This document shows, piece after piece, positions 1 to 64,000 of a stretch of DNA of 64,000 bases. The stretch is taken from NCBI GenBank assembly GCA_900107185.1, contig FNPA01000004.1:124001-188000 (forward strand). Reading direction: 5' to 3'. This stretch comes from Ruminococcaceae bacterium YAD3003. Lineage in GTDB: Bacteria > Bacillota > Clostridia > Saccharofermentanales > Saccharofermentanaceae. The notes beneath the pieces are model-generated. The model made no database searches and was not told where the DNA came from. It was given only the letters and a program-made list of their open reading frames with translations. Position numbers and translations under genes: made by a program. Positions within the stretch are counted from its first letter, which is position 1, and the number at the start of each line of letters is the position of its first letter.

Positions 1-61
1 GGAAGTCTGATCGCTTTTTCAGGCCTTCTGATAAACATGAAGAAAGCAGATATGTGATATT

Positions 62-727
62 TCAGACAAGAGTGCCTTTGAAGTTCTTGGCCGTATCACT
101 CTCGTCAGCAACATACCAATAATCACAGCTGTCACTTCCCAATGCGCATGTGTGGGTGCGGATAAGCTTAGCGTGAATGAGCTTGGGGATGATGTGGTCT
201 GTTGCGCATAAATAGGGAAGAAGATCCATATAGCCGTTAGCTCTCGCATAATCTGCCAGAGGGCAGCCAACCAAGTCAAAGCAAACGCCTTCTTCGGTGT
301 TTCTCGGATTGATACGTACTCTCCAGGTGTTGCCCCATTGTCCCTGAGCGAGTTTTTCTTCTACGAGTTTTGCATATGGAACATAACGCTTATACATGGA
401 TTTTCTAAGGGACTTCATCTGGCCTTTGCGGTTGACGTTGATGAACTTTCCTATAAACTTATATTTCTCATAGAGCTCATTAGCCAGTTCGGTTATGGCA
501 TTGCCGTCTATCCTGTGATCTGAAGCTTCGTAGAAGGAGATTGCAAGTATCATTAGATCGAGGTTATGAGCCATGAGGTTTTCCTTGCCACCAATGTCAG
601 GTGCTTTGGCAAATAGTACCGGAAACAACTCATCTGCTTTGCTGATGATCGTTGATGCTTCGGCGGGATAGTGCTTTTTTGTATATCTGATAAATGCTTT
701 CTTAAAGCTTTTTGCCATGGATGCCAT
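62..727 (-). CDS. ATC-hydrolase-like protein (copy 1)
   Basis: A 221-residue soluble protein of the family named after L-2-amino-thiazoline-4-carboxylate (ATC) hydrolase. The diagnostic part is the C-terminal third: GCPLADYARANG, then LPYLCATDH, LIRTHTCALG and finally SCDYWY, so cysteines and the CD(Y/F) ending are kept. Family members are thought to open a thiazoline ring, but most are uncharacterised, and the substrate here is unknown. The start at 727 is chosen because GGAG lies about 9 bases upstream; a second ATG at 718 is possible. It is divergent from the TetR gene at 887 and shares its control region, which suggests joint regulation. Four more paralogues lie in the window. Family call is good, reaction is inferred. 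Confidence 0.75.
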   Translation of the reverse strand: MASMAKSFKKAFIRYTKKHYPAEASTIISKADELFPVLFAKAPDIGGKENLMAHNLDLMILAISFYEASDHRIDGNAITELANELYEKYKFIGKFINVNRKGQMKSLRKSMYKRYVPYAKLVEEKLAQGQWGNTWRVRINPRNTEEGVCFDLVGCPLADYARANGYMDLLPYLCATDHIIPKLIHAKLIRTHTCALGSDSCDYWYVADESDTAKNFKGTLV

Positions 728-764
728 ATAAGGTTACTCCGAATAAAAATGAATGATTTAGGAT

Positions 765-794
765 ATTATACAGCACTGTATTAGCATATTCTAA
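765..794 (-). promoter_or_regulatory. Promoter of the leftward ATC-hydrolase-like gene
   Basis: Read on the minus strand there is a TTAGAA -35 (789-794), an 18-base spacer and a perfect TATAAT -10 (765-770). The -35 overlaps the palindrome at 790-805, a normal position for a repressor site. Confidence 0.55.
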
Positions 795-805
795 CTTTTG
801 TTAGA
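790..805. promoter_or_regulatory. Palindromic operator TCTAAC-TTTT-GTTAGA
   Basis: A perfect inverted repeat with TCTAAC/GTTAGA arms and a four-base spacer. It covers the -35 of the leftward gene and ends 8 bases before the -35 of the rightward TetR gene, so one bound protein could control both. The arms match those of the GTTAG-N6-CTAAC sites further downstream, but in the opposite orientation (CTAAC first). Confidence 0.6.
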
Positions 806-813
806 AAAACCTA

Positions 814-842
814 TTGACAGGATTCGGAACTTACAGTAATCT
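814..842 (+). promoter_or_regulatory. Promoter of TetR gene 1
   Basis: Consensus TTGACA (814-819), 17-base spacer, TAATCT (837-842). The motif GTTAGCTATCA begins 3 bases after the -10, so the promoter is probably autorepressed. Confidence 0.65.
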
Positions 843-844
843 AC

Positions 845-867
845 GTTAGCTATCAACGTTAACTAAC
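845..867. promoter_or_regulatory. Probable TetR-1 operator
   Basis: The segment begins with GTTAGCTATCA and ends in CTAAC. The 11-mer GTTAGCTATCA recurs as its exact reverse complement (TGATAGCTAAC) at 1553-1563, just upstream of the ABC pair that follows this TetR. A shared site in front of both the regulator and its neighbour operon is the usual TetR arrangement. Confidence 0.55.
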
Positions 868-886
868 AAAAGGTGACAACTGTAAT

Positions 887-1504
887 ATGCCCAGAGATAA
901 GACATTAAGCCATGAGAAGGTCAACAGAGCTATCCGTGAAGAATTCTTGGAGAAGGGATTCGAGGGTGCGTCTGTCAGAAGTATCGGCGACAGAGCCGGT
1001 ATGACTTCTGCTGGCCTTTACCGTCATTATCAGGATAAGGCGGCTATGTTCGATTCCATTGTGGAGCCTGTCGTCACTGCTGTCAGGAACTGGACTAAAG
1101 ATCACAGGAAGAACGCATTTCAGCTTGTTGAGGAACGTGATCCCGACAGTGATCTTTTTGCCGAAACGTTCCTGGATCTTATCAGGGATATCATCATTCC
1201 TTATAAGTCCGAATTTAAGCTTCTTCTTACGAGTTCACGCGGTACAAAATACGAGAACTTTGTAAATGATTTTGTCATCGAGAACCAGACTGAGATGATG
1301 AAGATGTTCGGATATCTTAAGAGCAAAGGTTTTCCTGTTAAGGAGATAAGTGAAGAGGAGCTTCACATATTGTTATCAGCATATCTGACGGCATGTTTTG
1401 AACCTGTCGTTCACGGGTTCAGTGATGAACAGATAGAAACGCATCTAGGTACTGTCCGGGAATTCTTCTTACCCGGGTGGAGAAATCTGATGGGAATGAA
1501 ATAG
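887..1504 (+). CDS. TetR/AcrR family transcriptional regulator 1
   Basis: A 205-residue one-component repressor. Residues about 10-55 form the TetR helix-turn-helix, with the typical sequence GASVRSIGDRAGMTSAGLYRHY followed by KAAMFDSIV; the rest is the helical ligand-binding domain, which is not conserved enough to suggest a ligand. AAGGTGA lies upstream of the ATG. It is divergent from the ATC-hydrolase-like gene and precedes the first ABC pair, with a small terminator between. It most likely represses both sides and itself through the GTTAGCTATCA sites. It is clearly distinct in sequence from the two other TetR proteins at 6068 and 17882, so each module probably answers to its own ligand. 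Confidence 0.88.
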   Translation: MPRDKTLSHEKVNRAIREEFLEKGFEGASVRSIGDRAGMTSAGLYRHYQDKAAMFDSIVEPVVTAVRNWTKDHRKNAFQLVEERDPDSDLFAETFLDLIRDIIIPYKSEFKLLLTSSRGTKYENFVNDFVIENQTEMMKMFGYLKSKGFPVKEISEEELHILLSAYLTACFEPVVHGFSDEQIETHLGTVREFFLPGWRNLMGMK

Positions 1505-1524
1505 GAGCCGTAAGGCTCTTTTTT
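1504..1524 (+). terminator. Terminator after TetR gene 1
   Basis: Short stem GAGCC-GTAA-GGCTC followed by six T residues, directly behind the stop codon. It separates the regulator from the ABC operon, which therefore needs its own promoter. Confidence 0.65.
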
Positions 1525-1533
1525 ATTGCTTAG

Positions 1534-1563
1534 GCTATCAATTATCGGTTGATGATAGCTAAC
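1534..1563. promoter_or_regulatory. Operator upstream of ABC pair 1
   Basis: Inverted repeat GCTATCA (1534-1540) and TGATAGC (1553-1559) with a 12-base spacer. The right half continues to TGATAGCTAAC, the exact reverse complement of the motif at 845-855. Positions 1548-1563 also read GTTGA-N6-CTAAC, an 8-of-10 match to the GTTAG-N6-CTAAC palindrome found at five other places. Confidence 0.55.
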
Positions 1564-1597
1564 AAAATACGAAATGTGTAACAAGGAGGAAATAAAC

Positions 1598-3361
1598 TTG
1601 GGAAAGACACCGAAATACGATCACATGAAGCTGATAAGGCAGTTTGCCGGCGGGCATAAGCACCTTATCACTTTAGGAAGGATCCTCGCAGGATTAAGTG
1701 CGGTCATAACACTTATTCCGTTCTATCTTCTCTGGAAGATCATCGCGGTTGCTATTGAAGGAACTGATCTTGATAGGATCACCGGATATGCATGGGGAGC
1801 GGTAATCCTTACCGTATCAGCGCTTCTGGTTTATATCGTGGCGCTTCTTTGCACGCACATTGCGGCATTCAGGGTTCAGGCCAATATGAGAAGCGAACTC
1901 ATGAGAAAGATAATAAAGCTCCCTCTCGGAATTTTCGATGAGGACGGAACAGGTAAGATCAGAAGGATCGTAAGTGATTCAACTGCGGCAACTGAGACTT
2001 ATATTGCGCACAACCTTGCTGATAAGACTGTGGCTGCCGTAACGCCTGTCGGACTTATCATCCTCATTCTGGCATTTGACTGGAAACTCGGCCTTATCTG
2101 CATGATACCTGCCGTAATCGGATTTATCTGCATGATGTCAATGATGGGAAAAGGCATGCAGCAGAAGATGAAGGAATATCAAAATGCCCTTGATACTATG
2201 AGCAGCGAGGCCACTGAATATGTAAGAGGTATACCTGTTGTAAAGACTTTCGGTCAGACCGTGCATTCCTTTAAGCGTTTTAAGGATTCGATCGATGGTT
2301 ATGGTAAATGGACTACTGCTTATACTCTTCAGCTGAGGCTCCCAATGATCGGTTTCATGACATGCATCAATGCAGTATTCCTTGCGATCGTGCTTGGTGC
2401 TTTCTTCCTTACAAGGAATGGTATTGCTGATGCAGATATACTGAATGTAATGTACTACATTATCGTAACTCCGCTCGTAACAGTTACCCTTACCAAGATC
2501 GCATATTCAGGCGAAGCTGAAATGACTCTTATTGATGCTCTCAAGAGAGTTGAATATGTTCTGAATTTCAAATCTCTTTCTGAATCTGATAAGAACTGTG
2601 TTCCTAACGACAACGGCATTGTTCTTAATAATGTCTCCTACAGATATGAAGATGCAACAAGAGATGCAGTATCGGATATCGATATCTCAATTGCTCCCGG
2701 CGAGCATGTCGCATTTGTAGGTCCTTCCGGATCGGGAAAAACGACTCTTGCAGAGCTGTTGGTCAGGTTTTTCGATGTTTCTTCCGGCGAGATCCTTCTT
2801 GGCGGCGTCAATATTAAGGATATTCCTTCAAAGCAACTAATGGATCGTGTCTCCTTCGTGTTCCAGGACAGCAAGCTTATCAAGACTTCTATCCTTGAGA
2901 ATGTCCGTATGTCAAAGCCTGATGCCACAAGGGAAGAAGTCATGGATGCTCTTTCCAAAGCACAGTGCATGGATATCATTGATAAGCTTCCTGATGGCGT
3001 AGATACGGTTATCGGTGAGAAAGGCACTTATCTCTCAGGTGGTGAACAGCAGAGAATAACTATTGCCAGGGCAGTTCTTAAGAATGCTCCAATCCTTATC
3101 CTTGATGAGGCAACGGCATTTGCCGATCCTGATAACGAGGTCAAGGTACAGGCAGCTTTCGAAGAATTATCAAAGGGCAAGACACTTATCATGATCGCTC
3201 ACAGACTGAGCACGGTTACAAGTGCTGACAGGATCTTCGTTCTTGATGACGGAAAACTCAAAGAGAGTGGTACTCACGACGAGCTTATCGCTTCAGGCGG
3301 ACTCTATAAAAAGATGTTCGATGAATACGAGAGATCTATTGAATGGAAGGTAGGTGCGTGA
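1598..3361 (+). CDS. ABC half-transporter, first partner of pair 1
   Basis: A 587-residue ABC protein with an N-terminal six-helix membrane domain (about 1-320) fused to one ATPase domain. Walker A GPSGSGKTT lies near residue 375, the signature LSGGEQQR near 479, Walker B with catalytic Glu in LILDEATAF near 500, and the H-loop IAHRLST near 533. The sequence DEATAFADP instead of the common DEATSALD is typical, from memory of the families, of the IrtA/YbtP side of metallophore-handling heterodimers that have an exporter fold but import. The start is the TTG at 1598, 8 bases after AAGGAGG; the ATG at 1574 lies before this ribosome site. It pairs with the gene at 3364. Substrate and direction are not visible in the sequence. 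Confidence 0.85.
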   Translation: MGKTPKYDHMKLIRQFAGGHKHLITLGRILAGLSAVITLIPFYLLWKIIAVAIEGTDLDRITGYAWGAVILTVSALLVYIVALLCTHIAAFRVQANMRSELMRKIIKLPLGIFDEDGTGKIRRIVSDSTAATETYIAHNLADKTVAAVTPVGLIILILAFDWKLGLICMIPAVIGFICMMSMMGKGMQQKMKEYQNALDTMSSEATEYVRGIPVVKTFGQTVHSFKRFKDSIDGYGKWTTAYTLQLRLPMIGFMTCINAVFLAIVLGAFFLTRNGIADADILNVMYYIIVTPLVTVTLTKIAYSGEAEMTLIDALKRVEYVLNFKSLSESDKNCVPNDNGIVLNNVSYRYEDATRDAVSDIDISIAPGEHVAFVGPSGSGKTTLAELLVRFFDVSSGEILLGGVNIKDIPSKQLMDRVSFVFQDSKLIKTSILENVRMSKPDATREEVMDALSKAQCMDIIDKLPDGVDTVIGEKGTYLSGGEQQRITIARAVLKNAPILILDEATAFADPDNEVKVQAAFEELSKGKTLIMIAHRLSTVTSADRIFVLDDGKLKESGTHDELIASGGLYKKMFDEYERSIEWKVGA

Positions 3362-3363
3362 AG

Positions 3364-5100
3364 ATGATAGAAAAGTTAAAGCACAAATACGCGCTCTCTA
3401 CTCAGGGCGCCAAGGATATGATCAAGGCCTGCATCAGTGTAACGGTTACAAATATCGCTCTTATGATGACGGCAAGTGTTCTTTATATGCTGATCAGAGA
3501 CCTTTTGAGCAGGGATCTTGCAATGAGCAAACTGCCGCTTTATCTCATAATGAGCGCCGTTATTATAATCCTTGTTGCAGTAACAAACTTTATCCAATAT
3601 AACATGACGTTCCTTACGACTTACCGTGAGAGTGGTGTCAGAAGAACATCAATTGCCGAGAGATTGAGACGCCTTCCGTTGTCTTACTTCGGTAATAAGA
3701 ATCTTGCAGATCTTACCCAGAATATTCTCGGTGACTGCGCTCAGATCGAGACAGCATCAAGCCACTGGATCCCTGAGATCATCGGAGCTCTTATCTCTAC
3801 AACGCTTGTAGGCTTGAGCCTTTTCATCTTCTTCGACTGGAGAATGGTTCTTGCAAGCTTCTGGGTAATACCGGTATCGCTTGGCATTGTGCTCTCATGT
3901 TCAGGACTCGAAAAGAAAGCCGTAAAGAAGAATCATGCCGTTAAGCTCGATATGAACGACGGCGTCCAGGAATGTCTCGAATCCATTAGAGATCTTAGAG
4001 CCAATAACGCTGAAGACCGTTATATGGAAATGCTTGAAGGCAAGATCAGAAAAGTCGAGAAGATGGCTCTGTTTACTGAACTCAAGATGGCTGTCTATGT
4101 TAACTCGGCATCCATAATCCTTAAGCTCGGTATCGGTACTACGGCTATTGTCGGAGGTGTCTTGTTTGCTCAGGGAAGCATCGATATTCTTACGTTCTTT
4201 ATGTTCCTCATGCTCGTAGCAAGACTTTACGATCCTATGCAGATCACTTTGCAGAATTTTGCAGCCGTTATCTCTGTTGAACTTCAGTCCGAGAGATTGG
4301 ATGAAGTGCTCTCACATGAGATTCAGACAGGCTCAGAGCAGAAGACTAACAACGGATATGATATCGTTTTCGATCATGTCGGATTCAAGTATTCCGATGA
4401 TACTGATGTATTGAAGGACGTAAGCTTTACTGCCAAGCAGGGCGAGGTAACTGCTCTTATCGGTCCTTCAGGCGGCGGAAAAACGACCATCTCACGTCTT
4501 GCCGCAAGATTCTGGGATGTATCAGAAGGTAAGATCACTTTGGGCGGTGAAGATATCTCCAAGATCGATCCGGAGACACTTCTTTCCGATTATTCAATAG
4601 TCTTCCAGGACGTTATCCTGTTCAACAACAGTATTAAAGAGAATATCCGTATCGGCCGTGAAGGTGCGAGTGATGAAGACATTATGAGAGCTGCAAAGCT
4701 TGCAAACTGCGAAGAGTTCATTAATAAGCTCCCTAATGGTTACGATACCTTTATCGGCGAGAACGGAAGTGAACTCTCGGGCGGTGAGAGACAGAGGATC
4801 TCCATAGCAAGAGCATTCCTTAAGGATGCTCCGATCATCCTTCTTGATGAAGCGACGGCTTCTCTTGATGCAGAGAATGAGACTGTTATCCAGGAAGCTC
4901 TTTCAAGACTTATCAAGGATAAGACAGTCCTCATTATCGCTCACAGAATGAGAACTATCGCAAATGCAGATCACATTGTCGTTCTTAAAGACGGCGTGGT
5001 CGCTGAGCAGGGAAGCCCTAAAGAATTGTCAGCTTATGACAGTATATACAGCAAGATGACCAGTCAGCAGCGCATGTCGCAGAGCTGGACGATGGCATAA
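3364..5100 (+). CDS. ABC half-transporter, second partner of pair 1
   Basis: A 578-residue six-helix membrane domain plus ATPase. Walker A GPSGGGKTT near residue 366, signature LSGGERQR near 470, DEATASLDAENE near 494 and IAHRMRT near 524, so the ATPase site looks complete. It differs from its partner in the post-Walker-B motif (ASLD against AFADP), and the same asymmetry is seen in the other two pairs, which supports heterodimers. The ATG at 3364 comes 2 bases after the partner's stop and has AGG about 9 bases upstream; a GTG at 3358 overlapping the stop is an alternative. It is followed by a hairpin and then by an ATC-hydrolase-like gene. Confidence 0.85.
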   Translation: MIEKLKHKYALSTQGAKDMIKACISVTVTNIALMMTASVLYMLIRDLLSRDLAMSKLPLYLIMSAVIIILVAVTNFIQYNMTFLTTYRESGVRRTSIAERLRRLPLSYFGNKNLADLTQNILGDCAQIETASSHWIPEIIGALISTTLVGLSLFIFFDWRMVLASFWVIPVSLGIVLSCSGLEKKAVKKNHAVKLDMNDGVQECLESIRDLRANNAEDRYMEMLEGKIRKVEKMALFTELKMAVYVNSASIILKLGIGTTAIVGGVLFAQGSIDILTFFMFLMLVARLYDPMQITLQNFAAVISVELQSERLDEVLSHEIQTGSEQKTNNGYDIVFDHVGFKYSDDTDVLKDVSFTAKQGEVTALIGPSGGGKTTISRLAARFWDVSEGKITLGGEDISKIDPETLLSDYSIVFQDVILFNNSIKENIRIGREGASDEDIMRAAKLANCEEFINKLPNGYDTFIGENGSELSGGERQRISIARAFLKDAPIILLDEATASLDAENETVIQEALSRLIKDKTVLIIAHRMRTIANADHIVVLKDGVVAEQGSPKELSAYDSIYSKMTSQQRMSQSWTMA

Positions 5101-5124
5101 TCTTTTATCTACCCTCTCTATCCG

Positions 5125-5159
5125 GATAACGGGCGGTGCTCTATGCGCCGCCTGTTATC
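5125..5159 (+). other. Strong intergenic hairpin without T-tract
   Basis: A 12-base stem, GATAACGGGCGG against CCGCCTGTTATC with a single G-T pair, and an 11-base loop. No T-run follows, so it is not a classical terminator. It lies between ABC pair 1 and the ATC-hydrolase-like gene at 5191 and may set relative mRNA levels by processing or partial termination. Confidence 0.5.
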
Positions 5160-5190
5160 AGAGAAGGTAATTGTTTTATTTGGAGACACT

Positions 5191-5793
5191 ATGCAAAATA
5201 CCGTAAACAAAAATAAATATGCCAAAGAATTCCTTGTAATGGTAAGGGAACATTTCAGCGGCGATGTAGCAGAAGACATCTGCAGGATGGCAAACAAGTA
5301 TTCAGACGAATATACAAATGCACATCCTGATGCATATCCTTCAGCCTTAAAGGTTTCTTATCCTTTTGCAGGTGTGTATAAGGCACTTCAAAAGTATGTT
5401 TCAAAAGAAGAAGCTCTTCAGATGATGATGGATTACGCTCCAGTAATAGGAGAGAAGCAAAGAAAGGCGTATTGGCGTTTTACTTCAATTCCGGGCATTC
5501 CTTCGTTGCTGTGGGCAAATTTCGGAAAGATAATGAAGGTAGCCGGTGGCGAGAAAGCAGGGTATAAGAGCAGGATCTATGGCGTAAACGGTAACCAGGC
5601 CGGAATGGATGTGCTCTCATGTCCGGTTGTTAACGCGCTGGTCGAAATAGGGATGCCTGAAGTTGCTCCTGTTATGTGTGCGATAGATCAGGTGTACAGC
5701 ACAGGTTACCGCGGGATCAAGTTCAGAAGGACTAAGTCAGTCGCCGAAGGTGATGACTGCTGTGACTACAGATATATGAGGGAAAAGAAATGA
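5191..5793 (+). CDS. ATC-hydrolase-like protein (copy 2)
   Basis: A 200-residue soluble protein related to the copy at 62-727. The C-terminal signature reads LSCPVVNALVEIGMPEVAP, then VMCAIDQ, IKFRRTKSVAEG and DCCDYRY. The start at 5191 is chosen because GGAG precedes it by about 6 bases; an upstream in-frame ATG at 5143 falls inside the hairpin loop and lacks a ribosome site. It comes behind ABC pair 1 and ends in an ATGA overlap with a small membrane-protein gene, so transport and this enzyme are probably expressed together. Ring-opening hydrolase activity is inferred from the family name only. Confidence 0.75.
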   Translation: MQNTVNKNKYAKEFLVMVREHFSGDVAEDICRMANKYSDEYTNAHPDAYPSALKVSYPFAGVYKALQKYVSKEEALQMMMDYAPVIGEKQRKAYWRFTSIPGIPSLLWANFGKIMKVAGGEKAGYKSRIYGVNGNQAGMDVLSCPVVNALVEIGMPEVAPVMCAIDQVYSTGYRGIKFRRTKSVAEGDDCCDYRYMREKK

Positions 5794-5963
5794 ATTGGGC
5801 AAGAACTTTATTAGACGGTGTTGTATTGTGTCTGGTATTCAATCTGTTAATTGCACTTTTAGGGGTCTTTATACCGGGTTCATTTAAAAACATGCTGCCT
5901 TCGGAGATCCGTAAGGCTGCGCCTCCGCTTGATCCGACGGCTCCTAAGAGCATAAGGAAATAA
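5790..5963 (+). CDS. Small membrane protein, 57 aa
   Basis: A 57-residue open frame whose ATG overlaps the stop of the preceding gene (ATGA). After MNWARTLLDG it has one hydrophobic helix, VVLCLVFNLLIALLGVFIPG, followed by a basic, proline-rich tail (APPLDPTAPKSIRK). No family recognised. The overlap, the frame-length helix and the clean stop argue for a real gene. It could be a small accessory subunit of the transporter or a membrane anchor for the preceding enzyme; neither can be shown from the sequence. Confidence 0.6.
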   Translation: MNWARTLLDGVVLCLVFNLLIALLGVFIPGSFKNMLPSEIRKAAPPLDPTAPKSIRK

Positions 5964-5992
5964 CAAAAATAAAAGATTAATTTGATTTGACG

Positions 5993-6048
5993 TTGACATG
6001 AAAACGTCCTTGTGATAAAACGGTTACCGATAATTCGATTATCAGTAA
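5993..6048 (+). promoter_or_regulatory. Promoter and operator of TetR gene 2
   Basis: TTGACA (5993-5998), 17-base spacer, TAAAAC (6016-6021). Directly downstream, 6024-6048 is an inverted repeat with arms TTACCGATAA and TTATCAGTAA (one mismatch) around a 5-base centre. Its position over the transcription start fits autorepression by the TetR protein. Its sequence differs from the operators of the other two modules. Confidence 0.65.
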
Positions 6049-6067
6049 TTTGTTTTGACGAGGGTTT

Positions 6068-6682
6068 ATGTCCGTTCGTGATACCAGTATCGATCCGAGA
6101 TTGATCCAAAGTGCCCGTGAGGAGTTCATGACCAACGGGTTCATTAAGGCTGATCTCAAGCGCATCTGTGAGAATGCAGGTGTTACTACGGGAGCTGTAT
6201 ATAAGCGTTACAAGGGTAAGGAAGAGCTTTTTCAGGCAGTCGTTCAGGAAGCGATCGATAAGATGGATGGTTTTGTTAAACTTCGTTCCGAGATCGATTT
6301 CTCGAATCTTTCTGATGAACAGATCCGTGATACATGGTTAATGAATGAAGAGTATGTTCTTGAGATGTTCAGACTGATCTGGGATATCCGCAAAGACCTC
6401 GTTATATTGCTTGAGAAGTCTGCAGGTACAGCATATGAGAATTACGGGCATGATTTTGCTCACCGAATGACAAAAGCATATATGCAGTATTATCTGGAAA
6501 CGAAGAAGAGAGGTCTGGCAAAGGCAGATATCTCTGAAGACCAGATGCATGTATTGTGTACAGCTTTCTGGACAGCAATCTATGAACCGTTTATCCATAA
6601 GATGACCTGGAAGAAGATAGAGGCGCACTGCAAAGTCCTGTGCCGGTATTTTAACTGGGCAGAAGCAATCGGATTGTTATAA
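6068..6682 (+). CDS. TetR/AcrR family transcriptional regulator 2
   Basis: A 204-residue regulator. The DNA-binding domain occupies about residues 10-55 (FIKADLKRICENAGVTTGAVYKRY, then KEELFQAVV). The C-terminal part is helical with the local sequence KSAGTAYENYGHDF, which has a counterpart in the other two TetR proteins (SSRGTKYENFVNDF; SSDGTSYEHFISDL), so the three regulators share one subfamily despite overall divergence. GAGG precedes the ATG. It lies just upstream of ABC pair 2, so it probably controls that pair and itself through the 25-base inverted repeat in its promoter. Confidence 0.87.
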   Translation: MSVRDTSIDPRLIQSAREEFMTNGFIKADLKRICENAGVTTGAVYKRYKGKEELFQAVVQEAIDKMDGFVKLRSEIDFSNLSDEQIRDTWLMNEEYVLEMFRLIWDIRKDLVILLEKSAGTAYENYGHDFAHRMTKAYMQYYLETKKRGLAKADISEDQMHVLCTAFWTAIYEPFIHKMTWKKIEAHCKVLCRYFNWAEAIGLL

Positions 6683-6730
6683 ATCAGTAAACCAAGCCGT
6701 CCAAGTGGCGGCTAAAAAAATACAAAACAG

Positions 6731-6746
6731 GTTAGAGAAAACTAAC
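6731..6746. promoter_or_regulatory. GTTAG-N6-CTAAC palindrome, site 1
   Basis: Perfect ten-base arms with spacer AGAAAA, 20 bases before the start of ABC pair 2. First of five identical-arm sites in 17 kb. Confidence 0.65.
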
Positions 6747-6766
6747 ATAAGTAAAGGAGAACTAAA

Positions 6767-8500
6767 ATGTTCAAGCGTGTTGCTCCGTATATCGGAGAAT
6801 TTAAGAAATACACCGTGTGGGCAGTTATCATGATGTCTATAGGCATCATTGCTTCTGTGCTGCCGTATTTCTTTTTGTACCAGATCATATCGCCCCTGAC
6901 AGCAGGTGAGAGTGTTGATATGAAGTTTGTGCTGATAAGAGTAGCTTTGGTTGCTTTATGTGAGATCGTATACTCTCTTTCATATGTGCAGGGGTTGGTT
7001 TACTCACATATTAGTGCGTATAACACACTGAAGAATCTCAGAATATCGCTGCAGGGAAAACTTGAGAAACAACCACTCGGTACAATAAAAGAACTGGGTA
7101 CTGGCCGCATTAAGAAAGTGTTTACTGATGATATCGATCAGATAGAACTTCTTCTCGCTCATGCAATCCCGGAAGGAATAGCAAATATCGCAATTCCGGT
7201 GATCATCATTGTGCTTATGTTCATTGTTGACTGGAGATTGGGACTTCTCTCTCTCGTTCCTCTCGTTGTCGGAATGTTCGCAATGTCCATGATGATGAAG
7301 CAGGGCATGTCGAAGATGAATGCTTATTACGAATCTGCCGCAAGGATGAATAACACCATTATTGAATATGTTAATGGTATGGAAGTCGTTAAAGTTTTTA
7401 ATAAGGATGGTGACTCATATAAGAAATTCGGTGACGTAGTAAGGAGCTACCGCGATTTTACGATCGCATGGTATAAGGTCTGCTGGCCCTGGATGGCTAC
7501 ATATTCCAGTGTGTTGCCTTGTCTTGTGCTTCTGATGCTGCCGTTCGGTTCAGGTATGGTTCTTGGTGGATTCATAAGCCTGGATAAGCTGATCCTTGTT
7601 ATGTGTATGTCTTTTGCAGTAGGACCATCAGTCCTTAAGGCATTGAATTTTGCAGGCAAGTTCCCTCAGCTCGATTACAAGATCGCTGAACTTGAGAAGA
7701 TGATGGATAAGCCCGCACTAAAAGAGGGCACATCTGAATTTACAGGCAAAAACTACGATATAGAGTTCAAGGACATCCATTTCGGCTATGGTGAGACAGA
7801 GGTCCTCCATGGTGTTGATATGTCATTGAAGCAGGGAACTACAACGGCTCTTATAGGAGAGTCCGGAAGCGGCAAATCAACCCTCGCAAAGCTCCTTGTT
7901 CATTACTATGACCTCAATACAGGCTCAATAACGATTGGTGGTCAGGATATAACTGACATGTCACTTGAGGCACTGAATAACCATGTGGCATTTGTTTCCC
8001 AGGAGCAGTTCCTGTTTAATACATCTCTTTACGAGAACATTCTTATCGGCAGACCTGATGCTACAAAAGAAGAGGTCATGGAAGCTGCCAGAAGAGCGCA
8101 GTGTGAAGAGTTCCTTAACAGATTCCCTGACGGCATCATGACTCAGGCAGGAGACGGCGGAAAACAATTGTCCGGCGGTGAACGTCAGCGAATCTCACTT
8201 GCCAGGGCGCTCCTTAAAGACGCTCCGGTAATAGTGCTCGACGAAGCAACTGCATACATGGATCCTGAGAATGAGGAGAAGATGAATGCCGCACTCGATG
8301 AGATCGTAAAAGATAAGACGGTACTTGTCATTGCACACCGTCTGTCCACAATCAAAAACGCAGATTCGATCTGTGTCATGAAGGATGGATTATGCATTGC
8401 ATCCGACACGCACGACAGACTTCTTCAGACATGTTCCGAGTACAAAAAACTCTGGGATGCATCTGTCAGTGCCAGTACATGGAAGATTAAGGGAGCGTGA
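6767..8500 (+). CDS. ABC half-transporter, first partner of pair 2
   Basis: A 577-residue protein with a six-helix membrane domain and an ATPase. VDWRLG sits in the predicted middle helix region, as in the other partners. Walker A GESGSGKST near residue 363, signature LSGGERQR near 467, DEATAYMDPENE near 491 and IAHRLST near 521 are all intact. The AYMDP variant marks it as the first-partner type. AAAGGAGAA precedes the ATG. The GTTAG palindrome just upstream, together with the preceding TetR gene, suggests two layers of control. It is coupled to the next gene by a GTGA overlap region. Substrate unknown; the IrtA/YbtP-like class is the best guess. Confidence 0.85.
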   Translation: MFKRVAPYIGEFKKYTVWAVIMMSIGIIASVLPYFFLYQIISPLTAGESVDMKFVLIRVALVALCEIVYSLSYVQGLVYSHISAYNTLKNLRISLQGKLEKQPLGTIKELGTGRIKKVFTDDIDQIELLLAHAIPEGIANIAIPVIIIVLMFIVDWRLGLLSLVPLVVGMFAMSMMMKQGMSKMNAYYESAARMNNTIIEYVNGMEVVKVFNKDGDSYKKFGDVVRSYRDFTIAWYKVCWPWMATYSSVLPCLVLLMLPFGSGMVLGGFISLDKLILVMCMSFAVGPSVLKALNFAGKFPQLDYKIAELEKMMDKPALKEGTSEFTGKNYDIEFKDIHFGYGETEVLHGVDMSLKQGTTTALIGESGSGKSTLAKLLVHYYDLNTGSITIGGQDITDMSLEALNNHVAFVSQEQFLFNTSLYENILIGRPDATKEEVMEAARRAQCEEFLNRFPDGIMTQAGDGGKQLSGGERQRISLARALLKDAPVIVLDEATAYMDPENEEKMNAALDEIVKDKTVLVIAHRLSTIKNADSICVMKDGLCIASDTHDRLLQTCSEYKKLWDASVSASTWKIKGA

Positions 8501-8505
8501 TCGAT

Positions 8506-10230
8506 ATGTTGAAGATATTACACAGAATAGTAAATATGACTGGAAAGTATAAAACCCGTATCAGGGCTTCATACATAACTGCATTCCTCAAGGGCATAGT
8601 GATGAAGGTTCCGCTGATGCTTTGTTTCTTCTGTATCAGTTATTTCATGCATGGAGAGATGGATAAGACAAAGTGCATTTATTTTGGCGTTGCGGTTGTC
8701 GCCAGCGTAATACTCGAAGCCGTATTTGAACATATATCCAATGTTTTGCAGTCGGCGACAGGTTACATGGTTTTCGCTGATATGAGACTTAAGCTCGGTG
8801 ATCATCTGCGAAAGATGCCGATGGGATATTTTACTGAAGGAAACATCGGAAAGATCAGTTCCGTTCTGTCAACAGACATGGTCTTTATTGAAGAGAACTG
8901 TATGGGTGTCTTATCTGAACTCGTAACCTTCCTCATCTCTCAGGGGCTCATGGTTGTCATGATGTTCGTTATGGATTACAGAATGGGCCTTTTGTCACTT
9001 CTGGTAGTTGCTGCATTCATCATTGTCGGTAACCTGATGCTGAAGACTACGATGAGTCATTCCGTTACCAAGCAGGAGGCCAGCGAATCTCTTACAGAGG
9101 AAGTTCTTGATTTTGCTGAAGGTATCGGAATCATTAAATCCTATAACATGTTAGGCAGTAAATCCAAGAGACTTACTGATGAGTTCGAGAAAAGCTGTAA
9201 GAAGAGCATTGATTTCGAGGTGGAATACTCGCCCTGGTCCAGAGCACTTTATCTGACATTTGGTATTGGTACGGCGGCGGTTCTCGCACTGAGTGCATAT
9301 CTGTACGTCACCGGTGCCATAACTGATGTTTATATGGTCGGAATGGCACTGTTCCTTTTTGATGTGTTCGTATCCATCAAGAGTTACTATGGCCAGATGG
9401 CCAGACTTACGGTTACATCCGCAAGCCTTGACCGTATTGAGGAAGTTTTCGCTGCAGAAGAACTTAAGGATGAAGGTAAGAATATTCTTGGTTCTGTACT
9501 TGCGTCTGACAGTGAGATCGAATATGACAATGTCGGATTCGCATATACTGACAAAGATGTTCTCTCTAATGTCTCGTTCAGTGTTAAGCAGGGTGAGATG
9601 ACTGCACTGGTAGGCCCTTCCGGCGGCGGTAAATCCACGATTGCCTCACTTCTTGCCAGATTCTGGGATGTTAAGAGCGGGAAGATACTTGTCAGAGGCG
9701 AAGATGTCAGAGATGTCTCTCTTGGATCACTGATGGATCAGATAAGTATGGTATTCCAGAGAGTATATCTTTTCCAGGACACTATTTATAACAACATAGC
9801 GATCGGCCGTCCTGATGCGTCACGTGAGGAAGTTGAAGCAGCAGCTAAGAAAGCAAGATGCTACGATTTTATCATGCAGTTACCTGACGGATTTGATACT
9901 GTTATCGGCGAAGGCGGCGCCTCTCTCTCGGGTGGTGAACAGCAGAGGATCTCCATTGCGAGATGTATCCTGAAAGATTCGCCGATCGTAATTCTTGATG
10001 AAGCTACGGCAAGTGTTGATGCAGATAATGAGCGTGCCATCCAGGAGGCTATCTCAGAACTTTGCAAAGACAAGACATTACTTGTAATCGCACACAGATT
10101 AAGGACAATCAGAGACGCTGACCAGATCCTCGTGGTAACAGACGGCAAGATAGCCGAAAGAGGTAATCACGAGTCTCTGATGGCTCAGAATGGAACCTAT
10201 GCGCATATGGTTAAGCTCCAGGAAGCTTAA
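8506..10230 (+). CDS. ABC half-transporter, second partner of pair 2
   Basis: A 574-residue six-helix membrane domain plus ATPase. Walker A GPSGGGKST near residue 370, signature LSGGEQQR near 474, DEATASVDADNE near 498 and IAHRLRT near 527. The ATG at 8506 is chosen because GGGAG is about 9 bases upstream; an in-frame GTG at 8497 overlaps the partner's stop but leaves no room for the ribosome site. Forms the expected heterodimer with the preceding gene. A strong terminator follows, so the pair ends its own operon and the downstream membrane-protein operon starts from a separate promoter. Confidence 0.85.
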   Translation: MLKILHRIVNMTGKYKTRIRASYITAFLKGIVMKVPLMLCFFCISYFMHGEMDKTKCIYFGVAVVASVILEAVFEHISNVLQSATGYMVFADMRLKLGDHLRKMPMGYFTEGNIGKISSVLSTDMVFIEENCMGVLSELVTFLISQGLMVVMMFVMDYRMGLLSLLVVAAFIIVGNLMLKTTMSHSVTKQEASESLTEEVLDFAEGIGIIKSYNMLGSKSKRLTDEFEKSCKKSIDFEVEYSPWSRALYLTFGIGTAAVLALSAYLYVTGAITDVYMVGMALFLFDVFVSIKSYYGQMARLTVTSASLDRIEEVFAAEELKDEGKNILGSVLASDSEIEYDNVGFAYTDKDVLSNVSFSVKQGEMTALVGPSGGGKSTIASLLARFWDVKSGKILVRGEDVRDVSLGSLMDQISMVFQRVYLFQDTIYNNIAIGRPDASREEVEAAAKKARCYDFIMQLPDGFDTVIGEGGASLSGGEQQRISIARCILKDSPIVILDEATASVDADNERAIQEAISELCKDKTLLVIAHRLRTIRDADQILVVTDGKIAERGNHESLMAQNGTYAHMVKLQEA

Positions 10231-10251
10231 AAGCATATAAACCAGATGAAT

Positions 10252-10292
10252 ACGGGGTGTCTCATGACTTTGAGACACCCCGTTATAATTTG
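10252..10292 (+). terminator. Terminator after ABC pair 2
   Basis: Perfect 13-base stem (ACGGGGTGTCTCA and its complement) with a 6-base loop, followed by a T/A-rich tail. The tail is not a pure T-run, but the stem is very stable. Confidence 0.75.
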
Positions 10293-10315
10293 AGAATTAT
10301 ATTTAACTAAATTTG

Positions 10316-10346
10316 GTTAGTTATATCTAACTTAATGTGCTATAAT
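10316..10346 (+). promoter_or_regulatory. Promoter with GTTAG-N6-CTAAC site 2
   Basis: Palindrome at 10316-10331 (spacer TTATAT), then a perfect TATAAT at 10341-10346. The -35 window (10318-10323) lies inside the palindrome, so a bound regulator would block polymerase. An extra CTAA-N6-TTAG repeat overlaps its left side (about 10307-10320). Confidence 0.7.
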
Positions 10347-10381
10347 CCTCCACAGATGTGATTTGGCAGAGGTTTGTTAGC

Positions 10382-11092
10382 ATGAATAATCAGAATAAAA
10401 AGCTAGAAGCAGCGTTTATCTTTGGCTTTATTTCACTGCTTTTATGTGGCGTTGGCGACTGGCTTATCGGGTACGAACCTGAAGGCGGGGAGCCGTTGAT
10501 ATATGGTATTACAACCACAGCGATAGCAGGTGTGCCTACATGGTTTTATGTTTTGTCGTTTTTCTTCGGGTTCTTATCCGGATTCGGTTGTCTTTATTTC
10601 GCGCCTGCGGTAATGAAGACGCTTGATCTGAAAGGCATCTTGAAGGATTCGAAAATGTATAAGCTCATGGGCTTTGGCTTAAAGTCGGCACCTATGATGT
10701 TTGTATCTTTCCATGCCGCATGCTGCATTGTGCTGCTGATGATACAGGCAGCGCTCCGTTCCGGACTTGATATAAGTTCTGCAGATTCTGTTTATCTGAT
10801 ACCTGCAGCAACAGCTATGCTGCCGTTTCTTATCTGGTGCTATATCTGTGATATTCCCGTGACTATTGCTTATATGTATTTCACTCTGAAGGGAAAACTT
10901 GGGATTAGCAAGGCTGCTTTTATTCTGTGCCCTATGGGCCTTAGTATTGCAGCAAAGATAATAGCTGCCGTGATGGTCGCTTTAGGAAGTAAATGGTCAT
11001 TCCTTACGGCATGTGGCGAATCCTGGGGATATGCATTCATGTGCCTTGCGTTCTATTTCGCTGTTAAGAAAGATGTGAGGTCTGATAAATGA
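10382..11092 (+). CDS. Polytopic membrane protein (GDWL motif)
   Basis: A 236-residue protein with about six to seven hydrophobic segments. Near the N-terminus it has GVGDWLIGY followed by an acidic loop, and later TWFYVLSFFFG; this GDWL-type layout is seen in uncharacterised Firmicute membrane proteins (I believe DUF6796-like, not certain). No catalytic or transport motif recognised. The ATG at 10382 is chosen because AGAGG lies about 10 bases before it; an in-frame GTG at 10358 has no ribosome site and sits right after the -10. First gene of the operon that runs to 17357, under the palindrome-overlapped promoter. The stop overlaps the next start by 4 bases. Confidence 0.7.
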   Translation: MNNQNKKLEAAFIFGFISLLLCGVGDWLIGYEPEGGEPLIYGITTTAIAGVPTWFYVLSFFFGFLSGFGCLYFAPAVMKTLDLKGILKDSKMYKLMGFGLKSAPMMFVSFHAACCIVLLMIQAALRSGLDISSADSVYLIPAATAMLPFLIWCYICDIPVTIAYMYFTLKGKLGISKAAFILCPMGLSIAAKIIAAVMVALGSKWSFLTACGESWGYAFMCLAFYFAVKKDVRSDK

Positions 11093-11580
11093 TCGTTCTC
11101 CAGCTGATCTTATTCTGTGCTCTCTTTGCTTTAATGGTAAAACTTGGTGTTGGAAACAATGCTTTGAATGCTCTTTATTTTTACCCGAAAACTGTACAGG
11201 AACGTGTCTATGAATTAGGTCTCACTGACAGGCAGACGGTCTCTAAGAAAAGAAAGATCTTCATGATTGCGTTCTTTACCGTTATGGCTGCCGCTCTAAT
11301 TGCGATAATCGCGTTCTGGAATCAGATCAGAGAGTTTTGGCAGGCTTATCTGCAGGCACTTTTGTTCCTTGAAGTAATGAACTGGTTCGACGGAATTGTT
11401 ATAGATAAGACCTGGGTCGCTTTAAGTCCTCTCTGGATAATACCCGGAACTGAAGATATCCCCTTTGTCCAGACATGGAAGCAGATGTTTAAGAAGAGAA
11501 TCATCCTCACTGGAATATGGGTGTTTGGCGCTGCGATAATCGCAGGAATAGTTGTGCTTATAGGAAAGATAATGATGTAA
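11089..11580 (+). CDS. Small membrane protein, D-x4-D family (copy 1)
   Basis: A 163-residue protein with four predicted membrane helices. After helix 1 there is a cytoplasmic-like segment with VQERVYELGLTDRQTVSKKRK. The third helix carries MNWFDGIVIDKTW, and this is followed by WIIPGTEDI. The same plan (QERV, helix pair, a helix with two Asp five residues apart, then often IPGTED) recurs in the genes at 13180, 13785 and 15223, so the operon holds four members of one uncharacterised family. Two acidic residues inside a helix could bind a cation or act catalytically; that is speculation. ATGA-type overlap with the preceding gene. Confidence 0.68.
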   Translation: MIVLQLILFCALFALMVKLGVGNNALNALYFYPKTVQERVYELGLTDRQTVSKKRKIFMIAFFTVMAAALIAIIAFWNQIREFWQAYLQALLFLEVMNWFDGIVIDKTWVALSPLWIIPGTEDIPFVQTWKQMFKKRIILTGIWVFGAAIIAGIVVLIGKIMM

Positions 11581-11594
11581 ATAAGGAGAGTGTA

Positions 11595-12218
11595 ATGGGA
11601 CTTTATAAGAAATTCGTATGTCAGACGAGAAAGCCTGAGGGGGCCCTCGGCAAAATGATGGTAAACGGTATGAACAGCGGTCATGCAAAAATGGCTGACT
11701 GGGGCATATCGCATTTGCCTAAGTCAGAGCCTTCAAAAATCCTGGAACTCGGCTGCGGCGGCGGAAGAAATGCAGGCGAACTTGCCAATAGATTTCCTTC
11801 TGCAAGGGTTACAGCAATTGATTATTCTGAGGTGTCAGTCGCTAAATCCAAGGAGTACAACAAAGATCTCATTGCATCCGGGAGGATGAGTGTAAAACAG
11901 GGTGATGTATCTGACCTGAGACTCCCCGTTGACACCTATGATATTGCGACCGCATTTGAGACTATCTATTTCTGGCCCGGTCTCGAAAAGTGTTTTACCG
12001 AAGTCTACAGAGTTCTTAAGCCCGGCGGTGTTTTCATGATCGTCAACGAGTCAGACGGCATGGATGATACAAGCCTTAAGTTCGAGAAGATAATTGACGG
12101 AATGAAGTGCTATACGATCGAACAGATCGGAGCAGCGCTTAAGGCCGCAGGTTTTTCTGAAGTGACATCTGACCATTATGACGGCAAGCCGTGGATCACG
12201 GTGATAGCTGTTAAATAA
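11595..12218 (+). CDS. Class I SAM-dependent methyltransferase
   Basis: A 207-residue soluble enzyme with a complete Rossmann methyltransferase core: motif I ILELGCGGGRN at about residues 50-60, the acidic residue after strand 2 in VTAIDYSE, QGDVSDLRLP, then TAFETIYFW and the post-IV segment VLKPGGVFMIV. This fits the Methyltransf_11/25 group; the substrate cannot be told. The ATG at 11595 follows AAGGAGAG by 7 bases; longer frames upstream overlap the preceding gene without a ribosome site. It sits between membrane proteins and an alpha/beta hydrolase in the operon, so a small organic molecule handled by the ABC pairs is a likely substrate (inference). Confidence 0.85.
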   Translation: MGLYKKFVCQTRKPEGALGKMMVNGMNSGHAKMADWGISHLPKSEPSKILELGCGGGRNAGELANRFPSARVTAIDYSEVSVAKSKEYNKDLIASGRMSVKQGDVSDLRLPVDTYDIATAFETIYFWPGLEKCFTEVYRVLKPGGVFMIVNESDGMDDTSLKFEKIIDGMKCYTIEQIGAALKAAGFSEVTSDHYDGKPWITVIAVK

Positions 12219-12263
12219 TGATAATCATATCCATCACAAAAAATAAAAGGTCAATATAAAGAT

Positions 12264-13196
12264 ATGGAGCTGAATAAAACATACGAGGAACTCCTTAAAG
12301 AATTTCTCCGAACACATCCTTATAAGGAAGTTGTTGTGGAAGGAGCAAAGTTCCATTATCTTCTTTGCGGAAAAGGCGATACCACGTTGATCTTTTTGGT
12401 CGGTGGAATGGGCCTGTCATTTCTTTATATGCCGTATATTACCGCGTTGGAATCAGAATACAGAATTCTCACTTTTGATTACCCATATGAGTATGATGAT
12501 AATTCCGGTTTGGTTGAAAGCATATCCTTGCTTCTTAAACATCTGAATATTGAAAAGGGGATTTTTGTCGGCAGTTCGTATGGCGGATATGTTGCTCAGA
12601 TGATAGCAAGAAAATATCCAGAGCTCACAGGCGGAATGTGTCTTTTCTCTACGGCGAGCCTTTCTGAAATGACAGTAAGTGAATTAAGGGCTAAATATGA
12701 GAAGAAAGCACCTCTTCTATTGTGGATCTTGCGACATGTTCCATATTCCTGGCTTAAACCGGTGATGATAAGGTCATGTATGCGCATGGCAAAAAATACA
12801 ACTCCCGAAGTATATTCATACACTAAGGATATGTTCCGCTTTATTTACCGTGATTATACGCGGGAGTTGGATCTGCATATGACGAAGCTTCTGATAGATC
12901 TTATGAATCAGACGCCATGCACACCGGAAGACTTTATTTACTTGAATGGAAGGATTTTGCTGATACTTCCCGAAAATGATGAAAGCTTCACGCCGGAAAT
13001 GCAAAAGGATCTTATCAGCATGATGCCGGAGAGCGTTATCGTTGAGGGCGTGGACAGTGGCCATATATCCACATTAATAGAAGTGGATCGTTATGTTGAA
13101 GAAATCCGGAGCTTTATTTGGGGGGCGCTTGGACGCGGCAATGATAGCTGTGATTTCTGCGAACAGAGGAGAGTTAGTAATGGTTTTAGTTCTTGA
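12264..13196 (+). CDS. Alpha/beta hydrolase
   Basis: A 310-residue enzyme of the general alpha/beta-hydrolase (MhpC-like) group. The oxyanion-side segment is FLVGGMGLSFLYMP, the nucleophile elbow is GSSYGGYVAQ near residue 110, the acid is probably in ILPENDESF near 240, and the catalytic His is in DSGHISTL near 265. The C-terminus extends about 30 residues beyond the core and overlaps the next gene's start by 17 bases. Such enzymes cleave esters, amides or thioesters. In this operon it is one of three alpha/beta hydrolases, the other two being of a different (HSL-like) type, which suggests stepwise trimming of a compound. The ribosome site (AAAAGG) is weak and distant. Confidence 0.82.
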   Translation: MELNKTYEELLKEFLRTHPYKEVVVEGAKFHYLLCGKGDTTLIFLVGGMGLSFLYMPYITALESEYRILTFDYPYEYDDNSGLVESISLLLKHLNIEKGIFVGSSYGGYVAQMIARKYPELTGGMCLFSTASLSEMTVSELRAKYEKKAPLLLWILRHVPYSWLKPVMIRSCMRMAKNTTPEVYSYTKDMFRFIYRDYTRELDLHMTKLLIDLMNQTPCTPEDFIYLNGRILLILPENDESFTPEMQKDLISMMPESVIVEGVDSGHISTLIEVDRYVEEIRSFIWGALGRGNDSCDFCEQRRVSNGFSS

Positions 13197-13662
13197 ATGT
13201 ATAGTAATTTGCTTTATTTTATTCGTTCCGTGTGTTGTCGTTATCGCAAACGGAGTTCATAACGGCGCATTTCTTTTTGAAAAAGATGTTCAGGAACGTG
13301 TTGAGATGGGTCTGGTTACAAAGGAACAATTATCCCGTAATAAGAAATTGTTTAAGAGCATTTCTTTGACAGTGATGATCTCATTTGTGATATGGGCAGT
13401 ATATGGAATAAACGGCGCCAGAGGATTCTTAAATCCATTTCTGCAAATATATGCGCTTGCTATGGCAGAAGGTCTGTTTGACAGATTCTTTATTGATACA
13501 TTCTGGGTAGGCCATACCAAAGCTTGGACAATACCTGGAACAGAGGATCTGAAACCATACATACCGAAGAAAACTTTGATTGCCAAGTGGCTGATAGTTA
13601 TTGTCGGAAGTCCGGCCATTGCGGCTGCATTGGCAGGAATCATGATGCTGTTCTTCAAGTGA
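13180..13662 (+). CDS. Small membrane protein, D-x4-D family (copy 2)
   Basis: A 160-residue four-helix membrane protein, paralogous to the gene at 11089. Shared features in order are VQERVEMGLVTKEQLSRNKK after helix 1, AEGLFDRFFIDTFW in helix 3 and AWTIPGTEDLKP behind it. The start at 13180 is chosen because AGAGGAGAG lies 6 bases upstream, inside the end of the hydrolase gene; a frame extending to 13093 lacks a ribosome site. Function unknown. Its interleaving with hydrolases (this pattern repeats three times) suggests that each hydrolase works with one membrane partner. Confidence 0.68.
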   Translation: MVLVLECIVICFILFVPCVVVIANGVHNGAFLFEKDVQERVEMGLVTKEQLSRNKKLFKSISLTVMISFVIWAVYGINGARGFLNPFLQIYALAMAEGLFDRFFIDTFWVGHTKAWTIPGTEDLKPYIPKKTLIAKWLIVIVGSPAIAAALAGIMMLFFK

Positions 13663-13674
13663 GGTGAAGAATTT

Positions 13675-13779
13675 ATGATCTGGTGGGTAATTGTTATAGA
13701 GGCACTTGTTTTCCCCGGTATCGTATTTGGCACTATACCTGCGCTGGTCGTCGGATTGTTAATCGCATTAATAAGGTAA
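13675..13779 (+). CDS. Very small membrane protein, 34 aa
   Basis: A 34-residue frame, MIWWVIVIEALVFP then GIVFGTIPALVVGLL, almost wholly hydrophobic and ending in ALIR. GAGGTGAAG precedes the ATG by a normal distance, and it fits exactly between the genes at 13180 and 13785, with 5 bases to the next start. Likely one transmembrane helix or hairpin. Too short for a family assignment. It may be a real small protein or only a translational coupling frame. Confidence 0.5.
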   Translation: MIWWVIVIEALVFPGIVFGTIPALVVGLLIALIR

Positions 13780-13784
13780 AGATA

Positions 13785-14291
13785 ATGTTATTGAGCTTTT
13801 TATATGGCCTTATAGGTATTGTTCTTCTCGTAGCTTTCTGTCTGATAGGAGCTTTTCTTGTTCCGCAGAATGCATATTGGTTTATGACTCCAAAGGCAAA
13901 GGAATTGCTGGAGAAATATGGTATTCCCAGAGAATTGAAACTGAAGGATAAGATCATTATCGGATCGCTTGCTCTTATTGTTGGTGCAGGTTTTATTGTC
14001 ACTATCATTATTGCGGGCAAGCAGGGTGTCGCTTCCGGGATGACTTTCTGGCAGCTTGCTCTTCGTTTTGTGATCTTCTTTTGGATGGTATCAATCTTTG
14101 ACGCCATCGTGCTTGACTGGTGGATGTTTACTAAGACTGATATTTTTGGTGTGCTGATCGAGAAAAAGACCGGAAAAAAGCCGGATGTTCGGAGAGTCGA
14201 ACCCCAGTGGGACGGCAAAGAGATACATAAGCTTGTAATTGAAGTTGTTGTGTCAGCAATACTGGCATGGATATTTATTAAGGTTGGATAG
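13785..14291 (+). CDS. Small membrane protein, D-x4-D family (copy 3)
   Basis: A 168-residue protein with four predicted helices. After helix 1 comes MTPKAKELLEKYGIPRELKLKD, helix 3 carries VSIFDAIVLDWWMFTKTD, and the last helix follows a basic stretch (KKTGKKPDVRRVEPQW). It is the same layout as the genes at 11089 and 13180 but without the IPGTED motif. The ATG at 13785 with AAGGTAA upstream is preferred; an in-frame start at 13683 would overlap the 34-residue frame. Next to it is an HSL-like hydrolase. Function unknown. Confidence 0.66.
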   Translation: MLLSFLYGLIGIVLLVAFCLIGAFLVPQNAYWFMTPKAKELLEKYGIPRELKLKDKIIIGSLALIVGAGFIVTIIIAGKQGVASGMTFWQLALRFVIFFWMVSIFDAIVLDWWMFTKTDIFGVLIEKKTGKKPDVRRVEPQWDGKEIHKLVIEVVVSAILAWIFIKVG

Positions 14292-14302
14292 GACAGTACG
14301 TA

Positions 14303-15223
14303 ATGAGTTTTACAGCAAAAATGATGAAATTCTTTATGAATCTGATGACGGGAAAACCGGCAGGCAGTGCTGATGAATTGCTCGAGAGGGCAAGGAAATA
14401 TAATGCGAAAAATCAGTTCGTTATACCTTCCGACAAAAAAGCCTTGTATCGTGTTGAAAAGATTCATGACGGCAGTGATTTGCTGGTTGTCCGTTCGAAA
14501 AAACTTAGCGATAATGCGAACTGCGCTGTTCTGTTTATCTTCGGAGCTGGAGGAACAATGAATGCGTGGAAACCGCATCTCATGATGGTTCGTAACATAG
14601 CTGATAAGACAGGCGCCGAAGTGTTTATGCCACTATATCCGCTCTGCACGGATGCACCTGTAAGTGCGGCTGTTGAAACCGCATATATAACATACCAAAG
14701 GATTCTGAAGGATTATCCGCCTGAAAAAGTTGTGATCACCGGTGACTCCTCCGGAGGTGCATGCTGCCTTGCTCTTATCTCGATGTTGAATCATCTGAAT
14801 GAAGGAGTGTTAATGCCCAGGCTCGCGATACTTCATTCTCCAAGCGGTGTTCCACATAATAAGGAAGCCTGGGAACGGATGAGGGAACAGAGTAAAAAGG
14901 ATGCTCCGGGAACCTTCACAATGGTGGAATATTTTCCAGAAATCTGTGCACACGGAGAAACAGTTCCTGATTACATGATACATCCGGCTTTAGGAGATTA
15001 CCGCAATGCTCCGGAAACGTATATCTATTACAGCGCAGATGAGACGTTGGCCGCATTGGGAAAAGACATTGAAGATGCATACACAAGATCCGGCAGTAAA
15101 GTCTATGTTTATTATGAGCCCGGTATGATCCACTGCTATTCTTCCTATCCAGCATGTAAAGAGAGTAAAACAGCCTGTAATGAATGGCTGAATCATATTT
15201 CAAAATTGAAGGAGAATAAATAA
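14303..15223 (+). CDS. HSL-like alpha/beta hydrolase (copy 1)
   Basis: A 306-residue alpha/beta-hydrolase_3 type enzyme. The nucleophile elbow is GDSSGGACCLAL near residue 150, the acid is in YSADETLAALG near 245, and the His is in PGMIHCYSSYP near 275. The usual HGGG oxyanion motif is replaced by FGAGGTMNAW near 77, an odd feature shared in modified form by the related gene at 15749. The segment MPLYPLCTDAPV and the spacing are common to both. Probably a cytoplasmic esterase or lipase-like enzyme on a small ester. Its stop overlaps the next start (TAATG). Confidence 0.82.
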   Translation: MSFTAKMMKFFMNLMTGKPAGSADELLERARKYNAKNQFVIPSDKKALYRVEKIHDGSDLLVVRSKKLSDNANCAVLFIFGAGGTMNAWKPHLMMVRNIADKTGAEVFMPLYPLCTDAPVSAAVETAYITYQRILKDYPPEKVVITGDSSGGACCLALISMLNHLNEGVLMPRLAILHSPSGVPHNKEAWERMREQSKKDAPGTFTMVEYFPEICAHGETVPDYMIHPALGDYRNAPETYIYYSADETLAALGKDIEDAYTRSGSKVYVYYEPGMIHCYSSYPACKESKTACNEWLNHISKLKENK

Positions 15224-15720
15224 TGCTTTTAACGATATTTCTTGCAATCGTTTTTTGTGCGGCGATAACGATTATGCTTATATCGGCTGTTGTATTGATC
15301 AAGGATAAGAAACTGTTTTCTTCTGCGCCGAAGGAAGCATTAGAACTTGTAATAGACAGAAAAGAAGAGGAGTTTTACGGTGCCCGTAAGATAGGCTGGA
15401 CCTTGATTATAATGAGTATGGTCATGATCTTAGGTGTCGGTGTGATTTCCATTTGGGACGGATTCAGGAGTGACTTCACTTTCTGGCAGTTCTTTTTAAG
15501 ATTTGTCCTGATTTTTACGATATATAAGATCTACGACATGATTTTTTTCGATTATTTCCTGCTCTGTAAATTCCGGTTTTTCCAAGCCTTTACGCCTGAG
15601 GTAGCTCCGGTATACAACAACAGAAAATACGGCTATAACATCAAGAGTCAGCTGCTGAAATTGATCGTTATTTTCCCGGCAGCGTCAGCAATCGCTGCAT
15701 GGATTTGCACGCTGTTTTAA
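15223..15720 (+). CDS. Small membrane protein, D-x4-D family (copy 4)
   Basis: A 165-residue, four-helix membrane protein. It has the family plan in degenerate form: APKEALELVIDRKEEEFYGARK after helix 1, a TFWQFFLRFVL segment nearly identical to MTFWQLALRFVIF of copy 3, and IYKIYDMIFFDYF in helix 3 for the paired Asp residues. So copies 3 and 4 are closer to each other than to copies 1 and 2. AAGGAGAA precedes the ATG, which overlaps the hydrolase stop. Confidence 0.66.
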   Translation: MLLTIFLAIVFCAAITIMLISAVVLIKDKKLFSSAPKEALELVIDRKEEEFYGARKIGWTLIIMSMVMILGVGVISIWDGFRSDFTFWQFFLRFVLIFTIYKIYDMIFFDYFLLCKFRFFQAFTPEVAPVYNNRKYGYNIKSQLLKLIVIFPAASAIAAWICTLF

Positions 15721-15748
15721 ATATATTTATACCAGGGAGATAAGGCAA

Positions 15749-16666
15749 ATGAGTCTTAAGTATAGAATCATCAGGCGGATCGTAAAGCTTTTAAACATAA
15801 AGAAAGCCTGGGAAGGCAAGAGCGCCGAAGAGATCATCGAAAAGAAAAAACAGGAGAATGCACGAAATAAGATTCCGGTACTGAATGACCCGGATTTTGA
15901 GATAAGCAGGACAGATGTTATGGGTTTTATGGTTATCCGGATGATCCATAAAAAACACGTATCGCGTGCAACGCTGTTTCTCATTGGCGGCGGTATGGTT
16001 TCGGCTCCGAGACCTGATTCGGTAAAGAAAGCTCTGCGTTTTGCCAAAGAAACAGATATGGATGTCTTTGTTCCATATTATCCTCTTTGCACGGATTATC
16101 CTCTGACCAAAGCCTATGCGATGATACATGAGACCTATAAGGTCATGCTAAATGAATATGAAGCATCGGACATTACTATTCTCGGCACTTCGTCAGGCGG
16201 CAATCTTGCTCTTGGCATGATCCCTTATATCAATGACGGCCATGATGATACTCCCGTACCATCGCATATCATAGCCATTTCTCCGGGTACATGTGTTGAT
16301 ACAGATGAAGAGTGGCAGAAAATGCTTGAACTGAATAAAAAAGATATTGCTATACCGGCAAGTTACATGAAGACTGCAGAGATCATTATGAGACACGGAG
16401 ATGATTCTGTTCCGGATTATATGCTTTGGCTTCAAAAAGCTGATTTCAGCAACTGTCCTCATGTATCGTTTATGTATGGTTCGGATGAGACTCTCTATGC
16501 ATGTGCGCCTGCGATTGAGAAAGCTCTGAAGAAATGCGGAGTGGATTATGATATGACAGTAGGAGAAGGAATGTTCCATTGTTATCCTGTGTTTCCTCTG
16601 GTAAAGGAAGCAAAAGAAGGCTGGAAACAAATGGTTGAGATTGCCAGGAGGTCTTATGGCAGATAA
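15749..16666 (+). CDS. HSL-like alpha/beta hydrolase (copy 2)
   Basis: A 305-residue paralogue of the hydrolase at 14303. Nucleophile elbow GTSSGGNLALGM near residue 150, acid in YGSDETLYACAP near 245, His in EGMFHCYPVFP near 273. The oxyanion segment reads FLIGGGMVSAP rather than HGGG, so the leading His is missing in both copies. VPYYPLCTDYPLTKA matches the other copy's PLYPLCTD segment. GGGAGATAAGG lies upstream of the ATG. It overlaps the ATC-hydrolase-like gene that ends the operon. Esterase-type activity is likely, substrate unknown. Confidence 0.82.
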   Translation: MSLKYRIIRRIVKLLNIKKAWEGKSAEEIIEKKKQENARNKIPVLNDPDFEISRTDVMGFMVIRMIHKKHVSRATLFLIGGGMVSAPRPDSVKKALRFAKETDMDVFVPYYPLCTDYPLTKAYAMIHETYKVMLNEYEASDITILGTSSGGNLALGMIPYINDGHDDTPVPSHIIAISPGTCVDTDEEWQKMLELNKKDIAIPASYMKTAEIIMRHGDDSVPDYMLWLQKADFSNCPHVSFMYGSDETLYACAPAIEKALKKCGVDYDMTVGEGMFHCYPVFPLVKEAKEGWKQMVEIARRSYGR

Positions 16667-17357
16667 TCATATTCCGGTTAATAAATTACCCTATTGCAAA
16701 CCGGTGAAAAAATGGCTTTCTGAAAGGTATGGCAGATTTCAGGCTGATGCAGTCTGGCAAAAAACAGTTGATCAATACAACGCATATCTTCCCGATCTGC
16801 CTGATTACGGCGGAAAGAAAAACGGGCATGCCAGGGCTATCTACGGCGGCCTTCTTATCTTTTCCTTGTATCCGTCTCTTCCGGATCATCCGCCTGTATC
16901 AGAATTGCAGGATTTTGTGTCGAACCTGTTCATGGGTCCTTTTGTAAAGCTCGGAAAGATATTCGATCTTAACCGTCCGTCGAACATGAGGCTGATCAAT
17001 AAGGTCTTTATGAGGTCGGGTGATGGAGACAGAAGGGACATAATAAAATATCCTGCAGGATTTATTAATGTCGATGAACCTTATGATAATGTTAACCATA
17101 TTGCCAGATATCATTTCACGCAGTGTCCAAATGCGGAATTTGCAAAACAGCATAATTTGCTCCATGTACTGCCATTGATGTGCAATTCTGACTATTTCGG
17201 TATTGAAAAAATACATGGAACACTGATACGTTGCGGTACATGTGGAAATAGCAGCAAGTGTGATTACTGTGTAGTAGGTAATAAGAATCCACTCGTACAA
17301 GAGTATGAGCTTGCAACTGATGAGAATGGATTTTTAGTCAGCAGGAGAAAAAGATAG
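16656..17357 (+). CDS. ATC-hydrolase-like protein (copy 3)
   Basis: A 233-residue protein of the same family as the gene at 62. The signature appears as FTQCPNAEFAKQHNLLHVLP, LMCNSD, GTLIRCGTCGNSSKCDYCVVG. It has additional cysteines in the C-terminal motif, giving a C-x2-C-x5-C-x2-C pattern that could bind a metal in place of the simple CDY ending. AGGAGG with a 5-base spacer fixes the ATG at 16656, inside the end of the hydrolase gene. Last gene of the long operon, followed by a bidirectional terminator. The link to hydrolases and methyltransferase favours a role in modifying a small sulphur- or ring-containing compound (inference). Confidence 0.72.
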   Translation: MADNHIPVNKLPYCKPVKKWLSERYGRFQADAVWQKTVDQYNAYLPDLPDYGGKKNGHARAIYGGLLIFSLYPSLPDHPPVSELQDFVSNLFMGPFVKLGKIFDLNRPSNMRLINKVFMRSGDGDRRDIIKYPAGFINVDEPYDNVNHIARYHFTQCPNAEFAKQHNLLHVLPLMCNSDYFGIEKIHGTLIRCGTCGNSSKCDYCVVGNKNPLVQEYELATDENGFLVSRRKR

Positions 17358-17376
17358 TTTTAGAATAAACCTATGA

Positions 17377-17405
17377 AAAGAGGATGCCATTGTGGCATCC
17401 TCTTT
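17377..17405. terminator. Bidirectional terminator
   Basis: Thirteen-base perfect stem (AAAGAGGATGCCA and complement) with a TTG loop, T-rich on both strands. It serves the rightward ATC-hydrolase-like operon and the leftward ferredoxin gene. Confidence 0.85.
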
Positions 17406-17433
17406 GATCTAACCGGATTATCAGTTGTGCTTA

Positions 17434-17604
17434 TCAGCCTTCAGCGATAGCGCCTGTAGGGCAGGAAGCTTCACAAGCTCCGCATGCTACACAAACATCA
17501 GCATCGATGTTGTACTGTGTCTCACCCTGGGAAATAGCTCCGACAGGGCAGCCGTCAGCGCAAGTGCCGCAAGATACGCAAGCGTCAGAAATTACATATG
17601 CCAT
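17434..17604 (-). CDS. 2[4Fe-4S] ferredoxin, clostridial type
   Basis: A 56-residue electron carrier, MAYVISDACVSCGTCADGCP at the N-terminus and then a second C-x2-C-x2-C-x3-CP cluster motif (CVACGACEASCPTGAIAEG). Both eight-cysteine sets are complete, so it carries two [4Fe-4S] clusters and serves low-potential electron transfer in the cytoplasm. AAGGAGG precedes the ATG. It stands alone on the minus strand between the ATC-hydrolase operon and TetR module 3. An iron-rich carrier next to a flavodoxin (24380), its usual iron-free substitute, is of interest when reading this locus as metal-linked. Confidence 0.93.
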   Translation of the reverse strand: MAYVISDACVSCGTCADGCPVGAISQGETQYNIDADVCVACGACEASCPTGAIAEG

Positions 17605-17881
17605 AAAAATTTCCTCCTTGGTTTTTGGATGTTAATGATATTCTTCCAATGAACAGGAAAAACGGCAAGTTTTTTGCTGTGATATTTGCAATTTGGTAAT
17701 AAATTATTTAAGTATTTTTCTCCTGAAAACAACTTCGGTCGAAAACCCGCGGCTAACTGAAAATAAAGGGTTTGCGGTTGTCTGTGGCTAACTCGAAACT
17801 GCAAAAATATTTGCTTGACAACAGAATAATTACACTGTAATATTACGCAGTCATATAACTGTTAACTTCGAAGGGGCATAC
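17605..17881. promoter_or_regulatory. Intergenic control region with TetR-3 promoter
   Basis: The stretch between the ferredoxin and TetR-3 genes holds no open frame worth calling. TTGACA (17815-17820), a 17-base spacer and TAATAT (17838-17843) form a near-consensus rightward promoter. Two palindromes overlap its -10: ATTACA-C-TGTAAT (17829-17841) and GTAATATTAC (17837-17846), the likely TetR-3 operator. The ferredoxin promoter should lie in the left half but was not identified. Confidence 0.6.
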
Positions 17882-18493
17882 ATGTCTTACGATTACGAGA
17901 AAACACATCAGATGATCCTTGATAGTGCTTTGAAGACATTCAAAGATATCGGGTTCAGAAATGCATCCATCAGGAACATCTGCAGAGATGCAGGTGTAAC
18001 AAACGGTGCTTTCTATGCTCATTTTGAGAGTAAGGATGATCTGTTTGCAGCTCTTGTATCGGAGAAGCTTTCTGTTTTCAATGAGACATATCAGGAAATG
18101 AGCGATATAAACATTCAGTCTGTTGATGATATCATCCGTATGTTCGATATGTCATACAGTTCTATTGAGACATTGATCCACTATGTTTATTCTGAGCGTG
18201 ATGTATTCACTCTTATACTGAAGAGCAGTGATGGTACAAGCTATGAGCACTTTATCAGTGATCTGATCAATGAAGAGTGTAAGAATACAATGATCTTCCT
18301 TGAAAGTGCGAAGAAATTCATGAAAAGACCTGAGAATATCTCTGAGCGGATCATAAGGATGGGAGCATCGATGGTCATAAACTCAATGCTTGATGCTTTT
18401 CTGGAAGGCGTATCAGAAGAAGACAATATACGCGAGACGAAGATCGCGAGCGACTTTTGCATCGCCGGCTATAAAGAACTTTTGGGACTTTAA
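17882..18493 (+). CDS. TetR/AcrR family transcriptional regulator 3
   Basis: A 203-residue regulator. The helix-turn-helix lies at about residues 12-58, with GFRNASIRNICRDAGVTNGA, FYAHFESKDDLFAALV. The effector domain is helical, with SSDGTSYEHFISDL matching positions in the two other TetR proteins. AAGGGG precedes the ATG. It is followed by its own terminator and then ABC pair 3. The promoter palindromes at 17829-17846 are probably its site; they are unlike the sites of TetR 1 and 2, so cross-regulation by the TetR proteins is not expected. Confidence 0.88.
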   Translation: MSYDYEKTHQMILDSALKTFKDIGFRNASIRNICRDAGVTNGAFYAHFESKDDLFAALVSEKLSVFNETYQEMSDINIQSVDDIIRMFDMSYSSIETLIHYVYSERDVFTLILKSSDGTSYEHFISDLINEECKNTMIFLESAKKFMKRPENISERIIRMGASMVINSMLDAFLEGVSEEDNIRETKIASDFCIAGYKELLGL

Positions 18494-18526
18494 ATATACC
18501 GTTTTTAATTAACGGTATATTTTTTT
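18494..18526 (+). terminator. Terminator after TetR gene 3
   Basis: Perfect 10-base stem ATATACCGTT/AACGGTATAT, 7-base loop, then a T-run. Starts immediately after the stop codon. Confidence 0.85.
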
Positions 18527-18535
18527 GTCATATTA

Positions 18536-18551
18536 GTTAGTCATATCTAAC
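18536..18551. promoter_or_regulatory. GTTAG-N6-CTAAC palindrome, site 3
   Basis: Perfect arms with spacer TCATAT, between the TetR-3 terminator and the ribosome site of ABC pair 3. A TTGTCA lies 6 bases before it, so the site would sit within or just after the promoter; the -10 is not clear. Confidence 0.65.
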
Positions 18552-18571
18552 ATTTGGGAGGTGTTGTTAAC

Positions 18572-20314
18572 TTGAAAGAACAAAAATCAAATCCGGTGTC
18601 ACGTATCTGGCAGATTGCCGAGTCGGAACATGGCAGGCTGCTGTTGTCTGTATTATTGGCGGTACTGGGAGTGTTATCCGGAATAGTTCCGTTTGTATCG
18701 GCCGCAAAGATCATATCAGGCATGATAGAGGGGAATACCGAGTGGAGTTATTACCTGGTATTCGTCGTTGCCGCTTTTGCGGGATTTGTGTTGAAGACAA
18801 TTCTTTATGCATGGGGCCTGAGTGTAAGCCATAAGGCTGCATTCTCTATCTTAGGAGAGATAAGAAAAAGAATATTTGCAAAGCTGCCGAGAATGCCTCT
18901 TGGTACGATCATTGATACTTCCAGCGGCAAGCTGAAGCAGATAATCGTTGATGAAGTTGAGTGCATGGAGCGTCCTTTGGCTCACATGATTCCTGAGTTG
19001 ACGTCAAACATCATCGGAGCTTTGGCCGTTTGGGTTTACATGATGATCGTTGACTGGAGAATGGGTTTCATATGTCTCATCTCTGTTCCTGTAGGTCTGA
19101 TGTTCTTCGGATTCATAGCAGCGAGTTACGGTGAGGATTATAAGAAGTCCGTTGAGATCACTCAGGATATGAATGCGAGCATCGTTGAATACGTTCACGG
19201 TATCGAAGTAATCAAGGCATATAACCAGAGCAAGACATCCTATCAGAAATTCAAAGATAAGGTGTTTGCCAATGCGTCATTCTACTATTACTGGATGAAG
19301 AAGACAGAAGTCTGTCAGGGCCTTTGTTATACGATTGCACCGTGCACACTTATTACGGTATTGCCTGTCGGTTGGTATATGTATATCTCCGGGAACATCA
19401 CGGCAGATGTCTTCATGACTTCGATAATGCTCTCGATGTGTATTGTCGGACCGATAATCGCTGCAATCCAGTTTACTGATTCTTCTGCAAAACTTGCAAC
19501 GACGGTAGCTACAGTAGATGAGCTTCTCTCCGGAGAAGAACAGGATCACGCTGATACCCCCGTTGAGTTCGCAACTCATAATATCGAACTTTGTGATGTT
19601 ACTTATTCATATCACGAAGGGGAAGAGGTTCTTCATAATGTGAGTCTTGCGATTCCTGAGAAGAGCTTTACAGCACTTGTTGGACCTTCCGGAAGCGGTA
19701 AATCCACCATTGCCAAGCTTATCGGCGGATTCTGGGATGTATCGGAAGGTGTCATAAAGATGGACGGGAAAGATTTGAAGTCGATTCCTCTTGAGCAGCT
19801 ATATGATCAGGTTGCCTATGTATCACAGGATAACTGGCTCTTTGATGACACGATAATGAATAACATCCGTATGGGAAATACTTCTGCTTCGGATGAACAG
19901 GTTATGGAAGTTTCTAAAGCATCAGGTTGTGATGAATTCATCAGGGCGCTTCCGCAGGGCTACGAGACCAAGGTAGGAAGCGGCGGAACTCACCTCTCAG
20001 GCGGTGAGCGCCAGAGGATCGCTATTGCCAGAGCAATGCTCAAGAATGCGCCTATCGTTATCCTGGATGAAGCTACCGCTTATATCGATCCTGAAAACGA
20101 GGCGTTGATACAGAGAGCACTTACAGGGTTGATCAAAGATAAGACAGTCATTATCATCGCGCACAGACTCTCTACGATCATCGATGCCGACCAGGTAATC
20201 CTGGTAAACGATGGTACTGTTGAGTGTACCGGAACACACAGCGAACTTCTTGAGAAGAGCGATCTTTACAGATCGATGTGGCAGGCACATGTAAGCGAAG
20301 GGGGTGCAGCATAA
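18572..20314 (+). CDS. ABC half-transporter, first partner of pair 3
   Basis: A 580-residue six-helix membrane domain and ATPase. Walker A GPSGSGKST near residue 371, signature LSGGERQR near 475, DEATAYIDPENE near 498 and IAHRLST near 528. The AYIDP variant again marks a first partner. The start is read as the TTG at 18572, 10 bases after GGGAGG; a TTG at 18554 lies before that ribosome site. A TTG start is also used by the first partner of pair 1, perhaps to lower the synthesis rate. The stop overlaps the next ATG (TAATG). Confidence 0.84.
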   Translation: MKEQKSNPVSRIWQIAESEHGRLLLSVLLAVLGVLSGIVPFVSAAKIISGMIEGNTEWSYYLVFVVAAFAGFVLKTILYAWGLSVSHKAAFSILGEIRKRIFAKLPRMPLGTIIDTSSGKLKQIIVDEVECMERPLAHMIPELTSNIIGALAVWVYMMIVDWRMGFICLISVPVGLMFFGFIAASYGEDYKKSVEITQDMNASIVEYVHGIEVIKAYNQSKTSYQKFKDKVFANASFYYYWMKKTEVCQGLCYTIAPCTLITVLPVGWYMYISGNITADVFMTSIMLSMCIVGPIIAAIQFTDSSAKLATTVATVDELLSGEEQDHADTPVEFATHNIELCDVTYSYHEGEEVLHNVSLAIPEKSFTALVGPSGSGKSTIAKLIGGFWDVSEGVIKMDGKDLKSIPLEQLYDQVAYVSQDNWLFDDTIMNNIRMGNTSASDEQVMEVSKASGCDEFIRALPQGYETKVGSGGTHLSGGERQRIAIARAMLKNAPIVILDEATAYIDPENEALIQRALTGLIKDKTVIIIAHRLSTIIDADQVILVNDGTVECTGTHSELLEKSDLYRSMWQAHVSEGGAA

Positions 20315-22041
20315 TGCTCGAAGCGATTAAAAAGATCATAGCTTTTTCCGGACCGGAAAAGGTCAGGATATATAGGGCGATAATAGTTGCATTTTTCAAA
20401 TCTTTGTTTTCGATGTTCAGGATGGCCGCAATCTATTTCGTGCTCCTGGCGTTTGAACAGGGCGATACGACAATGCAGCCTGCCTGGACAGCGCTTATCC
20501 TCTTAGGAATAAGTATTTTAGGTCAGTTCTTCCTTAAGATGATAGCTGACCTCCAGTCAGTTCACGCAGGATATTTTATGAGTGCTTATAAGCGTCTCGA
20601 AATAGCTGAAAGACTTAAGAAAGTCCCGATGGGCTATTTCAATGACAACAATCTTGAGCAGATCACAGGTATAGCCACAACGGTTCTTGATGTTGTTGAG
20701 AACCAGGGCGCAAATGTGCTTGTCCTTATCTTAAGCGGCCTGATGAATGCAGTTGTATTCTTATTCTGTGTATTGTTCTTTGATTGGAGACTTGGCCTCA
20801 TAGTATTTGCCGGAATGACGATCTATATGCTGATCACATCATCGATGGAGAAGAAGAGCCGCTCATTATCTCCTATCAGACAGAAGAACCAGGCCGCTCT
20901 CGTTTCCAAGGTTCTTGAGAGCCTTCAGGGAATGAGCGTTATCAAATCATTCAACCTGACAGGAAAGGGTGATGAAGCACTCAAGGAAGCAATAGATGGT
21001 AACCGCGACAGCAACATGGCCATGGAGAGATTGTTTATTCCTTATGCCAGGATCCAGGGCATTGTATTGGGAGCCTTTAAGGTTTTGATCATGCTTTTCG
21101 GTATTGCAATGTTTATTGCAGGAAACTTGACGATTACATATGCGCTTATAACGATAATCTTGTCATTTCAGATCTTCGCTGATATCGAACAGACAGGTGC
21201 GGGACTTACTGTTCTCAGAGTCGTATCAAGTTCCATCGAAGAAGCCGATAAGGTAAACCTTCTTCCGATTATGGACGAGAACGGAAAAGACTATGCACCT
21301 GATAACTACGGAATTGCGCTTAAGAATGTATCTTTTGCCTACGGCGATAATGAGATCCTGAATGACGTAAGCCTTGAGATACCTGAGAATACCATGACTG
21401 CCTTTGTCGGTCCGTCAGGAGCAGGAAAGACAACGCTCGCAATGCTTATTGCGCGTTTCTGGGATGTTAACGGAGGAAGTATCTCCATCGGAGGAAGAGA
21501 TGTAAGAGAATATACGCTCGAGAGCCTTATGTCACGGATAAGTGTGGTATTCCAGAATGTCTATCTTTTCGCTGATACGATAGAGAACAACATCAAGTTC
21601 GGTATGAGCGATGCAAGTCATGAAGATGTTGTAGCAGCTGCGAAAAAAGCCTGCTGTCACGACTTTATTATGTCACTGCCGGACGGATATTCAACAGTAA
21701 TTGGTGAAGGCGGTGCAACTCTTTCAGGCGGCGAGAAACAGAGAATATCTATTGCAAGAGCGATACTTAAGGATGCGCCCATCATCATCCTTGATGAAGC
21801 AACAGCTAATGTCGACCCTGAGAATGAGGATAAGCTGACAGCTGCATTTGATGCTCTCACAGACAAGAAGACTGTTATCATGATCGCTCACAGGCTCAAG
21901 ACTATCCGAAATGCAGATAAGATCGTTGTTATCGAAGGCGGTAAGATCAGCAGCGGAACTCATGACGAGTTGATGAGAAGCAATATGCGTTACATCAATT
22001 TCATTAAGCTGAGAGAAGAAGCAGCGAACTGGAAGATATAA
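20314..22041 (+). CDS. ABC half-transporter, second partner of pair 3
   Basis: A 575-residue partner protein. Walker A GPSGAGKTT near residue 365, signature LSGGEKQR near 469, DEATANVDPENE near 493 and IAHRLKT near 523, all intact. The ATG at 20314 overlaps the previous stop and has GGGGG about 9 bases before it; a longer frame from 20278 lies inside the partner gene. Six predicted helices in the first 310 residues, with FDWRLG in the middle as in the other copies. No clear T-run terminator follows, only a hairpin at 22084. Confidence 0.85.
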   Translation: MLEAIKKIIAFSGPEKVRIYRAIIVAFFKSLFSMFRMAAIYFVLLAFEQGDTTMQPAWTALILLGISILGQFFLKMIADLQSVHAGYFMSAYKRLEIAERLKKVPMGYFNDNNLEQITGIATTVLDVVENQGANVLVLILSGLMNAVVFLFCVLFFDWRLGLIVFAGMTIYMLITSSMEKKSRSLSPIRQKNQAALVSKVLESLQGMSVIKSFNLTGKGDEALKEAIDGNRDSNMAMERLFIPYARIQGIVLGAFKVLIMLFGIAMFIAGNLTITYALITIILSFQIFADIEQTGAGLTVLRVVSSSIEEADKVNLLPIMDENGKDYAPDNYGIALKNVSFAYGDNEILNDVSLEIPENTMTAFVGPSGAGKTTLAMLIARFWDVNGGSISIGGRDVREYTLESLMSRISVVFQNVYLFADTIENNIKFGMSDASHEDVVAAAKKACCHDFIMSLPDGYSTVIGEGGATLSGGEKQRISIARAILKDAPIIILDEATANVDPENEDKLTAAFDALTDKKTVIMIAHRLKTIRNADKIVVIEGGKISSGTHDELMRSNMRYINFIKLREEAANWKI

Positions 22042-22083
22042 CCTGTATTCAAATATTAAGGAACTGCAAGAAAAATGGGTTAT

Positions 22084-22124
22084 CGACATATGTTGTTTTC
22101 GAACAATATTAACGGCATATGTCG
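22084..22124. other. Inverted repeat downstream of ABC pair 3
   Basis: Nine-base arms CGACATATG/CATATGTCG enclose a smaller TTGTT-TTCG-AACAA hairpin. No T-run follows. May end or stabilise the ABC transcript. Confidence 0.4.
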
Positions 22125-22142
22125 GAAATCGGAAAAATCCCA

Positions 22143-22170
22143 TTGAATTAGTGGGATTAATCAATATAAT
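22143..22170 (+). promoter_or_regulatory. Probable promoter of the non-coding RNA
   Basis: TTGAAT (22143-22148), 16-base spacer, perfect TATAAT (22165-22170). The -35 is in the loop of a small inverted repeat (AATCCCA 22136-22142, TGGGATT 22152-22158) that could be an operator. Confidence 0.5.
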
Positions 22171-22176
22171 AAGCTC

Positions 22177-22352
22177 ATGCCATAAAAACCGATTGAGGTA
22201 TCCGAAATAGAGCCCATGTGTTGTTGAAAACGATTCGGGATCTATAGCGCGTGTTGAGTAAACAACACTTCTATCAGCCTCGATTGAATGATGTTCTTAA
22301 AATTCTTAACATCATAAAGGAGAGTCCGGAGATAAAAACTCCGGACTTTTTT
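22177..22352 (+). ncRNA. Candidate structured non-coding RNA, about 175 nt
   Basis: No convincing frame lies here, yet three base-paired elements follow one another. First is a long imperfect rod: CGATTGAGG (about 22190-22198) can pair with CCTCGATTG (22279-22287), including two G-U pairs, and inside it GTGTTGTT pairs with AACAACAC. Next is a perfect 8-base hairpin ATGATGTT/AACATCAT (22288-22315). Last is a strong terminator, AGTCCGGAG/CTCCGGACT with T-run (22323-22352). A promoter-like TTGAAT-16-TATAAT lies upstream. A new promoter begins behind the terminator, so this looks like a free small RNA, not a leader. Size and rod shape allow a 6S-like RNA, but I do not recognise a known family. 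Confidence 0.5.
22323..22352 (+). terminator. Terminator of the candidate RNA
   Basis: Nine-base perfect stem AGTCCGGAG/CTCCGGACT with a short A-rich loop, followed by a T-run. Confidence 0.85.
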
Positions 22353-22363
22353 GTGCATATAGA

Positions 22364-22394
22364 GTTAGATAAGACTAACTTTGCGTGATAGAAT
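22364..22394 (+). promoter_or_regulatory. Promoter with GTTAG-N6-CTAAC site 4
   Basis: Palindrome at 22364-22379 (spacer ATAAGA) and TAGAAT at 22389-22394. The distance from palindrome start to -10 is 25 bases, exactly as at 10316/10341, so in both cases the -35 window is inside the palindrome. Confidence 0.68.
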
Positions 22395-22433
22395 AATCAG
22401 CAACGGATGTATAGATATGGCAAGAGGTATCAG

Positions 22434-23009
22434 ATGGATCAGCAGAAACAGATTCACAAGTGGCTCAATAAAATAATACCCGGTGATGCTGAGAGAATAT
22501 TTTATTCGCAGTCATCGATATATAGTGACTGTGTCTTGTCACTCAAAGGTAAGAGTCCAAATCAGTATAAAACCCTAACAAAAACAATCTTACCGCGAGT
22601 TGCTTTATATAAAGCTCTTAAAGCCGATATCAAGTTGTCATCACAAGCTTATGATTTGATTCATAAATATATGGTCGAAGTAATCGGTATGCAAAAGCAT
22701 AAGAGCACAAGGGTTCTTGAGATCATTCCGGGTTTTTACAGAATATACAGCAGGTCTTTTTTAAAGATTATGAGGACAACGGATCTTCAAAAGAGCACGC
22801 AGGAAGAGGGAAAAGACTATTACGATATAACGATAACCAATTGTCTTTGGCATAACGCATGCAAGGAATTCGGATGCCCGGAATTGTGTGCTGCTTTTTG
22901 TGATGTTGACGATATAACATATGGAAATTTAAAAAAGATTGGTTTCACAAGGTCACAGACACTAGGTAAAGGAGGAGAATGCTGCGACTTCCATTTCTAT
23001 AAGAAGTGA
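22434..23009 (+). CDS. ATC-hydrolase-like protein (copy 4)
   Basis: A 191-residue soluble protein with the most canonical family ending in the window: TNCLWHNACKEFGCPELC, AAFCDVDDITYGNL, FTRSQTLGKGGECCDFHFYKK. The ATG at 22434 is preferred because AAGAGG is 6 bases upstream; the ATG at 22407 would leave almost no leader after the -10 at 22389. It is coupled to a second, divergent paralogue. Under the GTTAG palindrome promoter. Predicted cytoplasmic hydrolase; the thiazoline substrate is inferred from the family name. Confidence 0.76.
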   Translation: MDQQKQIHKWLNKIIPGDAERIFYSQSSIYSDCVLSLKGKSPNQYKTLTKTILPRVALYKALKADIKLSSQAYDLIHKYMVEVIGMQKHKSTRVLEIIPGFYRIYSRSFLKIMRTTDLQKSTQEEGKDYYDITITNCLWHNACKEFGCPELCAAFCDVDDITYGNLKKIGFTRSQTLGKGGECCDFHFYKK

Positions 23010-23662
23010 GATGCATTCATAGTTTTTACATGAAATATTCAGGGTTACCAACAGGAATGTGGATGCTGCTTAGAAGATCTTTCGAAAAGAATCTGACCAG
23101 CGACTTCGGTTTAACAAAAGAAGAAGCCAGGATGGTCAGAATAAAAGCAAAACCGAAGTATAGACAGATCATTGAAGAACTTCCGGAATTTGAAAAGGAA
23201 GACAGATTTAAAACAAATATTGTGAATTGCGCAATGCTGATCTCCTTTTTAAGTTATCTGCCACAAAAGCCTGATGTGAATGAGGTTACCAGATACTACG
23301 AAGATTCAATGACGATTTCATTTCTGAAGAAAATGTGCAGAAAAAGTGGAAAGAACAAATTCTCGGAAAAAGATATAGCCTCCATGAAAGCTACGGCAAT
23401 GCTTAAAGCAGCTGACCGTAATCCTTATTCTTGGAACATGGATTATTTACCTTACGAAGACGGAAGCGGATATGAGGCCAGATTCTATAAATGCGGTATC
23501 TGTGTACTCATGAGAGAGCATGGGCTATTTGAATATGTTCCTGCGATGTGTCATCTGGATTATACGATGAGTGAACTGGGCGGAGCATCGGATTTTGTAA
23601 GGGAATACACACTGGCATCAGGCGGCCCTTACTGCGATTGCGGTTATAAAAAGAAAGCCTGA
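23006..23662 (+). CDS. ATC-hydrolase-like protein (copy 5)
   Basis: A 218-residue member that shares the ending in altered form: RFYKCGICVLMREHGLFEYVP, AMCHLDYTMSELG, TLASGGPYCDCGYKKKA. The CDF/CDY tail is changed to CDCGY, which may alter the active site. The GTG at 23006 overlaps the preceding stop (GTGA) and implies coupling; an ATG at 23030 is possible, but neither has a strong ribosome site. The tandem of two diverged copies may form a heteromer or act on different substrates. Confidence 0.7.
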   Translation: MRCIHSFYMKYSGLPTGMWMLLRRSFEKNLTSDFGLTKEEARMVRIKAKPKYRQIIEELPEFEKEDRFKTNIVNCAMLISFLSYLPQKPDVNEVTRYYEDSMTISFLKKMCRKSGKNKFSEKDIASMKATAMLKAADRNPYSWNMDYLPYEDGSGYEARFYKCGICVLMREHGLFEYVPAMCHLDYTMSELGGASDFVREYTLASGGPYCDCGYKKKA

Positions 23663-23701
23663 CTGCTTTTACAAGCAATATAAAATACCTCATTTTCTTT
23701 A

Positions 23702-23753
23702 TTGACATCCTTCAAACAAATTGGTAATATTCTTGCGGTTAGTTTAGACTAAC
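23702..23753 (+). promoter_or_regulatory. Promoter with GTTAG-N6-CTAAC site 5
   Basis: TTGACA (23702-23707), 17-base spacer, TAATAT (23725-23730), then the palindrome at 23738-23753 (spacer TTTAGA) over the transcription start. This strong, blocked promoter drives the DUF3793-flavodoxin unit. Confidence 0.75.
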
Positions 23754-23761
23754 AGAAGTAA

Positions 23762-24355
23762 ATGACAAATAACCGAAGGAAACTTCTAGAAAGGTTTGAG
23801 CCTATGTTTGATGAGATGGTGGTCAGAAATTGCGCACCTACTCTTGCAGGCATTAAGGTCGGCAGTCTGTTCAATTGTGTCGGTCATGATTATGAAGATA
23901 CCTTGAACTGCGTACGTTCCCTTAACAGAAGACTTCATCCTTATGGTGTTCGGTTGATTACCGGTTTTTCTGAAAACAAGCCTTCATTGGTCTATATGTA
24001 CCGTCCCGAAAAACTCAGAAAGTATTTCATGGAAGAGGATGTAAGAAGTCTTCTTTGTGAGTTCGGATATGAACCTGATGACATTGACGGCTGCGTGAAG
24101 ACGTTGATCGGGAAACTCTTTGATTCTGAAGAATTTCCTCATGAGATCGGTCTGTTTCTTGGTTACCCTTCGGAAGATGTAAGAGGTTTTATCGAGAATC
24201 ATGCTTGCGGTTCAAAATGCATCGGATGCTGGAAAGTTTACGGCGATGTTGCTCAGGCTCAAAAAAGGTTTGCTTTATATAACAAATGTACATCGATCTA
24301 CTGCAGAAGATTAAGAGAAGGCAGCAGCATCGAAAAATTAACAACGGCGTGCTGA
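23762..24355 (+). CDS. DUF3793 family protein
   Basis: A 197-residue protein recognised by its N-terminal CAPTLAGIKVGSLFNC, by LIGYPSEDV-like sequence in the middle (GLFLGYPSEDVRGFI) and by CIGCWKVYGD near the C-terminus. This clostridial family has no known reaction but often sits next to flavodoxin or iron-uptake genes, as here, and is thought to be iron-related. The ribosome site (AGAAG) is weak and the leader is only about 25 bases. It follows the palindrome-controlled promoter and is probably cotranscribed with the flavodoxin 24 bases downstream. Confidence 0.82.
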   Translation: MTNNRRKLLERFEPMFDEMVVRNCAPTLAGIKVGSLFNCVGHDYEDTLNCVRSLNRRLHPYGVRLITGFSENKPSLVYMYRPEKLRKYFMEEDVRSLLCEFGYEPDDIDGCVKTLIGKLFDSEEFPHEIGLFLGYPSEDVRGFIENHACGSKCIGCWKVYGDVAQAQKRFALYNKCTSIYCRRLREGSSIEKLTTAC

Positions 24356-24379
24356 CGCCAATAGAAAGGAACTATTTAT

Positions 24380-24802
24380 ATGAAAACAGCAGTTGTTTTT
24401 TGGAGTGGTACAGGCAACACAGAGGCTATGGCAAATGCAGTAGCAGACGGCATGAAGGAAAAGGGTGCAGAGGTTTCTGTACTTGGTCCGGCAGATTTTA
24501 CAGCAGATAAGATCGCTGAATATGACGCAATCGCATTCGGTTGTCCTGCAATGGGTAATGAAGTTCTCGAAGAAAGTGAATTCGATCCCATGTTTACTGC
24601 AATCGAAGGTTCTCTCTCCGGAAAGAAGATTGCGCTCTTCGGTTCATTCGGATGGGGTGACGGTGAGTGGATGAGAAACTGGGAAGACCGCTGCAAGGCT
24701 GCAGGTGCAACACTTGTTTGCGACAGTGTAACCGTAAATGAATCTCCTGACGCCGATGGCGTTGAGAACTGCAAGAATTTAGGAGCTGCACTCGCTTCTT
24801 AA
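24380..24802 (+). CDS. Flavodoxin, short-chain
   Basis: A 140-residue FMN electron carrier. The phosphate-binding loop is [11 protein letters not shown] at residues about 8-18, the FMN-ring loop carries GCPAMGNE near 55, and the second ring loop is [11 protein letters not shown] near 93, as in clostridial flavodoxins. AAAGGAAC precedes the ATG. Flavodoxin replaces ferredoxin under iron shortage in many anaerobes, and its place behind a GTTAG-palindrome promoter with DUF3793 suits such a role (inference). A ferredoxin gene lies 7 kb upstream. Confidence 0.93.
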
Positions 24803-24842
24803 TTATAGGGATCAGGCAACTGATCAGAATCGGAGTATAAAA

Positions 24843-25598
24843 ATGAGTTACAGAATCGTACTTATAAGACACGGTGAATCCGAATGGAACAAAGCAAATC
24901 TTTTTACCGGCTGGACAGATGTTGACCTGTCAGATGCCGGAAGAGAGGAAGCTAAAAACGGCGGACGACTTCTTAAGGAAGAAGGAATATCTTTCGATGT
25001 TTGTTTCACATCAGTTCTTAAGAGAGCTATTCATACAGCAAATCTTGTTCTTGATGAGATGGATGAGATCTATATTCCTCAGATTAAGTCCTGGAAACTT
25101 AATGAGCGTCACTATGGTGCTCTGCAGGGATTAAACAAGTCTGAGACAGCTGAGAAATACGGCGAAGATCAGGTGAAGATCTGGAGGCGTTCATTTGACG
25201 TAAAACCTCCGGCATTGGAAGAAACTGACAAGAGGAATCCTGCATTGCAGCCTGCATATAAGTACGTCGATAAGTATTTCCTTCCTCTTACAGAGAGTCT
25301 TGAGACAACAATTGAGAGAGTTATTCCTTATTATCTTGAGACTATTGTTCCGGAGATCCGTGCCGGCAAGAGTGTTCTTATAGCGGCACACGGTAATTCT
25401 TTAAGAGCTCTCGTTAAATATCTCGATAACATTTCTGACGAAGATATCTTAGGACTCAATATTCCTACAGGTACTCCTCTTGTATATGAGTTAGGTGATG
25501 ACTTCAAGGCAATAAGCCACAGATATCTGGGAGACCAGTCTGCTATCGAAGCAAAGATGAAAGCAGTTGCCAATCAGGGCGCTAAAAAGGCGAACTGA
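24843..25598 (+). CDS. gpmA: 2,3-bisphosphoglycerate-dependent phosphoglycerate mutase
   Basis: A 251-residue glycolytic enzyme interconverting 3- and 2-phosphoglycerate. The phospho-His motif [10 protein letters not shown] is at residues 6-15, followed by [32 protein letters not shown] near residue 88 and the second His in [10 protein letters not shown] near 183 are all canonical. GGAG precedes the ATG. It stands directly before enolase, the next glycolytic step, with a 37-base gap, so the two are probably one operon, perhaps with read-through from the flavodoxin promoter. Confidence 0.96.
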
Positions 25599-25617
25599 AA
25601 TTATATAAGCCCCATAA

Positions 25618-26937
<1,320 letters not shown>

Positions 26938-26969
26938 TTTCTCCTCTGTTTATACATCATGTCTGGGGA

Positions 26970-27009
26970 GGGCTGCTGTAAGGATGATGCAGCAGCCCTT
27001 CTTCCTTGA
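26970..27009 (+). terminator. Terminator after enolase
   Basis: Nine-base perfect stem GGGCTGCTG/CAGCAGCCC with an 11-base loop and a T-rich tail. Confidence 0.85.
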
Positions 27010-27040
27010 ATAAAGATAAAGGGATATTTGGAGGTTTTGT

Positions 27041-27403
27041 ATGTGTCTTAGAGAGTCCGGCGAGATGTATCTTGAGACTATTATGGTGCTCTCAGAAGGT
27101 GGAGCTCCTGTCCGCTCGTTGGATGTAGCTAATCACTTGGGTTTTTCAAAACCGAGTGTCAGCCGCGCCATGGGAAAACTTAAGTCAGAGAACTACATAG
27201 TTATTGATTCTCAAGGCTATATAACACTAACGGAAAAAGGGAATAGTATCGCAAAGAAAATCCTTGAGAAAAGATTCGTTCTGAAAGAACTGATCATGTC
27301 TCTGGGAGTAGATGAAGAAACAGCTGCAAACGATGCGTGTAGAATAGAACATGTATTAAGTGATAAAACGTTCAGTGCTTTGAAAGCGTATAGCAAGAAA
27401 TAA
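27041..27403 (+). CDS. DtxR/MntR-type metal-dependent regulator
   Basis: A 120-residue regulator. The first 70 residues form the winged helix typical of DtxR/MntR: RESGEMYLETIM, then GFSKPSVSRAMGKL as recognition helix, and ENYIVIDSQGYITLTEKG as wing. The dimerisation part has LKELIMSLGVDEETA and DACRIEHVLSD, which hold the Glu/His metal ligands of the family. It is short, lacking any SH3-like third domain, so closer to MntR than to DtxR. Expected to bind Mn or Fe and repress uptake genes. It is the only metal-type regulator in the window and a candidate reader of the GTTAG palindromes, but no such site lies in front of itself. TTTGGAGG precedes the ATG. Confidence 0.85.
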   Translation: MCLRESGEMYLETIMVLSEGGAPVRSLDVANHLGFSKPSVSRAMGKLKSENYIVIDSQGYITLTEKGNSIAKKILEKRFVLKELIMSLGVDEETAANDACRIEHVLSDKTFSALKAYSKK

Positions 27404-27452
27404 TTTTAATTTGTTATAAAATAGAATTATTCAAAATATGGAGGATAATTCT

Positions 27453-29054
27453 ATGGCAATGAAGGAGAGACCGGTCGTCAGCGAATGTGCAGGCGGCAGG
27501 TGTTGGGAAAACACATTTGACTCATTCACCCTGAAGGTTTTTGTTCCGGATAATGATCTGGACGGACAGACAAACAATTACGGATTTAGAGCTCCGCTCC
27601 TTCTGGTTTTTGAAGAGGAAAAGCAGAGCATTGAAGATGCAGTAAATTTCGCGCATTCAACAGGTCTTGCTGATATAGCAGCAAAATACGATTCCAGTGT
27701 TCTGTTCATCTATCCGAATGCTGAAGGCGGATGGGGTGCTGCAGACAGTTCTTTATATGCAGATGTTATAGCAGAGATAAAACTTATCCAGGTATATAAA
27801 GACGGCATCGTTGAAGACTTCAATTTCTTCACACAGACATTTGAAGGTTACTTTGTGCGCGGCGCAAAATTCCGCACTGATATTTACAGTTACGGAAAGT
27901 CTGCTGATTATGTAGCAGAGAATCTTCTTAAGACTATTGAAGGTGAATATCTCTGGGGTCCCGGAGAGATTACTCCAGCAATGTGTTCTATGGAAAACTT
28001 AAGTGTTGTTCCTGATATAAAGAGAAAAGATATTGCAATCTTAAGTGTTGGAAACAGTGATGAGATTAACCTCGCATTCAGCGGTTGTAAGAATATTCTT
28101 TTCAAGGAAAAAGCAGACTATGTAAAAGACTACGATTCCTTTGTTAAGAAGTTCAAGATGTGGTGCGGTGTTATCGAATTTGAACCTGATTTTACTGAAC
28201 TCGGTATCACTGAAGACGTTGGATTCGTTAACGTTAAGACATCACCTGATAACGACTTCCTTCCTGAGAAAAAGCCTGAACACAAAGTAGGGTATTTCGC
28301 TTATTACAATAAGGAACTTTTGGGTAACGGACCTGTTCCGCTCGTTATCGGATTCCACGGTGGTGGAGATTCATCCATGTATCTGACTTATGTTGCAGGC
28401 TGGTGGGAAGTTGCACACAAATATGATTTCCTTTATGTTGCGATCGAGAATCATCAGTTCGTTACTGCGACGGAAGCAAGAGACATTATCGAAGTTCTTA
28501 AGACACGTTATCCGATCGATGAATCGCGCATCTACGCTACAGGTTTTTCCATGGGCAGCGGCAAGACTTGGGATCTCTATCAGGAATATCCTGAGATACT
28601 CGCAGGCATTATGCCGTGCAGTGCCCTGTTCCCTGTGTATACAACATTCTTCGGTAAGCCCGTTACTGACAGACTTAATAAGACTGTTTCTGTTCCTGTA
28701 TTCTATTCAGGTGGAGAGAAATCACATTTACCTGAACTTCCTTTCCAGGGTGAAGCATGCGTTGAACGTGTTAAGTACGTTGCTGAAGTGAATAAGCTCA
28801 AGAAGTCATTTGCTGATGTAGATTTCGAGAACAAGGATAATTGGGAAAATCCTGTCTGGGGTATTCCTGGTGACCGTGTTGATACATTCTATGATGAGAC
28901 CAGAGATGCCACACTGACAGTCAATTATTTCGACAGTGAAGATGGTGTATGCAGGACTGCTTTCGCAGGTGTAAGCAATCAGATTCACGAATGCAGGGAG
29001 CACAGCATCGAAACTGCTTGGAAGTTCATTTCACAGTTTAGAAAAGAGAATTGA
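27453..29054 (+). CDS. Large esterase, PHB-depolymerase-like
   Basis: A 533-residue protein with a C-terminal alpha/beta-hydrolase domain (about 280-533): oxyanion segment IGFHGGGDSSM near 303 and nucleophile elbow ATGFSMGSGKTWDLY near 365, plus a likely catalytic His near the end (SNQIHECREHSIETAW). The first 270 residues look like a second, degenerate hydrolase-like or beta-rich lobe (SVLFIYPNAEGGWGAA) without a nucleophile elbow. No signal peptide, so probably cytoplasmic. GGAGG 8 bases upstream fixes the ATG at 27453; an ATG at 27438 overlaps this site. It may be followed in the same operon by a GNAT gene, one base away. Acts on an ester of unknown identity. Confidence 0.72.
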   Translation: MAMKERPVVSECAGGRCWENTFDSFTLKVFVPDNDLDGQTNNYGFRAPLLLVFEEEKQSIEDAVNFAHSTGLADIAAKYDSSVLFIYPNAEGGWGAADSSLYADVIAEIKLIQVYKDGIVEDFNFFTQTFEGYFVRGAKFRTDIYSYGKSADYVAENLLKTIEGEYLWGPGEITPAMCSMENLSVVPDIKRKDIAILSVGNSDEINLAFSGCKNILFKEKADYVKDYDSFVKKFKMWCGVIEFEPDFTELGITEDVGFVNVKTSPDNDFLPEKKPEHKVGYFAYYNKELLGNGPVPLVIGFHGGGDSSMYLTYVAGWWEVAHKYDFLYVAIENHQFVTATEARDIIEVLKTRYPIDESRIYATGFSMGSGKTWDLYQEYPEILAGIMPCSALFPVYTTFFGKPVTDRLNKTVSVPVFYSGGEKSHLPELPFQGEACVERVKYVAEVNKLKKSFADVDFENKDNWENPVWGIPGDRVDTFYDETRDATLTVNYFDSEDGVCRTAFAGVSNQIHECREHSIETAWKFISQFRKEN

Positions 29055-29055
29055 T

Positions 29056-29511
29056 ATGAATATCGTATTGGCAAAAACAGATGATTTCGAAACAGTCAAA
29101 ACAATAACACAGACTACTATCCGTACTGTGTATCCACATTACTATCCTGCGGGCGCGGTAGATTTTTTCTGTGAACATCATTCGGATGAGAGTATTAAGA
29201 AAGATATTGAAGAAGGAAATGTATACCTTCTTATTGATGATGGAAAGACTACCGGAACTGTTACCATAAACGGTAATGAGATAAACAGACTCTTTGTGTT
29301 GCCGTCAGAGCAGCATAAAGGATATGGACGTGCTCTTATGGATTTTGCTGAGGCGAAGATTCTCGAGCATTTTGACGATATATTATTGTCTGCATCTTTT
29401 CCCGCAAAACATATTTATCTCAAACGCGGATATAAAGAAACTGAGTATCATGTAATCGATACGGCGAATGGAGATCATTTGTGTTTCGACTATATGAAAA
29501 ATAAAGTCTAA
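29056..29511 (+). CDS. GNAT family N-acetyltransferase
   Basis: A 151-residue acetyltransferase. The acetyl-CoA-binding motif A is RLFVLPSEQHKGYGRALMDFAE at residues about 76-97 (Q-x2-G-x-G in the form QHKGYG), preceded by strand GTVTINGNEINR. The end, YLKRGYKETEYHVI, is the usual C-terminal substrate part. The target cannot be predicted. It starts one base after the esterase stop, so the two are cotranslated. Confidence 0.86.
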   Translation: MNIVLAKTDDFETVKTITQTTIRTVYPHYYPAGAVDFFCEHHSDESIKKDIEEGNVYLLIDDGKTTGTVTINGNEINRLFVLPSEQHKGYGRALMDFAEAKILEHFDDILLSASFPAKHIYLKRGYKETEYHVIDTANGDHLCFDYMKNKV

Positions 29512-29521
29512 TAATTAATTG

Positions 29522-29552
29522 AGTGCTGTTCAAAAAACAGCACTTATTATTT
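29522..29552 (+). terminator. Terminator after GNAT gene
   Basis: Nine-base perfect stem AGTGCTGTT/AACAGCACT with an A-rich loop and a T-rich tail. Confidence 0.75.
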
Positions 29553-29611
29553 GCAACATTTTCGGAACCTGTCCTGTATATATGGCAGAACCGAAAAAAG
29601 GAGATAACAAA

Positions 29612-30121
29612 ATGAACAAGTTAATTACTAAGATCGCATGTGCAGGAATTGCATTAACACTCATTGCAGGTGCTTTTACAGGATGTAAATCTGAAAAGGC
29701 TAAGGCTAATAACACTGCTGCTTTGCCCAGTTATACATCAGTAAAAGATCCTGATGGCAGCCTCGCTCAACAGGGAAAAATAGGAGATACCGAATACAAA
29801 ATTCTGTCAAAGGAATCTTATGGCTGCTATAACAAGGATAGAGGATATTATATAGATCAATTGGAGCAGCTCGATTCTCCATACTTCATTGTAATTACTT
29901 CAGGTTCAAAGACTGTTGACGGTCACGACATCAACATCGTTGATCTCGGAATGCAGGGCAGCACACTCGTTATTGTCGTTGAAGAAACAGATAATGCAGG
30001 TACTACTTTCCAGAGCCCCGAAGCACCTTGCTGCGTATTGGAAGTGGACCACGATCACTATCCTACAGAACTCCTGATCGTAAACACAAATGGCGAAGTG
30101 TTTAATCAAATATCTGCGTAA
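29612..30121 (+). CDS. Small secreted lipoprotein
   Basis: A 169-residue lipoprotein: KITK-type basic start, hydrophobic core ACAGIALTLIAGAF and lipobox AFTGC near residue 24. The mature part is acidic and contains three further cysteines, including a CC pair (PEAPCCVLEV). No domain recognised. AAAAGGAGATAAC precedes the ATG; the frame upstream of it has no ribosome site. It stands alone between two terminators. Localised outside the membrane; function unknown. Confidence 0.75.
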   Translation: MNKLITKIACAGIALTLIAGAFTGCKSEKAKANNTAALPSYTSVKDPDGSLAQQGKIGDTEYKILSKESYGCYNKDRGYYIDQLEQLDSPYFIVITSGSKTVDGHDINIVDLGMQGSTLVIVVEETDNAGTTFQSPEAPCCVLEVDHDHYPTELLIVNTNGEVFNQISA

Positions 30122-30144
30122 TACCATCTGATCAGATGTTTAGA

Positions 30145-30182
30145 TAAAAAAGAACTGTCTCGTTATGAGGCAGTTCTTTTTT
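30145..30182. terminator. Bidirectional terminator
   Basis: Stem AAAAAAGAACTG with CAGTTCTTTTTT and inner pairs, T-rich on both strands, between the lipoprotein gene and the convergent SulP gene. Confidence 0.85.
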
Positions 30183-30206
30183 ATTTCCTAGACTAAAGTA
30201 TTTGAT

Positions 30207-31877
30207 TTAAGCTGAAACCGGTTTAGCTTCTGTGATCGACTGTGCACGTGAGAGTGCGGCATCGATATGAGCACAGAAGTTTTCCTGGCCAAGCTTTTTC
30301 TCGAAACCTGCTTTTCTTATAACGTTCATGGGCTGCTCATTAACGTGTGACAAGATGAGCTGAACACCTCTGTTCTGGCAGTCATCGAAAAGAAGTTCGA
30401 GATTACGCATTGCAGTTGCATCGATCGTGCTTACGCTTCTCATTCTTAATACGAGAGCCTTTGTATCTTCCTTAGGTGTGATCTGAAGGATCTTTCCTGC
30501 AGATGCGAAGAACATAGGACCGGAAATCTCATATACGATAGTGTGCTTCGGAAGTACACGAAGATCGATTGAATCGGGATCGTTCTCAGGATCGAAATCT
30601 TTCCATCCTTCAACCTGTGTAACTTCGCTCATTCTCTTCATGAAGAGAACAGCTGCAAGGATTACACCTACTTCGATTGCAACAACGAGGTCGAAGATAA
30701 CAGTAAGTGCAAATGTGATGAGCAGGACGATGATATCGCTCTTGGGTGAGCTCTTGACGAGCTTAACGAATCTTTTCCAGCCACTCATGTTGTATGCGAC
30801 CTGGAACAGGATAGCAGCGATGCAGGGCATGGGAATGAGTTTTGCGTAAGGCATAAGGAATACAACGACGAGAAGTAATGTGACGGAGTGGACCATACCT
30901 GCAATAGGTGTACGTCCGCCGTTCTTGATGTTAGCCGCTGTTCTAGCGATAGCACCTGTAGCAGGAATACCACCGAAACAAACAGAAGCAATGTTTGCGA
31001 TGCCCTGTGCAATGAGCTCCATGTTAGGTCTGTGTTTTGATCCGATCATACTGTCAGCTACAACTGCTGAGAGCAGTGACTCTATTCCTGCAAGGAATGC
31101 AATCGTCACAGCATTAGTGAACTGATTTTTGAACGCTTCGAAAGTAAACATTGAAGCATTTATGCTGAGCGGGGGGAGTCCTGCCTGAATGTTCTCGAAC
31201 TGTTTGCCGATTGTATTAACATCAAGATGGAATACCTCAACGATAACCGCTGTTACGATTACTGCGATAAATGAACCGGGAATCTTTTTTAAAAACTTCT
31301 GGCTGAGGCAGAGGATTACAAGAGCAAGAGCACCGATGAGGACTGCCTGATAGTTTGTTGTAGCGGCATTTACCACGAGAGCCTTTATCTTCTCGGCTGT
31401 CTCTACAGGTGTCTCACCGTTCATGTATTTAATGCCTGTGAAATCTTTTATCTGACCGATAAAGAGAGTAACAGCGATACCTGCCGTAAAACCTGTTGTG
31501 ATAGGGTCAGGAATGTATTTAAGAAGACTTCCGAATCTGCATAAACCCATGATGATGAGGATGATGCCTGCCATTATTGATGCAATGATGAGGCCCTGCA
31601 TACCGTCTTTCATAACGATTCCCGCAACGATGGTAGCAAATGCTGCCGTAGGACCTGCGATCTGAACGCGGCTGCCACCGAGGAGTGAAACGATAAATCC
31701 TGCAACGATAGCTGTATAGATACCGGCTTCAGGACCAACACCTGATGCAATCGCGAGAGCGATGGATAACGGGAGAGCGATAATAGCAACGATTATTCCG
31801 GCAACGATATCTTTTACGAGTTGGGATCCGGAATAGTTCTTCATTACTGAAAACAACTTGGGCTTAAACTCTTTCAT
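30207..31877 (-). CDS. SulP family anion permease with STAS domain
   Basis: A 556-residue SLC26/SulP transporter for sulphate, bicarbonate or a related anion. About twelve hydrophobic segments include the N-terminal IALPLSIALAIASGVGPEAG, VSLLGGSRVQIAGPTAAF and later FGGIPATGAIARTAANIKNG, all family signatures. From about residue 430 to the end is a cytoplasmic STAS domain with the VSTIDATAMRNLELL helix region. GAGGAAAATGC precedes the ATG at 1877 of this kilobase. Sulphate or bicarbonate cannot be told apart from sequence alone. Single-gene unit with its own promoter. Confidence 0.92.
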   Translation of the reverse strand: MKEFKPKLFSVMKNYSGSQLVKDIVAGIIVAIIALPLSIALAIASGVGPEAGIYTAIVAGFIVSLLGGSRVQIAGPTAAFATIVAGIVMKDGMQGLIIASIMAGIILIIMGLCRFGSLLKYIPDPITTGFTAGIAVTLFIGQIKDFTGIKYMNGETPVETAEKIKALVVNAATTNYQAVLIGALALVILCLSQKFLKKIPGSFIAVIVTAVIVEVFHLDVNTIGKQFENIQAGLPPLSINASMFTFEAFKNQFTNAVTIAFLAGIESLLSAVVADSMIGSKHRPNMELIAQGIANIASVCFGGIPATGAIARTAANIKNGGRTPIAGMVHSVTLLLVVVFLMPYAKLIPMPCIAAILFQVAYNMSGWKRFVKLVKSSPKSDIIVLLITFALTVIFDLVVAIEVGVILAAVLFMKRMSEVTQVEGWKDFDPENDPDSIDLRVLPKHTIVYEISGPMFFASAGKILQITPKEDTKALVLRMRSVSTIDATAMRNLELLFDDCQNRGVQLILSHVNEQPMNVIRKAGFEKKLGQENFCAHIDAALSRAQSITEAKPVSA

Positions 31878-31920
31878 GCATTTTCCTCATACTTTTATAT
31901 AAATAATTCCAAACCACCGA

Positions 31921-31949
31921 ATTATAAAAATAGAGGTTTTCTTTATCAA
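31921..31949 (-). promoter_or_regulatory. Promoter of the SulP gene
   Basis: On the minus strand TTGATA (31944-31949), 17-base spacer, TATAAT (31921-31926). Confidence 0.7.
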
Positions 31950-32086
31950 GAAACATTTGCACAAATAAAAAAGGGCTTTGTCTCCGTCAGTTAGCGCTTT
32001 TTTATACCGGGTTTAAGGGAAGAAACTGCTGTTATGTTAGAATGATTAGGATAATTCAGGCGGCATACCAGCTCAAGGCGGATAAT

Positions 32087-33871
32087 ATGGACAGACCGGT
32101 TAAGATCACAGATAACAAATACAGATTTGATTCATTTAAGGATGGAAAACCTCTGCCGTGTAGAGGTCATCAAAGGCTCCCCGCAATGGGTTGGAACAGC
32201 TGGAATCCCTTTGGCAGCGGAAATACTGAAGAACTTACGAGAGCCATGGCAGATAAGCTCGTAGAGCTGGAACTCGATAAACTGGGCTATAAATATGTTG
32301 TGCTTGATGACGGTTGTTATAAGTCTGAGAGAGTTGACGGAAAGCTCCAAAACGAAGAGGTAAAATTTCCAGGCGGCATAAAGGAACTGTCCGATTATGT
32401 TCATGGCAAAGGTCTTAAATTCGGAATGTATAACGACATCGGAACGAACCTCTGTGCCAGTGCTGCTGTCGGAACACACGGCCATGAGAAAGAGGACGCG
32501 GCTTCTTATATTGCGTGGAACATCGATTTTATCAAGGTCGATAATTGTTATTACATGTGGGATAACGCAACTTTTGCCAATCCTGAGAATGCGAGATATT
32601 CTTTTGCGCCCAACATCAAAAGTGTAAAGGTCACCGGTCAGGCTAACGGCTTTGAAACTGTTTTAAATGCCTGTGATCTGACTGTCACAGGTACCCGTGC
32701 AATTTTGACGGACGGTTATGTTACGGGCATCGGAACTTTCGATGGTACGGCACCTGACAATACTCCTATAGGGCTTCAGAGTTCTGAACTGATTGCGGAT
32801 GTTGAGGTTCCGGAACAGGGAACATATCTGATTTCTGTTTTGTATGCTTCTGGCAAAGAAGAAGGTATCGGCCAGTGGCTTCAGATTAGAAGTGAAGAAG
32901 ATAAGACGGGTGATATTACTTTCGATGATCTGCTCCCGGAGACGGCTTTGCCTACGGATTTTGTCTGGTCTGATGGTATCAGGATAAACCTTCATGAAGG
33001 CATAAACAGAATCCGTCTTATGAATCACAGAAGACAGGAAAATACACTGGTTTCTTATGCAACTCTTCTCGAAGAATTGAGAGCGCAGGCACCTGATAGA
33101 GATATTGTTTACTCCATATGTGAATGGGGCAAAACAATGCCTTCTGATTGGGGTTATAAGGTCGGTGACAGTTGGAGAATCTTAAATGATATTACGTTTA
33201 ATACCGGCTCAGCTGAAGGTGATTTCGGCACGTGCAGATGGACTGATGATTACACGAACAGCATTACGTCCCAGTACAACAAGTGTGTCATTATGGATGA
33301 GTGTGCATCGCTCGAGAGAGGCTGGAATGATCCTGATATGCTCGTCATCGGAATGAATGGTGTAACTCCCGAAATGAACCGTACCCATATGTCTATGTGG
33401 TGCATGATGAATGCACCGCTTATGCTTGGCCTTGATTTGAGAAGGGTTCAAAAGGATGATGAGATATATAAGATTATTGCCAACAGATTCCTGATCGGTA
33501 TCAATCAGGATGCGTTGGGAATTCAGGCAAAGCGTGTATTTACAACATATGAGTGTGATGACCCTTCGAAAGAATATATAAGAGACAACAACCGCGTTGA
33601 TATTCTGGCTAAGCCTTTGTCAGGCGGGAGACTTGCAGTTGCAATCTATAATCTTGCAGATGAGATTGCCGAAGAAGACATCAGTATAGATATGGATCTC
33701 ATTGCAGATAAGTTGGGAGATAAGTTCCCGGAAGAATTAAGAGGTGCTCAGAAACTTCGCGAGACCAACGTCTGGACAGGAGACTCAGCGGAAGTTTCGT
33801 GCAATTTGATCAGCAATCCTGTTATCATTGAACCATACGGAAACATAACACTTATTTTGGAGAGAGCCTGA
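32087..33871 (+). CDS. GH27 alpha-galactosidase with inserted module
   Basis: A 594-residue glycoside hydrolase of family 27. LPAMGWNSWNPFG near residue 35, LDDGCY, KFGMYNDIG and the nucleophile Asp in FIKVDNCYY near 150 are followed, much later, by YSICEWG and the acid/base Asp in WNDPDMLVIG near 410. Between DNCYY and YSICEWG lies an extra segment of about 180 residues (roughly 160-340) with beta-sandwich-like sequence (YLISVLYASGKEEG, INLHEGINRIRLMNHRR) that resembles a carbohydrate-binding module. No signal peptide, so it acts on imported galactosides. The ATG at 32087 after AAGGCGG is preferred; an ATG at 32042 overlaps a TAGAAT -10. Confidence 0.87.
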   Translation: MDRPVKITDNKYRFDSFKDGKPLPCRGHQRLPAMGWNSWNPFGSGNTEELTRAMADKLVELELDKLGYKYVVLDDGCYKSERVDGKLQNEEVKFPGGIKELSDYVHGKGLKFGMYNDIGTNLCASAAVGTHGHEKEDAASYIAWNIDFIKVDNCYYMWDNATFANPENARYSFAPNIKSVKVTGQANGFETVLNACDLTVTGTRAILTDGYVTGIGTFDGTAPDNTPIGLQSSELIADVEVPEQGTYLISVLYASGKEEGIGQWLQIRSEEDKTGDITFDDLLPETALPTDFVWSDGIRINLHEGINRIRLMNHRRQENTLVSYATLLEELRAQAPDRDIVYSICEWGKTMPSDWGYKVGDSWRILNDITFNTGSAEGDFGTCRWTDDYTNSITSQYNKCVIMDECASLERGWNDPDMLVIGMNGVTPEMNRTHMSMWCMMNAPLMLGLDLRRVQKDDEIYKIIANRFLIGINQDALGIQAKRVFTTYECDDPSKEYIRDNNRVDILAKPLSGGRLAVAIYNLADEIAEEDISIDMDLIADKLGDKFPEELRGAQKLRETNVWTGDSAEVSCNLISNPVIIEPYGNITLILERA

Positions 33872-33872
33872 T

Positions 33873-34244
33873 ATGATTACTGTTGATGAGTTTATAAAAT
33901 TGTTATCTGAAGAATCCTCATGGACTGAAGGCGAAGATTTCGGAGGGAATGAAGAGCTGCTTCTTCGTAAGAATTGCGCAAGGATCACTCACAGATATCT
34001 TCAGAAGGTGTTGGATGAGCCGGATGAGGTATCAGATCTCCCTTCCTGTAGAGTGATAAGAGATCTGTTTGACTGCAGAATCTGTACTCCCCATGTTATA
34101 CAGGTAATCGCAAAAGGAATAATGTATCCGCGCAAAAGGGGACCAATCTGGCTCTTCGAGGGAAATGATGAAGTTACCAGGGATGAAGCTCTGATAATCG
34201 TGGACAGCATTAAGAATGTATCTTTGAGGCACACAGAAAAGTAA
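33873..34244 (+). CDS. Conserved-looking hypothetical protein
   Basis: A 123-residue soluble, acidic protein starting one base after the GH27 stop, with GGAGAG upstream, so it is cotranslated. It begins MITVDEFIKLLSEESSW and ends DEALIIVDSIKNVSL; the middle has a CRVIRDLFDCRICTPHVIQVI segment with three cysteines. I recognise no family. A link to galactoside metabolism is suggested only by position. Confidence 0.65.
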   Translation: MITVDEFIKLLSEESSWTEGEDFGGNEELLLRKNCARITHRYLQKVLDEPDEVSDLPSCRVIRDLFDCRICTPHVIQVIAKGIMYPRKRGPIWLFEGNDEVTRDEALIIVDSIKNVSLRHTEK

Positions 34245-34333
34245 GTGTTTCGTTAATCTTTGTTCTTACTTAGTTAAAAGAACCATAATCAGGCAGATGC
34301 TATAATGAGTGAAAACAATCGGAGTTTCTGCCT

Positions 34334-35335
34334 ATGGTGATGCATGACCTGAAAAAACTCACAAGACTGATAAATACCATAATACTGGTTATGGTGTTTT
34401 GTCTTATGGGCTTTTTCGCTATAAGCAAGGCAACGTTCATGGTCTGGTTCAGTATTCCCACGGCATTGGTTTATATATTGGGTTTTTTCCTGATTCAGAA
34501 TGACAGACTGGATGTTTATCTCAGAATGGTTTACGGGTGGCTTACTCTGTATATGAGTCTGGCGACGGTATGTCTGGGATACGAATTTGGTTTTCACCTT
34601 TACTGTATGTCCATGATTCCAATCATTTTCTATACTGAATACATGGCATATAAGTTGGGCAGGAAGAGAGTTCCTGCTATTGTCTACAGTGGCCTGGTTA
34701 TCATTTGCTATCTTCTCTCTACCGGGTACAGTTCTTACTTCAGCCCTATTTACAGTGTTGATGGTAAGATTTCCATGCTGTTCTGGCTGGTTAATTCCGT
34801 TATAGTATTGGGATTTGTTACTTTCTACTCGTACATAATGATCGACATGACTATTAAGTCAGATAAGCTCTTAACCGAGCGTGCGAACAAGGATTATCTC
34901 ACGAAACTCTATAACCGCAATTACACGATGGATAAGATCAAAGATGCGTTTGCTGATGGTCAGCTCTATTACATTGCCATGATCGACATTGATAATTTTA
35001 AGCGCATAAACGACACTTATGGTCACAGTGCAGGTGATGTGGTTCTTAAGAAAGTAGCTTCAGTTATGGAAACTGTTTGTTCTGACAGCACGGTTGCCAG
35101 ATGGGGAGGCGAGGAGTTCCTTATACTGTCATTAACAGGTTCGGAACTTATCGAGAAACTCAGAGATGAAATTGAGAATACCCCGGTCGAATTTGAGGAT
35201 CAGAAGATAAAAGTTACCGTTACTGCCGGCGTTTCATCGAGAGAAGGTTTTGGTTCTGTGGATAAATGGATTATTGCAGCAGATGAAAAACTGTATTATG
35301 GTAAGAACAACGGAAAGAACAGAGTCGTAACCTGA
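34334..35335 (+). CDS. Membrane-bound diguanylate cyclase
   Basis: A 333-residue protein with about six membrane helices (residues 10-170) and a C-terminal GGDEF domain (175-333). LTKLYNRNY, DIDNFKRINDTYGH and ARWGGEEFLIL show an intact active site (GGEEF form), so it should make c-di-GMP. The RxxD inhibitory site five residues before GGEEF is not present. GGAG about 9 bases upstream supports the ATG. The membrane part carries no known sensor motif. Several other c-di-GMP proteins follow in the window. Confidence 0.9.
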   Translation: MVMHDLKKLTRLINTIILVMVFCLMGFFAISKATFMVWFSIPTALVYILGFFLIQNDRLDVYLRMVYGWLTLYMSLATVCLGYEFGFHLYCMSMIPIIFYTEYMAYKLGRKRVPAIVYSGLVIICYLLSTGYSSYFSPIYSVDGKISMLFWLVNSVIVLGFVTFYSYIMIDMTIKSDKLLTERANKDYLTKLYNRNYTMDKIKDAFADGQLYYIAMIDIDNFKRINDTYGHSAGDVVLKKVASVMETVCSDSTVARWGGEEFLILSLTGSELIEKLRDEIENTPVEFEDQKIKVTVTAGVSSREGFGSVDKWIIAADEKLYYGKNNGKNRVVT

Positions 35336-35362
35336 ATTCTCTGATTATAAGGTGATTTAACA

Positions 35363-35926
35363 ATGTTACACTACCAAGATTATGTGAAAATGAACGTTTC
35401 ACCCTCTAGTGTAGTTCTCAACAAAATAGAAGATAAAGACAAGGATTTGATTTCCAGGGTTCGCAAAACACATATCAAGACCAATCTTGTAATGATCGTG
35501 GTTTTGGGGATTTGTTTCGTTGCGGCTTTGTGCTTTTTTATCTGGAGTCTGGTATTCAGGTCACCATCAGTCTTTGCAGATGTGTTTACAACTGCGCTGG
35601 CATTAGTAGCTCTATTAGCAATCTCTTATTATGCTTTTGACGTGCTCGGTCCGTTCAAAGGATTCCGCAGGGGTGTTGTCCTGACAGCAGACAGAATCGG
35701 TGAGGCCAAGGATAACAGAAACCGCACCTATCAGTACGTGTTCGACATTTACCTTGAAGATTCTGAGCAGACTTTGATGAGCTATCAGGTCTCCAAAGAG
35801 GTTTTTCAAGCAGTTAATCTCGGTGACGGAGTTATCCTGTTTAAGACCTTTAAAAAGCTTAAGACGTTACCTGATCCAACTCGAAAGAACGTAATGGATG
35901 TAAGCAAAATAAAATCCGGCATTTGA
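35363..35926 (+). CDS. Membrane protein with two helices
   Basis: A 187-residue protein. Residues about 1-40 are polar, two helices follow (LVMIVVLGICFVAALCFFIW; FTTALALVALLAISYYAF), and the C-terminal 90 residues form a beta-rich cytoplasmic or external domain (YQYVFDIYLEDSEQTLMSY). No family recognised. It lies 27 bases after the diguanylate cyclase and may be in its operon. The stop codon is inside the loop of the terminator. Confidence 0.65.
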   Translation: MLHYQDYVKMNVSPSSVVLNKIEDKDKDLISRVRKTHIKTNLVMIVVLGICFVAALCFFIWSLVFRSPSVFADVFTTALALVALLAISYYAFDVLGPFKGFRRGVVLTADRIGEAKDNRNRTYQYVFDIYLEDSEQTLMSYQVSKEVFQAVNLGDGVILFKTFKKLKTLPDPTRKNVMDVSKIKSGI

Positions 35927-35942
35927 TCTGCCGGATTTTTTC
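35911..35942. terminator. Bidirectional terminator overlapping a stop codon
   Basis: Stem AAAATCCGGCA/TGCCGGATTTT with a 7-base loop and T-run. The rightward gene's stop TGA (35924-35926) is in the loop; the leftward gene begins its 3' end one base behind it. Confidence 0.88.
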
Positions 35943-37796
35943 TTATCTCTTGTTTGTCAGGATATCGATTATCAGCGCCCAACGTGCAACCTGAGTTTTG
36001 TTTTCTTTCGGATAGAAGCAGCAACGCTTACCTTCGTGATAGAGTTCGAACCTGTTTTTGCAGGTAAACTTAATGGCTGCCAAATCCTTTGTAGGTATTG
36101 AGAATTCGGACGAAGCAGATTTAAAGTTGAAGTGCTCTTTGTCCAAAGTGGCTGTTCCAACTTCTTTTTTGCAGACTTTTCCTTTCCCGTCAAATACCTT
36201 CATAGTAACAGGAACGGTCATGTTGAGGCTGTCCAGTTCTTTTTCTTCCATATTGCGGATTCTGTCGTAGTATTCAGGAATAGACTTGATTGAACCTGTG
36301 AAATGATATGTGTTATCAAAGGTGTGGACTGCACCGCATGCATTGCATTTCAGCTCATTTCCTCTGCCCTTTGTCTTGTAGAGGGCACCACAGTCAGCAC
36401 AACGGTACAAAATGCTCTCGAGACCGCTGGCCTTATCGGGCTGACGGTACTTAGGCTTGTTTATTACGGATTCATCGTTGTAGAGTTCTTCGCTGATTAT
36501 ACGGTCGATCTCTTCAGGCGACATATCGGCTAATTCAGCGCTCTTCAAAACTCGAGTTACAGTAACGTTAACACTTGAAGAGAAAGACCTTCCACGCCAC
36601 TTAGGCTTAGCATAGTAACCGCCTTCGAGTTTGACAAGGACGATATCAACGCCAAGTTTCTTGAAATATTCGCCATTCTTCTCAATTATGGGATTTGTGC
36701 GGCCATCGGGAGACAGACGTCCCTCAGGATAGTACATTACCGGGTATCCGTCCTTCAGGAATTTCTCTATGGAAGATAAACACTCAGGGTCATCGGTAAA
36801 ACTCTTTTTGGGAATGAAACCGCAGTGTTTGAAGAACAGTTTCTGGAACGGATTTGAGAAGTGCTTAACATCTAAAACACAAGTAGGTGTCTGGGGATGT
36901 GAGATGTTATACAGATAGTAGAAATCCTTATAACTCTCGTGATTATAGAGAACCAGATAAGGCAGATCTGCCTTGCTGATCAACTCGTCATTGATGACGG
37001 GCTTTTTCTTGCCAAACTGCAAAATCTTAGTGCCGGTCAGGAGGAGGTCGAAGAATAAAGAATCCGGTGTCATATCGGTTTCTTTTAAAACGAACTTCTG
37101 CATGAACCAGTAGATTAAAAGGAAGAGCAGGATCGATAAGACGATTACGATAACAACCAGGAGCCACAAGGGAATCTGGCTCGTAAAAAACAGCATTCCG
37201 GCTCTGCCGATAGCAACGGATACGAGTATGGAGGGAACGGCACTGGTTGCGACCGTTAACATATATTTGCCGTATGAGATATTCGTGCTGCTGCCGTAGT
37301 AGCAGATGGCACCGAAGGGGATAAAAGGCATGAAGAAGAGAAGGTAGAGGAGCAAAACGATATTTCTGTCCTTGGATTTTGAAGTTATCTTATCGATCAT
37401 GGCACGGTTCTTCTCGTAGGTGGAGCTCTTATACTTAAATACCCGCACCATGAGGAAAATGATCGTTGCTCCAAGACAGATTCCGATATCGCACAAAGGT
37501 ACCGACAGGTAGATCGGATAACTGAGTCCGCTGGCAATCTGGATGAATTCTGCCGAAATGACAATAACGATCATCTGAAGTGCTTCGATGAGAATTACGC
37601 TGATTCCGCCGAAGACACCCTTGCTCCTCAAGAGTTCACTAGCTCCGTCTATATCGTTATCGAGCTGCATAGCAAACAGAGGCTGCATTATGTCTTTGAA
37701 GAAGTAAATGAACAGAACTACTATTATTGCCAGTATTATTACTACACCGATGGTCTCAGGTGTAAGAATCTTCTTTGCTTTTGCTTTGTTATCCAT
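35943..37796 (-). CDS. VTT (TVP38)-PlsC-zinc ribbon fusion protein
   Basis: A 617-residue protein with three parts. Residues about 15-250 are a membrane domain of the TVP38/DedA (VTT) type, with FMPFIPFGAICYYGSSTNISYGKY typical of that family. Residues about 265-460 are a PlsC-type acyltransferase: the HX4D motif is NHESYKD near 284 and the second motif YYPEGRLSPDG near 357. Then a zinc ribbon, C-x2-C...C-x2-C (CADCGALY...CNACG), near 467-490, and a C-terminal beta-rich tail. Transferring an acyl group to lysophospholipid is likely. Joining a lipid-scramblase-like domain to an acyltransferase suggests coupled lipid movement and remodelling (inference). Confidence 0.82.
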   Translation of the reverse strand: MDNKAKAKKILTPETIGVVIILAIIVVLFIYFFKDIMQPLFAMQLDNDIDGASELLRSKGVFGGISVILIEALQMIVIVISAEFIQIASGLSYPIYLSVPLCDIGICLGATIIFLMVRVFKYKSSTYEKNRAMIDKITSKSKDRNIVLLLYLLFFMPFIPFGAICYYGSSTNISYGKYMLTVATSAVPSILVSVAIGRAGMLFFTSQIPLWLLVVIVIVLSILLFLLIYWFMQKFVLKETDMTPDSLFFDLLLTGTKILQFGKKKPVINDELISKADLPYLVLYNHESYKDFYYLYNISHPQTPTCVLDVKHFSNPFQKLFFKHCGFIPKKSFTDDPECLSSIEKFLKDGYPVMYYPEGRLSPDGRTNPIIEKNGEYFKKLGVDIVLVKLEGGYYAKPKWRGRSFSSSVNVTVTRVLKSAELADMSPEEIDRIISEELYNDESVINKPKYRQPDKASGLESILYRCADCGALYKTKGRGNELKCNACGAVHTFDNTYHFTGSIKSIPEYYDRIRNMEEKELDSLNMTVPVTMKVFDGKGKVCKKEVGTATLDKEHFNFKSASSEFSIPTKDLAAIKFTCKNRFELYHEGKRCCFYPKENKTQVARWALIIDILTNKR

Positions 37797-37915
37797 CTAA
37801 TATCCTTAAGGTGCCAATATTTATAAATATTAAAAGAGTATACCACAAACAGCCGGTTATCATTTGATATAATTAGTTTTGTGGCGAGAGAATGGTAAAC
37901 AGGGGATCCTGAGGC

Positions 37916-38788
37916 ATGCACTCATTATTTGAGAAACAGAACAGTTTAAATGCTCCGATAGATGCTTTTATCTTCGATACCGGCTCAATGTCTTTCCCTG
38001 TAAAGCAGCATTGGCACTATTTTGCTGAATTTCTTTATGTCACCAAAGGAAGCGGCCAGGTTACCTGCGATGACAGGACTCATATTGTAAAGGAAGGCGA
38101 ACTGATAATTCTTCCGCCCTCATCCGTTCATTCGATCACTCACGCAGGTAAGGGATTAAAGACTTTTGCCGGAATTAAGTTTGATACTGCAAGATTCCAG
38201 GATACATTAACCTATACTCCGTCTGTGGCAAATATCCTGAGTTATGCCAGGTCAGAGAATATGAAAATGCACTTTGGCCGTAAAGAAACGGAGAGTTTCC
38301 ACTGCAAAGAGATTTTCGATGCGTGCGTCAATGAATTTGATGAATACCAGTACGGCAGAGATACTGTGCTCAGGTCTTATGTCTACAGACTGTTTTTCGC
38401 AATTGTCAGGTATTGGATCAGTGAAGGACTTGATATTAACAATTGTCCGATAAACCCTTCTGATCACTATGGAATAGAAAATATCGCCGAATATATCGAT
38501 GAGCACCTTGAAGAGAACATCCGCGTAACCGGTATAGCCGAGAAATGTAATATGAGCTATTCAGGCTTTGCAACCAAGTTCCATGACCTCTATGGAATGA
38601 CCTGTAAGGAATATATTGAGAAGATGCGTATTTTCAAGGCTGAAGAGTATCTTCTGTTTACTGATAACGATCTCGCATTTATCAGTGAGAAGACCGGATT
38701 TGCTGACACGAGTCACTTCATCCGTATATTCAAAAAGCACAGGGGCATCACTCCTAAACAGTTCAGAAAACAGAATATAACCGCATAA
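37916..38788 (+). CDS. AraC family regulator with cupin sensor
   Basis: A 290-residue activator. The N-terminal 110 residues form a cupin (KQHWHYFAEFLYVTKGSG, GELIILPPSSVHSI) that would bind a sugar or other small molecule. The C-terminal 100 residues hold two helix-turn-helix units: ENIRVTGIAEKCNMSYSGFA and the family signature FADTSHFIRIFKKHRGITP. GGGGAT lies about 8 bases before the ATG. It precedes the oxidoreductase operon at 38913 with its own promoter gap, which makes those genes its probable targets. Confidence 0.9.
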   Translation: MHSLFEKQNSLNAPIDAFIFDTGSMSFPVKQHWHYFAEFLYVTKGSGQVTCDDRTHIVKEGELIILPPSSVHSITHAGKGLKTFAGIKFDTARFQDTLTYTPSVANILSYARSENMKMHFGRKETESFHCKEIFDACVNEFDEYQYGRDTVLRSYVYRLFFAIVRYWISEGLDINNCPINPSDHYGIENIAEYIDEHLEENIRVTGIAEKCNMSYSGFATKFHDLYGMTCKEYIEKMRIFKAEEYLLFTDNDLAFISEKTGFADTSHFIRIFKKHRGITPKQFRKQNITA

Positions 38789-38912
38789 CATAAAAATAGA
38801 ATAAATCTCTAAAACCTCAATTATGTGATTGAATTAATTATAGGGTCATGTTAATTTGCGAATAGCGATTAACAGACCTTTTATCATTCTGCGAAAGGGA
38901 GGCTCAAATTAT

Positions 38913-39929
38913 ATGAAAATTCTATTTGTCGGCGGAACAGGAACGATAAGCATGGCGATCACCAGGCTCCTTGCCAAACAAGGCCATGACCTTACTCTCC
39001 TTAACAGAGGAAACCGCAATTCAGATCTGCCTGAGAACGTTAAGATTATTGAGGCAGATATCAGTAACGAAGAAGAGACTGCTAAAAAGCTCGAAGGCAT
39101 GACATTTGATTGCGTCGGCGAATTCATCGGTTTTGTTCCTTCCCAGCTCGAAAGGGATTTCAGGCTGTTTAACGGAAAGACAAAGCAGTTTATCTATATC
39201 AGTTCAGCTTCTGCTTATCAAAAGCCTCCCAAAGGATATAAGATCACAGAGCAGACTCCTCTGGAGAATCCCTATTGGCAGTACTCCAGGGATAAGAAGG
39301 CCTGTGAGGAATTCCTTATGGAAAAATACAGAAATGATGGTTTCCCGGTAACTATTGTCCGCCCGAGCCACACCTACGATGAGAGGAGTGTTCCGCTCGG
39401 AGTTCATGGTGACAACGGCAGCTGGCAGGTAGTTAAGAGAATTATGGAAGGCAAGAAAGTCATTATCCACGGTGACGGAACATCACTCTGGACGATTACG
39501 CATAACAGTGATTTTGCCAAGGCGTATGTTGGACTTATCGGAAATCCCAAGGCTATCGGTGAGACATTCCACATCACAACTGATGAAGCAGTTACATGGA
39601 ATCAGATCTATAACGCGATTGCTGATGCACTTGGCGTTGAACTCAAACCTTACTATGTTTCATCCCAGACCCTCGTTGATATGAGCAATTACGATTTCTT
39701 AGGCAGTCTCATCGGAGATAAATCCAACTCAGTAGAATTCGATAACAGCAAAGTTAAATCTCTTGTTCCTGATTTCAAGGCTGAGATAACAGCAGAAGAA
39801 GGAATTAAGATGACGGTTAAAAATGTTTTGGCTCACCCTGAATTCCAAAAAGAAGATAAGAAATTCGACGAGTGGTGTGACAGAATAATAGAAGCATTGG
39901 AAAAAGCAAAAGAGGATTTTGTATGTTAA
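38913..39929 (+). CDS. NAD-dependent epimerase/dehydratase-like (extended SDR)
   Basis: A 338-residue Rossmann enzyme. VGGTGTISMAI at the N-terminus is the dinucleotide motif (GxxGxxS-type), DISNEEETA follows the second strand, ISSASAYQKP and YWQYSRDKKACEEF supply the Ser and the Tyr-x3-Lys pair (YSRDK), so catalysis looks possible. AAAGGGAGG fixes the ATG at 38913; a longer frame from 38856 lacks a ribosome site. The stop overlaps the SDR start by 7 bases. Probably acts on a sugar or nucleotide sugar. Confidence 0.83.
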   Translation: MKILFVGGTGTISMAITRLLAKQGHDLTLLNRGNRNSDLPENVKIIEADISNEEETAKKLEGMTFDCVGEFIGFVPSQLERDFRLFNGKTKQFIYISSASAYQKPPKGYKITEQTPLENPYWQYSRDKKACEEFLMEKYRNDGFPVTIVRPSHTYDERSVPLGVHGDNGSWQVVKRIMEGKKVIIHGDGTSLWTITHNSDFAKAYVGLIGNPKAIGETFHITTDEAVTWNQIYNAIADALGVELKPYYVSSQTLVDMSNYDFLGSLIGDKSNSVEFDNSKVKSLVPDFKAEITAEEGIKMTVKNVLAHPEFQKEDKKFDEWCDRIIEALEKAKEDFVC

Positions 39930-40684
39930 ACGTTAAAGGACGCTGGGCATTAGTAACCGGAGCTGCCAGAGGCATCGGATATGGTGCAGCTGTCTTTATG
40001 GCACAGCAGGGTTGTAACCTGGTTTTGCACGCTCGTAAGGCAGAACATTTGCAGAAGGTCTTAGATGAAGTCAGATCTCTCGGCGTTGAGGCACATATTG
40101 TTGAAGCAGAGTTCTCCGATCTGAATCAGGTCAGCAAAATGTTATCTGAGATTGATGCGTTGGGAATTGATATAGACATCATTCTCAACAATGCGGGTAT
40201 TCAGATTGCGTACAGAACAGATTATCTGGATACACCTGCGAGCGATTACGAAGAGAGTTTTAAGATCAATGCGATCGCTCCGATGATGATCGTTTACCAC
40301 TATCTTCCCGGGATGCAGGCGAAGGGTTTCGGAAGAATCGTGAATACCACGAGCGGAATCAATTTGGAACCTGAGCAGGCAGGATACAGTGCCAGTAAGG
40401 CAGCTCTTGATAAGGTAACTATGGATCTGGCATCCAAATACAATGGAACGGATATTTGCATCAATCTTGCAGATCCCGGCTGGTGCAGAACAGATCTTGG
40501 CGGACCTTCTGCCCCCAATGCTCCTGAATCATCTTTGCCGGGTGTTGTAGTTGGTGCATTTATTGAGAATAAGATTTCCGGAAGAAGATTTGCAGCAGCA
40601 GATTTCTACGGACTTACACTTGAAGAAGCAGTAGTTAAAGCAGAAAAAGAAATTCCCGTATTTACGGGCACAGTAGGCTTTTAA
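39923..40684 (+). CDS. Short-chain dehydrogenase/reductase (classical SDR)
   Basis: A 253-residue oxidoreductase. TGAARGIGYG is the cofactor motif, LNNAG follows strand 4, Ser lies in NTTSGINLE and the catalytic pair in YSASK, so all classical residues are there. PGWCRTDLGG after strand 6 closes the site. The start overlaps the preceding gene's end. Cofactor and substrate are not certain. It is in one operon with the extended SDR and the iron-type alcohol dehydrogenase. Confidence 0.9.
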   Translation: MLNVKGRWALVTGAARGIGYGAAVFMAQQGCNLVLHARKAEHLQKVLDEVRSLGVEAHIVEAEFSDLNQVSKMLSEIDALGIDIDIILNNAGIQIAYRTDYLDTPASDYEESFKINAIAPMMIVYHYLPGMQAKGFGRIVNTTSGINLEPEQAGYSASKAALDKVTMDLASKYNGTDICINLADPGWCRTDLGGPSAPNAPESSLPGVVVGAFIENKISGRRFAAADFYGLTLEEAVVKAEKEIPVFTGTVGF

Positions 40685-40702
40685 AGAATAGAGGAGAGCT
40701 AT

Positions 40703-41881
40703 ATGGAAAATTTCAATTTTTACAGTCCCACAGAATTCGTTTTTGGTAAGGGCAGAGAGAATGAGGCAGGTACTTATGTAAAGAAATACGGCGGAACCAA
40801 GGTCCTCATTCACTATGGCGGACAGTCCGCCAAGAAGTCAGGATTGCTCGACAGAGTAATCGCATCTCTTGATAAAGAAGGTGTACCTTATGTTGAGCTC
40901 GGAGGTGTCCAGCCTAATCCCCGTGACACATTGGTTTATAAGGGAATCGATCTCGCAAGAACTGAAAATATCGATTTCATTCTCGCAGTAGGCGGCGGTT
41001 CTGTAATCGATTCAGCAAAGGCAATTGCAATGGGCGTTCCTTATGAAGGCGATTTCTGGGATTTCTACAGTGGTAAGAGTGCTGCAAAAGCACTTCCTGT
41101 CGGAACTGTTCTGACAATTGCTGCAGCAGGCAGTGAAGGTTCAGGAGACTCGGTTATTACCAAGGAAGACGGTATGCTCAAAAGAGGCGCCAGTTCTCCT
41201 GCTATCCGCCCGAGATTCTCAGTAATGAATCCTGAGCTTACAATGACACTTCCTCCTTATCAGACAGCATGCGGTGCTACTGATATCATGGCCCATGTTT
41301 TTGAGAGATACTTCACAAATACGAAGGAAGTTGAGATCACAGACAGACTGTGTGAAGCTGTCCTGGCAACAATGGTAAGAGAGACGCCCAGAGTTATTGC
41401 TGATCCTGCGAACTATGAGGCCAGAGCAAACATTATGTGGGCAGGTACAGTTGCACACACAAATGTTGTAGGTGTAGGCAGAGATCAGGACTGGAACAGT
41501 CATGGAATCGAGCATGAGCTCTCAGCACTGTATGACTGCGCTCATGGTGCAGGTCTTGCAGTTATCATGCCGGCATGGATGGAATTTGTTTACAAGCATG
41601 ATGTAATGCGCTTCTGCCAGATGGCGGTAAGAGTATTCGGTTGCAATATGAACTACGATGATCCGGAGAGCACTGCTGTAGCAGGAATCAAGGCATTCAG
41701 AAGATTCCTGCACGATATAGGCATGCCTGTTAACTTCACTGAGCTCGGCGCGAAGGTTGAGGATATTCCGGTATTAGTTGAGAAATTTGGGCTCGGCGAT
41801 GGTCAAACCGGCGGATTTGTAAAACTCTCTTCAACAGATGTTGCCGAGATTTATAAGATTGCAGCTAACGCCAAGCTGTAA
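40703..41881 (+). CDS. Iron-containing alcohol dehydrogenase
   Basis: A 392-residue group III alcohol dehydrogenase, close in plan to butanol dehydrogenase/YqhD proteins: NFNFYSPTEFVFGKG start, AVGGGSVIDSAKAIA NAD(P) motif near 95, metal ligands Asp and His in ATDIMAHVFERY near 195 and two His in IEHELSALYDCAHGAGLAV near 265-280. It reduces aldehydes or oxidises alcohols with NAD(P)H. GAGGAG precedes the ATG by a normal distance. Last gene of the AraC-adjacent operon, followed by a terminator. Confidence 0.93.
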   Translation: MENFNFYSPTEFVFGKGRENEAGTYVKKYGGTKVLIHYGGQSAKKSGLLDRVIASLDKEGVPYVELGGVQPNPRDTLVYKGIDLARTENIDFILAVGGGSVIDSAKAIAMGVPYEGDFWDFYSGKSAAKALPVGTVLTIAAAGSEGSGDSVITKEDGMLKRGASSPAIRPRFSVMNPELTMTLPPYQTACGATDIMAHVFERYFTNTKEVEITDRLCEAVLATMVRETPRVIADPANYEARANIMWAGTVAHTNVVGVGRDQDWNSHGIEHELSALYDCAHGAGLAVIMPAWMEFVYKHDVMRFCQMAVRVFGCNMNYDDPESTAVAGIKAFRRFLHDIGMPVNFTELGAKVEDIPVLVEKFGLGDGQTGGFVKLSSTDVAEIYKIAANAKL

Positions 41882-41899
41882 TCTCTGCCAAATTAGAAG

Positions 41900-41927
41900 G
41901 TCTGTCCCAAATGGGGCAGACTTTTTT
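41900..41927 (+). terminator. Terminator after alcohol dehydrogenase
   Basis: Stem GTCTGTCCC/GGGGCAGAC with one G-T pair, 4-base loop, T-run. Confidence 0.82.
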
Positions 41928-42061
41928 ATGCGAAAATGTCATGAATATTTCTCCGGTTGTTGTTTTCTTACAGAGCAGGTTGCGTTAAAGTATAGTAATT
42001 ATTCCAACATGGAATTATCAATGAATAAGGGCAGATGTTTAAATGTGCGCGGCAGGTGAAA

Positions 42062-42874
42062 ATGGAAAAGTGTTCGATAGTATTTACAGATCTGGACGGA
42101 ACGGTTTTTAAGAACGACAAGACGATTTCAGCGAGAACGGGAAAGGCTCTTATGAGTCTGAAAGACAATGGAATATTATGGGTAGTTGCAACCGCCAGAC
42201 CGGAGGTTGCAATTTCTTTATATGAAGAGATCAAAGAGGCAGATGCCCTTATTACTTTAAATGGAGCGCGAATTAAACTCCATGACAAAGTTATAAACAA
42301 CGGATTTGAAAAAGAAGATGCTGTCAGGATCGTTAAAGAACTGCTGGAAAAAGAACTGATCATCACTTTGGAAACCAGTGAGGGAATATTCGGAAATGTA
42401 GAGATTCCCGAATGGAATACACCTAAGGTTGATGATCTTATTGCACTTCTTGATCGTGTAGATGTGTATAAGGTCCTTATCTGCGGAAGAGATCACAATC
42501 TGCCGACAATAAAGGAAGACAGGGAGCGATTTAGCAGCAAGGAAGAAATAGAAAAAGTTGTTAATGACGTTATCCATTCTAATGGTCTTGGTGATTCTTT
42601 ATATTATTCGGTAGCAGAAGGCTGGCTCTATCAGATCATGAGCAGGAACGCTACGAAATGGAAAGGCGTCCAGCTGGTCTTAAAGACTGAAGGAATCAGC
42701 AGTGATGAGGCTGTTTACTTTGGTGATGATAATGATGACTTCGACAGCATAAGCAATTGCGGACTCGGCATTGCTATGGGTAATGCCATCGAGAGAATCA
42801 AAGCGGCAGCAGACAGGGTTGCTCCTTCAAATGAAGAAGACGGAGTAGCCGTAATTATCGAAACGCTTCGTTAA
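42062..42874 (+). CDS. HAD superfamily phosphatase, Cof type
   Basis: A 270-residue enzyme. FTDLDGTVFKND near the N-terminus supplies the nucleophile and acid Asp of the HAD fold, the cap domain (about 80-190) is of the C2 type, the Lys lies near NATKWKGVQLV, and VYFGDDNDDFDSI near 225 closes the metal site. Substrates of Cof proteins are sugar phosphates or cofactor phosphates; this one cannot be specified. GGCAGGTG precedes the ATG at 42062; a frame from 42035 has no ribosome site. Confidence 0.9.
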   Translation: MEKCSIVFTDLDGTVFKNDKTISARTGKALMSLKDNGILWVVATARPEVAISLYEEIKEADALITLNGARIKLHDKVINNGFEKEDAVRIVKELLEKELIITLETSEGIFGNVEIPEWNTPKVDDLIALLDRVDVYKVLICGRDHNLPTIKEDRERFSSKEEIEKVVNDVIHSNGLGDSLYYSVAEGWLYQIMSRNATKWKGVQLVLKTEGISSDEAVYFGDDNDDFDSISNCGLGIAMGNAIERIKAAADRVAPSNEEDGVAVIIETLR

Positions 42875-42935
42875 TAATAGTATAATTATCTCTATAGCGT
42901 GTCTCCTTTGGGTGTGGTAACGGAGGTTTGGTCGT

Positions 42936-43484
42936 ATGAGATACGGACCTGTGTTTATAAAAGATAAATTCGGTCGTGATGTAGAACTCCGTAATGCGGA
43001 AGTTTCTGATTCAGCTGAAATGATTAAATATCTGAAGACCATTTGCGGTGAGACTCCCTATGTGATCAGAGATCCCGATGAGATCAATCTCACTCTTGAG
43101 CAGGAACAGAAAATACTTCAGAACAAAATTGATTCTGAAGACGAGTTGCTCCTCGTTGCACTGGTTGAGGGCAAACATGTCGGTAACTGCTCGCTCATGA
43201 GTTTTGGAGACTTAAGAAGATACCGTCACAGATGCAGTGTCGCAATCGCGTTATATCAGGAATATTGCGGACTGGGTATTGGAAGACAAATGATGGATAC
43301 CGTTCTGAGAGCAGCCAAAGATCTGGGTTATGAGCAGGCAGAACTTGAGGTTAACAGTTCAAACGCAAATGCTATTGCCCTTTACGAGAGTATGGGCTTT
43401 GTTAAGTACGGAACATATCCTGACAGTGATAAATTTGCAGACGGCACATATGGTGATTCCTATTGGATGATGAAAAAACTTTGA
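42936..43484 (+). CDS. GNAT family N-acetyltransferase
   Basis: A 182-residue acetyltransferase. Motif A is ALYQEYCGLGIGRQMMDTVL near residues 105-124 (with the Q/R-x2-G-x-G/A loop as YCGLGIG), followed by ELEVNSSNANAIALYESMGFVKYG, the typical motif B of small-molecule and ribosomal-protein acetyltransferases. CGGAGG precedes the ATG. Substrate unknown. It lies 10 bases before the next gene. Confidence 0.88.
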   Translation: MRYGPVFIKDKFGRDVELRNAEVSDSAEMIKYLKTICGETPYVIRDPDEINLTLEQEQKILQNKIDSEDELLLVALVEGKHVGNCSLMSFGDLRRYRHRCSVAIALYQEYCGLGIGRQMMDTVLRAAKDLGYEQAELEVNSSNANAIALYESMGFVKYGTYPDSDKFADGTYGDSYWMMKKL

Positions 43485-43494
43485 TGAGGAACGA

Positions 43495-44754
43495 ATGAAA
43501 GCGAAAATTAAAACAATTATTGCTTTTACTATTGTTATTGCTGTTGTAGTTGCTTCTGCAATTCTCTCGTATCATGATTACAAAAGAGATGTTTATCCTA
43601 CGGAAGATACTAAGATACGGCTTTATGGTGAATCCCACGGATTTAAGTCTTATTATGATGTTGAATACGATCAGTGGAAAGAATACTACGATGAAGGATA
43701 CAGGAACCTTTTTCTGGAGTATCCGTATTACACCACCCAATATCTGAATATGTGGATGAAGGAAGATAACAACGAGATTCTCGACCAGATATTTGAAGAC
43801 CTGGAGGGAACTCTGGCCGGCAATGAATTTAATTATCAGTTTTTCCTGGATGTAAAAACCAATTGCCCTGAGACTGTTTTCTATGGTACTGATGTAGGTC
43901 ACCAGAACGGATCAACCGGATTAAGATATCTGGCATATCTTGAAGAAAACGACATGAAGGAAACTCCTGAATATCGGAAAACAATTGAATGCATGATTGC
44001 GGGCCAGCAATACTATGCTGAAGATGTTGATTTCGACGGTAAATCTCCCTCAAGAGAGAAATACATGACTGAGCGTTTTATTGAGGAATATGACGCTGTG
44101 GGCGGCAACATTATGGGTGTTTACGGCAGTTATCACACGAGTGTCTATGAGCCTGATGTTATGTATGCCCAATTAAAGGCTCACTATGGTGACATTATCA
44201 GCAGCGTTAATACCAGCACGATCGTGTTTGGCAAAGTAAACCCGTATAAGTTTGGTTTTTCAATTACAGGTTTGATCTTCGTTCTCATGCTGTTTATTCC
44301 CAATATAATCTGGGCGAAAAAAGGACAGCCTAAAGATTATGAGAAATATTCTAAAAATGAGAATAAGGTCCTGTTGATAATGGAGCGAATCGGTGAGGTT
44401 ACGGTAACGTGTTTTCTGTTGATATTCCCGTCAACAAATCCTCATGTAATGCTGCGCGTTGAAGGCTTCTATTACGAATACAAGATTATGCTGATAATAC
44501 TGGCTTTCGTATTGATGATCCTTTATGAATGTTATTGGATAAAATACTTTAGAAGCAAGAAGACAATGAAGTGTTTTTATTCTTCATTTGCAGGATTCCC
44601 TCTGGCAGGTGCGACTCTTCCTGTTATTGCAGTTTTCCTCCTCAGCATACACTCGCTCAATGCTATTCTGATCGTTTCAACCATAGTGCTGGGAATCGGC
44701 CACATTGGTATTCATTTAATGCACTGCAAAGAGGTTAAGGACCTGGATGAATAG
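43495..44754 (+). CDS. Tiki/EreA-like domain fused to a membrane domain
   Basis: A 419-residue protein. An N-terminal anchor helix (IIAFTIVIAVVVASAILSY) is followed by an external domain of about 210 residues with IRLYGESHGFKSYY, NLFLEYPYYT and GVYGSYHTSV. These GExHG, E and GxxH elements match the EreA/ChaN/TraB (Tiki) superfamily, whose members include erythromycin esterases and haem-binding proteins. The last 160 residues are about five membrane helices. I do not know this combination from a named protein. Its stop overlaps the start of the GH95 gene. A hydrolase at the cell surface is one reading; confidence in the fold is moderate. Confidence 0.62.
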   Translation: MKAKIKTIIAFTIVIAVVVASAILSYHDYKRDVYPTEDTKIRLYGESHGFKSYYDVEYDQWKEYYDEGYRNLFLEYPYYTTQYLNMWMKEDNNEILDQIFEDLEGTLAGNEFNYQFFLDVKTNCPETVFYGTDVGHQNGSTGLRYLAYLEENDMKETPEYRKTIECMIAGQQYYAEDVDFDGKSPSREKYMTERFIEEYDAVGGNIMGVYGSYHTSVYEPDVMYAQLKAHYGDIISSVNTSTIVFGKVNPYKFGFSITGLIFVLMLFIPNIIWAKKGQPKDYEKYSKNENKVLLIMERIGEVTVTCFLLIFPSTNPHVMLRVEGFYYEYKIMLIILAFVLMILYECYWIKYFRSKKTMKCFYSSFAGFPLAGATLPVIAVFLLSIHSLNAILIVSTIVLGIGHIGIHLMHCKEVKDLDE

Positions 44755-46861
44755 CAGTGTTATAAGTTTTAATAAACCTGCTTCTGATTGGAATGAGGCT
44801 CTCCCTGTCGGAAACGGCAGGATGGGTGCAATGGTTTTCGGAGGAGTAGCAACCGAATTGCTGCAGTTAAACGAAGACAGCATCTGGTACGGCGGACTGA
44901 AGGACAGAGTGAACCCATCTGCAAGAGAGAAACTTCCTGAAATAAGAAAAGCAATTGATGAAGGCAGAATCACTGATGCTTCGGATATGTGTGCACTCGC
45001 TCTGTCAGGCATTCCTGATACACAGAGTCACTATGAACCATTGTGTAATCTTTATATCCTTTTTGATTATGCCGATGATACGGTTACTGATTATTCCAGA
45101 GAGCTCGATCTGGAAAATTCCGAAGTAAGAATTGCATATACAAAAGACGGAATAAGATACAACAGAAGTGTAATTGCGAGTTTCCCTGACAAGGTAATCG
45201 CCGTAAAGTTAAACAGCAATAGTGAAGGGAAGATCTCTTTCAGAACGCAACTGGCCAGGGGCAATATAACGTGGGATTTCAGGCCCTTCAGGGAGCAGAT
45301 TTATAGAAATCCCGGATATAACAGTTGTGTTGATTCGATACGAAATATATCTGATAACAGAACGATTTTGACCGGCAGATGCGGCGGTACTGGTTCGCCC
45401 GGATTTGCTTGCGGAATAAAGGTTATTGTTAATGGCGGAAGTGTTGAATCCATTGGTAATTCTCTTGTTGTTAACGAAGCTGATGAAGCCTTGATCTTGA
45501 TTGCGGCAGTTTCTGAATTTTATGAAAAAGACTTAGATAATTATCTGAACAGAACTCTCGAAAATGCAGCAAATAAAGGTGCCTTAAGGATTTGGCATGA
45601 TCACACCATAGACTATAAATCGCTATACGACAGAACGGGACTTGCTCTTCCTGACAGTGAGTGGGATGTTGTCCGAATGTTTAATTACGGAAAGTATCTG
45701 ATGATTTCAGGCAGCCGTGAAGGCTCGCAGCCGCTTAATCTTCAGGGAATCTGGAATAAGGATTTTGATCCTGCATGGGGTTCGAAATATACCATTAATA
45801 TCAATGCTGAGATGAACTATTGGCCATGTGAATCATTGGATCTTCCTGAGTGTCATATGCCGCTTTTTGATCTTCTCGAGAGAATGAAACCTAACGGAGA
45901 AGACGTAGCAAAAAGAATGTACGGAATGCGTGGCTTTGTTGCACATCACAACACTGATATCTGGGGCGACTGTGCTCCGCAGGATACATGTCTTTCCTCA
46001 ACTTATTGGGTTCTCGGAGCTGCATGGCTTTGCCTTCATGTATGGGAGCATTACAAATATACGGGTGACGAATCTTTCTTAAGAGAGCATTTTGATGCCA
46101 TGCTCAAAGCAGCAATCTTTATTGTTGATTATGTGACTGTCGACAACGGTTATCTAGTATTGTCACCAACCATCTCACCCGAGAATGAATATGAATTGCC
46201 AAATGGTGAGAAAGGTTCTGTTTGTAAAGGCGCATCGATGGATGACCAGATAATCAGGGAGCTGTTTGAGTGCGTATTAGAGGCTGAAGAAATACTCAAA
46301 ACAGGTGCCCCGGAGATAGCTGAGATCAAAGAAAAGAATAAACTCATAAAGCCTGTAAGTGTCAGCAACGACGGCAGGATTATGGAATGGCACGAAGATT
46401 ATAAAGAGACTGATCCCGGTCACAGACATATATCTCATTTATTTGGATTATTTCCCGGAACTTCCATTACAGAAGAGTATTACGATTCAGCACTAAAAAC
46501 CCTTGCTAAGCGCCTTGAATCAGGCAGCGGTCATACAGGATGGAGCAGGGCATGGATAATCAATCTTTATGCAGTAATGGGAATAGGTGATGAAGCATAT
46601 AAGCACTTGAGACTTCTCATGGAAAATTCTCTGCTGCCTAATCTGTTCGATAATCATCCGCCGTTCCAGATTGACGGTAATTTCGGTTTGGTATCTGGTA
46701 TTGTACGCATGATCCTCGGGCGTAAAGGTGAAGAAATTCCTGCACTTCCCAAAGAATGGAAAACAGGTTCTATCAGGGGTTTTAAGCTCGAAGGCGGTCA
46801 GATAATCGATCTCGCATGGGAAGATAACAAAGTCGTTATGAGAAATGTTCACAACAAATAA
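44747..46861 (+). CDS. GH95 alpha-L-fucosidase-like
   Basis: A 704-residue enzyme. The start, ASDWNEALPVGNGRMGAMVFG with ELLQLNEDSIWYGG, is the family 95 N-terminal domain. INAEMNYWPCE, AHHNTDIWGDCAPQD and the C-terminal GHTGWSRAWIINLYA with NLFDNHPPFQIDGNFG contain the conserved catalytic-site residues of the alpha/alpha barrel. It has no signal peptide, so the enzyme acts in the cytoplasm on imported fucosides (or galactosides, as some members do). The start overlaps the preceding gene by 8 bases, which suggests coupled expression. Confidence 0.9.
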   Translation: MNSSVISFNKPASDWNEALPVGNGRMGAMVFGGVATELLQLNEDSIWYGGLKDRVNPSAREKLPEIRKAIDEGRITDASDMCALALSGIPDTQSHYEPLCNLYILFDYADDTVTDYSRELDLENSEVRIAYTKDGIRYNRSVIASFPDKVIAVKLNSNSEGKISFRTQLARGNITWDFRPFREQIYRNPGYNSCVDSIRNISDNRTILTGRCGGTGSPGFACGIKVIVNGGSVESIGNSLVVNEADEALILIAAVSEFYEKDLDNYLNRTLENAANKGALRIWHDHTIDYKSLYDRTGLALPDSEWDVVRMFNYGKYLMISGSREGSQPLNLQGIWNKDFDPAWGSKYTININAEMNYWPCESLDLPECHMPLFDLLERMKPNGEDVAKRMYGMRGFVAHHNTDIWGDCAPQDTCLSSTYWVLGAAWLCLHVWEHYKYTGDESFLREHFDAMLKAAIFIVDYVTVDNGYLVLSPTISPENEYELPNGEKGSVCKGASMDDQIIRELFECVLEAEEILKTGAPEIAEIKEKNKLIKPVSVSNDGRIMEWHEDYKETDPGHRHISHLFGLFPGTSITEEYYDSALKTLAKRLESGSGHTGWSRAWIINLYAVMGIGDEAYKHLRLLMENSLLPNLFDNHPPFQIDGNFGLVSGIVRMILGRKGEEIPALPKEWKTGSIRGFKLEGGQIIDLAWEDNKVVMRNVHNK

Positions 46862-46967
46862 TTGATAAAAAACCCATAAAACTCACATATTATATTTATT
46901 CCTGTTATAATTACCCTAATAGGAAAGCAGAACTGTCAGTTATTTACGGTGTTTCCGGGGGGGTAGG

Positions 46968-48884
46968 ATGTACCATTTTGAGTTCGATATAGCTGCGGTT
47001 TGTATCACGCTTTTCATAGGTTATTACATCATCGTCAAAAAAGGCGTCAGAAGACATGCCAACCGCGTTTATTTAGGCATGCTTATTTTTAATTTCCTCG
47101 CGGAGATATCTGATATATTCGGTTCTATCGCGAACAACAATCCTCAGTTTACGACTACTGCGATTCAGGACTTTTGGAATTATCTTTACCTGTCATCTCA
47201 TAACATCATGGGTTATATCTTCATGATGTATGTTTTCTATATGATCGGTTATGAGAAATCCAAACGGACACCTATGCTCGTTATCGGAATTCCGGTTCTT
47301 GTTGAACTCGTTCTTCTGTTCTCCAACCCATTCCACAGGCTGATGTTTTATTATGATGAAGCCGGCACATATCTTCATGGCAAACTATTCTTCATAATTT
47401 ATGCCGTTGCATTGTCCTACATGATCTTTGGTATCTACCTTACTGTCAGACACCATAAGGGTATGACCAAAGAAAAAGCATATGCATTGTTATTCTTTAT
47501 CGGCATTACCTGTATTCCGATAATCATTCAGATGATCCTTCCTTACTATCTGATCACATTGTTCTTTGAGACAATGGGTCTTCTGTGTCTGCTTTTTACT
47601 ATCGAAAGCAAAGAAGATACCGTAAGTCCTACCACAGGTATACTGAACCGTTATGCTTTGCAGATGGCACTGGACAGAGCCCTGAATGGAAAAGGAAATA
47701 TTCTGTTGCTCGTTAAGCTCCCGAATCTTAACTATTACAATAAAATGATCGGTTTTGAGAACATGAACGGAATCCTGAAAAGGATGTCTAAATGGATGGA
47801 TGAATCTTATGCTCCGTATGTCTGCTATGACTGCGGCAGAGGTCATTTTGCAGTGCTGTGTGAAGGTATAAAGGATGAAGATATCAGCGCGATTCGTGAG
47901 AAAACATTGAAGCGTTTTGAAATGCCTTGGGGTAAGGGAGAATTCTCAATCAGATTTCCTGTTCAGTTCGGAATAATAAGAATAGGTGAAGACGTTAAAA
48001 CTGTTGAAAACATCCTGATGCTTATCGATTCGAGATTTGAAGGAAAGACTTCTGCTGACCTTGATGTTGCCAAAGCAGTTAAGGATTATGAGAGAGGAGT
48101 TCTGATCGAGAGGCTCATAGATAAGGCGTTAAAGAATAAGAGCTTCCAGGTATACTACCAGCCTATATACAGTTACCGTACGGGAAAAATCAGTTCGGCC
48201 GAGGCTCTCTGCCGTTTGGTAGATGATGAATACGGCATGATATCTCCGGATGAATTCATTCCGGTGGCTGAACGCAATGGTACGATCCTCGAGATCGGAC
48301 AGATCGTATTTGATGACGTATGCAGGTTTTATCAGGAAGCAAATCTTCATATGCGCGGTATCGAATATATCGAAGTAAATCTTTCTGTTGTCCAGTGCAT
48401 GAGTAAGAATCTGAAACGGTTATTCGATGATACTTTGGCGCGCTATTCTCTTGATGCCAAATATATTAATCTTGAGATAACCGAATCTGCTACTACAGGC
48501 AATCAGAAAGTGCTATTTGATACGATAAAGATGCTCAATGAATCCGGTTTCACGTTCTCGTTAGACGATTACGGAACAGGTTATTCTAATATCACGTATA
48601 TGTATGATATGCCGTTCTCTATTATCAAGATTGATAAGAGCATTCTGTGGAAGGCAAAAGATCCCAAGACAGGCGAAGGTCAGAAGAATGCAATTATATT
48701 CCTTGAGAACACAATTCACATGCTTAAAGAAATGAATTACAGTGTTCTGGTCGAAGGCGTTGAAACATTGGAACAGAAGATGTTTTTAGAGAGCTTGAAT
48801 TGTGATTACCAACAGGGTTATTATTTCTCTAAACCTGTTCAGAAACAGGTATTTGCTGATTATCTCAGGGTGGTGAACGCTTAA
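46968..48884 (+). CDS. 7TM-GGDEF(degenerate)-EAL phosphodiesterase
   Basis: A 638-residue membrane protein. Seven helices (1-215) of the 7TM sensor type are followed by a GGDEF-like domain that has lost its active site (CYDCGRGHFAVLC where GGDEF should be), then an EAL domain from about 385. AEALCRL, EVNLSVVQC, LEITES, LDDYGTGYSN, IIKIDKS, VLVEGVET and QQGYYFSKP show all the metal and catalytic residues, so it should degrade c-di-GMP. GGTAGG precedes the ATG. The stop overlaps the start of a second 7TM protein (TAATG), so the two may form a complex. Confidence 0.9.
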   Translation: MYHFEFDIAAVCITLFIGYYIIVKKGVRRHANRVYLGMLIFNFLAEISDIFGSIANNNPQFTTTAIQDFWNYLYLSSHNIMGYIFMMYVFYMIGYEKSKRTPMLVIGIPVLVELVLLFSNPFHRLMFYYDEAGTYLHGKLFFIIYAVALSYMIFGIYLTVRHHKGMTKEKAYALLFFIGITCIPIIIQMILPYYLITLFFETMGLLCLLFTIESKEDTVSPTTGILNRYALQMALDRALNGKGNILLLVKLPNLNYYNKMIGFENMNGILKRMSKWMDESYAPYVCYDCGRGHFAVLCEGIKDEDISAIREKTLKRFEMPWGKGEFSIRFPVQFGIIRIGEDVKTVENILMLIDSRFEGKTSADLDVAKAVKDYERGVLIERLIDKALKNKSFQVYYQPIYSYRTGKISSAEALCRLVDDEYGMISPDEFIPVAERNGTILEIGQIVFDDVCRFYQEANLHMRGIEYIEVNLSVVQCMSKNLKRLFDDTLARYSLDAKYINLEITESATTGNQKVLFDTIKMLNESGFTFSLDDYGTGYSNITYMYDMPFSIIKIDKSILWKAKDPKTGEGQKNAIIFLENTIHMLKEMNYSVLVEGVETLEQKMFLESLNCDYQQGYYFSKPVQKQVFADYLRVVNA

Positions 48885-49978
48885 TGGTATTGAGTTACTA
48901 CTTGGTAATTTGTATTCTCTCCGCTCTGTGTTGTGCCGTCTATTATCTTATAAAGCGCAACTACTATTCTGTTGTTTACTCTCTGGTATTCCTTTTGGCA
49001 TTCCTGTCACAGTTCTGTTATGTATTGCTCGCTTATGCGCGTGAAGTAAGAGAGGCCCTGATAATCTACAAGTTCCTTTATATCGGAGGATGCTATCTGC
49101 CTTTGGTAGGCCTTTTCCTCATCTTTTCTATCTGTAAGATCAATCTCCCTAAATGGGTCCGTTGTTTGCTGATTTTGTTTGCAACGTTTGTTTATGTATG
49201 TGTTTTGACTGCAGGTTACAGCCCGTTGTTCTATAAGAGTGTTGATATAGAGACCAGAAGCGGTGTTACTGTTCTGGTAAAGGAATATGGTCCTCTTCAT
49301 ATTCTTTTCTATGTTGAAATCGGATTCTTTATGGCTGCTACAATATTTGCCCTGATATACGGATGGCTGAAAAAACCTGAAGTATCCAGAAAGAACCTCG
49401 CTATAGCTGCATTTATGCAGATCTTTTCGATTTTTGCATACTTCATCGGGCGTGCGATTACAAAAGAAATCGAATGGATGGCACTCGCTGATCTTGTTGA
49501 CGAGATAGGCTTTTTGATAATCATGAACAGGGTCGGTATGTATAGTGTTGACGACCTCGTCAGCAGTTCTCTGGTAAAAGAAGGTAAGGTTGGCTATGTG
49601 TCACTAGATTCTAAAAAACGCTACCTGAGCGCTACTGATGTAGCGAAGCGTTTTCTTCCTGAACTCGCTAAGAATCACGCTGACCGTATCGTTGAGAATG
49701 ACAAACTTCGTGAAATGTTTAATACATGGATCGATGAATTTAGGAACGATAACCTCTCAATTAAACATGTTTACCGCAAGGGTGATTTTATCTATCTGAT
49801 TCATGTCGGCGAATTGTTTGACGGCTCAAATAAAATAGGATATCTCATTGAGATCATGGACGATACCGAACACCAGCAGCATATGGAAGGTATTGAACGT
49901 TATAACCAGAATCTCAACAGGGAATTGATTGCGAAAACAAAGCTCATCCGGGAACTTACCAACAAGCAGGATAACTGA
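48884..49978 (+). CDS. Orphan 7TM sensor with PAS-like tail
   Basis: A 364-residue protein with seven helices (1-215) of the same 7TM histidine-kinase N-terminal type as the preceding gene, then a PAS-like region (VGYVSLDSKKRYLSATDVAKRF...FIYLIHVGELFDGSNKIGYLIEIMDD) and a terminal coiled coil (MEGIERYNQNLNRELIAKTKLI). No kinase, GGDEF, EAL or HD domain follows, so it cannot signal by itself. Read here as a sensory partner of the coupled phosphodiesterase. Truncation of an ancestral kinase or cyclase is an alternative. Confidence 0.72.
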   Translation: MVLSYYLVICILSALCCAVYYLIKRNYYSVVYSLVFLLAFLSQFCYVLLAYAREVREALIIYKFLYIGGCYLPLVGLFLIFSICKINLPKWVRCLLILFATFVYVCVLTAGYSPLFYKSVDIETRSGVTVLVKEYGPLHILFYVEIGFFMAATIFALIYGWLKKPEVSRKNLAIAAFMQIFSIFAYFIGRAITKEIEWMALADLVDEIGFLIIMNRVGMYSVDDLVSSSLVKEGKVGYVSLDSKKRYLSATDVAKRFLPELAKNHADRIVENDKLREMFNTWIDEFRNDNLSIKHVYRKGDFIYLIHVGELFDGSNKIGYLIEIMDDTEHQQHMEGIERYNQNLNRELIAKTKLIRELTNKQDN

Positions 49979-50051
49979 TTCCATATTGTATACGCATATT
50001 GCTTACACATCTAAATATATTTATCTTCGGAAAATTTATATCGAAAAACGA

Positions 50052-50080
50052 TAAAAAGCCATTGAAAAACAATAATGGCT
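50052..50080 (-). terminator. Leftward terminator-like hairpin
   Basis: AGCCATT/AATGGCT arms with a 10-base loop; read on the minus strand a TTTTTATCG tract follows. It would end the leftward NlpC transcript, which must then run antisense through the gene at 50128-50610. Confidence 0.5.
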
Positions 50081-50127
50081 GTGTTAAGATGATTTCAACT
50101 TAGAAAGATATCGGGGAGGGAATCAAA

Positions 50128-50610
50128 ATGAAGAAGTGGGGTGTGCTGAAGACCGTTGTAGTAACTATATTAGTTATTTTTCTTGCGCTTTTTATTTACG
50201 TTTTCTTTTCTGTTGCCAATTTCGTTAACAAGTCAAATGAGAGCACGACATTTTACTATTGTACTGAAGCGTCCATGCCTGAATTTGCTGAAATATCAGA
50301 AAGATATGGAATGATAGATTATTTCGATAAAGGAACGTTTTATTCTTTCGAGAGTAAAAAATACAAAAATCTCGATAAACTTTGCGAAGCGTTACCTGCA
50401 GGGTGTGAGCAGGCTGTCAGAGAAGCTGTCAGCAAGTCCTATTTTTATTACACAACCGATGTAAGACAGACACCTGTCAACAGTTATGAAGTCGATGCAG
50501 AAAAACTGCCTCTCGTATCGGACGGATCCAAGACCCAGAGAGAATGCCATTATTGTGTTCTCCAATATCCCGACCTTACATACCGCTTTGCAGTAGTTGT
50601 TGAATACTGA
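50128..50610 (+). CDS. Membrane-anchored extracytoplasmic protein
   Basis: A 160-residue protein with one N-terminal helix (TVVVTILVIFLALFIYVFFS) and an external domain with several cysteines (FYYCTEA, LCEALPAGCEQAV, ECHYCVLQYPD). No family recognised. GGGGAGGG lies upstream of the ATG. It converges on the NlpC gene with only 7 bases between, and no rightward terminator is visible in that gap. Confidence 0.65.
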   Translation: MKKWGVLKTVVVTILVIFLALFIYVFFSVANFVNKSNESTTFYYCTEASMPEFAEISERYGMIDYFDKGTFYSFESKKYKNLDKLCEALPAGCEQAVREAVSKSYFYYTTDVRQTPVNSYEVDAEKLPLVSDGSKTQRECHYCVLQYPDLTYRFAVVVEY

Positions 50611-50617
50611 TTTCCTG

Positions 50618-52177
50618 TTATACGGGTGTAACTGTAAGAACTGTAGTGACAGTATTAAGCCACGGGGTGAGGTCTGCTTTTCTGACATAAAGACTGCTGA
50701 TTACCACACTTCTGGGATGCAGTACTTCAGTTGATCCGCCTGCAGGCTCTACGAAAGTTCCGACGGCGCTGATAACATAAGGTACACCGTCAACTGTTCC
50801 TAAATAGATAGTCATGTGTCCGGGAAATGATATAAGACTTCCGGGCTCGAGCGCTGATATGATCGCGAGCTTGGTATCTAAATCTATTCCGGCCACATCT
50901 TCTTTGTAAATGCCCGTGACATTGGACTGACCGACACGCGGCATAAGGACACCGAAGCATCTGTAGATTTCTCTGGTTATTCCGGTGCAGTCATTTGCAC
51001 GGAGATCACCACCCCAGCCATATCTGTCACCCTGGAGTTTCATTGCCTGTCTGACAATGTTAGCAGGAGTGTATGGCAGATATCCTACCGTGACATCATC
51101 TGATACAGGAATGAGGACGTATTCGTCAACGACATATCCGTCAGATCCTCTTGTCGGAACTTTTACTACATAATCGCCGTAGGTGGTTCGTTCGCTAACG
51201 ATTGAGGGAGCTTCGTCAGCCGGTATGAGTTCCATTTTTGTTCCCATCGGCAATACGAGATCACTCGTAAAATAAGAGTAAGGGTCATCGCCCAATCTGA
51301 TTTCTCTAGCGGTTACTGTGAGCCAGTGAGCAGGGTTCTGTCTATTGAGCCAGTCTTCTTTGTCACTGCATAAAGCAACAGCGTCAGCGCGTACCCATGC
51401 AGCATAACTGTCGAAAACTACATAGTAGTACTGTCCGTCTGAACTCTCATGCAGTACATAACATGGCATATACGGCATGCATTCAGAATAGAGGATATAG
51501 TCGAAGAGCTGGTCATAAGAATTGTTGAAAACACGGTCTTCTGTCGGATACATGCGAAGAGTCATTCTCTTGGTTGTAAAACCATACCTGACAGTAATCT
51601 CATCAGGTACACCATCAATGTTTGAGAGGTCTATGAGATTATTCCAGTAAGCTCTCGTTGTAGGTGAACCGTAAAGATAATACTTGGAAGGATCCTTGGG
51701 GGTGGAATCCGCGTTGGACTTAAGGAAAGCCCTTAATAAATCGCCGTCTAAAGTATCTTCGAACTCATCGAAATACGGGAAATAAATGTCATCATTTACC
51801 TTTACATGAACGCGGTTCTCGTAATTAAATGCTGCGATCTCTTCGTCAGTCATAAGGAGTTTGTTGTCATCTTCATCGATCCAGAAATCCGCAGTCATCA
51901 TTTCAGGAGTTACATCGTTCATGGTCCTTACAAAACCGGTATCTATTCCTGTGGAATCTATAGCGGTCTCATAAGTTCCGTCTGGTGTAGTTTGAGTAAT
52001 TTCCGTTGTCTCAGACGTAGTTTCTGACATCTCTGAGGTAGTCATTGAAGTGTCGAGAGATTCTGTTGTGGGTAATGAAGGGTCACCTGCAGATGAGCCG
52101 ATATTACATGCACATAGTGCAGATACTGTTACTGAAGCGGCCAGAATAACCGTGATCGTTTTATTTCCTTTGAACAT
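50618..52177 (-). CDS. NlpC/P60 peptidase lipoprotein with SH3-like domains
   Basis: A 519-residue cell-wall hydrolase. The lipobox is SALCAC near residue 24, then a Thr/Ser-rich linker of about 50 residues. The middle contains SH3-like segments (CYVLHESSDGQYYYVVFDSYAAWVRAD; YGDYVVKVPTRGSDGYV). The C-terminal NlpC/P60 domain has the catalytic Cys in ANDCTGITREI and the His in FPGHMTIYLG, so it should cut gamma-D-Glu-diamino acid or similar peptide bonds. GGAG 6 bases upstream fixes the ATG at 52177; a TTG at 52189 lies before it. Confidence 0.87.
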   Translation of the reverse strand: MFKGNKTITVILAASVTVSALCACNIGSSAGDPSLPTTESLDTSMTTSEMSETTSETTEITQTTPDGTYETAIDSTGIDTGFVRTMNDVTPEMMTADFWIDEDDNKLLMTDEEIAAFNYENRVHVKVNDDIYFPYFDEFEDTLDGDLLRAFLKSNADSTPKDPSKYYLYGSPTTRAYWNNLIDLSNIDGVPDEITVRYGFTTKRMTLRMYPTEDRVFNNSYDQLFDYILYSECMPYMPCYVLHESSDGQYYYVVFDSYAAWVRADAVALCSDKEDWLNRQNPAHWLTVTAREIRLGDDPYSYFTSDLVLPMGTKMELIPADEAPSIVSERTTYGDYVVKVPTRGSDGYVVDEYVLIPVSDDVTVGYLPYTPANIVRQAMKLQGDRYGWGGDLRANDCTGITREIYRCFGVLMPRVGQSNVTGIYKEDVAGIDLDTKLAIISALEPGSLISFPGHMTIYLGTVDGVPYVISAVGTFVEPAGGSTEVLHPRSVVISSLYVRKADLTPWLNTVTTVLTVTPV

Positions 52178-52400
52178 AGTAAGCTCCAATGTTTGTCTGT
52201 TAATGTTAGGTTGATTATATCTGATTAGTCTTTATTCCCGAAACAAAGAGACAGGTTCTTCTGTGGTAATGTCTCGCGCGCTTATATATTTAATTATAAA
52301 AATAAAAAGTATTTAAGTTTGCGCAAAAATCAATTATAATTAATGAGATTATCCCCATTAAGATAGTCAAAGAAGACTTTGAATGTAAGGTAAGGACTTT
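52178..52400. other. Divergent intergenic region
   Basis: AT-rich spacer between the NlpC gene and the hybrid kinase. A TATAAT on the minus strand lies near 52216 for the lipoprotein, and a rightward TATAAT lies near 52335. No clear operator or gene is seen. Confidence 0.4.
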
Positions 52401-55037
52401 ATGAGACGTAACCGCCGAACTTTGATACTTACTCTTGTAGTAACGTTTTTACTCATGTTCCTTCTTACGATTTTTACCGTAGGAAACATTTACAAAACCT
52501 CCTATAACAACGTATATGAGGTTGGTAGTGATAAGACTACAGCTATCACGGCAGATCTTGAGAAATACCTTGAAAATGCCAAGTCAGTTCTCTGGGTTAC
52601 AGCTGATACCGTAGACCACATGTTGGCCGAAGGTGCAACTTACGATGAGATAGTTGATTACATCAGCCGTGAATCCTATAACACTGAAACACAATTCGAT
52701 TCCACATATACAGGTATCTACGGAGTAATTAACGGCAAGTATGCTGACGGTCTCGGATGGGTACCTCCGGAAGGATATGATGCAACACAGAGAGACTGGT
52801 ACAAGGCGGCTCTTGCAGCAGAAGGTCAGGTTATCGTTACATCACCTTACGTCGAGGCACAGAGCGGTGACGTCGTAATTTCTGTTTGTAAAACACTTTC
52901 GAATAACAATAATGTAATCGGTCTTGACCTTACATTGTCAGGCGTTCAGGACACAGTTGAAGACGTTCAGATCAACGGTACAGGTTATGGTGTCATTCTT
53001 AACAACGACGGAATGATCATTGCAAACCCTGACAAGGAGTTGAACGGTAAGTATTACACCGACTATCCGGAAACAGCTGATCTGTTTGATACAGCTCTTA
53101 AGACAGGTGAGGGTAATTTCACTGCAGTTGTCGGAGGAAAGAATTGTACAGTCTTTGTTGACCAGGTATTGGATCAGTGGACTCTCGTTATCATTACAGA
53201 AGATACACAGCTTTTCGAAGCACCGAGAAGCATTCTCGTTGTAAGTGTCATTGTTAACCTCAGCGCATTTATTCTTCTCGCCGGCTTCTACATTCTGAGC
53301 TATCAGTACGAGATCAAGGCTAATAAGCGTCTTGATGAAATGAAGGCATTAGAGCAGCAGAAGGATTACGAAGCTAAACTCCTCAAACTTGAAAAGACTG
53401 CGGCTGATACCGCAAACAAGGCAAAGAGTGACTTCCTTGCCGATATGTCCCACGAGATCAGAACTCCTATCAATGCCGTTCTCGGTATGAATGAGATGAT
53501 CCTCAACAAGTGCGAAGATGAAGAGATCCTCGATTATGCTTCGAGCATTAAGAGCGCAGGTAAGACACTCCTCTCGATCATTAATAACATTTTGGATTTC
53601 TCCAAGATCGAAGACGGCAAGATGAATCTTGTTCCTGTTGAGTTCGATACAACGGTACTCATTACCGGACTTGTTAATTCCATCAGCGAGCGTGCAAAGG
53701 CTAAGCAGCTCGATCTTATTGTTGACGTAGATGAGACAGTTCCGTCAAAGCTCTATGGTGACGATGTACGTATCAGCCAGGTAATCATGAACCTTCTTAC
53801 AAATGGTGTTAAGTACACCGAAGAAGGAAGCGTTACCATCCGTGTGCAGAACCAGGGTATTAACGGTGACGACGTTAACCTCAGAGTTGATGTAATCGAT
53901 ACAGGTATCGGTATCAAGGAAGAGGATATGGATAAGCTTACAAAGTCATTTGAGCGTATCGAAGAGAAGAGAAACCGTCATATTGAAGGTACCGGTCTCG
54001 GTATGTCCATTGTTACAAAACTCTTGAAGATGATGAACAGTCAGCTCGAGGTGCACAGTGTTTACGGTGAAGGTTCTTCATTCGGATTCAATCTTTCTCT
54101 GCGCATTGTAGATCATGAGCCTATCGGCAAGTTCGAAGAGAGAAGAAAGAGTATCTACAAGAAGAAGGATGATACCGGACGTCTTAATGTTCCCGGATTA
54201 CGTGTTCTCGTTACTGACGATAACGAGATGAACCTGAAGGTTGCTGCCAACCTCTTGCAGTTCTTCAGCGTTTATCCCGTTTTGTGTACGTCAGGACAGG
54301 GAACTATCGATCTGTGCGAGAGAGAACAATATGACATTATTTTCCTCGATCACATGATGCCTAAGATGGATGGTATTGAGTGCCTTGAAATCCTGAAGGA
54401 AAGAAATCTCATAGGTAATGCCACTGTTATAGCACTGACGGCAAACGCTGTTGTAGGTGCCAAGGAGCAGTTCCTTGAGGCAGGATTTGATGATTATCTG
54501 TCAAAGCCTATCCTTCTCGATGATCTCGAAGCAATGCTCAGAAAACATGTTCCTGAATCTGCTATTGTCAGTGCTCCTGTTAGCGCTGTTGAGAATAAGA
54601 CACAGACTCAGGCTGTACCTCAGAAAGAAGATGATTTTGAGGTAATGGAGTTTAATCCTGAAGGTGTTTCTGATACAGGTTCTGAATCAGAATTAACAAT
54701 AGATAAGGCAAGAACAGCAGGTCTTAATGTAGAAGAAGGAATCAGCTTCGCAGCAGGTGATGAAGGTTTCTATCTTGAGATCCTGCGTGATTACGCGAAG
54801 GAAGCTGAGTCAAAGTGTTCTAAGTTGGATGCTTTTGCTAAATCAAAGGATTGGAAGAACTATAACATCCTCGTTCACTCGATGAAGAGTGCTTCTAAGA
54901 CTGTCGGCGCAGCAGATCTTACTGAGAAGGCGAGAAAGTTGGAAGAGGCAGCCGGAAATCAGGATGCGGATTATGTTCTTGCAAACCATGAAGAACTCGT
55001 AAATGAATACAGAGACCTTGCAAAGAGGCTGATGTAA
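52401..55037 (+). CDS. Hybrid sensor histidine kinase (dCache-HisKA-HATPase-REC-HPt)
   Basis: An 878-residue phosphorelay protein. Helix 1 (8-30) and helix 2 (about 280-305) flank an external dCache-like sensor with GLGWVPPEGYDATQRDWYKAA. After a coiled coil comes HisKA with the phospho-His in DMSHEIRTP near 351, then the ATPase with LLTNGVKYT, DTGIGIKEED and GTGLGMSIV. A receiver (about 600-715) has VTDDNEMN and the phospho-Asp in IFLDHMMPKMDG near 649. The HPt domain ends the protein with the His in ILVHSMKSASKT near 825. A full relay is thus on one chain, but no downstream response regulator is next to it. First gene of the signalling locus. Confidence 0.93.
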   Translation: MRRNRRTLILTLVVTFLLMFLLTIFTVGNIYKTSYNNVYEVGSDKTTAITADLEKYLENAKSVLWVTADTVDHMLAEGATYDEIVDYISRESYNTETQFDSTYTGIYGVINGKYADGLGWVPPEGYDATQRDWYKAALAAEGQVIVTSPYVEAQSGDVVISVCKTLSNNNNVIGLDLTLSGVQDTVEDVQINGTGYGVILNNDGMIIANPDKELNGKYYTDYPETADLFDTALKTGEGNFTAVVGGKNCTVFVDQVLDQWTLVIITEDTQLFEAPRSILVVSVIVNLSAFILLAGFYILSYQYEIKANKRLDEMKALEQQKDYEAKLLKLEKTAADTANKAKSDFLADMSHEIRTPINAVLGMNEMILNKCEDEEILDYASSIKSAGKTLLSIINNILDFSKIEDGKMNLVPVEFDTTVLITGLVNSISERAKAKQLDLIVDVDETVPSKLYGDDVRISQVIMNLLTNGVKYTEEGSVTIRVQNQGINGDDVNLRVDVIDTGIGIKEEDMDKLTKSFERIEEKRNRHIEGTGLGMSIVTKLLKMMNSQLEVHSVYGEGSSFGFNLSLRIVDHEPIGKFEERRKSIYKKKDDTGRLNVPGLRVLVTDDNEMNLKVAANLLQFFSVYPVLCTSGQGTIDLCEREQYDIIFLDHMMPKMDGIECLEILKERNLIGNATVIALTANAVVGAKEQFLEAGFDDYLSKPILLDDLEAMLRKHVPESAIVSAPVSAVENKTQTQAVPQKEDDFEVMEFNPEGVSDTGSESELTIDKARTAGLNVEEGISFAAGDEGFYLEILRDYAKEAESKCSKLDAFAKSKDWKNYNILVHSMKSASKTVGAADLTEKARKLEEAAGNQDADYVLANHEELVNEYRDLAKRLM

Positions 55038-55060
55038 AGTCGAAACGTGGGGAATGACTT

Positions 55061-56545
55061 ATGGTTTTGATTGAGAAGTTTAAGAATCTGCCGAAGGAAA
55101 AGAAGATTGCATTTTCTGTTTTTCTAGGAATCGTTATTATTGCTTTCATTGCTTTCGTCATTATGATGGCAAGGAGCGGTTATCTTGCGACGACAATGAG
55201 GCTTCTCAGAGTTGAAGGAACCGTAAGTATTGAAGATTCAAAGGGCGGTGTTAAGCCTGTCATTGATAACATAAGATTCCAGTCAGGTGATGCCCTGAGT
55301 ACAGGTCCTGACGGAATTGCATCCATCGGTCTTGATGATACCAAGGTAGTTACTCTCGAGAATGACAGCAGAGCCGAATTCTTTAAGAGATCAAAGCAGC
55401 TCGAATTAAAGCTTACAAAGGGCGGTCTGTATTTTGAAGTTACAGAGCATCTTGATGATGATGAGACGTATGAGATCAAAACATCGAATATGACTGTTGG
55501 TATCAGAGGCACTTCAGGTTATGTCTTCTATGATGAGAATGGTCTTGAGTCAATTGTTGTTACTGACGGTGTTGTAAAGATTACTGCAACAAATCCTGCT
55601 ACCGGTGAGGTTAAGACAACAGAGATTCACGGAGGACAGGAAGCGAAAGTATTCCTGTATTCAAATAAGGCGTCAGGTGACAGCGTAGTGTTCTCAGTTA
55701 AGGATATTACTGAAGAAGATTTAAGTGAATTCCCTCTGTCCATGATCGTTGAGAACAAGGATCTCATGAAGAGAATTTGTGAATACAACAATTGGAGTGA
55801 GGAAAAGCTCATCAGTCTTTATAACGGCATAAAGAATGTTATCGCGAGTGGTGAACAGGTTGAATTGTCTCCTACTCCGTCAACATCTTCCACGCCTACA
55901 CCAGTTCCGACAGTAAGTGGTACTCCTACCCCTGCAATTACTCCGGTTCCTACCGATGAACCGGCACCTGATGACGGCAACGGTGGTGGAGACGATAATG
56001 GTGCAGAACCTACAACAGCTCCTGCTGAAACATCGCCGTCTCCTGTATCAACATTTACAGTATCATTTGATGCTAACGGACATGGTACAGCTCCTGAATC
56101 TCAGACAGTTAACAAGGGCAGTACTGCATCCAGACCTTCAGATCCCGAAGCAGAAGGTTACGAATTCGGAGGCTGGTATAAGAATTCCGATTGTACGGAA
56201 GAATACAGTTTTGATTCTGAAGTCAACGGTAATATTGTCCTCTATGCTAAATGGATTGAGATAACACCCGAAACTGATCCTGATGAAGAACCTGCTCTGA
56301 CCGGTGATTACGAGTGGTATACCAAATATGTCTGGGGAGAAACCTACAACGGAAGAACGGTCTATATTATCTGTTTGGATAATGCCGATTATCATGGTTA
56401 TGTTAAAGGCGAAGGCTGGGTATCACTTGGAGGTTGGAGCGATCCTCCGCGTGAAGGAGTAAGATATTTCACTCTCGGCAATGGTGATATCTATTATGCA
56501 GAGGAAGCTCAGATTGTAGAATCTCAGGTTGTTGGTACAACCTGA
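55061..56545 (+). CDS. FecR-domain surface protein with InlB-type repeat
   Basis: A 494-residue protein with one membrane helix (about 15-35) after a basic N-terminus, then an external FecR domain (about 45-195: FQSGDALSTGPDGIASIGL, NMTVGIRGTSGYVFY, GGQEAKVF). A Thr/Pro-rich linker (270-330: TPTPVPTVSGTPTPA) leads to one Listeria-Bacteroides (InlB B) repeat, VSFDANGHGTAPESQTV to GGWYKNSDCTEEY, and a Trp/Tyr-rich tail. GGGGAATG precedes the ATG. FecR-like proteins are frequently next to CHASE2 cyclases, as here; it probably binds a wall or surface ligand. Confidence 0.87.
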   Translation: MVLIEKFKNLPKEKKIAFSVFLGIVIIAFIAFVIMMARSGYLATTMRLLRVEGTVSIEDSKGGVKPVIDNIRFQSGDALSTGPDGIASIGLDDTKVVTLENDSRAEFFKRSKQLELKLTKGGLYFEVTEHLDDDETYEIKTSNMTVGIRGTSGYVFYDENGLESIVVTDGVVKITATNPATGEVKTTEIHGGQEAKVFLYSNKASGDSVVFSVKDITEEDLSEFPLSMIVENKDLMKRICEYNNWSEEKLISLYNGIKNVIASGEQVELSPTPSTSSTPTPVPTVSGTPTPAITPVPTDEPAPDDGNGGGDDNGAEPTTAPAETSPSPVSTFTVSFDANGHGTAPESQTVNKGSTASRPSDPEAEGYEFGGWYKNSDCTEEYSFDSEVNGNIVLYAKWIEITPETDPDEEPALTGDYEWYTKYVWGETYNGRTVYIICLDNADYHGYVKGEGWVSLGGWSDPPREGVRYFTLGNGDIYYAEEAQIVESQVVGTT

Positions 56546-56557
56546 TAAATATGTGAT

Positions 56558-58369
56558 ATGAATAAGCAGACCAAAACTATAATTGCCTCATTGGTATGGG
56601 CCCTTGTAATTACTGTTTTATGCGGTTCAGGTCTTTTACGCAATGCTGAATTATGGTTTTGTGATGAGCTCTTCCAGAGAAGAGAAGCCGTACCCGGAGA
56701 CATAATCGTAATCGGTATTGATGAAAATGATCTCAAGAAGTTGGGACCATATTACACTTGGGACAGATCGATTATGGCTTCTGCTCTGGACGTTCTGGCA
56801 TCTGACCCGGATAATCTTCCTGCAGTAGTAGCTATCGATACTTTATATGCCGGTACCACTAATGAGGAAGCAGATGCAAAACTGGCGGAATCGGCTGCAC
56901 GGTTAGGTAATGTTGTTACTGCAACAGAAGCTCATTTTGGTACTAAGAGAATATTTGGTGCAACTGTATTAATCGATAATTATGCGGTATTAAATTATGA
57001 AGAACCGTATGATCAATTAATGGAAGTTACTACACAGGGTCACATCAATGCCATGTATGATGATGACGGTGTTATGCGTCATGCAATCTGGTATGTTGAA
57101 CCTGATGGAGCCCAGGGCAAACGAGTTTGTTCGATGGCATATGAGGTAGCTTCAATCTATGCCAAGAAAAATGGGATTGCTATATCTGAACCTCCTGTAA
57201 ACGGAAGAGGACAGTTTTATGTTTCCTTTACAGGTGGTCCCAGAGATTTTTATGACGGGATTACACTCAGCATGCTTATTAACGGTGAAGTACCGTCATC
57301 TTATTTTGCAGGCAAGATAGTTCTTATCGGACCTTATGCTCCGGGTCTTCAGGATTCATATTTTACTCCTATTGACCGCGGTCAGATGATGTATGGCGTT
57401 GAGTACCAGGCAAATGTTATCCAGTGCATTTTGAATGGCAGTTATAAGGAGGAAGCTCCTGATCTGTTCCAGATAGGAGCACTGTTTATTATTTGTGCGG
57501 CATTCTATTATTTCTGCGATAACAGAAGACTGCTGTTCGCTGTTCCTGCACTTATCATCGGTGAAGCATTATCAATCGGTTGTGCGCTCATCTTTTATTC
57601 TCTTGGAACGATTATTCATGCTCTGTGGGTTCCGTTGGCATTGCTTATTCTATTTGTAATCAGTGTTTCAGGAAATTATATCCGTGCAGCAATTGCAAGA
57701 CAGAACGTTACCAAGACATTTGAGCGTTATGTCGCTCCCAATATCGTAGGTGAGATTCTGAAGGAAGGCACAGACTCCTTAAAGCTCGGAGGAAAGACGG
57801 TTGATATAGCGGTTCTGTTCGTTGATGTCAGAGGCTTTACCACCATGTCCGAGAGGCTCTCTCCTGAAACTGTTGTTTATATTCTTAACCAATATCTCTC
57901 CATGGCCAGTGGCTTTGTTGAAGAAACAAATGGAACCGTAGATAAGTTTGTCGGCGATGCCATGATGGCATTTTGGGGAGCACCAATTAAAGATCAAGAT
58001 CCGGTTTATCATGCGTGTCTTACAGCACTCTGTATAATAAAGGGAGTTGAAGAAATATCAGCGAAGCTTAAGGAAGAGATCGGTGAAGAGATTCATGTCG
58101 GTGTCGGAATTAATTACGGTCCTGCAGTCGTTGGTAATATGGGATCAGAGAAGCGTATGGATTACACAGCCATCGGAGATACCGTAAATACTGCTGCAAG
58201 ACTTGAGGCCAATGCACCGGCCGGAACGATTTATATCAGCCGCTCCGTAGCTGACAGATTAAACGGGAAAATGAAGTTTGAACCACTTGAACAGCCTATC
58301 AAGCTTAAGGGTAAGGCAGACGGTTTTGAAATATTGAAGCTTATCGGTCTTGACGACCGGTTTGAATAA
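56558..58369 (+). CDS. CHASE2 domain class III nucleotide cyclase
   Basis: A 603-residue membrane enzyme. One N-terminal helix, an external CHASE2 sensor (about 30-300: VIGIDENDLKKLGPYYTWDRS), then about three helices (305-375) and a class III cyclase domain (about 400-595). VLFVDVRGFTTMSERLSP and KFVGDAMMAFWGAP carry the two metal-binding Asp residues, and RMDYTAIGDTVNTAARLE the base- and transition-state residues, so it looks active; the Lys in DKFVGDA favours ATP over GTP. The short ribosome site (TGATATG region) is weak. Product is probably cAMP. Confidence 0.9.
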   Translation: MNKQTKTIIASLVWALVITVLCGSGLLRNAELWFCDELFQRREAVPGDIIVIGIDENDLKKLGPYYTWDRSIMASALDVLASDPDNLPAVVAIDTLYAGTTNEEADAKLAESAARLGNVVTATEAHFGTKRIFGATVLIDNYAVLNYEEPYDQLMEVTTQGHINAMYDDDGVMRHAIWYVEPDGAQGKRVCSMAYEVASIYAKKNGIAISEPPVNGRGQFYVSFTGGPRDFYDGITLSMLINGEVPSSYFAGKIVLIGPYAPGLQDSYFTPIDRGQMMYGVEYQANVIQCILNGSYKEEAPDLFQIGALFIICAAFYYFCDNRRLLFAVPALIIGEALSIGCALIFYSLGTIIHALWVPLALLILFVISVSGNYIRAAIARQNVTKTFERYVAPNIVGEILKEGTDSLKLGGKTVDIAVLFVDVRGFTTMSERLSPETVVYILNQYLSMASGFVEETNGTVDKFVGDAMMAFWGAPIKDQDPVYHACLTALCIIKGVEEISAKLKEEIGEEIHVGVGINYGPAVVGNMGSEKRMDYTAIGDTVNTAARLEANAPAGTIYISRSVADRLNGKMKFEPLEQPIKLKGKADGFEILKLIGLDDRFE

Positions 58370-58380
58370 GGAGGAATATG

Positions 58381-60093
58381 ATGCTTACGTTTTTTGGCAG
58401 AGGTTCTGCATTCTCGGACCAACAGAACAGTTCTTACTTTGAGGACAACAACGATCTCATTCTTATCGATTGTCCTATGGATTCATTTGATATCCTGAAA
58501 AAATGGGATCTTACCAAGTATAAGCACATATATCTTTTGATCACACATACTCACGGTGATCACGTAGGCGGAGTCGGTATGCTGGTTGACTGGCTGTACT
58601 TTATGGTTCACATCCCGATTACAATTATTGCACCTTGCGAGGAAGTCAGGGCAGATATCAAATATATGCTCAAGAATCTTGAAGGCTGTAATGACTTCTG
58701 GTATGAACTTATTACTGTTGATGAACTTAACAAGCCGTGGTTTAACCGTGCGATTCCTACTACACATTCACCTGAACTTAAGGGTAAGTGTTTTGGATAT
58801 AACCTCATAATCGAAGATAAAAATGTTGTCTATACAGGTGATACCAATACCACTGCTCCTTTCGATAAGTTTATTAAGGAAGGCACATACCTTTATATTG
58901 AGGTTTCTGCGCACCATTCGAATGTACATCTCTACTATGAGGACTTACGACCGAAGCTCGAAGAGTATGTCTCTAGAGGAGCAAAGGTATATCTCATGCA
59001 CATGGATGATGAGAAGAAGGTTCTCGACAGTTTTTATGACATCGACGTAAGACCTGCACCGCTTGTAAAAGATGTTATTCTCGGTGACAACTCAATGGTT
59101 CTCAATGGCGTTTTGGAAATTACGGACAGACTCTATAAAGATATGTGCATGAACGACAGCCCGGACCATCAGATGCTGTTCTCTTATCTGACTGAACTTG
59201 CGGAGATGATAGTTGAAGCTGACAGAGCTAGTTTCTGGAAGTGGGATAAGAGAAAGGGCCAGTTATGGACAATGTCTGCAACCGGCATTGATAAGATATC
59301 TATTCCTGATAATACGGGACTTGTCGGCAAGGCATTGAGAACACAGAAAACGGTTATTACAAACAATCCTTATTCTGATCCTGATTTCAACAGTGCTATC
59401 GACAAAAAGACAGGTTATAAGACGAAGTCAGTTCTCGTTCTTCCTGTTGCAGATATCAATGGTAACTTTATAGGTGCACTGCAGTTGATCAACAAGAATT
59501 CCGATTCAGGGTTTGATGCAATTTCAGACACCCGTAAGCTCTCTTTGGCAGCACTCATGTGCGGCATTGCCCTGGAGTCAGAAACATTCCTCGAAGACTC
59601 ACATCACGATAAGCTCACAACTCTTAAAAACAGAATGGGATTCTATTATGATTTCAGCAGAAAGTATAAAGACTATCTCATTCCCGAATCACAAAAGCAG
59701 ATGTCATTATTCATTTGTGATATCGACAAGTTTAAGAGAGTAAACGATACATACGGACATAATGCAGGCGATGATGTTCTGGCATTTACTGCACACCTTC
59801 TGGAATCCTGCTGCAGCGAGACTGCCAGTGTATACAGATGGGGCGGAGAAGAGTTCGTAATGGTTATGAGAGATACTGATCTTGAAGGCTCAATTGAGAA
59901 GGCAGAAGAAATAAGAGTAAAGCTTATGAATTCTGAAATTGAAGCAGACGGCAATAAGATTAAGTGCACACTGAGTTTCGGCTGTGCTCTTTTTGATCCT
60001 TCTAAATCAATCGAAGATAACATCAGCATAGCTGACGAGAGATTGTATGTTGCAAAGGAATCAGGCAGAAACAGAGTCTGCTGGGGTGAATAA
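58381..60093 (+). CDS. Metallo-beta-lactamase-GAF-GGDEF fusion
   Basis: A 570-residue soluble protein. Residues 1-215 are a metallo-beta-lactamase fold with THTHGDHVGG near 55, DTNTTAPF near 160 and a later His (YLMHMDDE), so metal sites appear complete. A GAF domain (about 235-390: DRASFWKWDKRKG, NTGLVGKALRT, GALQLINK) follows, then GGDEF (about 405-570) with LTTLKNRMGFYYD, CDIDKFKRVNDTYGHN and RWGGEEFVMV. It should make c-di-GMP; no RxxD site is seen. AAGGAGGAAT precedes twin ATGs at 58378 and 58381; the latter has better spacing. Confidence 0.88.
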   Translation: MLTFFGRGSAFSDQQNSSYFEDNNDLILIDCPMDSFDILKKWDLTKYKHIYLLITHTHGDHVGGVGMLVDWLYFMVHIPITIIAPCEEVRADIKYMLKNLEGCNDFWYELITVDELNKPWFNRAIPTTHSPELKGKCFGYNLIIEDKNVVYTGDTNTTAPFDKFIKEGTYLYIEVSAHHSNVHLYYEDLRPKLEEYVSRGAKVYLMHMDDEKKVLDSFYDIDVRPAPLVKDVILGDNSMVLNGVLEITDRLYKDMCMNDSPDHQMLFSYLTELAEMIVEADRASFWKWDKRKGQLWTMSATGIDKISIPDNTGLVGKALRTQKTVITNNPYSDPDFNSAIDKKTGYKTKSVLVLPVADINGNFIGALQLINKNSDSGFDAISDTRKLSLAALMCGIALESETFLEDSHHDKLTTLKNRMGFYYDFSRKYKDYLIPESQKQMSLFICDIDKFKRVNDTYGHNAGDDVLAFTAHLLESCCSETASVYRWGGEEFVMVMRDTDLEGSIEKAEEIRVKLMNSEIEADGNKIKCTLSFGCALFDPSKSIEDNISIADERLYVAKESGRNRVCWGE

Positions 60094-60095
60094 AA

Positions 60096-61925
60096 ATGAA
60101 GATTTGCTTATTCATTGGAGACATGTACAGAGATTTTGCTCTGTCGATCATAGAGAACATTGACAGATATGCCCGTCAGGGACATAGGGTCGATGTGTTC
60201 GGAATGTGCTCGGTTTCATCGAGTAACCCTCTCCATGTTAACGGTATGAAGAGCATCTTATCTCTTCCTGATGTTCATGATTATGATGGCGTAATTATCT
60301 GCTACGATACTCTTATCCATGAGCAGATTGGAGCAGATCTCGTTGAAGATCTGCTGGCTGATATGGAAGTTCCGCCGGTCGTAAGTATCAGAGCTTCAAT
60401 CCCCGGTTTTTATAACATCATTCCCGACAACAGAGACCTGATGTATAAAGTTGCGAAGCATGTAATATCCAAATGCAAAACCGGAGATATTGGTTTTGTA
60501 ACCGGAATGGATGAACTGGAAGATTCATATGAGAGAAGAGAGGGTTTTGAAAAGGCTATGAAAGAGGCAGGCTATACTGTCTCGGAGGATAAGGTTTTCC
60601 ATGGCGATTACTGGATAAGATTAGGACGTCAGATGGCAGATTTCTTTATTAAGGAAGAGGGAACTCTGCCTGAGGCTATTATCTGTTCCAATGACTACGA
60701 AGCTATCTCACTCAGTAATGAATTGATCCAGAGAGGTTACAGAATTCCTGAAGATACAATGGTAAGCGGTGTAGATAATACCGTTGAGTCTGCTGAACAT
60801 GTTCCTTCTATAACTACAACGGAAATCTCAAACGAGATTCTTGTAGATACAGCAATTAAGATTATTGAGGATGTAATAGCAGGCAATAAACCTGAATTGA
60901 ACACCTATATCCCCGGCAATCTTATTCTTCGTGAGAGCACAGGAGACCTTCAGGTTGTAAGAGATGTATACAGAGCGCTTTGCCTTCAGAATGTTGCTTC
61001 TTCCGTAACAATGGATGACGGAAGAGATTTTGTTGTCATCAATGGTTTGTTCGAAGGCGCATTAACCAAAGAAGAATTGATCAAGGTAACTCTTGACCAG
61101 TTTAGAAATATCGAGAGTGTCGGGTCAATATATCTGGTCAGATATGCAGAGGATTGCAGATTGCTGGTCGGTTACTATTCTGACAAGGGAGAAGATAAGA
61201 TCGGTGATGTAAAGTTCCCGACTGATAAGCTTCTGCCTGACGGAATGGAGAATGATGACAAAGGTACCCGTATACATCTTCCGATTACATATAAGAATGA
61301 AGCATATGGGTATGCTCTGCTGGTTGTTGATACGGATATTCAGAACTTTATAAACTTTAAGATTGAATACATTCTTACCCAGGTTGCCCAGAACATTAAT
61401 AAACTTGAGCTCTACAGCAAATTGTCCGGTGTTGCGGATATTATGACCCTGTACATTCAGGATCCTCTTACGGGAATAAATAACAGAAGAGGTTTTGAAA
61501 AGAGAATTTCCGAGATGTTTGATGATGAAGGCAAACGTTTAAAAGATATTGCAATTGTCTCTATTGATATGGATGAACTCAAGTATATTAATGATACTTT
61601 CGGTCATAACGTAGGTGATGAAGCTATCAAGGAGACTGCCAATTGTATTAACAGTGCACTTAAGTCCGGCGAATTCGTTGCCAGAATGGGCGGAGACGAA
61701 TTTGCTGTTGTGCTGATAATTACAGACTCTGTAAGACTCGGTAAGTTTATTAGAGACGTCAGAAATAATATCAGGGAAATTAACAAAACGGGTAAATACC
61801 CGTTTGAATTAAGTTCAAGTATCGGAACATGTGAAGTAACTGACTGGCATGGCCTTACCGATGCAATGAAGAAAGCTGACAAAGCCATGTATCTGGAAAA
61901 GAAAGCAAAGAAAAAGAACAGATAA
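60096..61925 (+). CDS. Periplasmic-binding-protein-like GGDEF protein
   Basis: A 609-residue cytoplasmic protein. Residues 1-285 resemble the LacI/PurR ligand domain (VFGMCSVSSSNP, GDIGFVTGMDELEDSYERREGF, PEAIICSNDYEAISL, MVSGVDNTVES) but without a DNA-binding headpiece or signal peptide. A GAF-like middle part (about 290-460) leads to GGDEF (about 465-609) with LTGINNRRGFEKR, IDMDELKYINDTFGHN and ARMGGDEFAVVL. Ligand-controlled c-di-GMP synthesis inside the cell is expected. It begins 3 bases after the MBL-GGDEF gene, so both are cotranslated. Confidence 0.88.
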   Translation: MKICLFIGDMYRDFALSIIENIDRYARQGHRVDVFGMCSVSSSNPLHVNGMKSILSLPDVHDYDGVIICYDTLIHEQIGADLVEDLLADMEVPPVVSIRASIPGFYNIIPDNRDLMYKVAKHVISKCKTGDIGFVTGMDELEDSYERREGFEKAMKEAGYTVSEDKVFHGDYWIRLGRQMADFFIKEEGTLPEAIICSNDYEAISLSNELIQRGYRIPEDTMVSGVDNTVESAEHVPSITTTEISNEILVDTAIKIIEDVIAGNKPELNTYIPGNLILRESTGDLQVVRDVYRALCLQNVASSVTMDDGRDFVVINGLFEGALTKEELIKVTLDQFRNIESVGSIYLVRYAEDCRLLVGYYSDKGEDKIGDVKFPTDKLLPDGMENDDKGTRIHLPITYKNEAYGYALLVVDTDIQNFINFKIEYILTQVAQNINKLELYSKLSGVADIMTLYIQDPLTGINNRRGFEKRISEMFDDEGKRLKDIAIVSIDMDELKYINDTFGHNVGDEAIKETANCINSALKSGEFVARMGGDEFAVVLIITDSVRLGKFIRDVRNNIREINKTGKYPFELSSSIGTCEVTDWHGLTDAMKKADKAMYLEKKAKKKNR

Positions 61926-61941
61926 CTTCTGTTCTTTTTTA
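61915..61941. terminator. Terminator at the end of the signalling locus
   Basis: AGAACAGA/TCTGTTCT stem with the stop codon in the loop and a T-run. It also forms the 3' boundary of the convergent glycerate kinase gene. Confidence 0.82.
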
Positions 61942-63030
61942 TTTATATTCTTCCATAACTGTCTTTGTAGTTTGGATTAAGCTCTTAATTGCTTCATTGG
62001 TATCCATGGTCGGATGAATCAGCGGAGTTATTTTAGTAAATCCGGCCTTCAGGCACTCTTCGTAACCGTCACCTAAGATTCCTGTTATGCCCAAAACCGG
62101 CTTAATATATTTCTTGCCGATCTCCATTATCCTGAACGGCGCTTTTCCGTTGATTGTCTGGCAATCCATACGTCCTTCACCGGTTATAACAATGTTACAT
62201 CCGCTTATATGGCGCTCTGCATCCGTTATTTCAGTGACGATTCCGGCACCGGAACGGATCTTTGCCCCGAGCAGGTTCTTAAGGGCAAAACTCATGCCTC
62301 CGGCTGCTCCGGTTCCACTCTCATAAGGGTCAAATCCGAGAATGCCGGCATAATTTTGGAGCCATTTGTCCATCTCTTCTGCCATCTCGTATGTGGCACC
62401 TTTTTGCGGGCCGTAAATGTGGCTCGCACCATCAGGTCCGCAGAGAGGATTAGAAACGTCGCTGGCTACGGTTATATCCAGGTCTCTTCCGATCAGTTCC
62501 GTTAAGTCAGCAGATGCGAGATACTTAAGTCCGATTGCTCCCGGAGAAACAGGATTGCCGTCTTTATCCGTAAATTTGGCACCAAGGGCCTGGAGCATAC
62601 CTGATCCGCCGTCATTTGTAGCACTTCCGCCTATGCAGATAACGAGTTTTTTTGCTCCGTTTAGAACGGCATCTTTTATCAGTTCGCCTGTTCCATAAGT
62701 AGTAGTTATATAAGGGTTGCGCTCATCTGGACTTATGAGAGTCAGTCCGGATGATTTTGCCATCTCTATGTAAGCTGTTTTGTCTGACTCATCGAAAACA
62801 TAATCAGCAATAACAGGAGTATTTAAAGGTCCTGTAACAGTGAGTTTTCTGGTGATTCCATTGATATATGGAGATATGGCATCTATGGTGCCTTCGCCGC
62901 CGTCAGCTAAGGGGAGCACAGTAACTTCGGCATCGGGGCAGACTTCCCAAATGCCTGTCTTTACGGCATTTCCGGCCTGAAGGGAAGACATGCTTCCTTT
63001 GAATGAATCCATTGCTACGACGACTTTCAT
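61939..63030 (-). CDS. Glycerate kinase
   Basis: A 363-residue type II glycerate kinase (GarK/GlxK group) that phosphorylates glycerate with ATP. Family signs are VVVAMDSFKGSMSSLQAG at the start, PLADGGEGTIDA, SSGLTLISPDERNP, IGGSATNDGGSGMLQALG and ITGEGRMDCQTINGKAP near the end. AGAGG lies before the ATG at 63030; an in-frame start at 63069 has no ribosome site. It is a single-gene unit converging on the signalling locus. The product would enter glycolysis near the steps of gpmA and eno. Confidence 0.93.
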   Translation of the reverse strand: MKVVVAMDSFKGSMSSLQAGNAVKTGIWEVCPDAEVTVLPLADGGEGTIDAISPYINGITRKLTVTGPLNTPVIADYVFDESDKTAYIEMAKSSGLTLISPDERNPYITTTYGTGELIKDAVLNGAKKLVICIGGSATNDGGSGMLQALGAKFTDKDGNPVSPGAIGLKYLASADLTELIGRDLDITVASDVSNPLCGPDGASHIYGPQKGATYEMAEEMDKWLQNYAGILGFDPYESGTGAAGGMSFALKNLLGAKIRSGAGIVTEITDAERHISGCNIVITGEGRMDCQTINGKAPFRIMEIGKKYIKPVLGITGILGDGYEECLKAGFTKITPLIHPTMDTNEAIKSLIQTTKTVMEEYK

Positions 63031-63112
63031 ATAACCTCTATTAATATACGGTCTGATTGAATTATACATTACTGTGGGTTATTGTTATGACTATTAAGGC
63101 AGGTTGATATAT

Positions 63113-63493
63113 ATGGGTATGAACCGTAAAAAGACAGAAGAATATATTAAAAACCAATATGGGATAGAGCCGGACTTCCCATGGGACGGTGATTTTGTTA
63201 CAGCAGTATTCAGACATAAGGATAACCGCAAGTGGTTTGCCCTTATTATGAGGGTTTCCGGGGATAGATTAGGTCTTGATACTGATGAACCGGTTGACTG
63301 TATGAATCTTAAGATAGATGATCCGATGCTTCTTGATATGCTCATTCATGAGAAGGGGATAATCCCTGCATACCATATGAATAAACAGCATTGGATAACT
63401 GTTTTTCTCGATGGAACTGTCAAAGATAAGAAGGTAACTGACTTAATTGATTTGAGTTACTCTGTAACGGCCGGTAAAAAGAAACGCAGGTAG
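63113..63493 (+). CDS. MmcQ/YjbR family protein
   Basis: A 126-residue protein with the CyaY-like fold of the YjbR family: GIEPDFPWDGDFVTAVFRHKD, KWFALIMRV, LKIDDPMLLDMLIH and PAYHMNKQHWITVFLDG, matching the conserved order (PWxxD, KxFA, N/K-x-W). Called DNA-binding in some annotations on structural grounds only. AAGGCAGG about 9 bases upstream supports the ATG at 63113; a TTG at 63104 lies too close to it. Confidence 0.88.
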   Translation: MGMNRKKTEEYIKNQYGIEPDFPWDGDFVTAVFRHKDNRKWFALIMRVSGDRLGLDTDEPVDCMNLKIDDPMLLDMLIHEKGIIPAYHMNKQHWITVFLDGTVKDKKVTDLIDLSYSVTAGKKKRR

Positions 63494-63573
63494 TTTCGGA
63501 TTGACTGCAACATTTTTGCTGTCTGGTCTGTATTAATGGCATAAGACAAAACTTAAATACGGGAGATATAAAA

Positions 63574-64000
63574 ATGAAAAAAATTACAACAAAAATCTTA
63601 GTCTTAGGACTTACAGCAACACTTCTTACATGCGGTATTACGGCATGCAAAGTAAACAAGGATATTAATGTGAATGTTAATGTCAACGGTGAAGAAGTAA
63701 TCAGCACTCACATTGGAACAGGTTCTTGGGAAATCGCTGAGTCAAATGCCATGACAAATGATCTTCAGAAAATCTTTGATGAAGCAATCAGTAAGATTGA
63801 TGGTTACAATTATAAGCCTGTTGCGCTTCTCGGAACACAGATCGTATCAGGAACCAACTATGCTTTCCTTTGTGAATCTACTATTATTTCCGAGCACGCT
63901 TTGCGTTCCATGATGATTACATATATCAATGTGAATCCCCAGGGAAGTGCAGACTTTGTCTATGACGAAAGAGTAATCCTTCCCGGCACAGATGTTGAGA
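63574..64000 (+). CDS. Lipoprotein, 3' end beyond the window
   Basis: An open frame of at least 142 residues that runs off the window. KKITTKILVLGLTATLLT is a signal peptide and GITAC near residue 24 a lipobox. A short repeat, INVNVNVNG, follows the anchor; the rest (LLGTQIVSGTNYAFLCES) suggests a small beta-rich domain. GGGAGATATAAAA precedes the ATG. No family named with confidence. Similar in size class and start to the lipoprotein at 29612 but not clearly homologous. Confidence 0.72.
   Translation, partial: MKKITTKILVLGLTATLLTCGITACKVNKDINVNVNVNGEEVISTHIGTGSWEIAESNAMTNDLQKIFDEAISKIDGYNYKPVALLGTQIVSGTNYAFLCESTIISEHALRSMMITYINVNPQGSADFVYDERVILPGTDVE

Follow-up and report, generated by a model that had tools for sequence, protein, structure and literature searches.

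FsrA of Bacillus subtilis, RyhB of Escherichia coli and PrrF of Pseudomonas are small RNAs (sRNAs) that work in an iron-sparing manner. We know of no sRNA that has been studied in the Saccharofermentans group and a narrow literature search returned none, nor any description of the RNA presented here. The iron-sparing sRNA of staphylococci is IsrR, for which Fur boxes in the promoter, C-rich motifs and detection in all Staphylococcus genomes screened are reported (PMC9410917). By comparison of descriptions, the RNA of this locus resembles IsrR as a small RNA of a low-GC Gram-positive bacterium that has stem-loops and ends in a Rho-independent terminator, in which single-stranded segments would pair with Shine-Dalgarno and start regions and the predicted targets include iron-sulphur enzymes, whereas it differs in the lack of a DtxR-type box at its promoter, in carrying a AUGCCAUAAAAACC tail rather than C-rich loops and in its patchy distribution (PMC9410917). 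6S RNA is described as a central single-stranded bubble flanked by a closing stem and a terminal loop (PMC4064990).

The RNA gene and its signals

The window, namely the whole stretch of 64,000 nucleotides of DNA that was analysed, holds an ABC-transporter gene that ends at 22041 and an ATC-hydrolase gene whose probable start is the ATG at 22434, and between them lie the following features.

22143 to 22170, + strand: sigma-A type promoter TTGAAT-16-TATAAT (-35 TTGAAT at 22143-22148, spacer of 16 nt, -10 TATAAT at 22165-22170), from a consensus scan, with the -10 kept in homologs
22177 to 22352, + strand: small RNA gene of ~175 nt, from fold energy against shuffles, covariance-model matches and conservation in homologs
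22177 to 22189, + strand: 5' tail AUGCCAUAAAAAC, unpaired in the predicted fold and conserved, a candidate base-pairing seed
22190 to 22286, + strand: rod with closing stem 22190-22199/22277-22286 and alternative folds A and B
22288-22295/22308-22315, + strand: perfect 8-bp hairpin AUGAUGUU/AACAUCAU, with 98.8% of cells paired and seven of eight pairs invariant
22318 to 22352, + strand: intrinsic terminator, with a hairpin z of -5.1 and double changes among homologs

The element is very probably a conserved, independently transcribed sRNA gene of ~175 nt, a reading in which sequence comparison gives us high confidence, and its start is predicted at 22177. The preliminary description had placed an RNA in this interval, with the promoter given above, a long imperfect rod, a perfect 8-base hairpin and a strong terminator, and every one of these parts was borne out, with the qualification that the rod can be folded in two mutually exclusive ways. 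The gap of 365 bases that it had called gene-free indeed contains no + strand ORF of at least 60 aa between 22041 and 22407, but its extent is rather 22042-22433, and a minus-strand frame of 146 aa (21724-22164) reaches into it. Folding of 22177-22355 gave -57.4 kcal/mol; 200 shuffles gave -34.3 (sd 3.85), with none as low (z -6.0), and the ten homologs found in related genomes, folded without the terminator, also beat their shuffles (z -2.8 to -4.8, with at most 2/100 as low). In a consensus scan taken by itself the promoter does not exceed chance (4 sites found vs 2.9 expected), and the terminator hairpin appears in the scanner output on the minus strand only; despite this weak scanning result both signals are credible because they are conserved in ten genomes. 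The -10 reads TATAAT in nine of the ten homologs and TACAAT in one. The terminator occurs in two versions among nine homologs, set apart from each other by double changes in two places of the stem, and a wholly different helix is found in the tenth (G007). Conservation of all three parts, promoter, RNA body and terminator, across the ten homologs supports an sRNA gene, and an independent promoter with an intrinsic terminator, as expected of an iron-sparing sRNA, is thereby found by sequence conservation.

The tail is nearly invariant, as TGCCAT and the next four A are present in 10/10 homologs, with G as the first base in two genomes (G100 and G061). The 5' end, AUG CCA UAA (GUG CCA UAA where the first base is G), is also a possible frame of two codons without a leader, and ribosomes might bind to this frame itself. 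A coding reading of the element was rejected, since by eye in the homolog alignment the lengths run from 143 to 147 nt, gap lengths are not divisible by three and no short frame is kept.

Mean pairwise identity reaches 0.90 in both the tail and the hairpin and 0.85 in the rod; the terminator has 0.66 and the bases directly after it 0.56, and upstream it is 0.75 in a pair of palindromes and 0.72 from a dyad to the -10. These values bear on the view that the locus is a non-coding DNA element, made of regulator sites and a terminator without a functional RNA. The upstream palindromes are dyads of the DNA type, as this view would have it, and the transcript is a prediction from sequence, but identity in the RNA body (0.85-0.90) exceeds that of the dyads (0.72-0.75) and double changes are seen in the terminator and the closing stem, and hence we consider it very improbable.

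Relatives, regulator sites and neighbouring genes

The first DNA search, in 59 genomes, returned two strong matches besides the RNA itself (G004 and G007). A covariance model built on three sequences found the RNA in 10/85 genomes of the genus, and in 6/46 of the good ones among them, and a model built on all ten sequences, run on 188 genomes of the order, recovered these ten and no others, in one of 30 genera; covariance searches of more than 40 genomes used stricter filters, and therefore weak relatives may be missed. When named genomes were scanned with a core pattern, eight contigs came up, labelled Saccharofermentans (3), Ruminococcaceae (2), Clostridia (1), Oscillospiraceae (1) and Clostridiales (1), which matched eight homologs already found; one of them is JHXJ01000007.1 of Ruminococcaceae bacterium AB4001. 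Judged from these matches, the RNA is a new and unnamed family of ten members. Its bearers are probably rumen bacteria, with red deer and goat omasum as two of the sources. Seven bearers have a usable rpoB (in the other three it is incomplete or missing), and in a tree of this gene from 25 genomes they lie scattered within one clade of 14; presence of the RNA requires 5 changes, as against a mean of 6.3 in shuffles, 74/500 of which were as low. No match was found in viral contigs, by the exact core pattern, or in plasmids or phages. In G007 (L020 from ~3690) a transposase-like frame, presumably of the IS200/IS605 kind, starts behind the RNA, and the metal box described below is absent there.

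The preliminary description had considered a 6S-like RNA, and had proposed a covariance search of Rfam including 6S. In that search no family reached its gathering score in the window, and the 6S model RF00013 gave no match there. The RNA does share with 6S RNA its size, its rod and a clean promoter and terminator, and since RF00013 also finds no 6S RNA in the bacterium's own genome, the slot of a housekeeping 6S RNA of the genus looks empty, although this is a weak negative, as the control was found in only 5/14 known genomes. Against this stand the small internal loops, with no large central bubble, of both predicted folds of the rod, and the accessory distribution of the RNA, which is unlike the near-universal presence of 6S RNA: it occurs in 10/85 genomes of the genus and 10/188 of the order and, under the stricter filters, was not found in 75/85 genus genomes, including 40/46 good ones. 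Lack of a model match, patchy distribution and lack of a central bubble speak against 6S RNA, and a housekeeping role of this kind is exceedingly improbable. The highest sub-threshold Rfam match was to HrrF (RF02728), itself an iron-responsive sRNA, with 23 bits in the window vs a gathering score of 77 and 27.5 bits in one homolog among the seven of ten scanned; it is far below gathering, its alignment lies mainly on the terminator, and it was taken as chance.

Upstream of the RNA promoter and behind its terminator, three further elements can be read.

22084 to 22124, no strand: two 12-bp palindromes, 29 bp apart, 5' of the RNA promoter (CGACATATGTtG at 22084-22095 and CGgCATATGTCG at 22113-22124)
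22136 to 22158, no strand: dyad AATCCCA-N9-TGGGATT over the -35 region, a possible operator read from the sequence
22363 to 22394, + strand: the ATC-hydrolase gene's own, separate promoter, containing dyad AGTTAGATAAGACTAACT (22363-22380), a putative DtxR/MntR-type box

The palindrome pair is probably a regulator site. Both palindromes, which are centred on CATATG, are recognisable in 7/10 homologs and one of them in two more, while they are degenerate in G106, and the pair could alternatively form a strong hairpin of 14 bp (z -5.1). A genome-wide regulon of CGACATATGTCG showed no enrichment (8 per strand vs 6 in the control), and among the genome-wide matches a close pair of such palindromes occurs only at 22084-22124. 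The arms of the dyad over the -35 region vary among homologs, with symmetry partly kept. No DtxR-type box was found within ~250 bases upstream of the RNA in 9/10 homologs, in a search for AGTTAGN6CTAACT with up to three mismatches; the exception is G106, with one site of two mismatches near -192 of the RNA. A divergent gene for a KilA-N domain protein (L066:10311-11150 and its counterpart on L067) adjoins the RNA in G068 and G064, and these two genomes keep just one of the two palindromes.

Behind the RNA, the preliminary description had set a separate promoter 12 bases after the terminator, and this promoter is present, but its signals begin 11-14 bases after. An AGTTAG-N6-CTAACT dyad (at most two mismatches) follows the RNA in 9/10 loci, at ~+182 to +186 in eight of them and at +221 in G068, with none in G007. 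Six GTTAG-N6-CTAAC boxes with at most two mismatches are found in the window vs 2.3 expected, a number reached by 4/100 shuffles.

779, 6730, 10315, 18535, 22363 and 23737: GTTAG-N6-CTAAC dyads, each at most 90 bases before an open frame

They probably mark a metal regulon, made up of genes of the TetR, ABC and ATC-hydrolase-like kinds. Across the genome AGTTAGN6CTAACT is not enriched by count, because it occurs in 10 places vs 9 in the control, with 5/10 places on one contig (C12). The gene at 27041 passes the Pfam cut-offs for Fe_dep_repress, with MntR as its best NCBIfam match, below cut-off, and we infer that a regulator of the DtxR/MntR family may bind the boxes, with iron or manganese as the metal. 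The likeness of the box to known DtxR sites such as TTAGGTTAGCCAAACCTTT (PMC524172) is partial.

Neighbouring genes were clustered by similarity and their families called on representatives; in G007 the contig runs for just 451 bases beyond the RNA core. At up to 10 kb from the RNA, genes for ABC exporters are found in 9/10 loci, for ATC hydrolases in 8/10, for regulators of the DtxR/MntR family in 7/10, for one type of ferredoxin in 6/10 and for FeoA/FeoB in 3/10, in varying combinations. Several proteins of the ATC-hydrolase family are encoded in one locus, at 16635, 22407 and 23006 in the window. The RNA lies directly upstream of the ATC-hydrolase gene on the same strand, ends in a terminator and is followed by an ATC-hydrolase gene in 7/10 loci, as would be expected of a cis-acting leader or riboswitch of that operon. 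However, the next listed gene in G068 encodes a protein with a sub-threshold TIM-barrel match, the first listed gene in G064, ~700 bases downstream, is ZnuA-like (in G007 the contig ends), a separate promoter with its dyad stands between the terminator and the gene, and no Rfam riboswitch matches. Because the following gene differs and the separate promoter dyad comes after the terminator in 9/10 loci, a leader is unlikely; this reading is largely refuted and we rate it highly improbable. A stand-alone RNA, which the preliminary description had preferred to a riboswitch, is supported by its own promoter, by the double changes in the terminator and by the differing genes behind it, and its further suggestion of an sRNA of the locus fits. 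The RNA is most likely a trans-acting sRNA.

Two competing folds of the rod

The rod contains repeated segments (GUGUUG twice and UCUAU twice), which are used by two mutually exclusive folds.

22207-22212/22269-22274 and 22218-22225/22261-22268, + strand: extra stems of fold B, from the RNAalifold consensus, pairing AUAGAG with the second UUCUAU and GUGUUGUU with AACAACAC
from 22207 with 22241-22245, and 22251-22256/22263-22268, + strand: stems of fold A, from energy folding, pairing AUAGA with the first UCUAU and forming the hairpin GUGUUG/CAACAC

Fold A has the lowest energy in 9/10 homologs and lies below fold B in all ten, by 1.3-7.2 kcal/mol; in the remaining one (L054) a third fold is lowest and A still lies below B. 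In fold B, 98.7% of cells are paired and three pairs are changed on both sides, and its covariation score was reached by 0/500 shuffles, a test made on the same alignment from which the fold was derived. Its number of changed pairs was reached by 52/500 shuffles and its number of pair types by 219/500, and hence the covariation is suggestive only. In fold A, 95.3% of cells are paired, part of the loss being, to the eye, a register shift of the alignment, and two pairs are changed on both sides; its covariation score was reached by 3/500 shuffles and its number of changed pairs by 209/500. The comparison leans to fold B and the energy to fold A, and a switch between the two is possible in terms of these models. 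Double changes occur in the closing stem as well. Of the compensatory changes that the preliminary description had proposed to look for in orthologous gaps, those in the terminator are present, while those in the rod are just suggestive.

The rod could also be the working part of a structured sRNA that binds a protein, or RNA polymerase in the manner of 6S RNA, with the two folds as a switch and any pairing of the tail incidental. Strong sequence conservation of the rod would suit such a role, as would the mutually exclusive folds built from repeated segments, of which B is the more paired (98.7% vs 95.3%) and A the lower in energy, but RNAs often have alternative folds that are close in energy, and the polymerase variant again meets the missing 6S match in Rfam, the presence in 10/85 genomes and the absence of a large central bubble from either fold. 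We regard a protein-binding role as somewhat less likely than action through the tail. A further and improbable view combines the folds with the tail: the family would be bistable, with two folds from repeated segments and a tail directed against start codons, by which the iron-sulphur enzymes of fermentation would be silenced ([FeFe] hydrogenase, 2-oxoacid:ferredoxin oxidoreductase and ferredoxin), carried on an accessory metal locus of Saccharofermentans-group bacteria.

Predicted pairing of the 5' tail with start sites

A lineage-specific sRNA gene that acts through pairing of its tail with start sites is the best explanation of the locus as a whole, although we hold it tentatively. The single-stranded tail AUGCCAUAAAAACC would pair with U-rich ribosome-binding and start regions of the form GG-UUUUU-AUGGCA and block the entry of ribosomes, and the rod and the hairpin would serve as a stable scaffold. 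Candidate targets are vorDB, the [FeFe] hydrogenase operon led by hydC, a ferredoxin and perhaps pyruvate:ferredoxin oxidoreductase, and with such targets the RNA would be an sRNA of the iron- or redox-sparing kind, belonging to an accessory locus under metal control. If these iron-sulphur targets are real, it would work as FsrA, RyhB and PrrF do, but no Rfam family lies above threshold for it.

The complement of the tail, GGUUUUUAUGGCAU, has the form of a ribosome-binding site with a start. In the 2.67-Mb genome the exact 12-mer TTTTTATGGCAT is found in three places, namely at the start of a ferredoxin gene, in the RNA itself and at one non-start.

17434 to 17604, - strand: gene for a 4Fe-4S ferredoxin of 56 aa, a candidate target that passes NF058577 and whose start pairs over 12 bp with the tail

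This start lies 4.6 kb from the RNA. With its 56 aa the ferredoxin falls under the 60-aa cut-off for ORFs and is overlapped by other frames, and it is easily missed in annotation. When one mismatch was allowed there were 32 matches, and among the 29 inspected by eye the start of vorB was the sole other one with a clear Shine-Dalgarno sequence. It pairs over 13 bp with the tail (-18.6 kcal/mol), and the preceding gene, which we call vorD from its position and cysteine motifs, pairs over 13 bp with a bulge (-15.0 kcal/mol). The start of hydC pairs over 12 bp (-17.6 kcal/mol) and ranked first of 644 start sites from 864 kb, a rank that is not blind because its contig (C17) entered the sample after the site had been seen. 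Its product is NuoE-like, below the NCBIfam cut-offs; next come NuoF- and [FeFe]-hydrogenase genes, which do pass their own cut-offs. Second in this ranking came an ORF of 323 aa (-14.9), and pyruvate:ferredoxin oxidoreductase was seventh (-11.6, tied with two others); the 56-aa ferredoxin had been missed by the gene caller and was added by hand, and an earlier ranking, on loci partly chosen by the motif itself, was set aside. The [FeFe] hydrogenase operon has a perfect GTTAG-N6-CTAAC dyad (L209:2797-2814) in front of hydC, at a distance of 61-78 bases.

With shuffled tails the best energy was reached by 0/100, the mean energy by 17/100 and the count of sites at or below -12 by 18/100. Iron-sulphur genes, defined by motif in the first sample (5/644 genes), did not pair significantly better (p = 0.21). 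When 297 further start sites were sampled afresh, from 400 kb, an AAA-type ATPase came first (-17.6), no recognised iron-sulphur gene was among the top 20, of which only the first is annotated, and one motif-bearing gene ranked 98. Nor was there an excess in genomes that bear the RNA: the exact 12-mer is found at ferredoxin starts in 5/16 cases from bearers vs 4/10 from non-bearers (26 of 30 loci listed), and five or more U precede the AUG of vorB in 3/10 bearers vs 5/9 non-bearers, the tail of G000 being used for genomes without the RNA. The complementary start sites are partly generic, with a U-rich spacer followed by Met-Ala.

Antisense action at start sites is the most likely mechanism, and for an iron-sparing target set our confidence is low. 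Pairing of the tail with the starts of vorB, hydC and ferredoxin suggests an iron-sparing role, as a lead and not as proof, and that the tail blocks the start sites of iron-sulphur operons remains a doubtful proposal. If it is correct, an accessory RNA would link metal supply to the enzymes of hydrogen metabolism and fermentation, and if the family is in addition bistable, some species would possess a sparing response that is absent from their near relatives.
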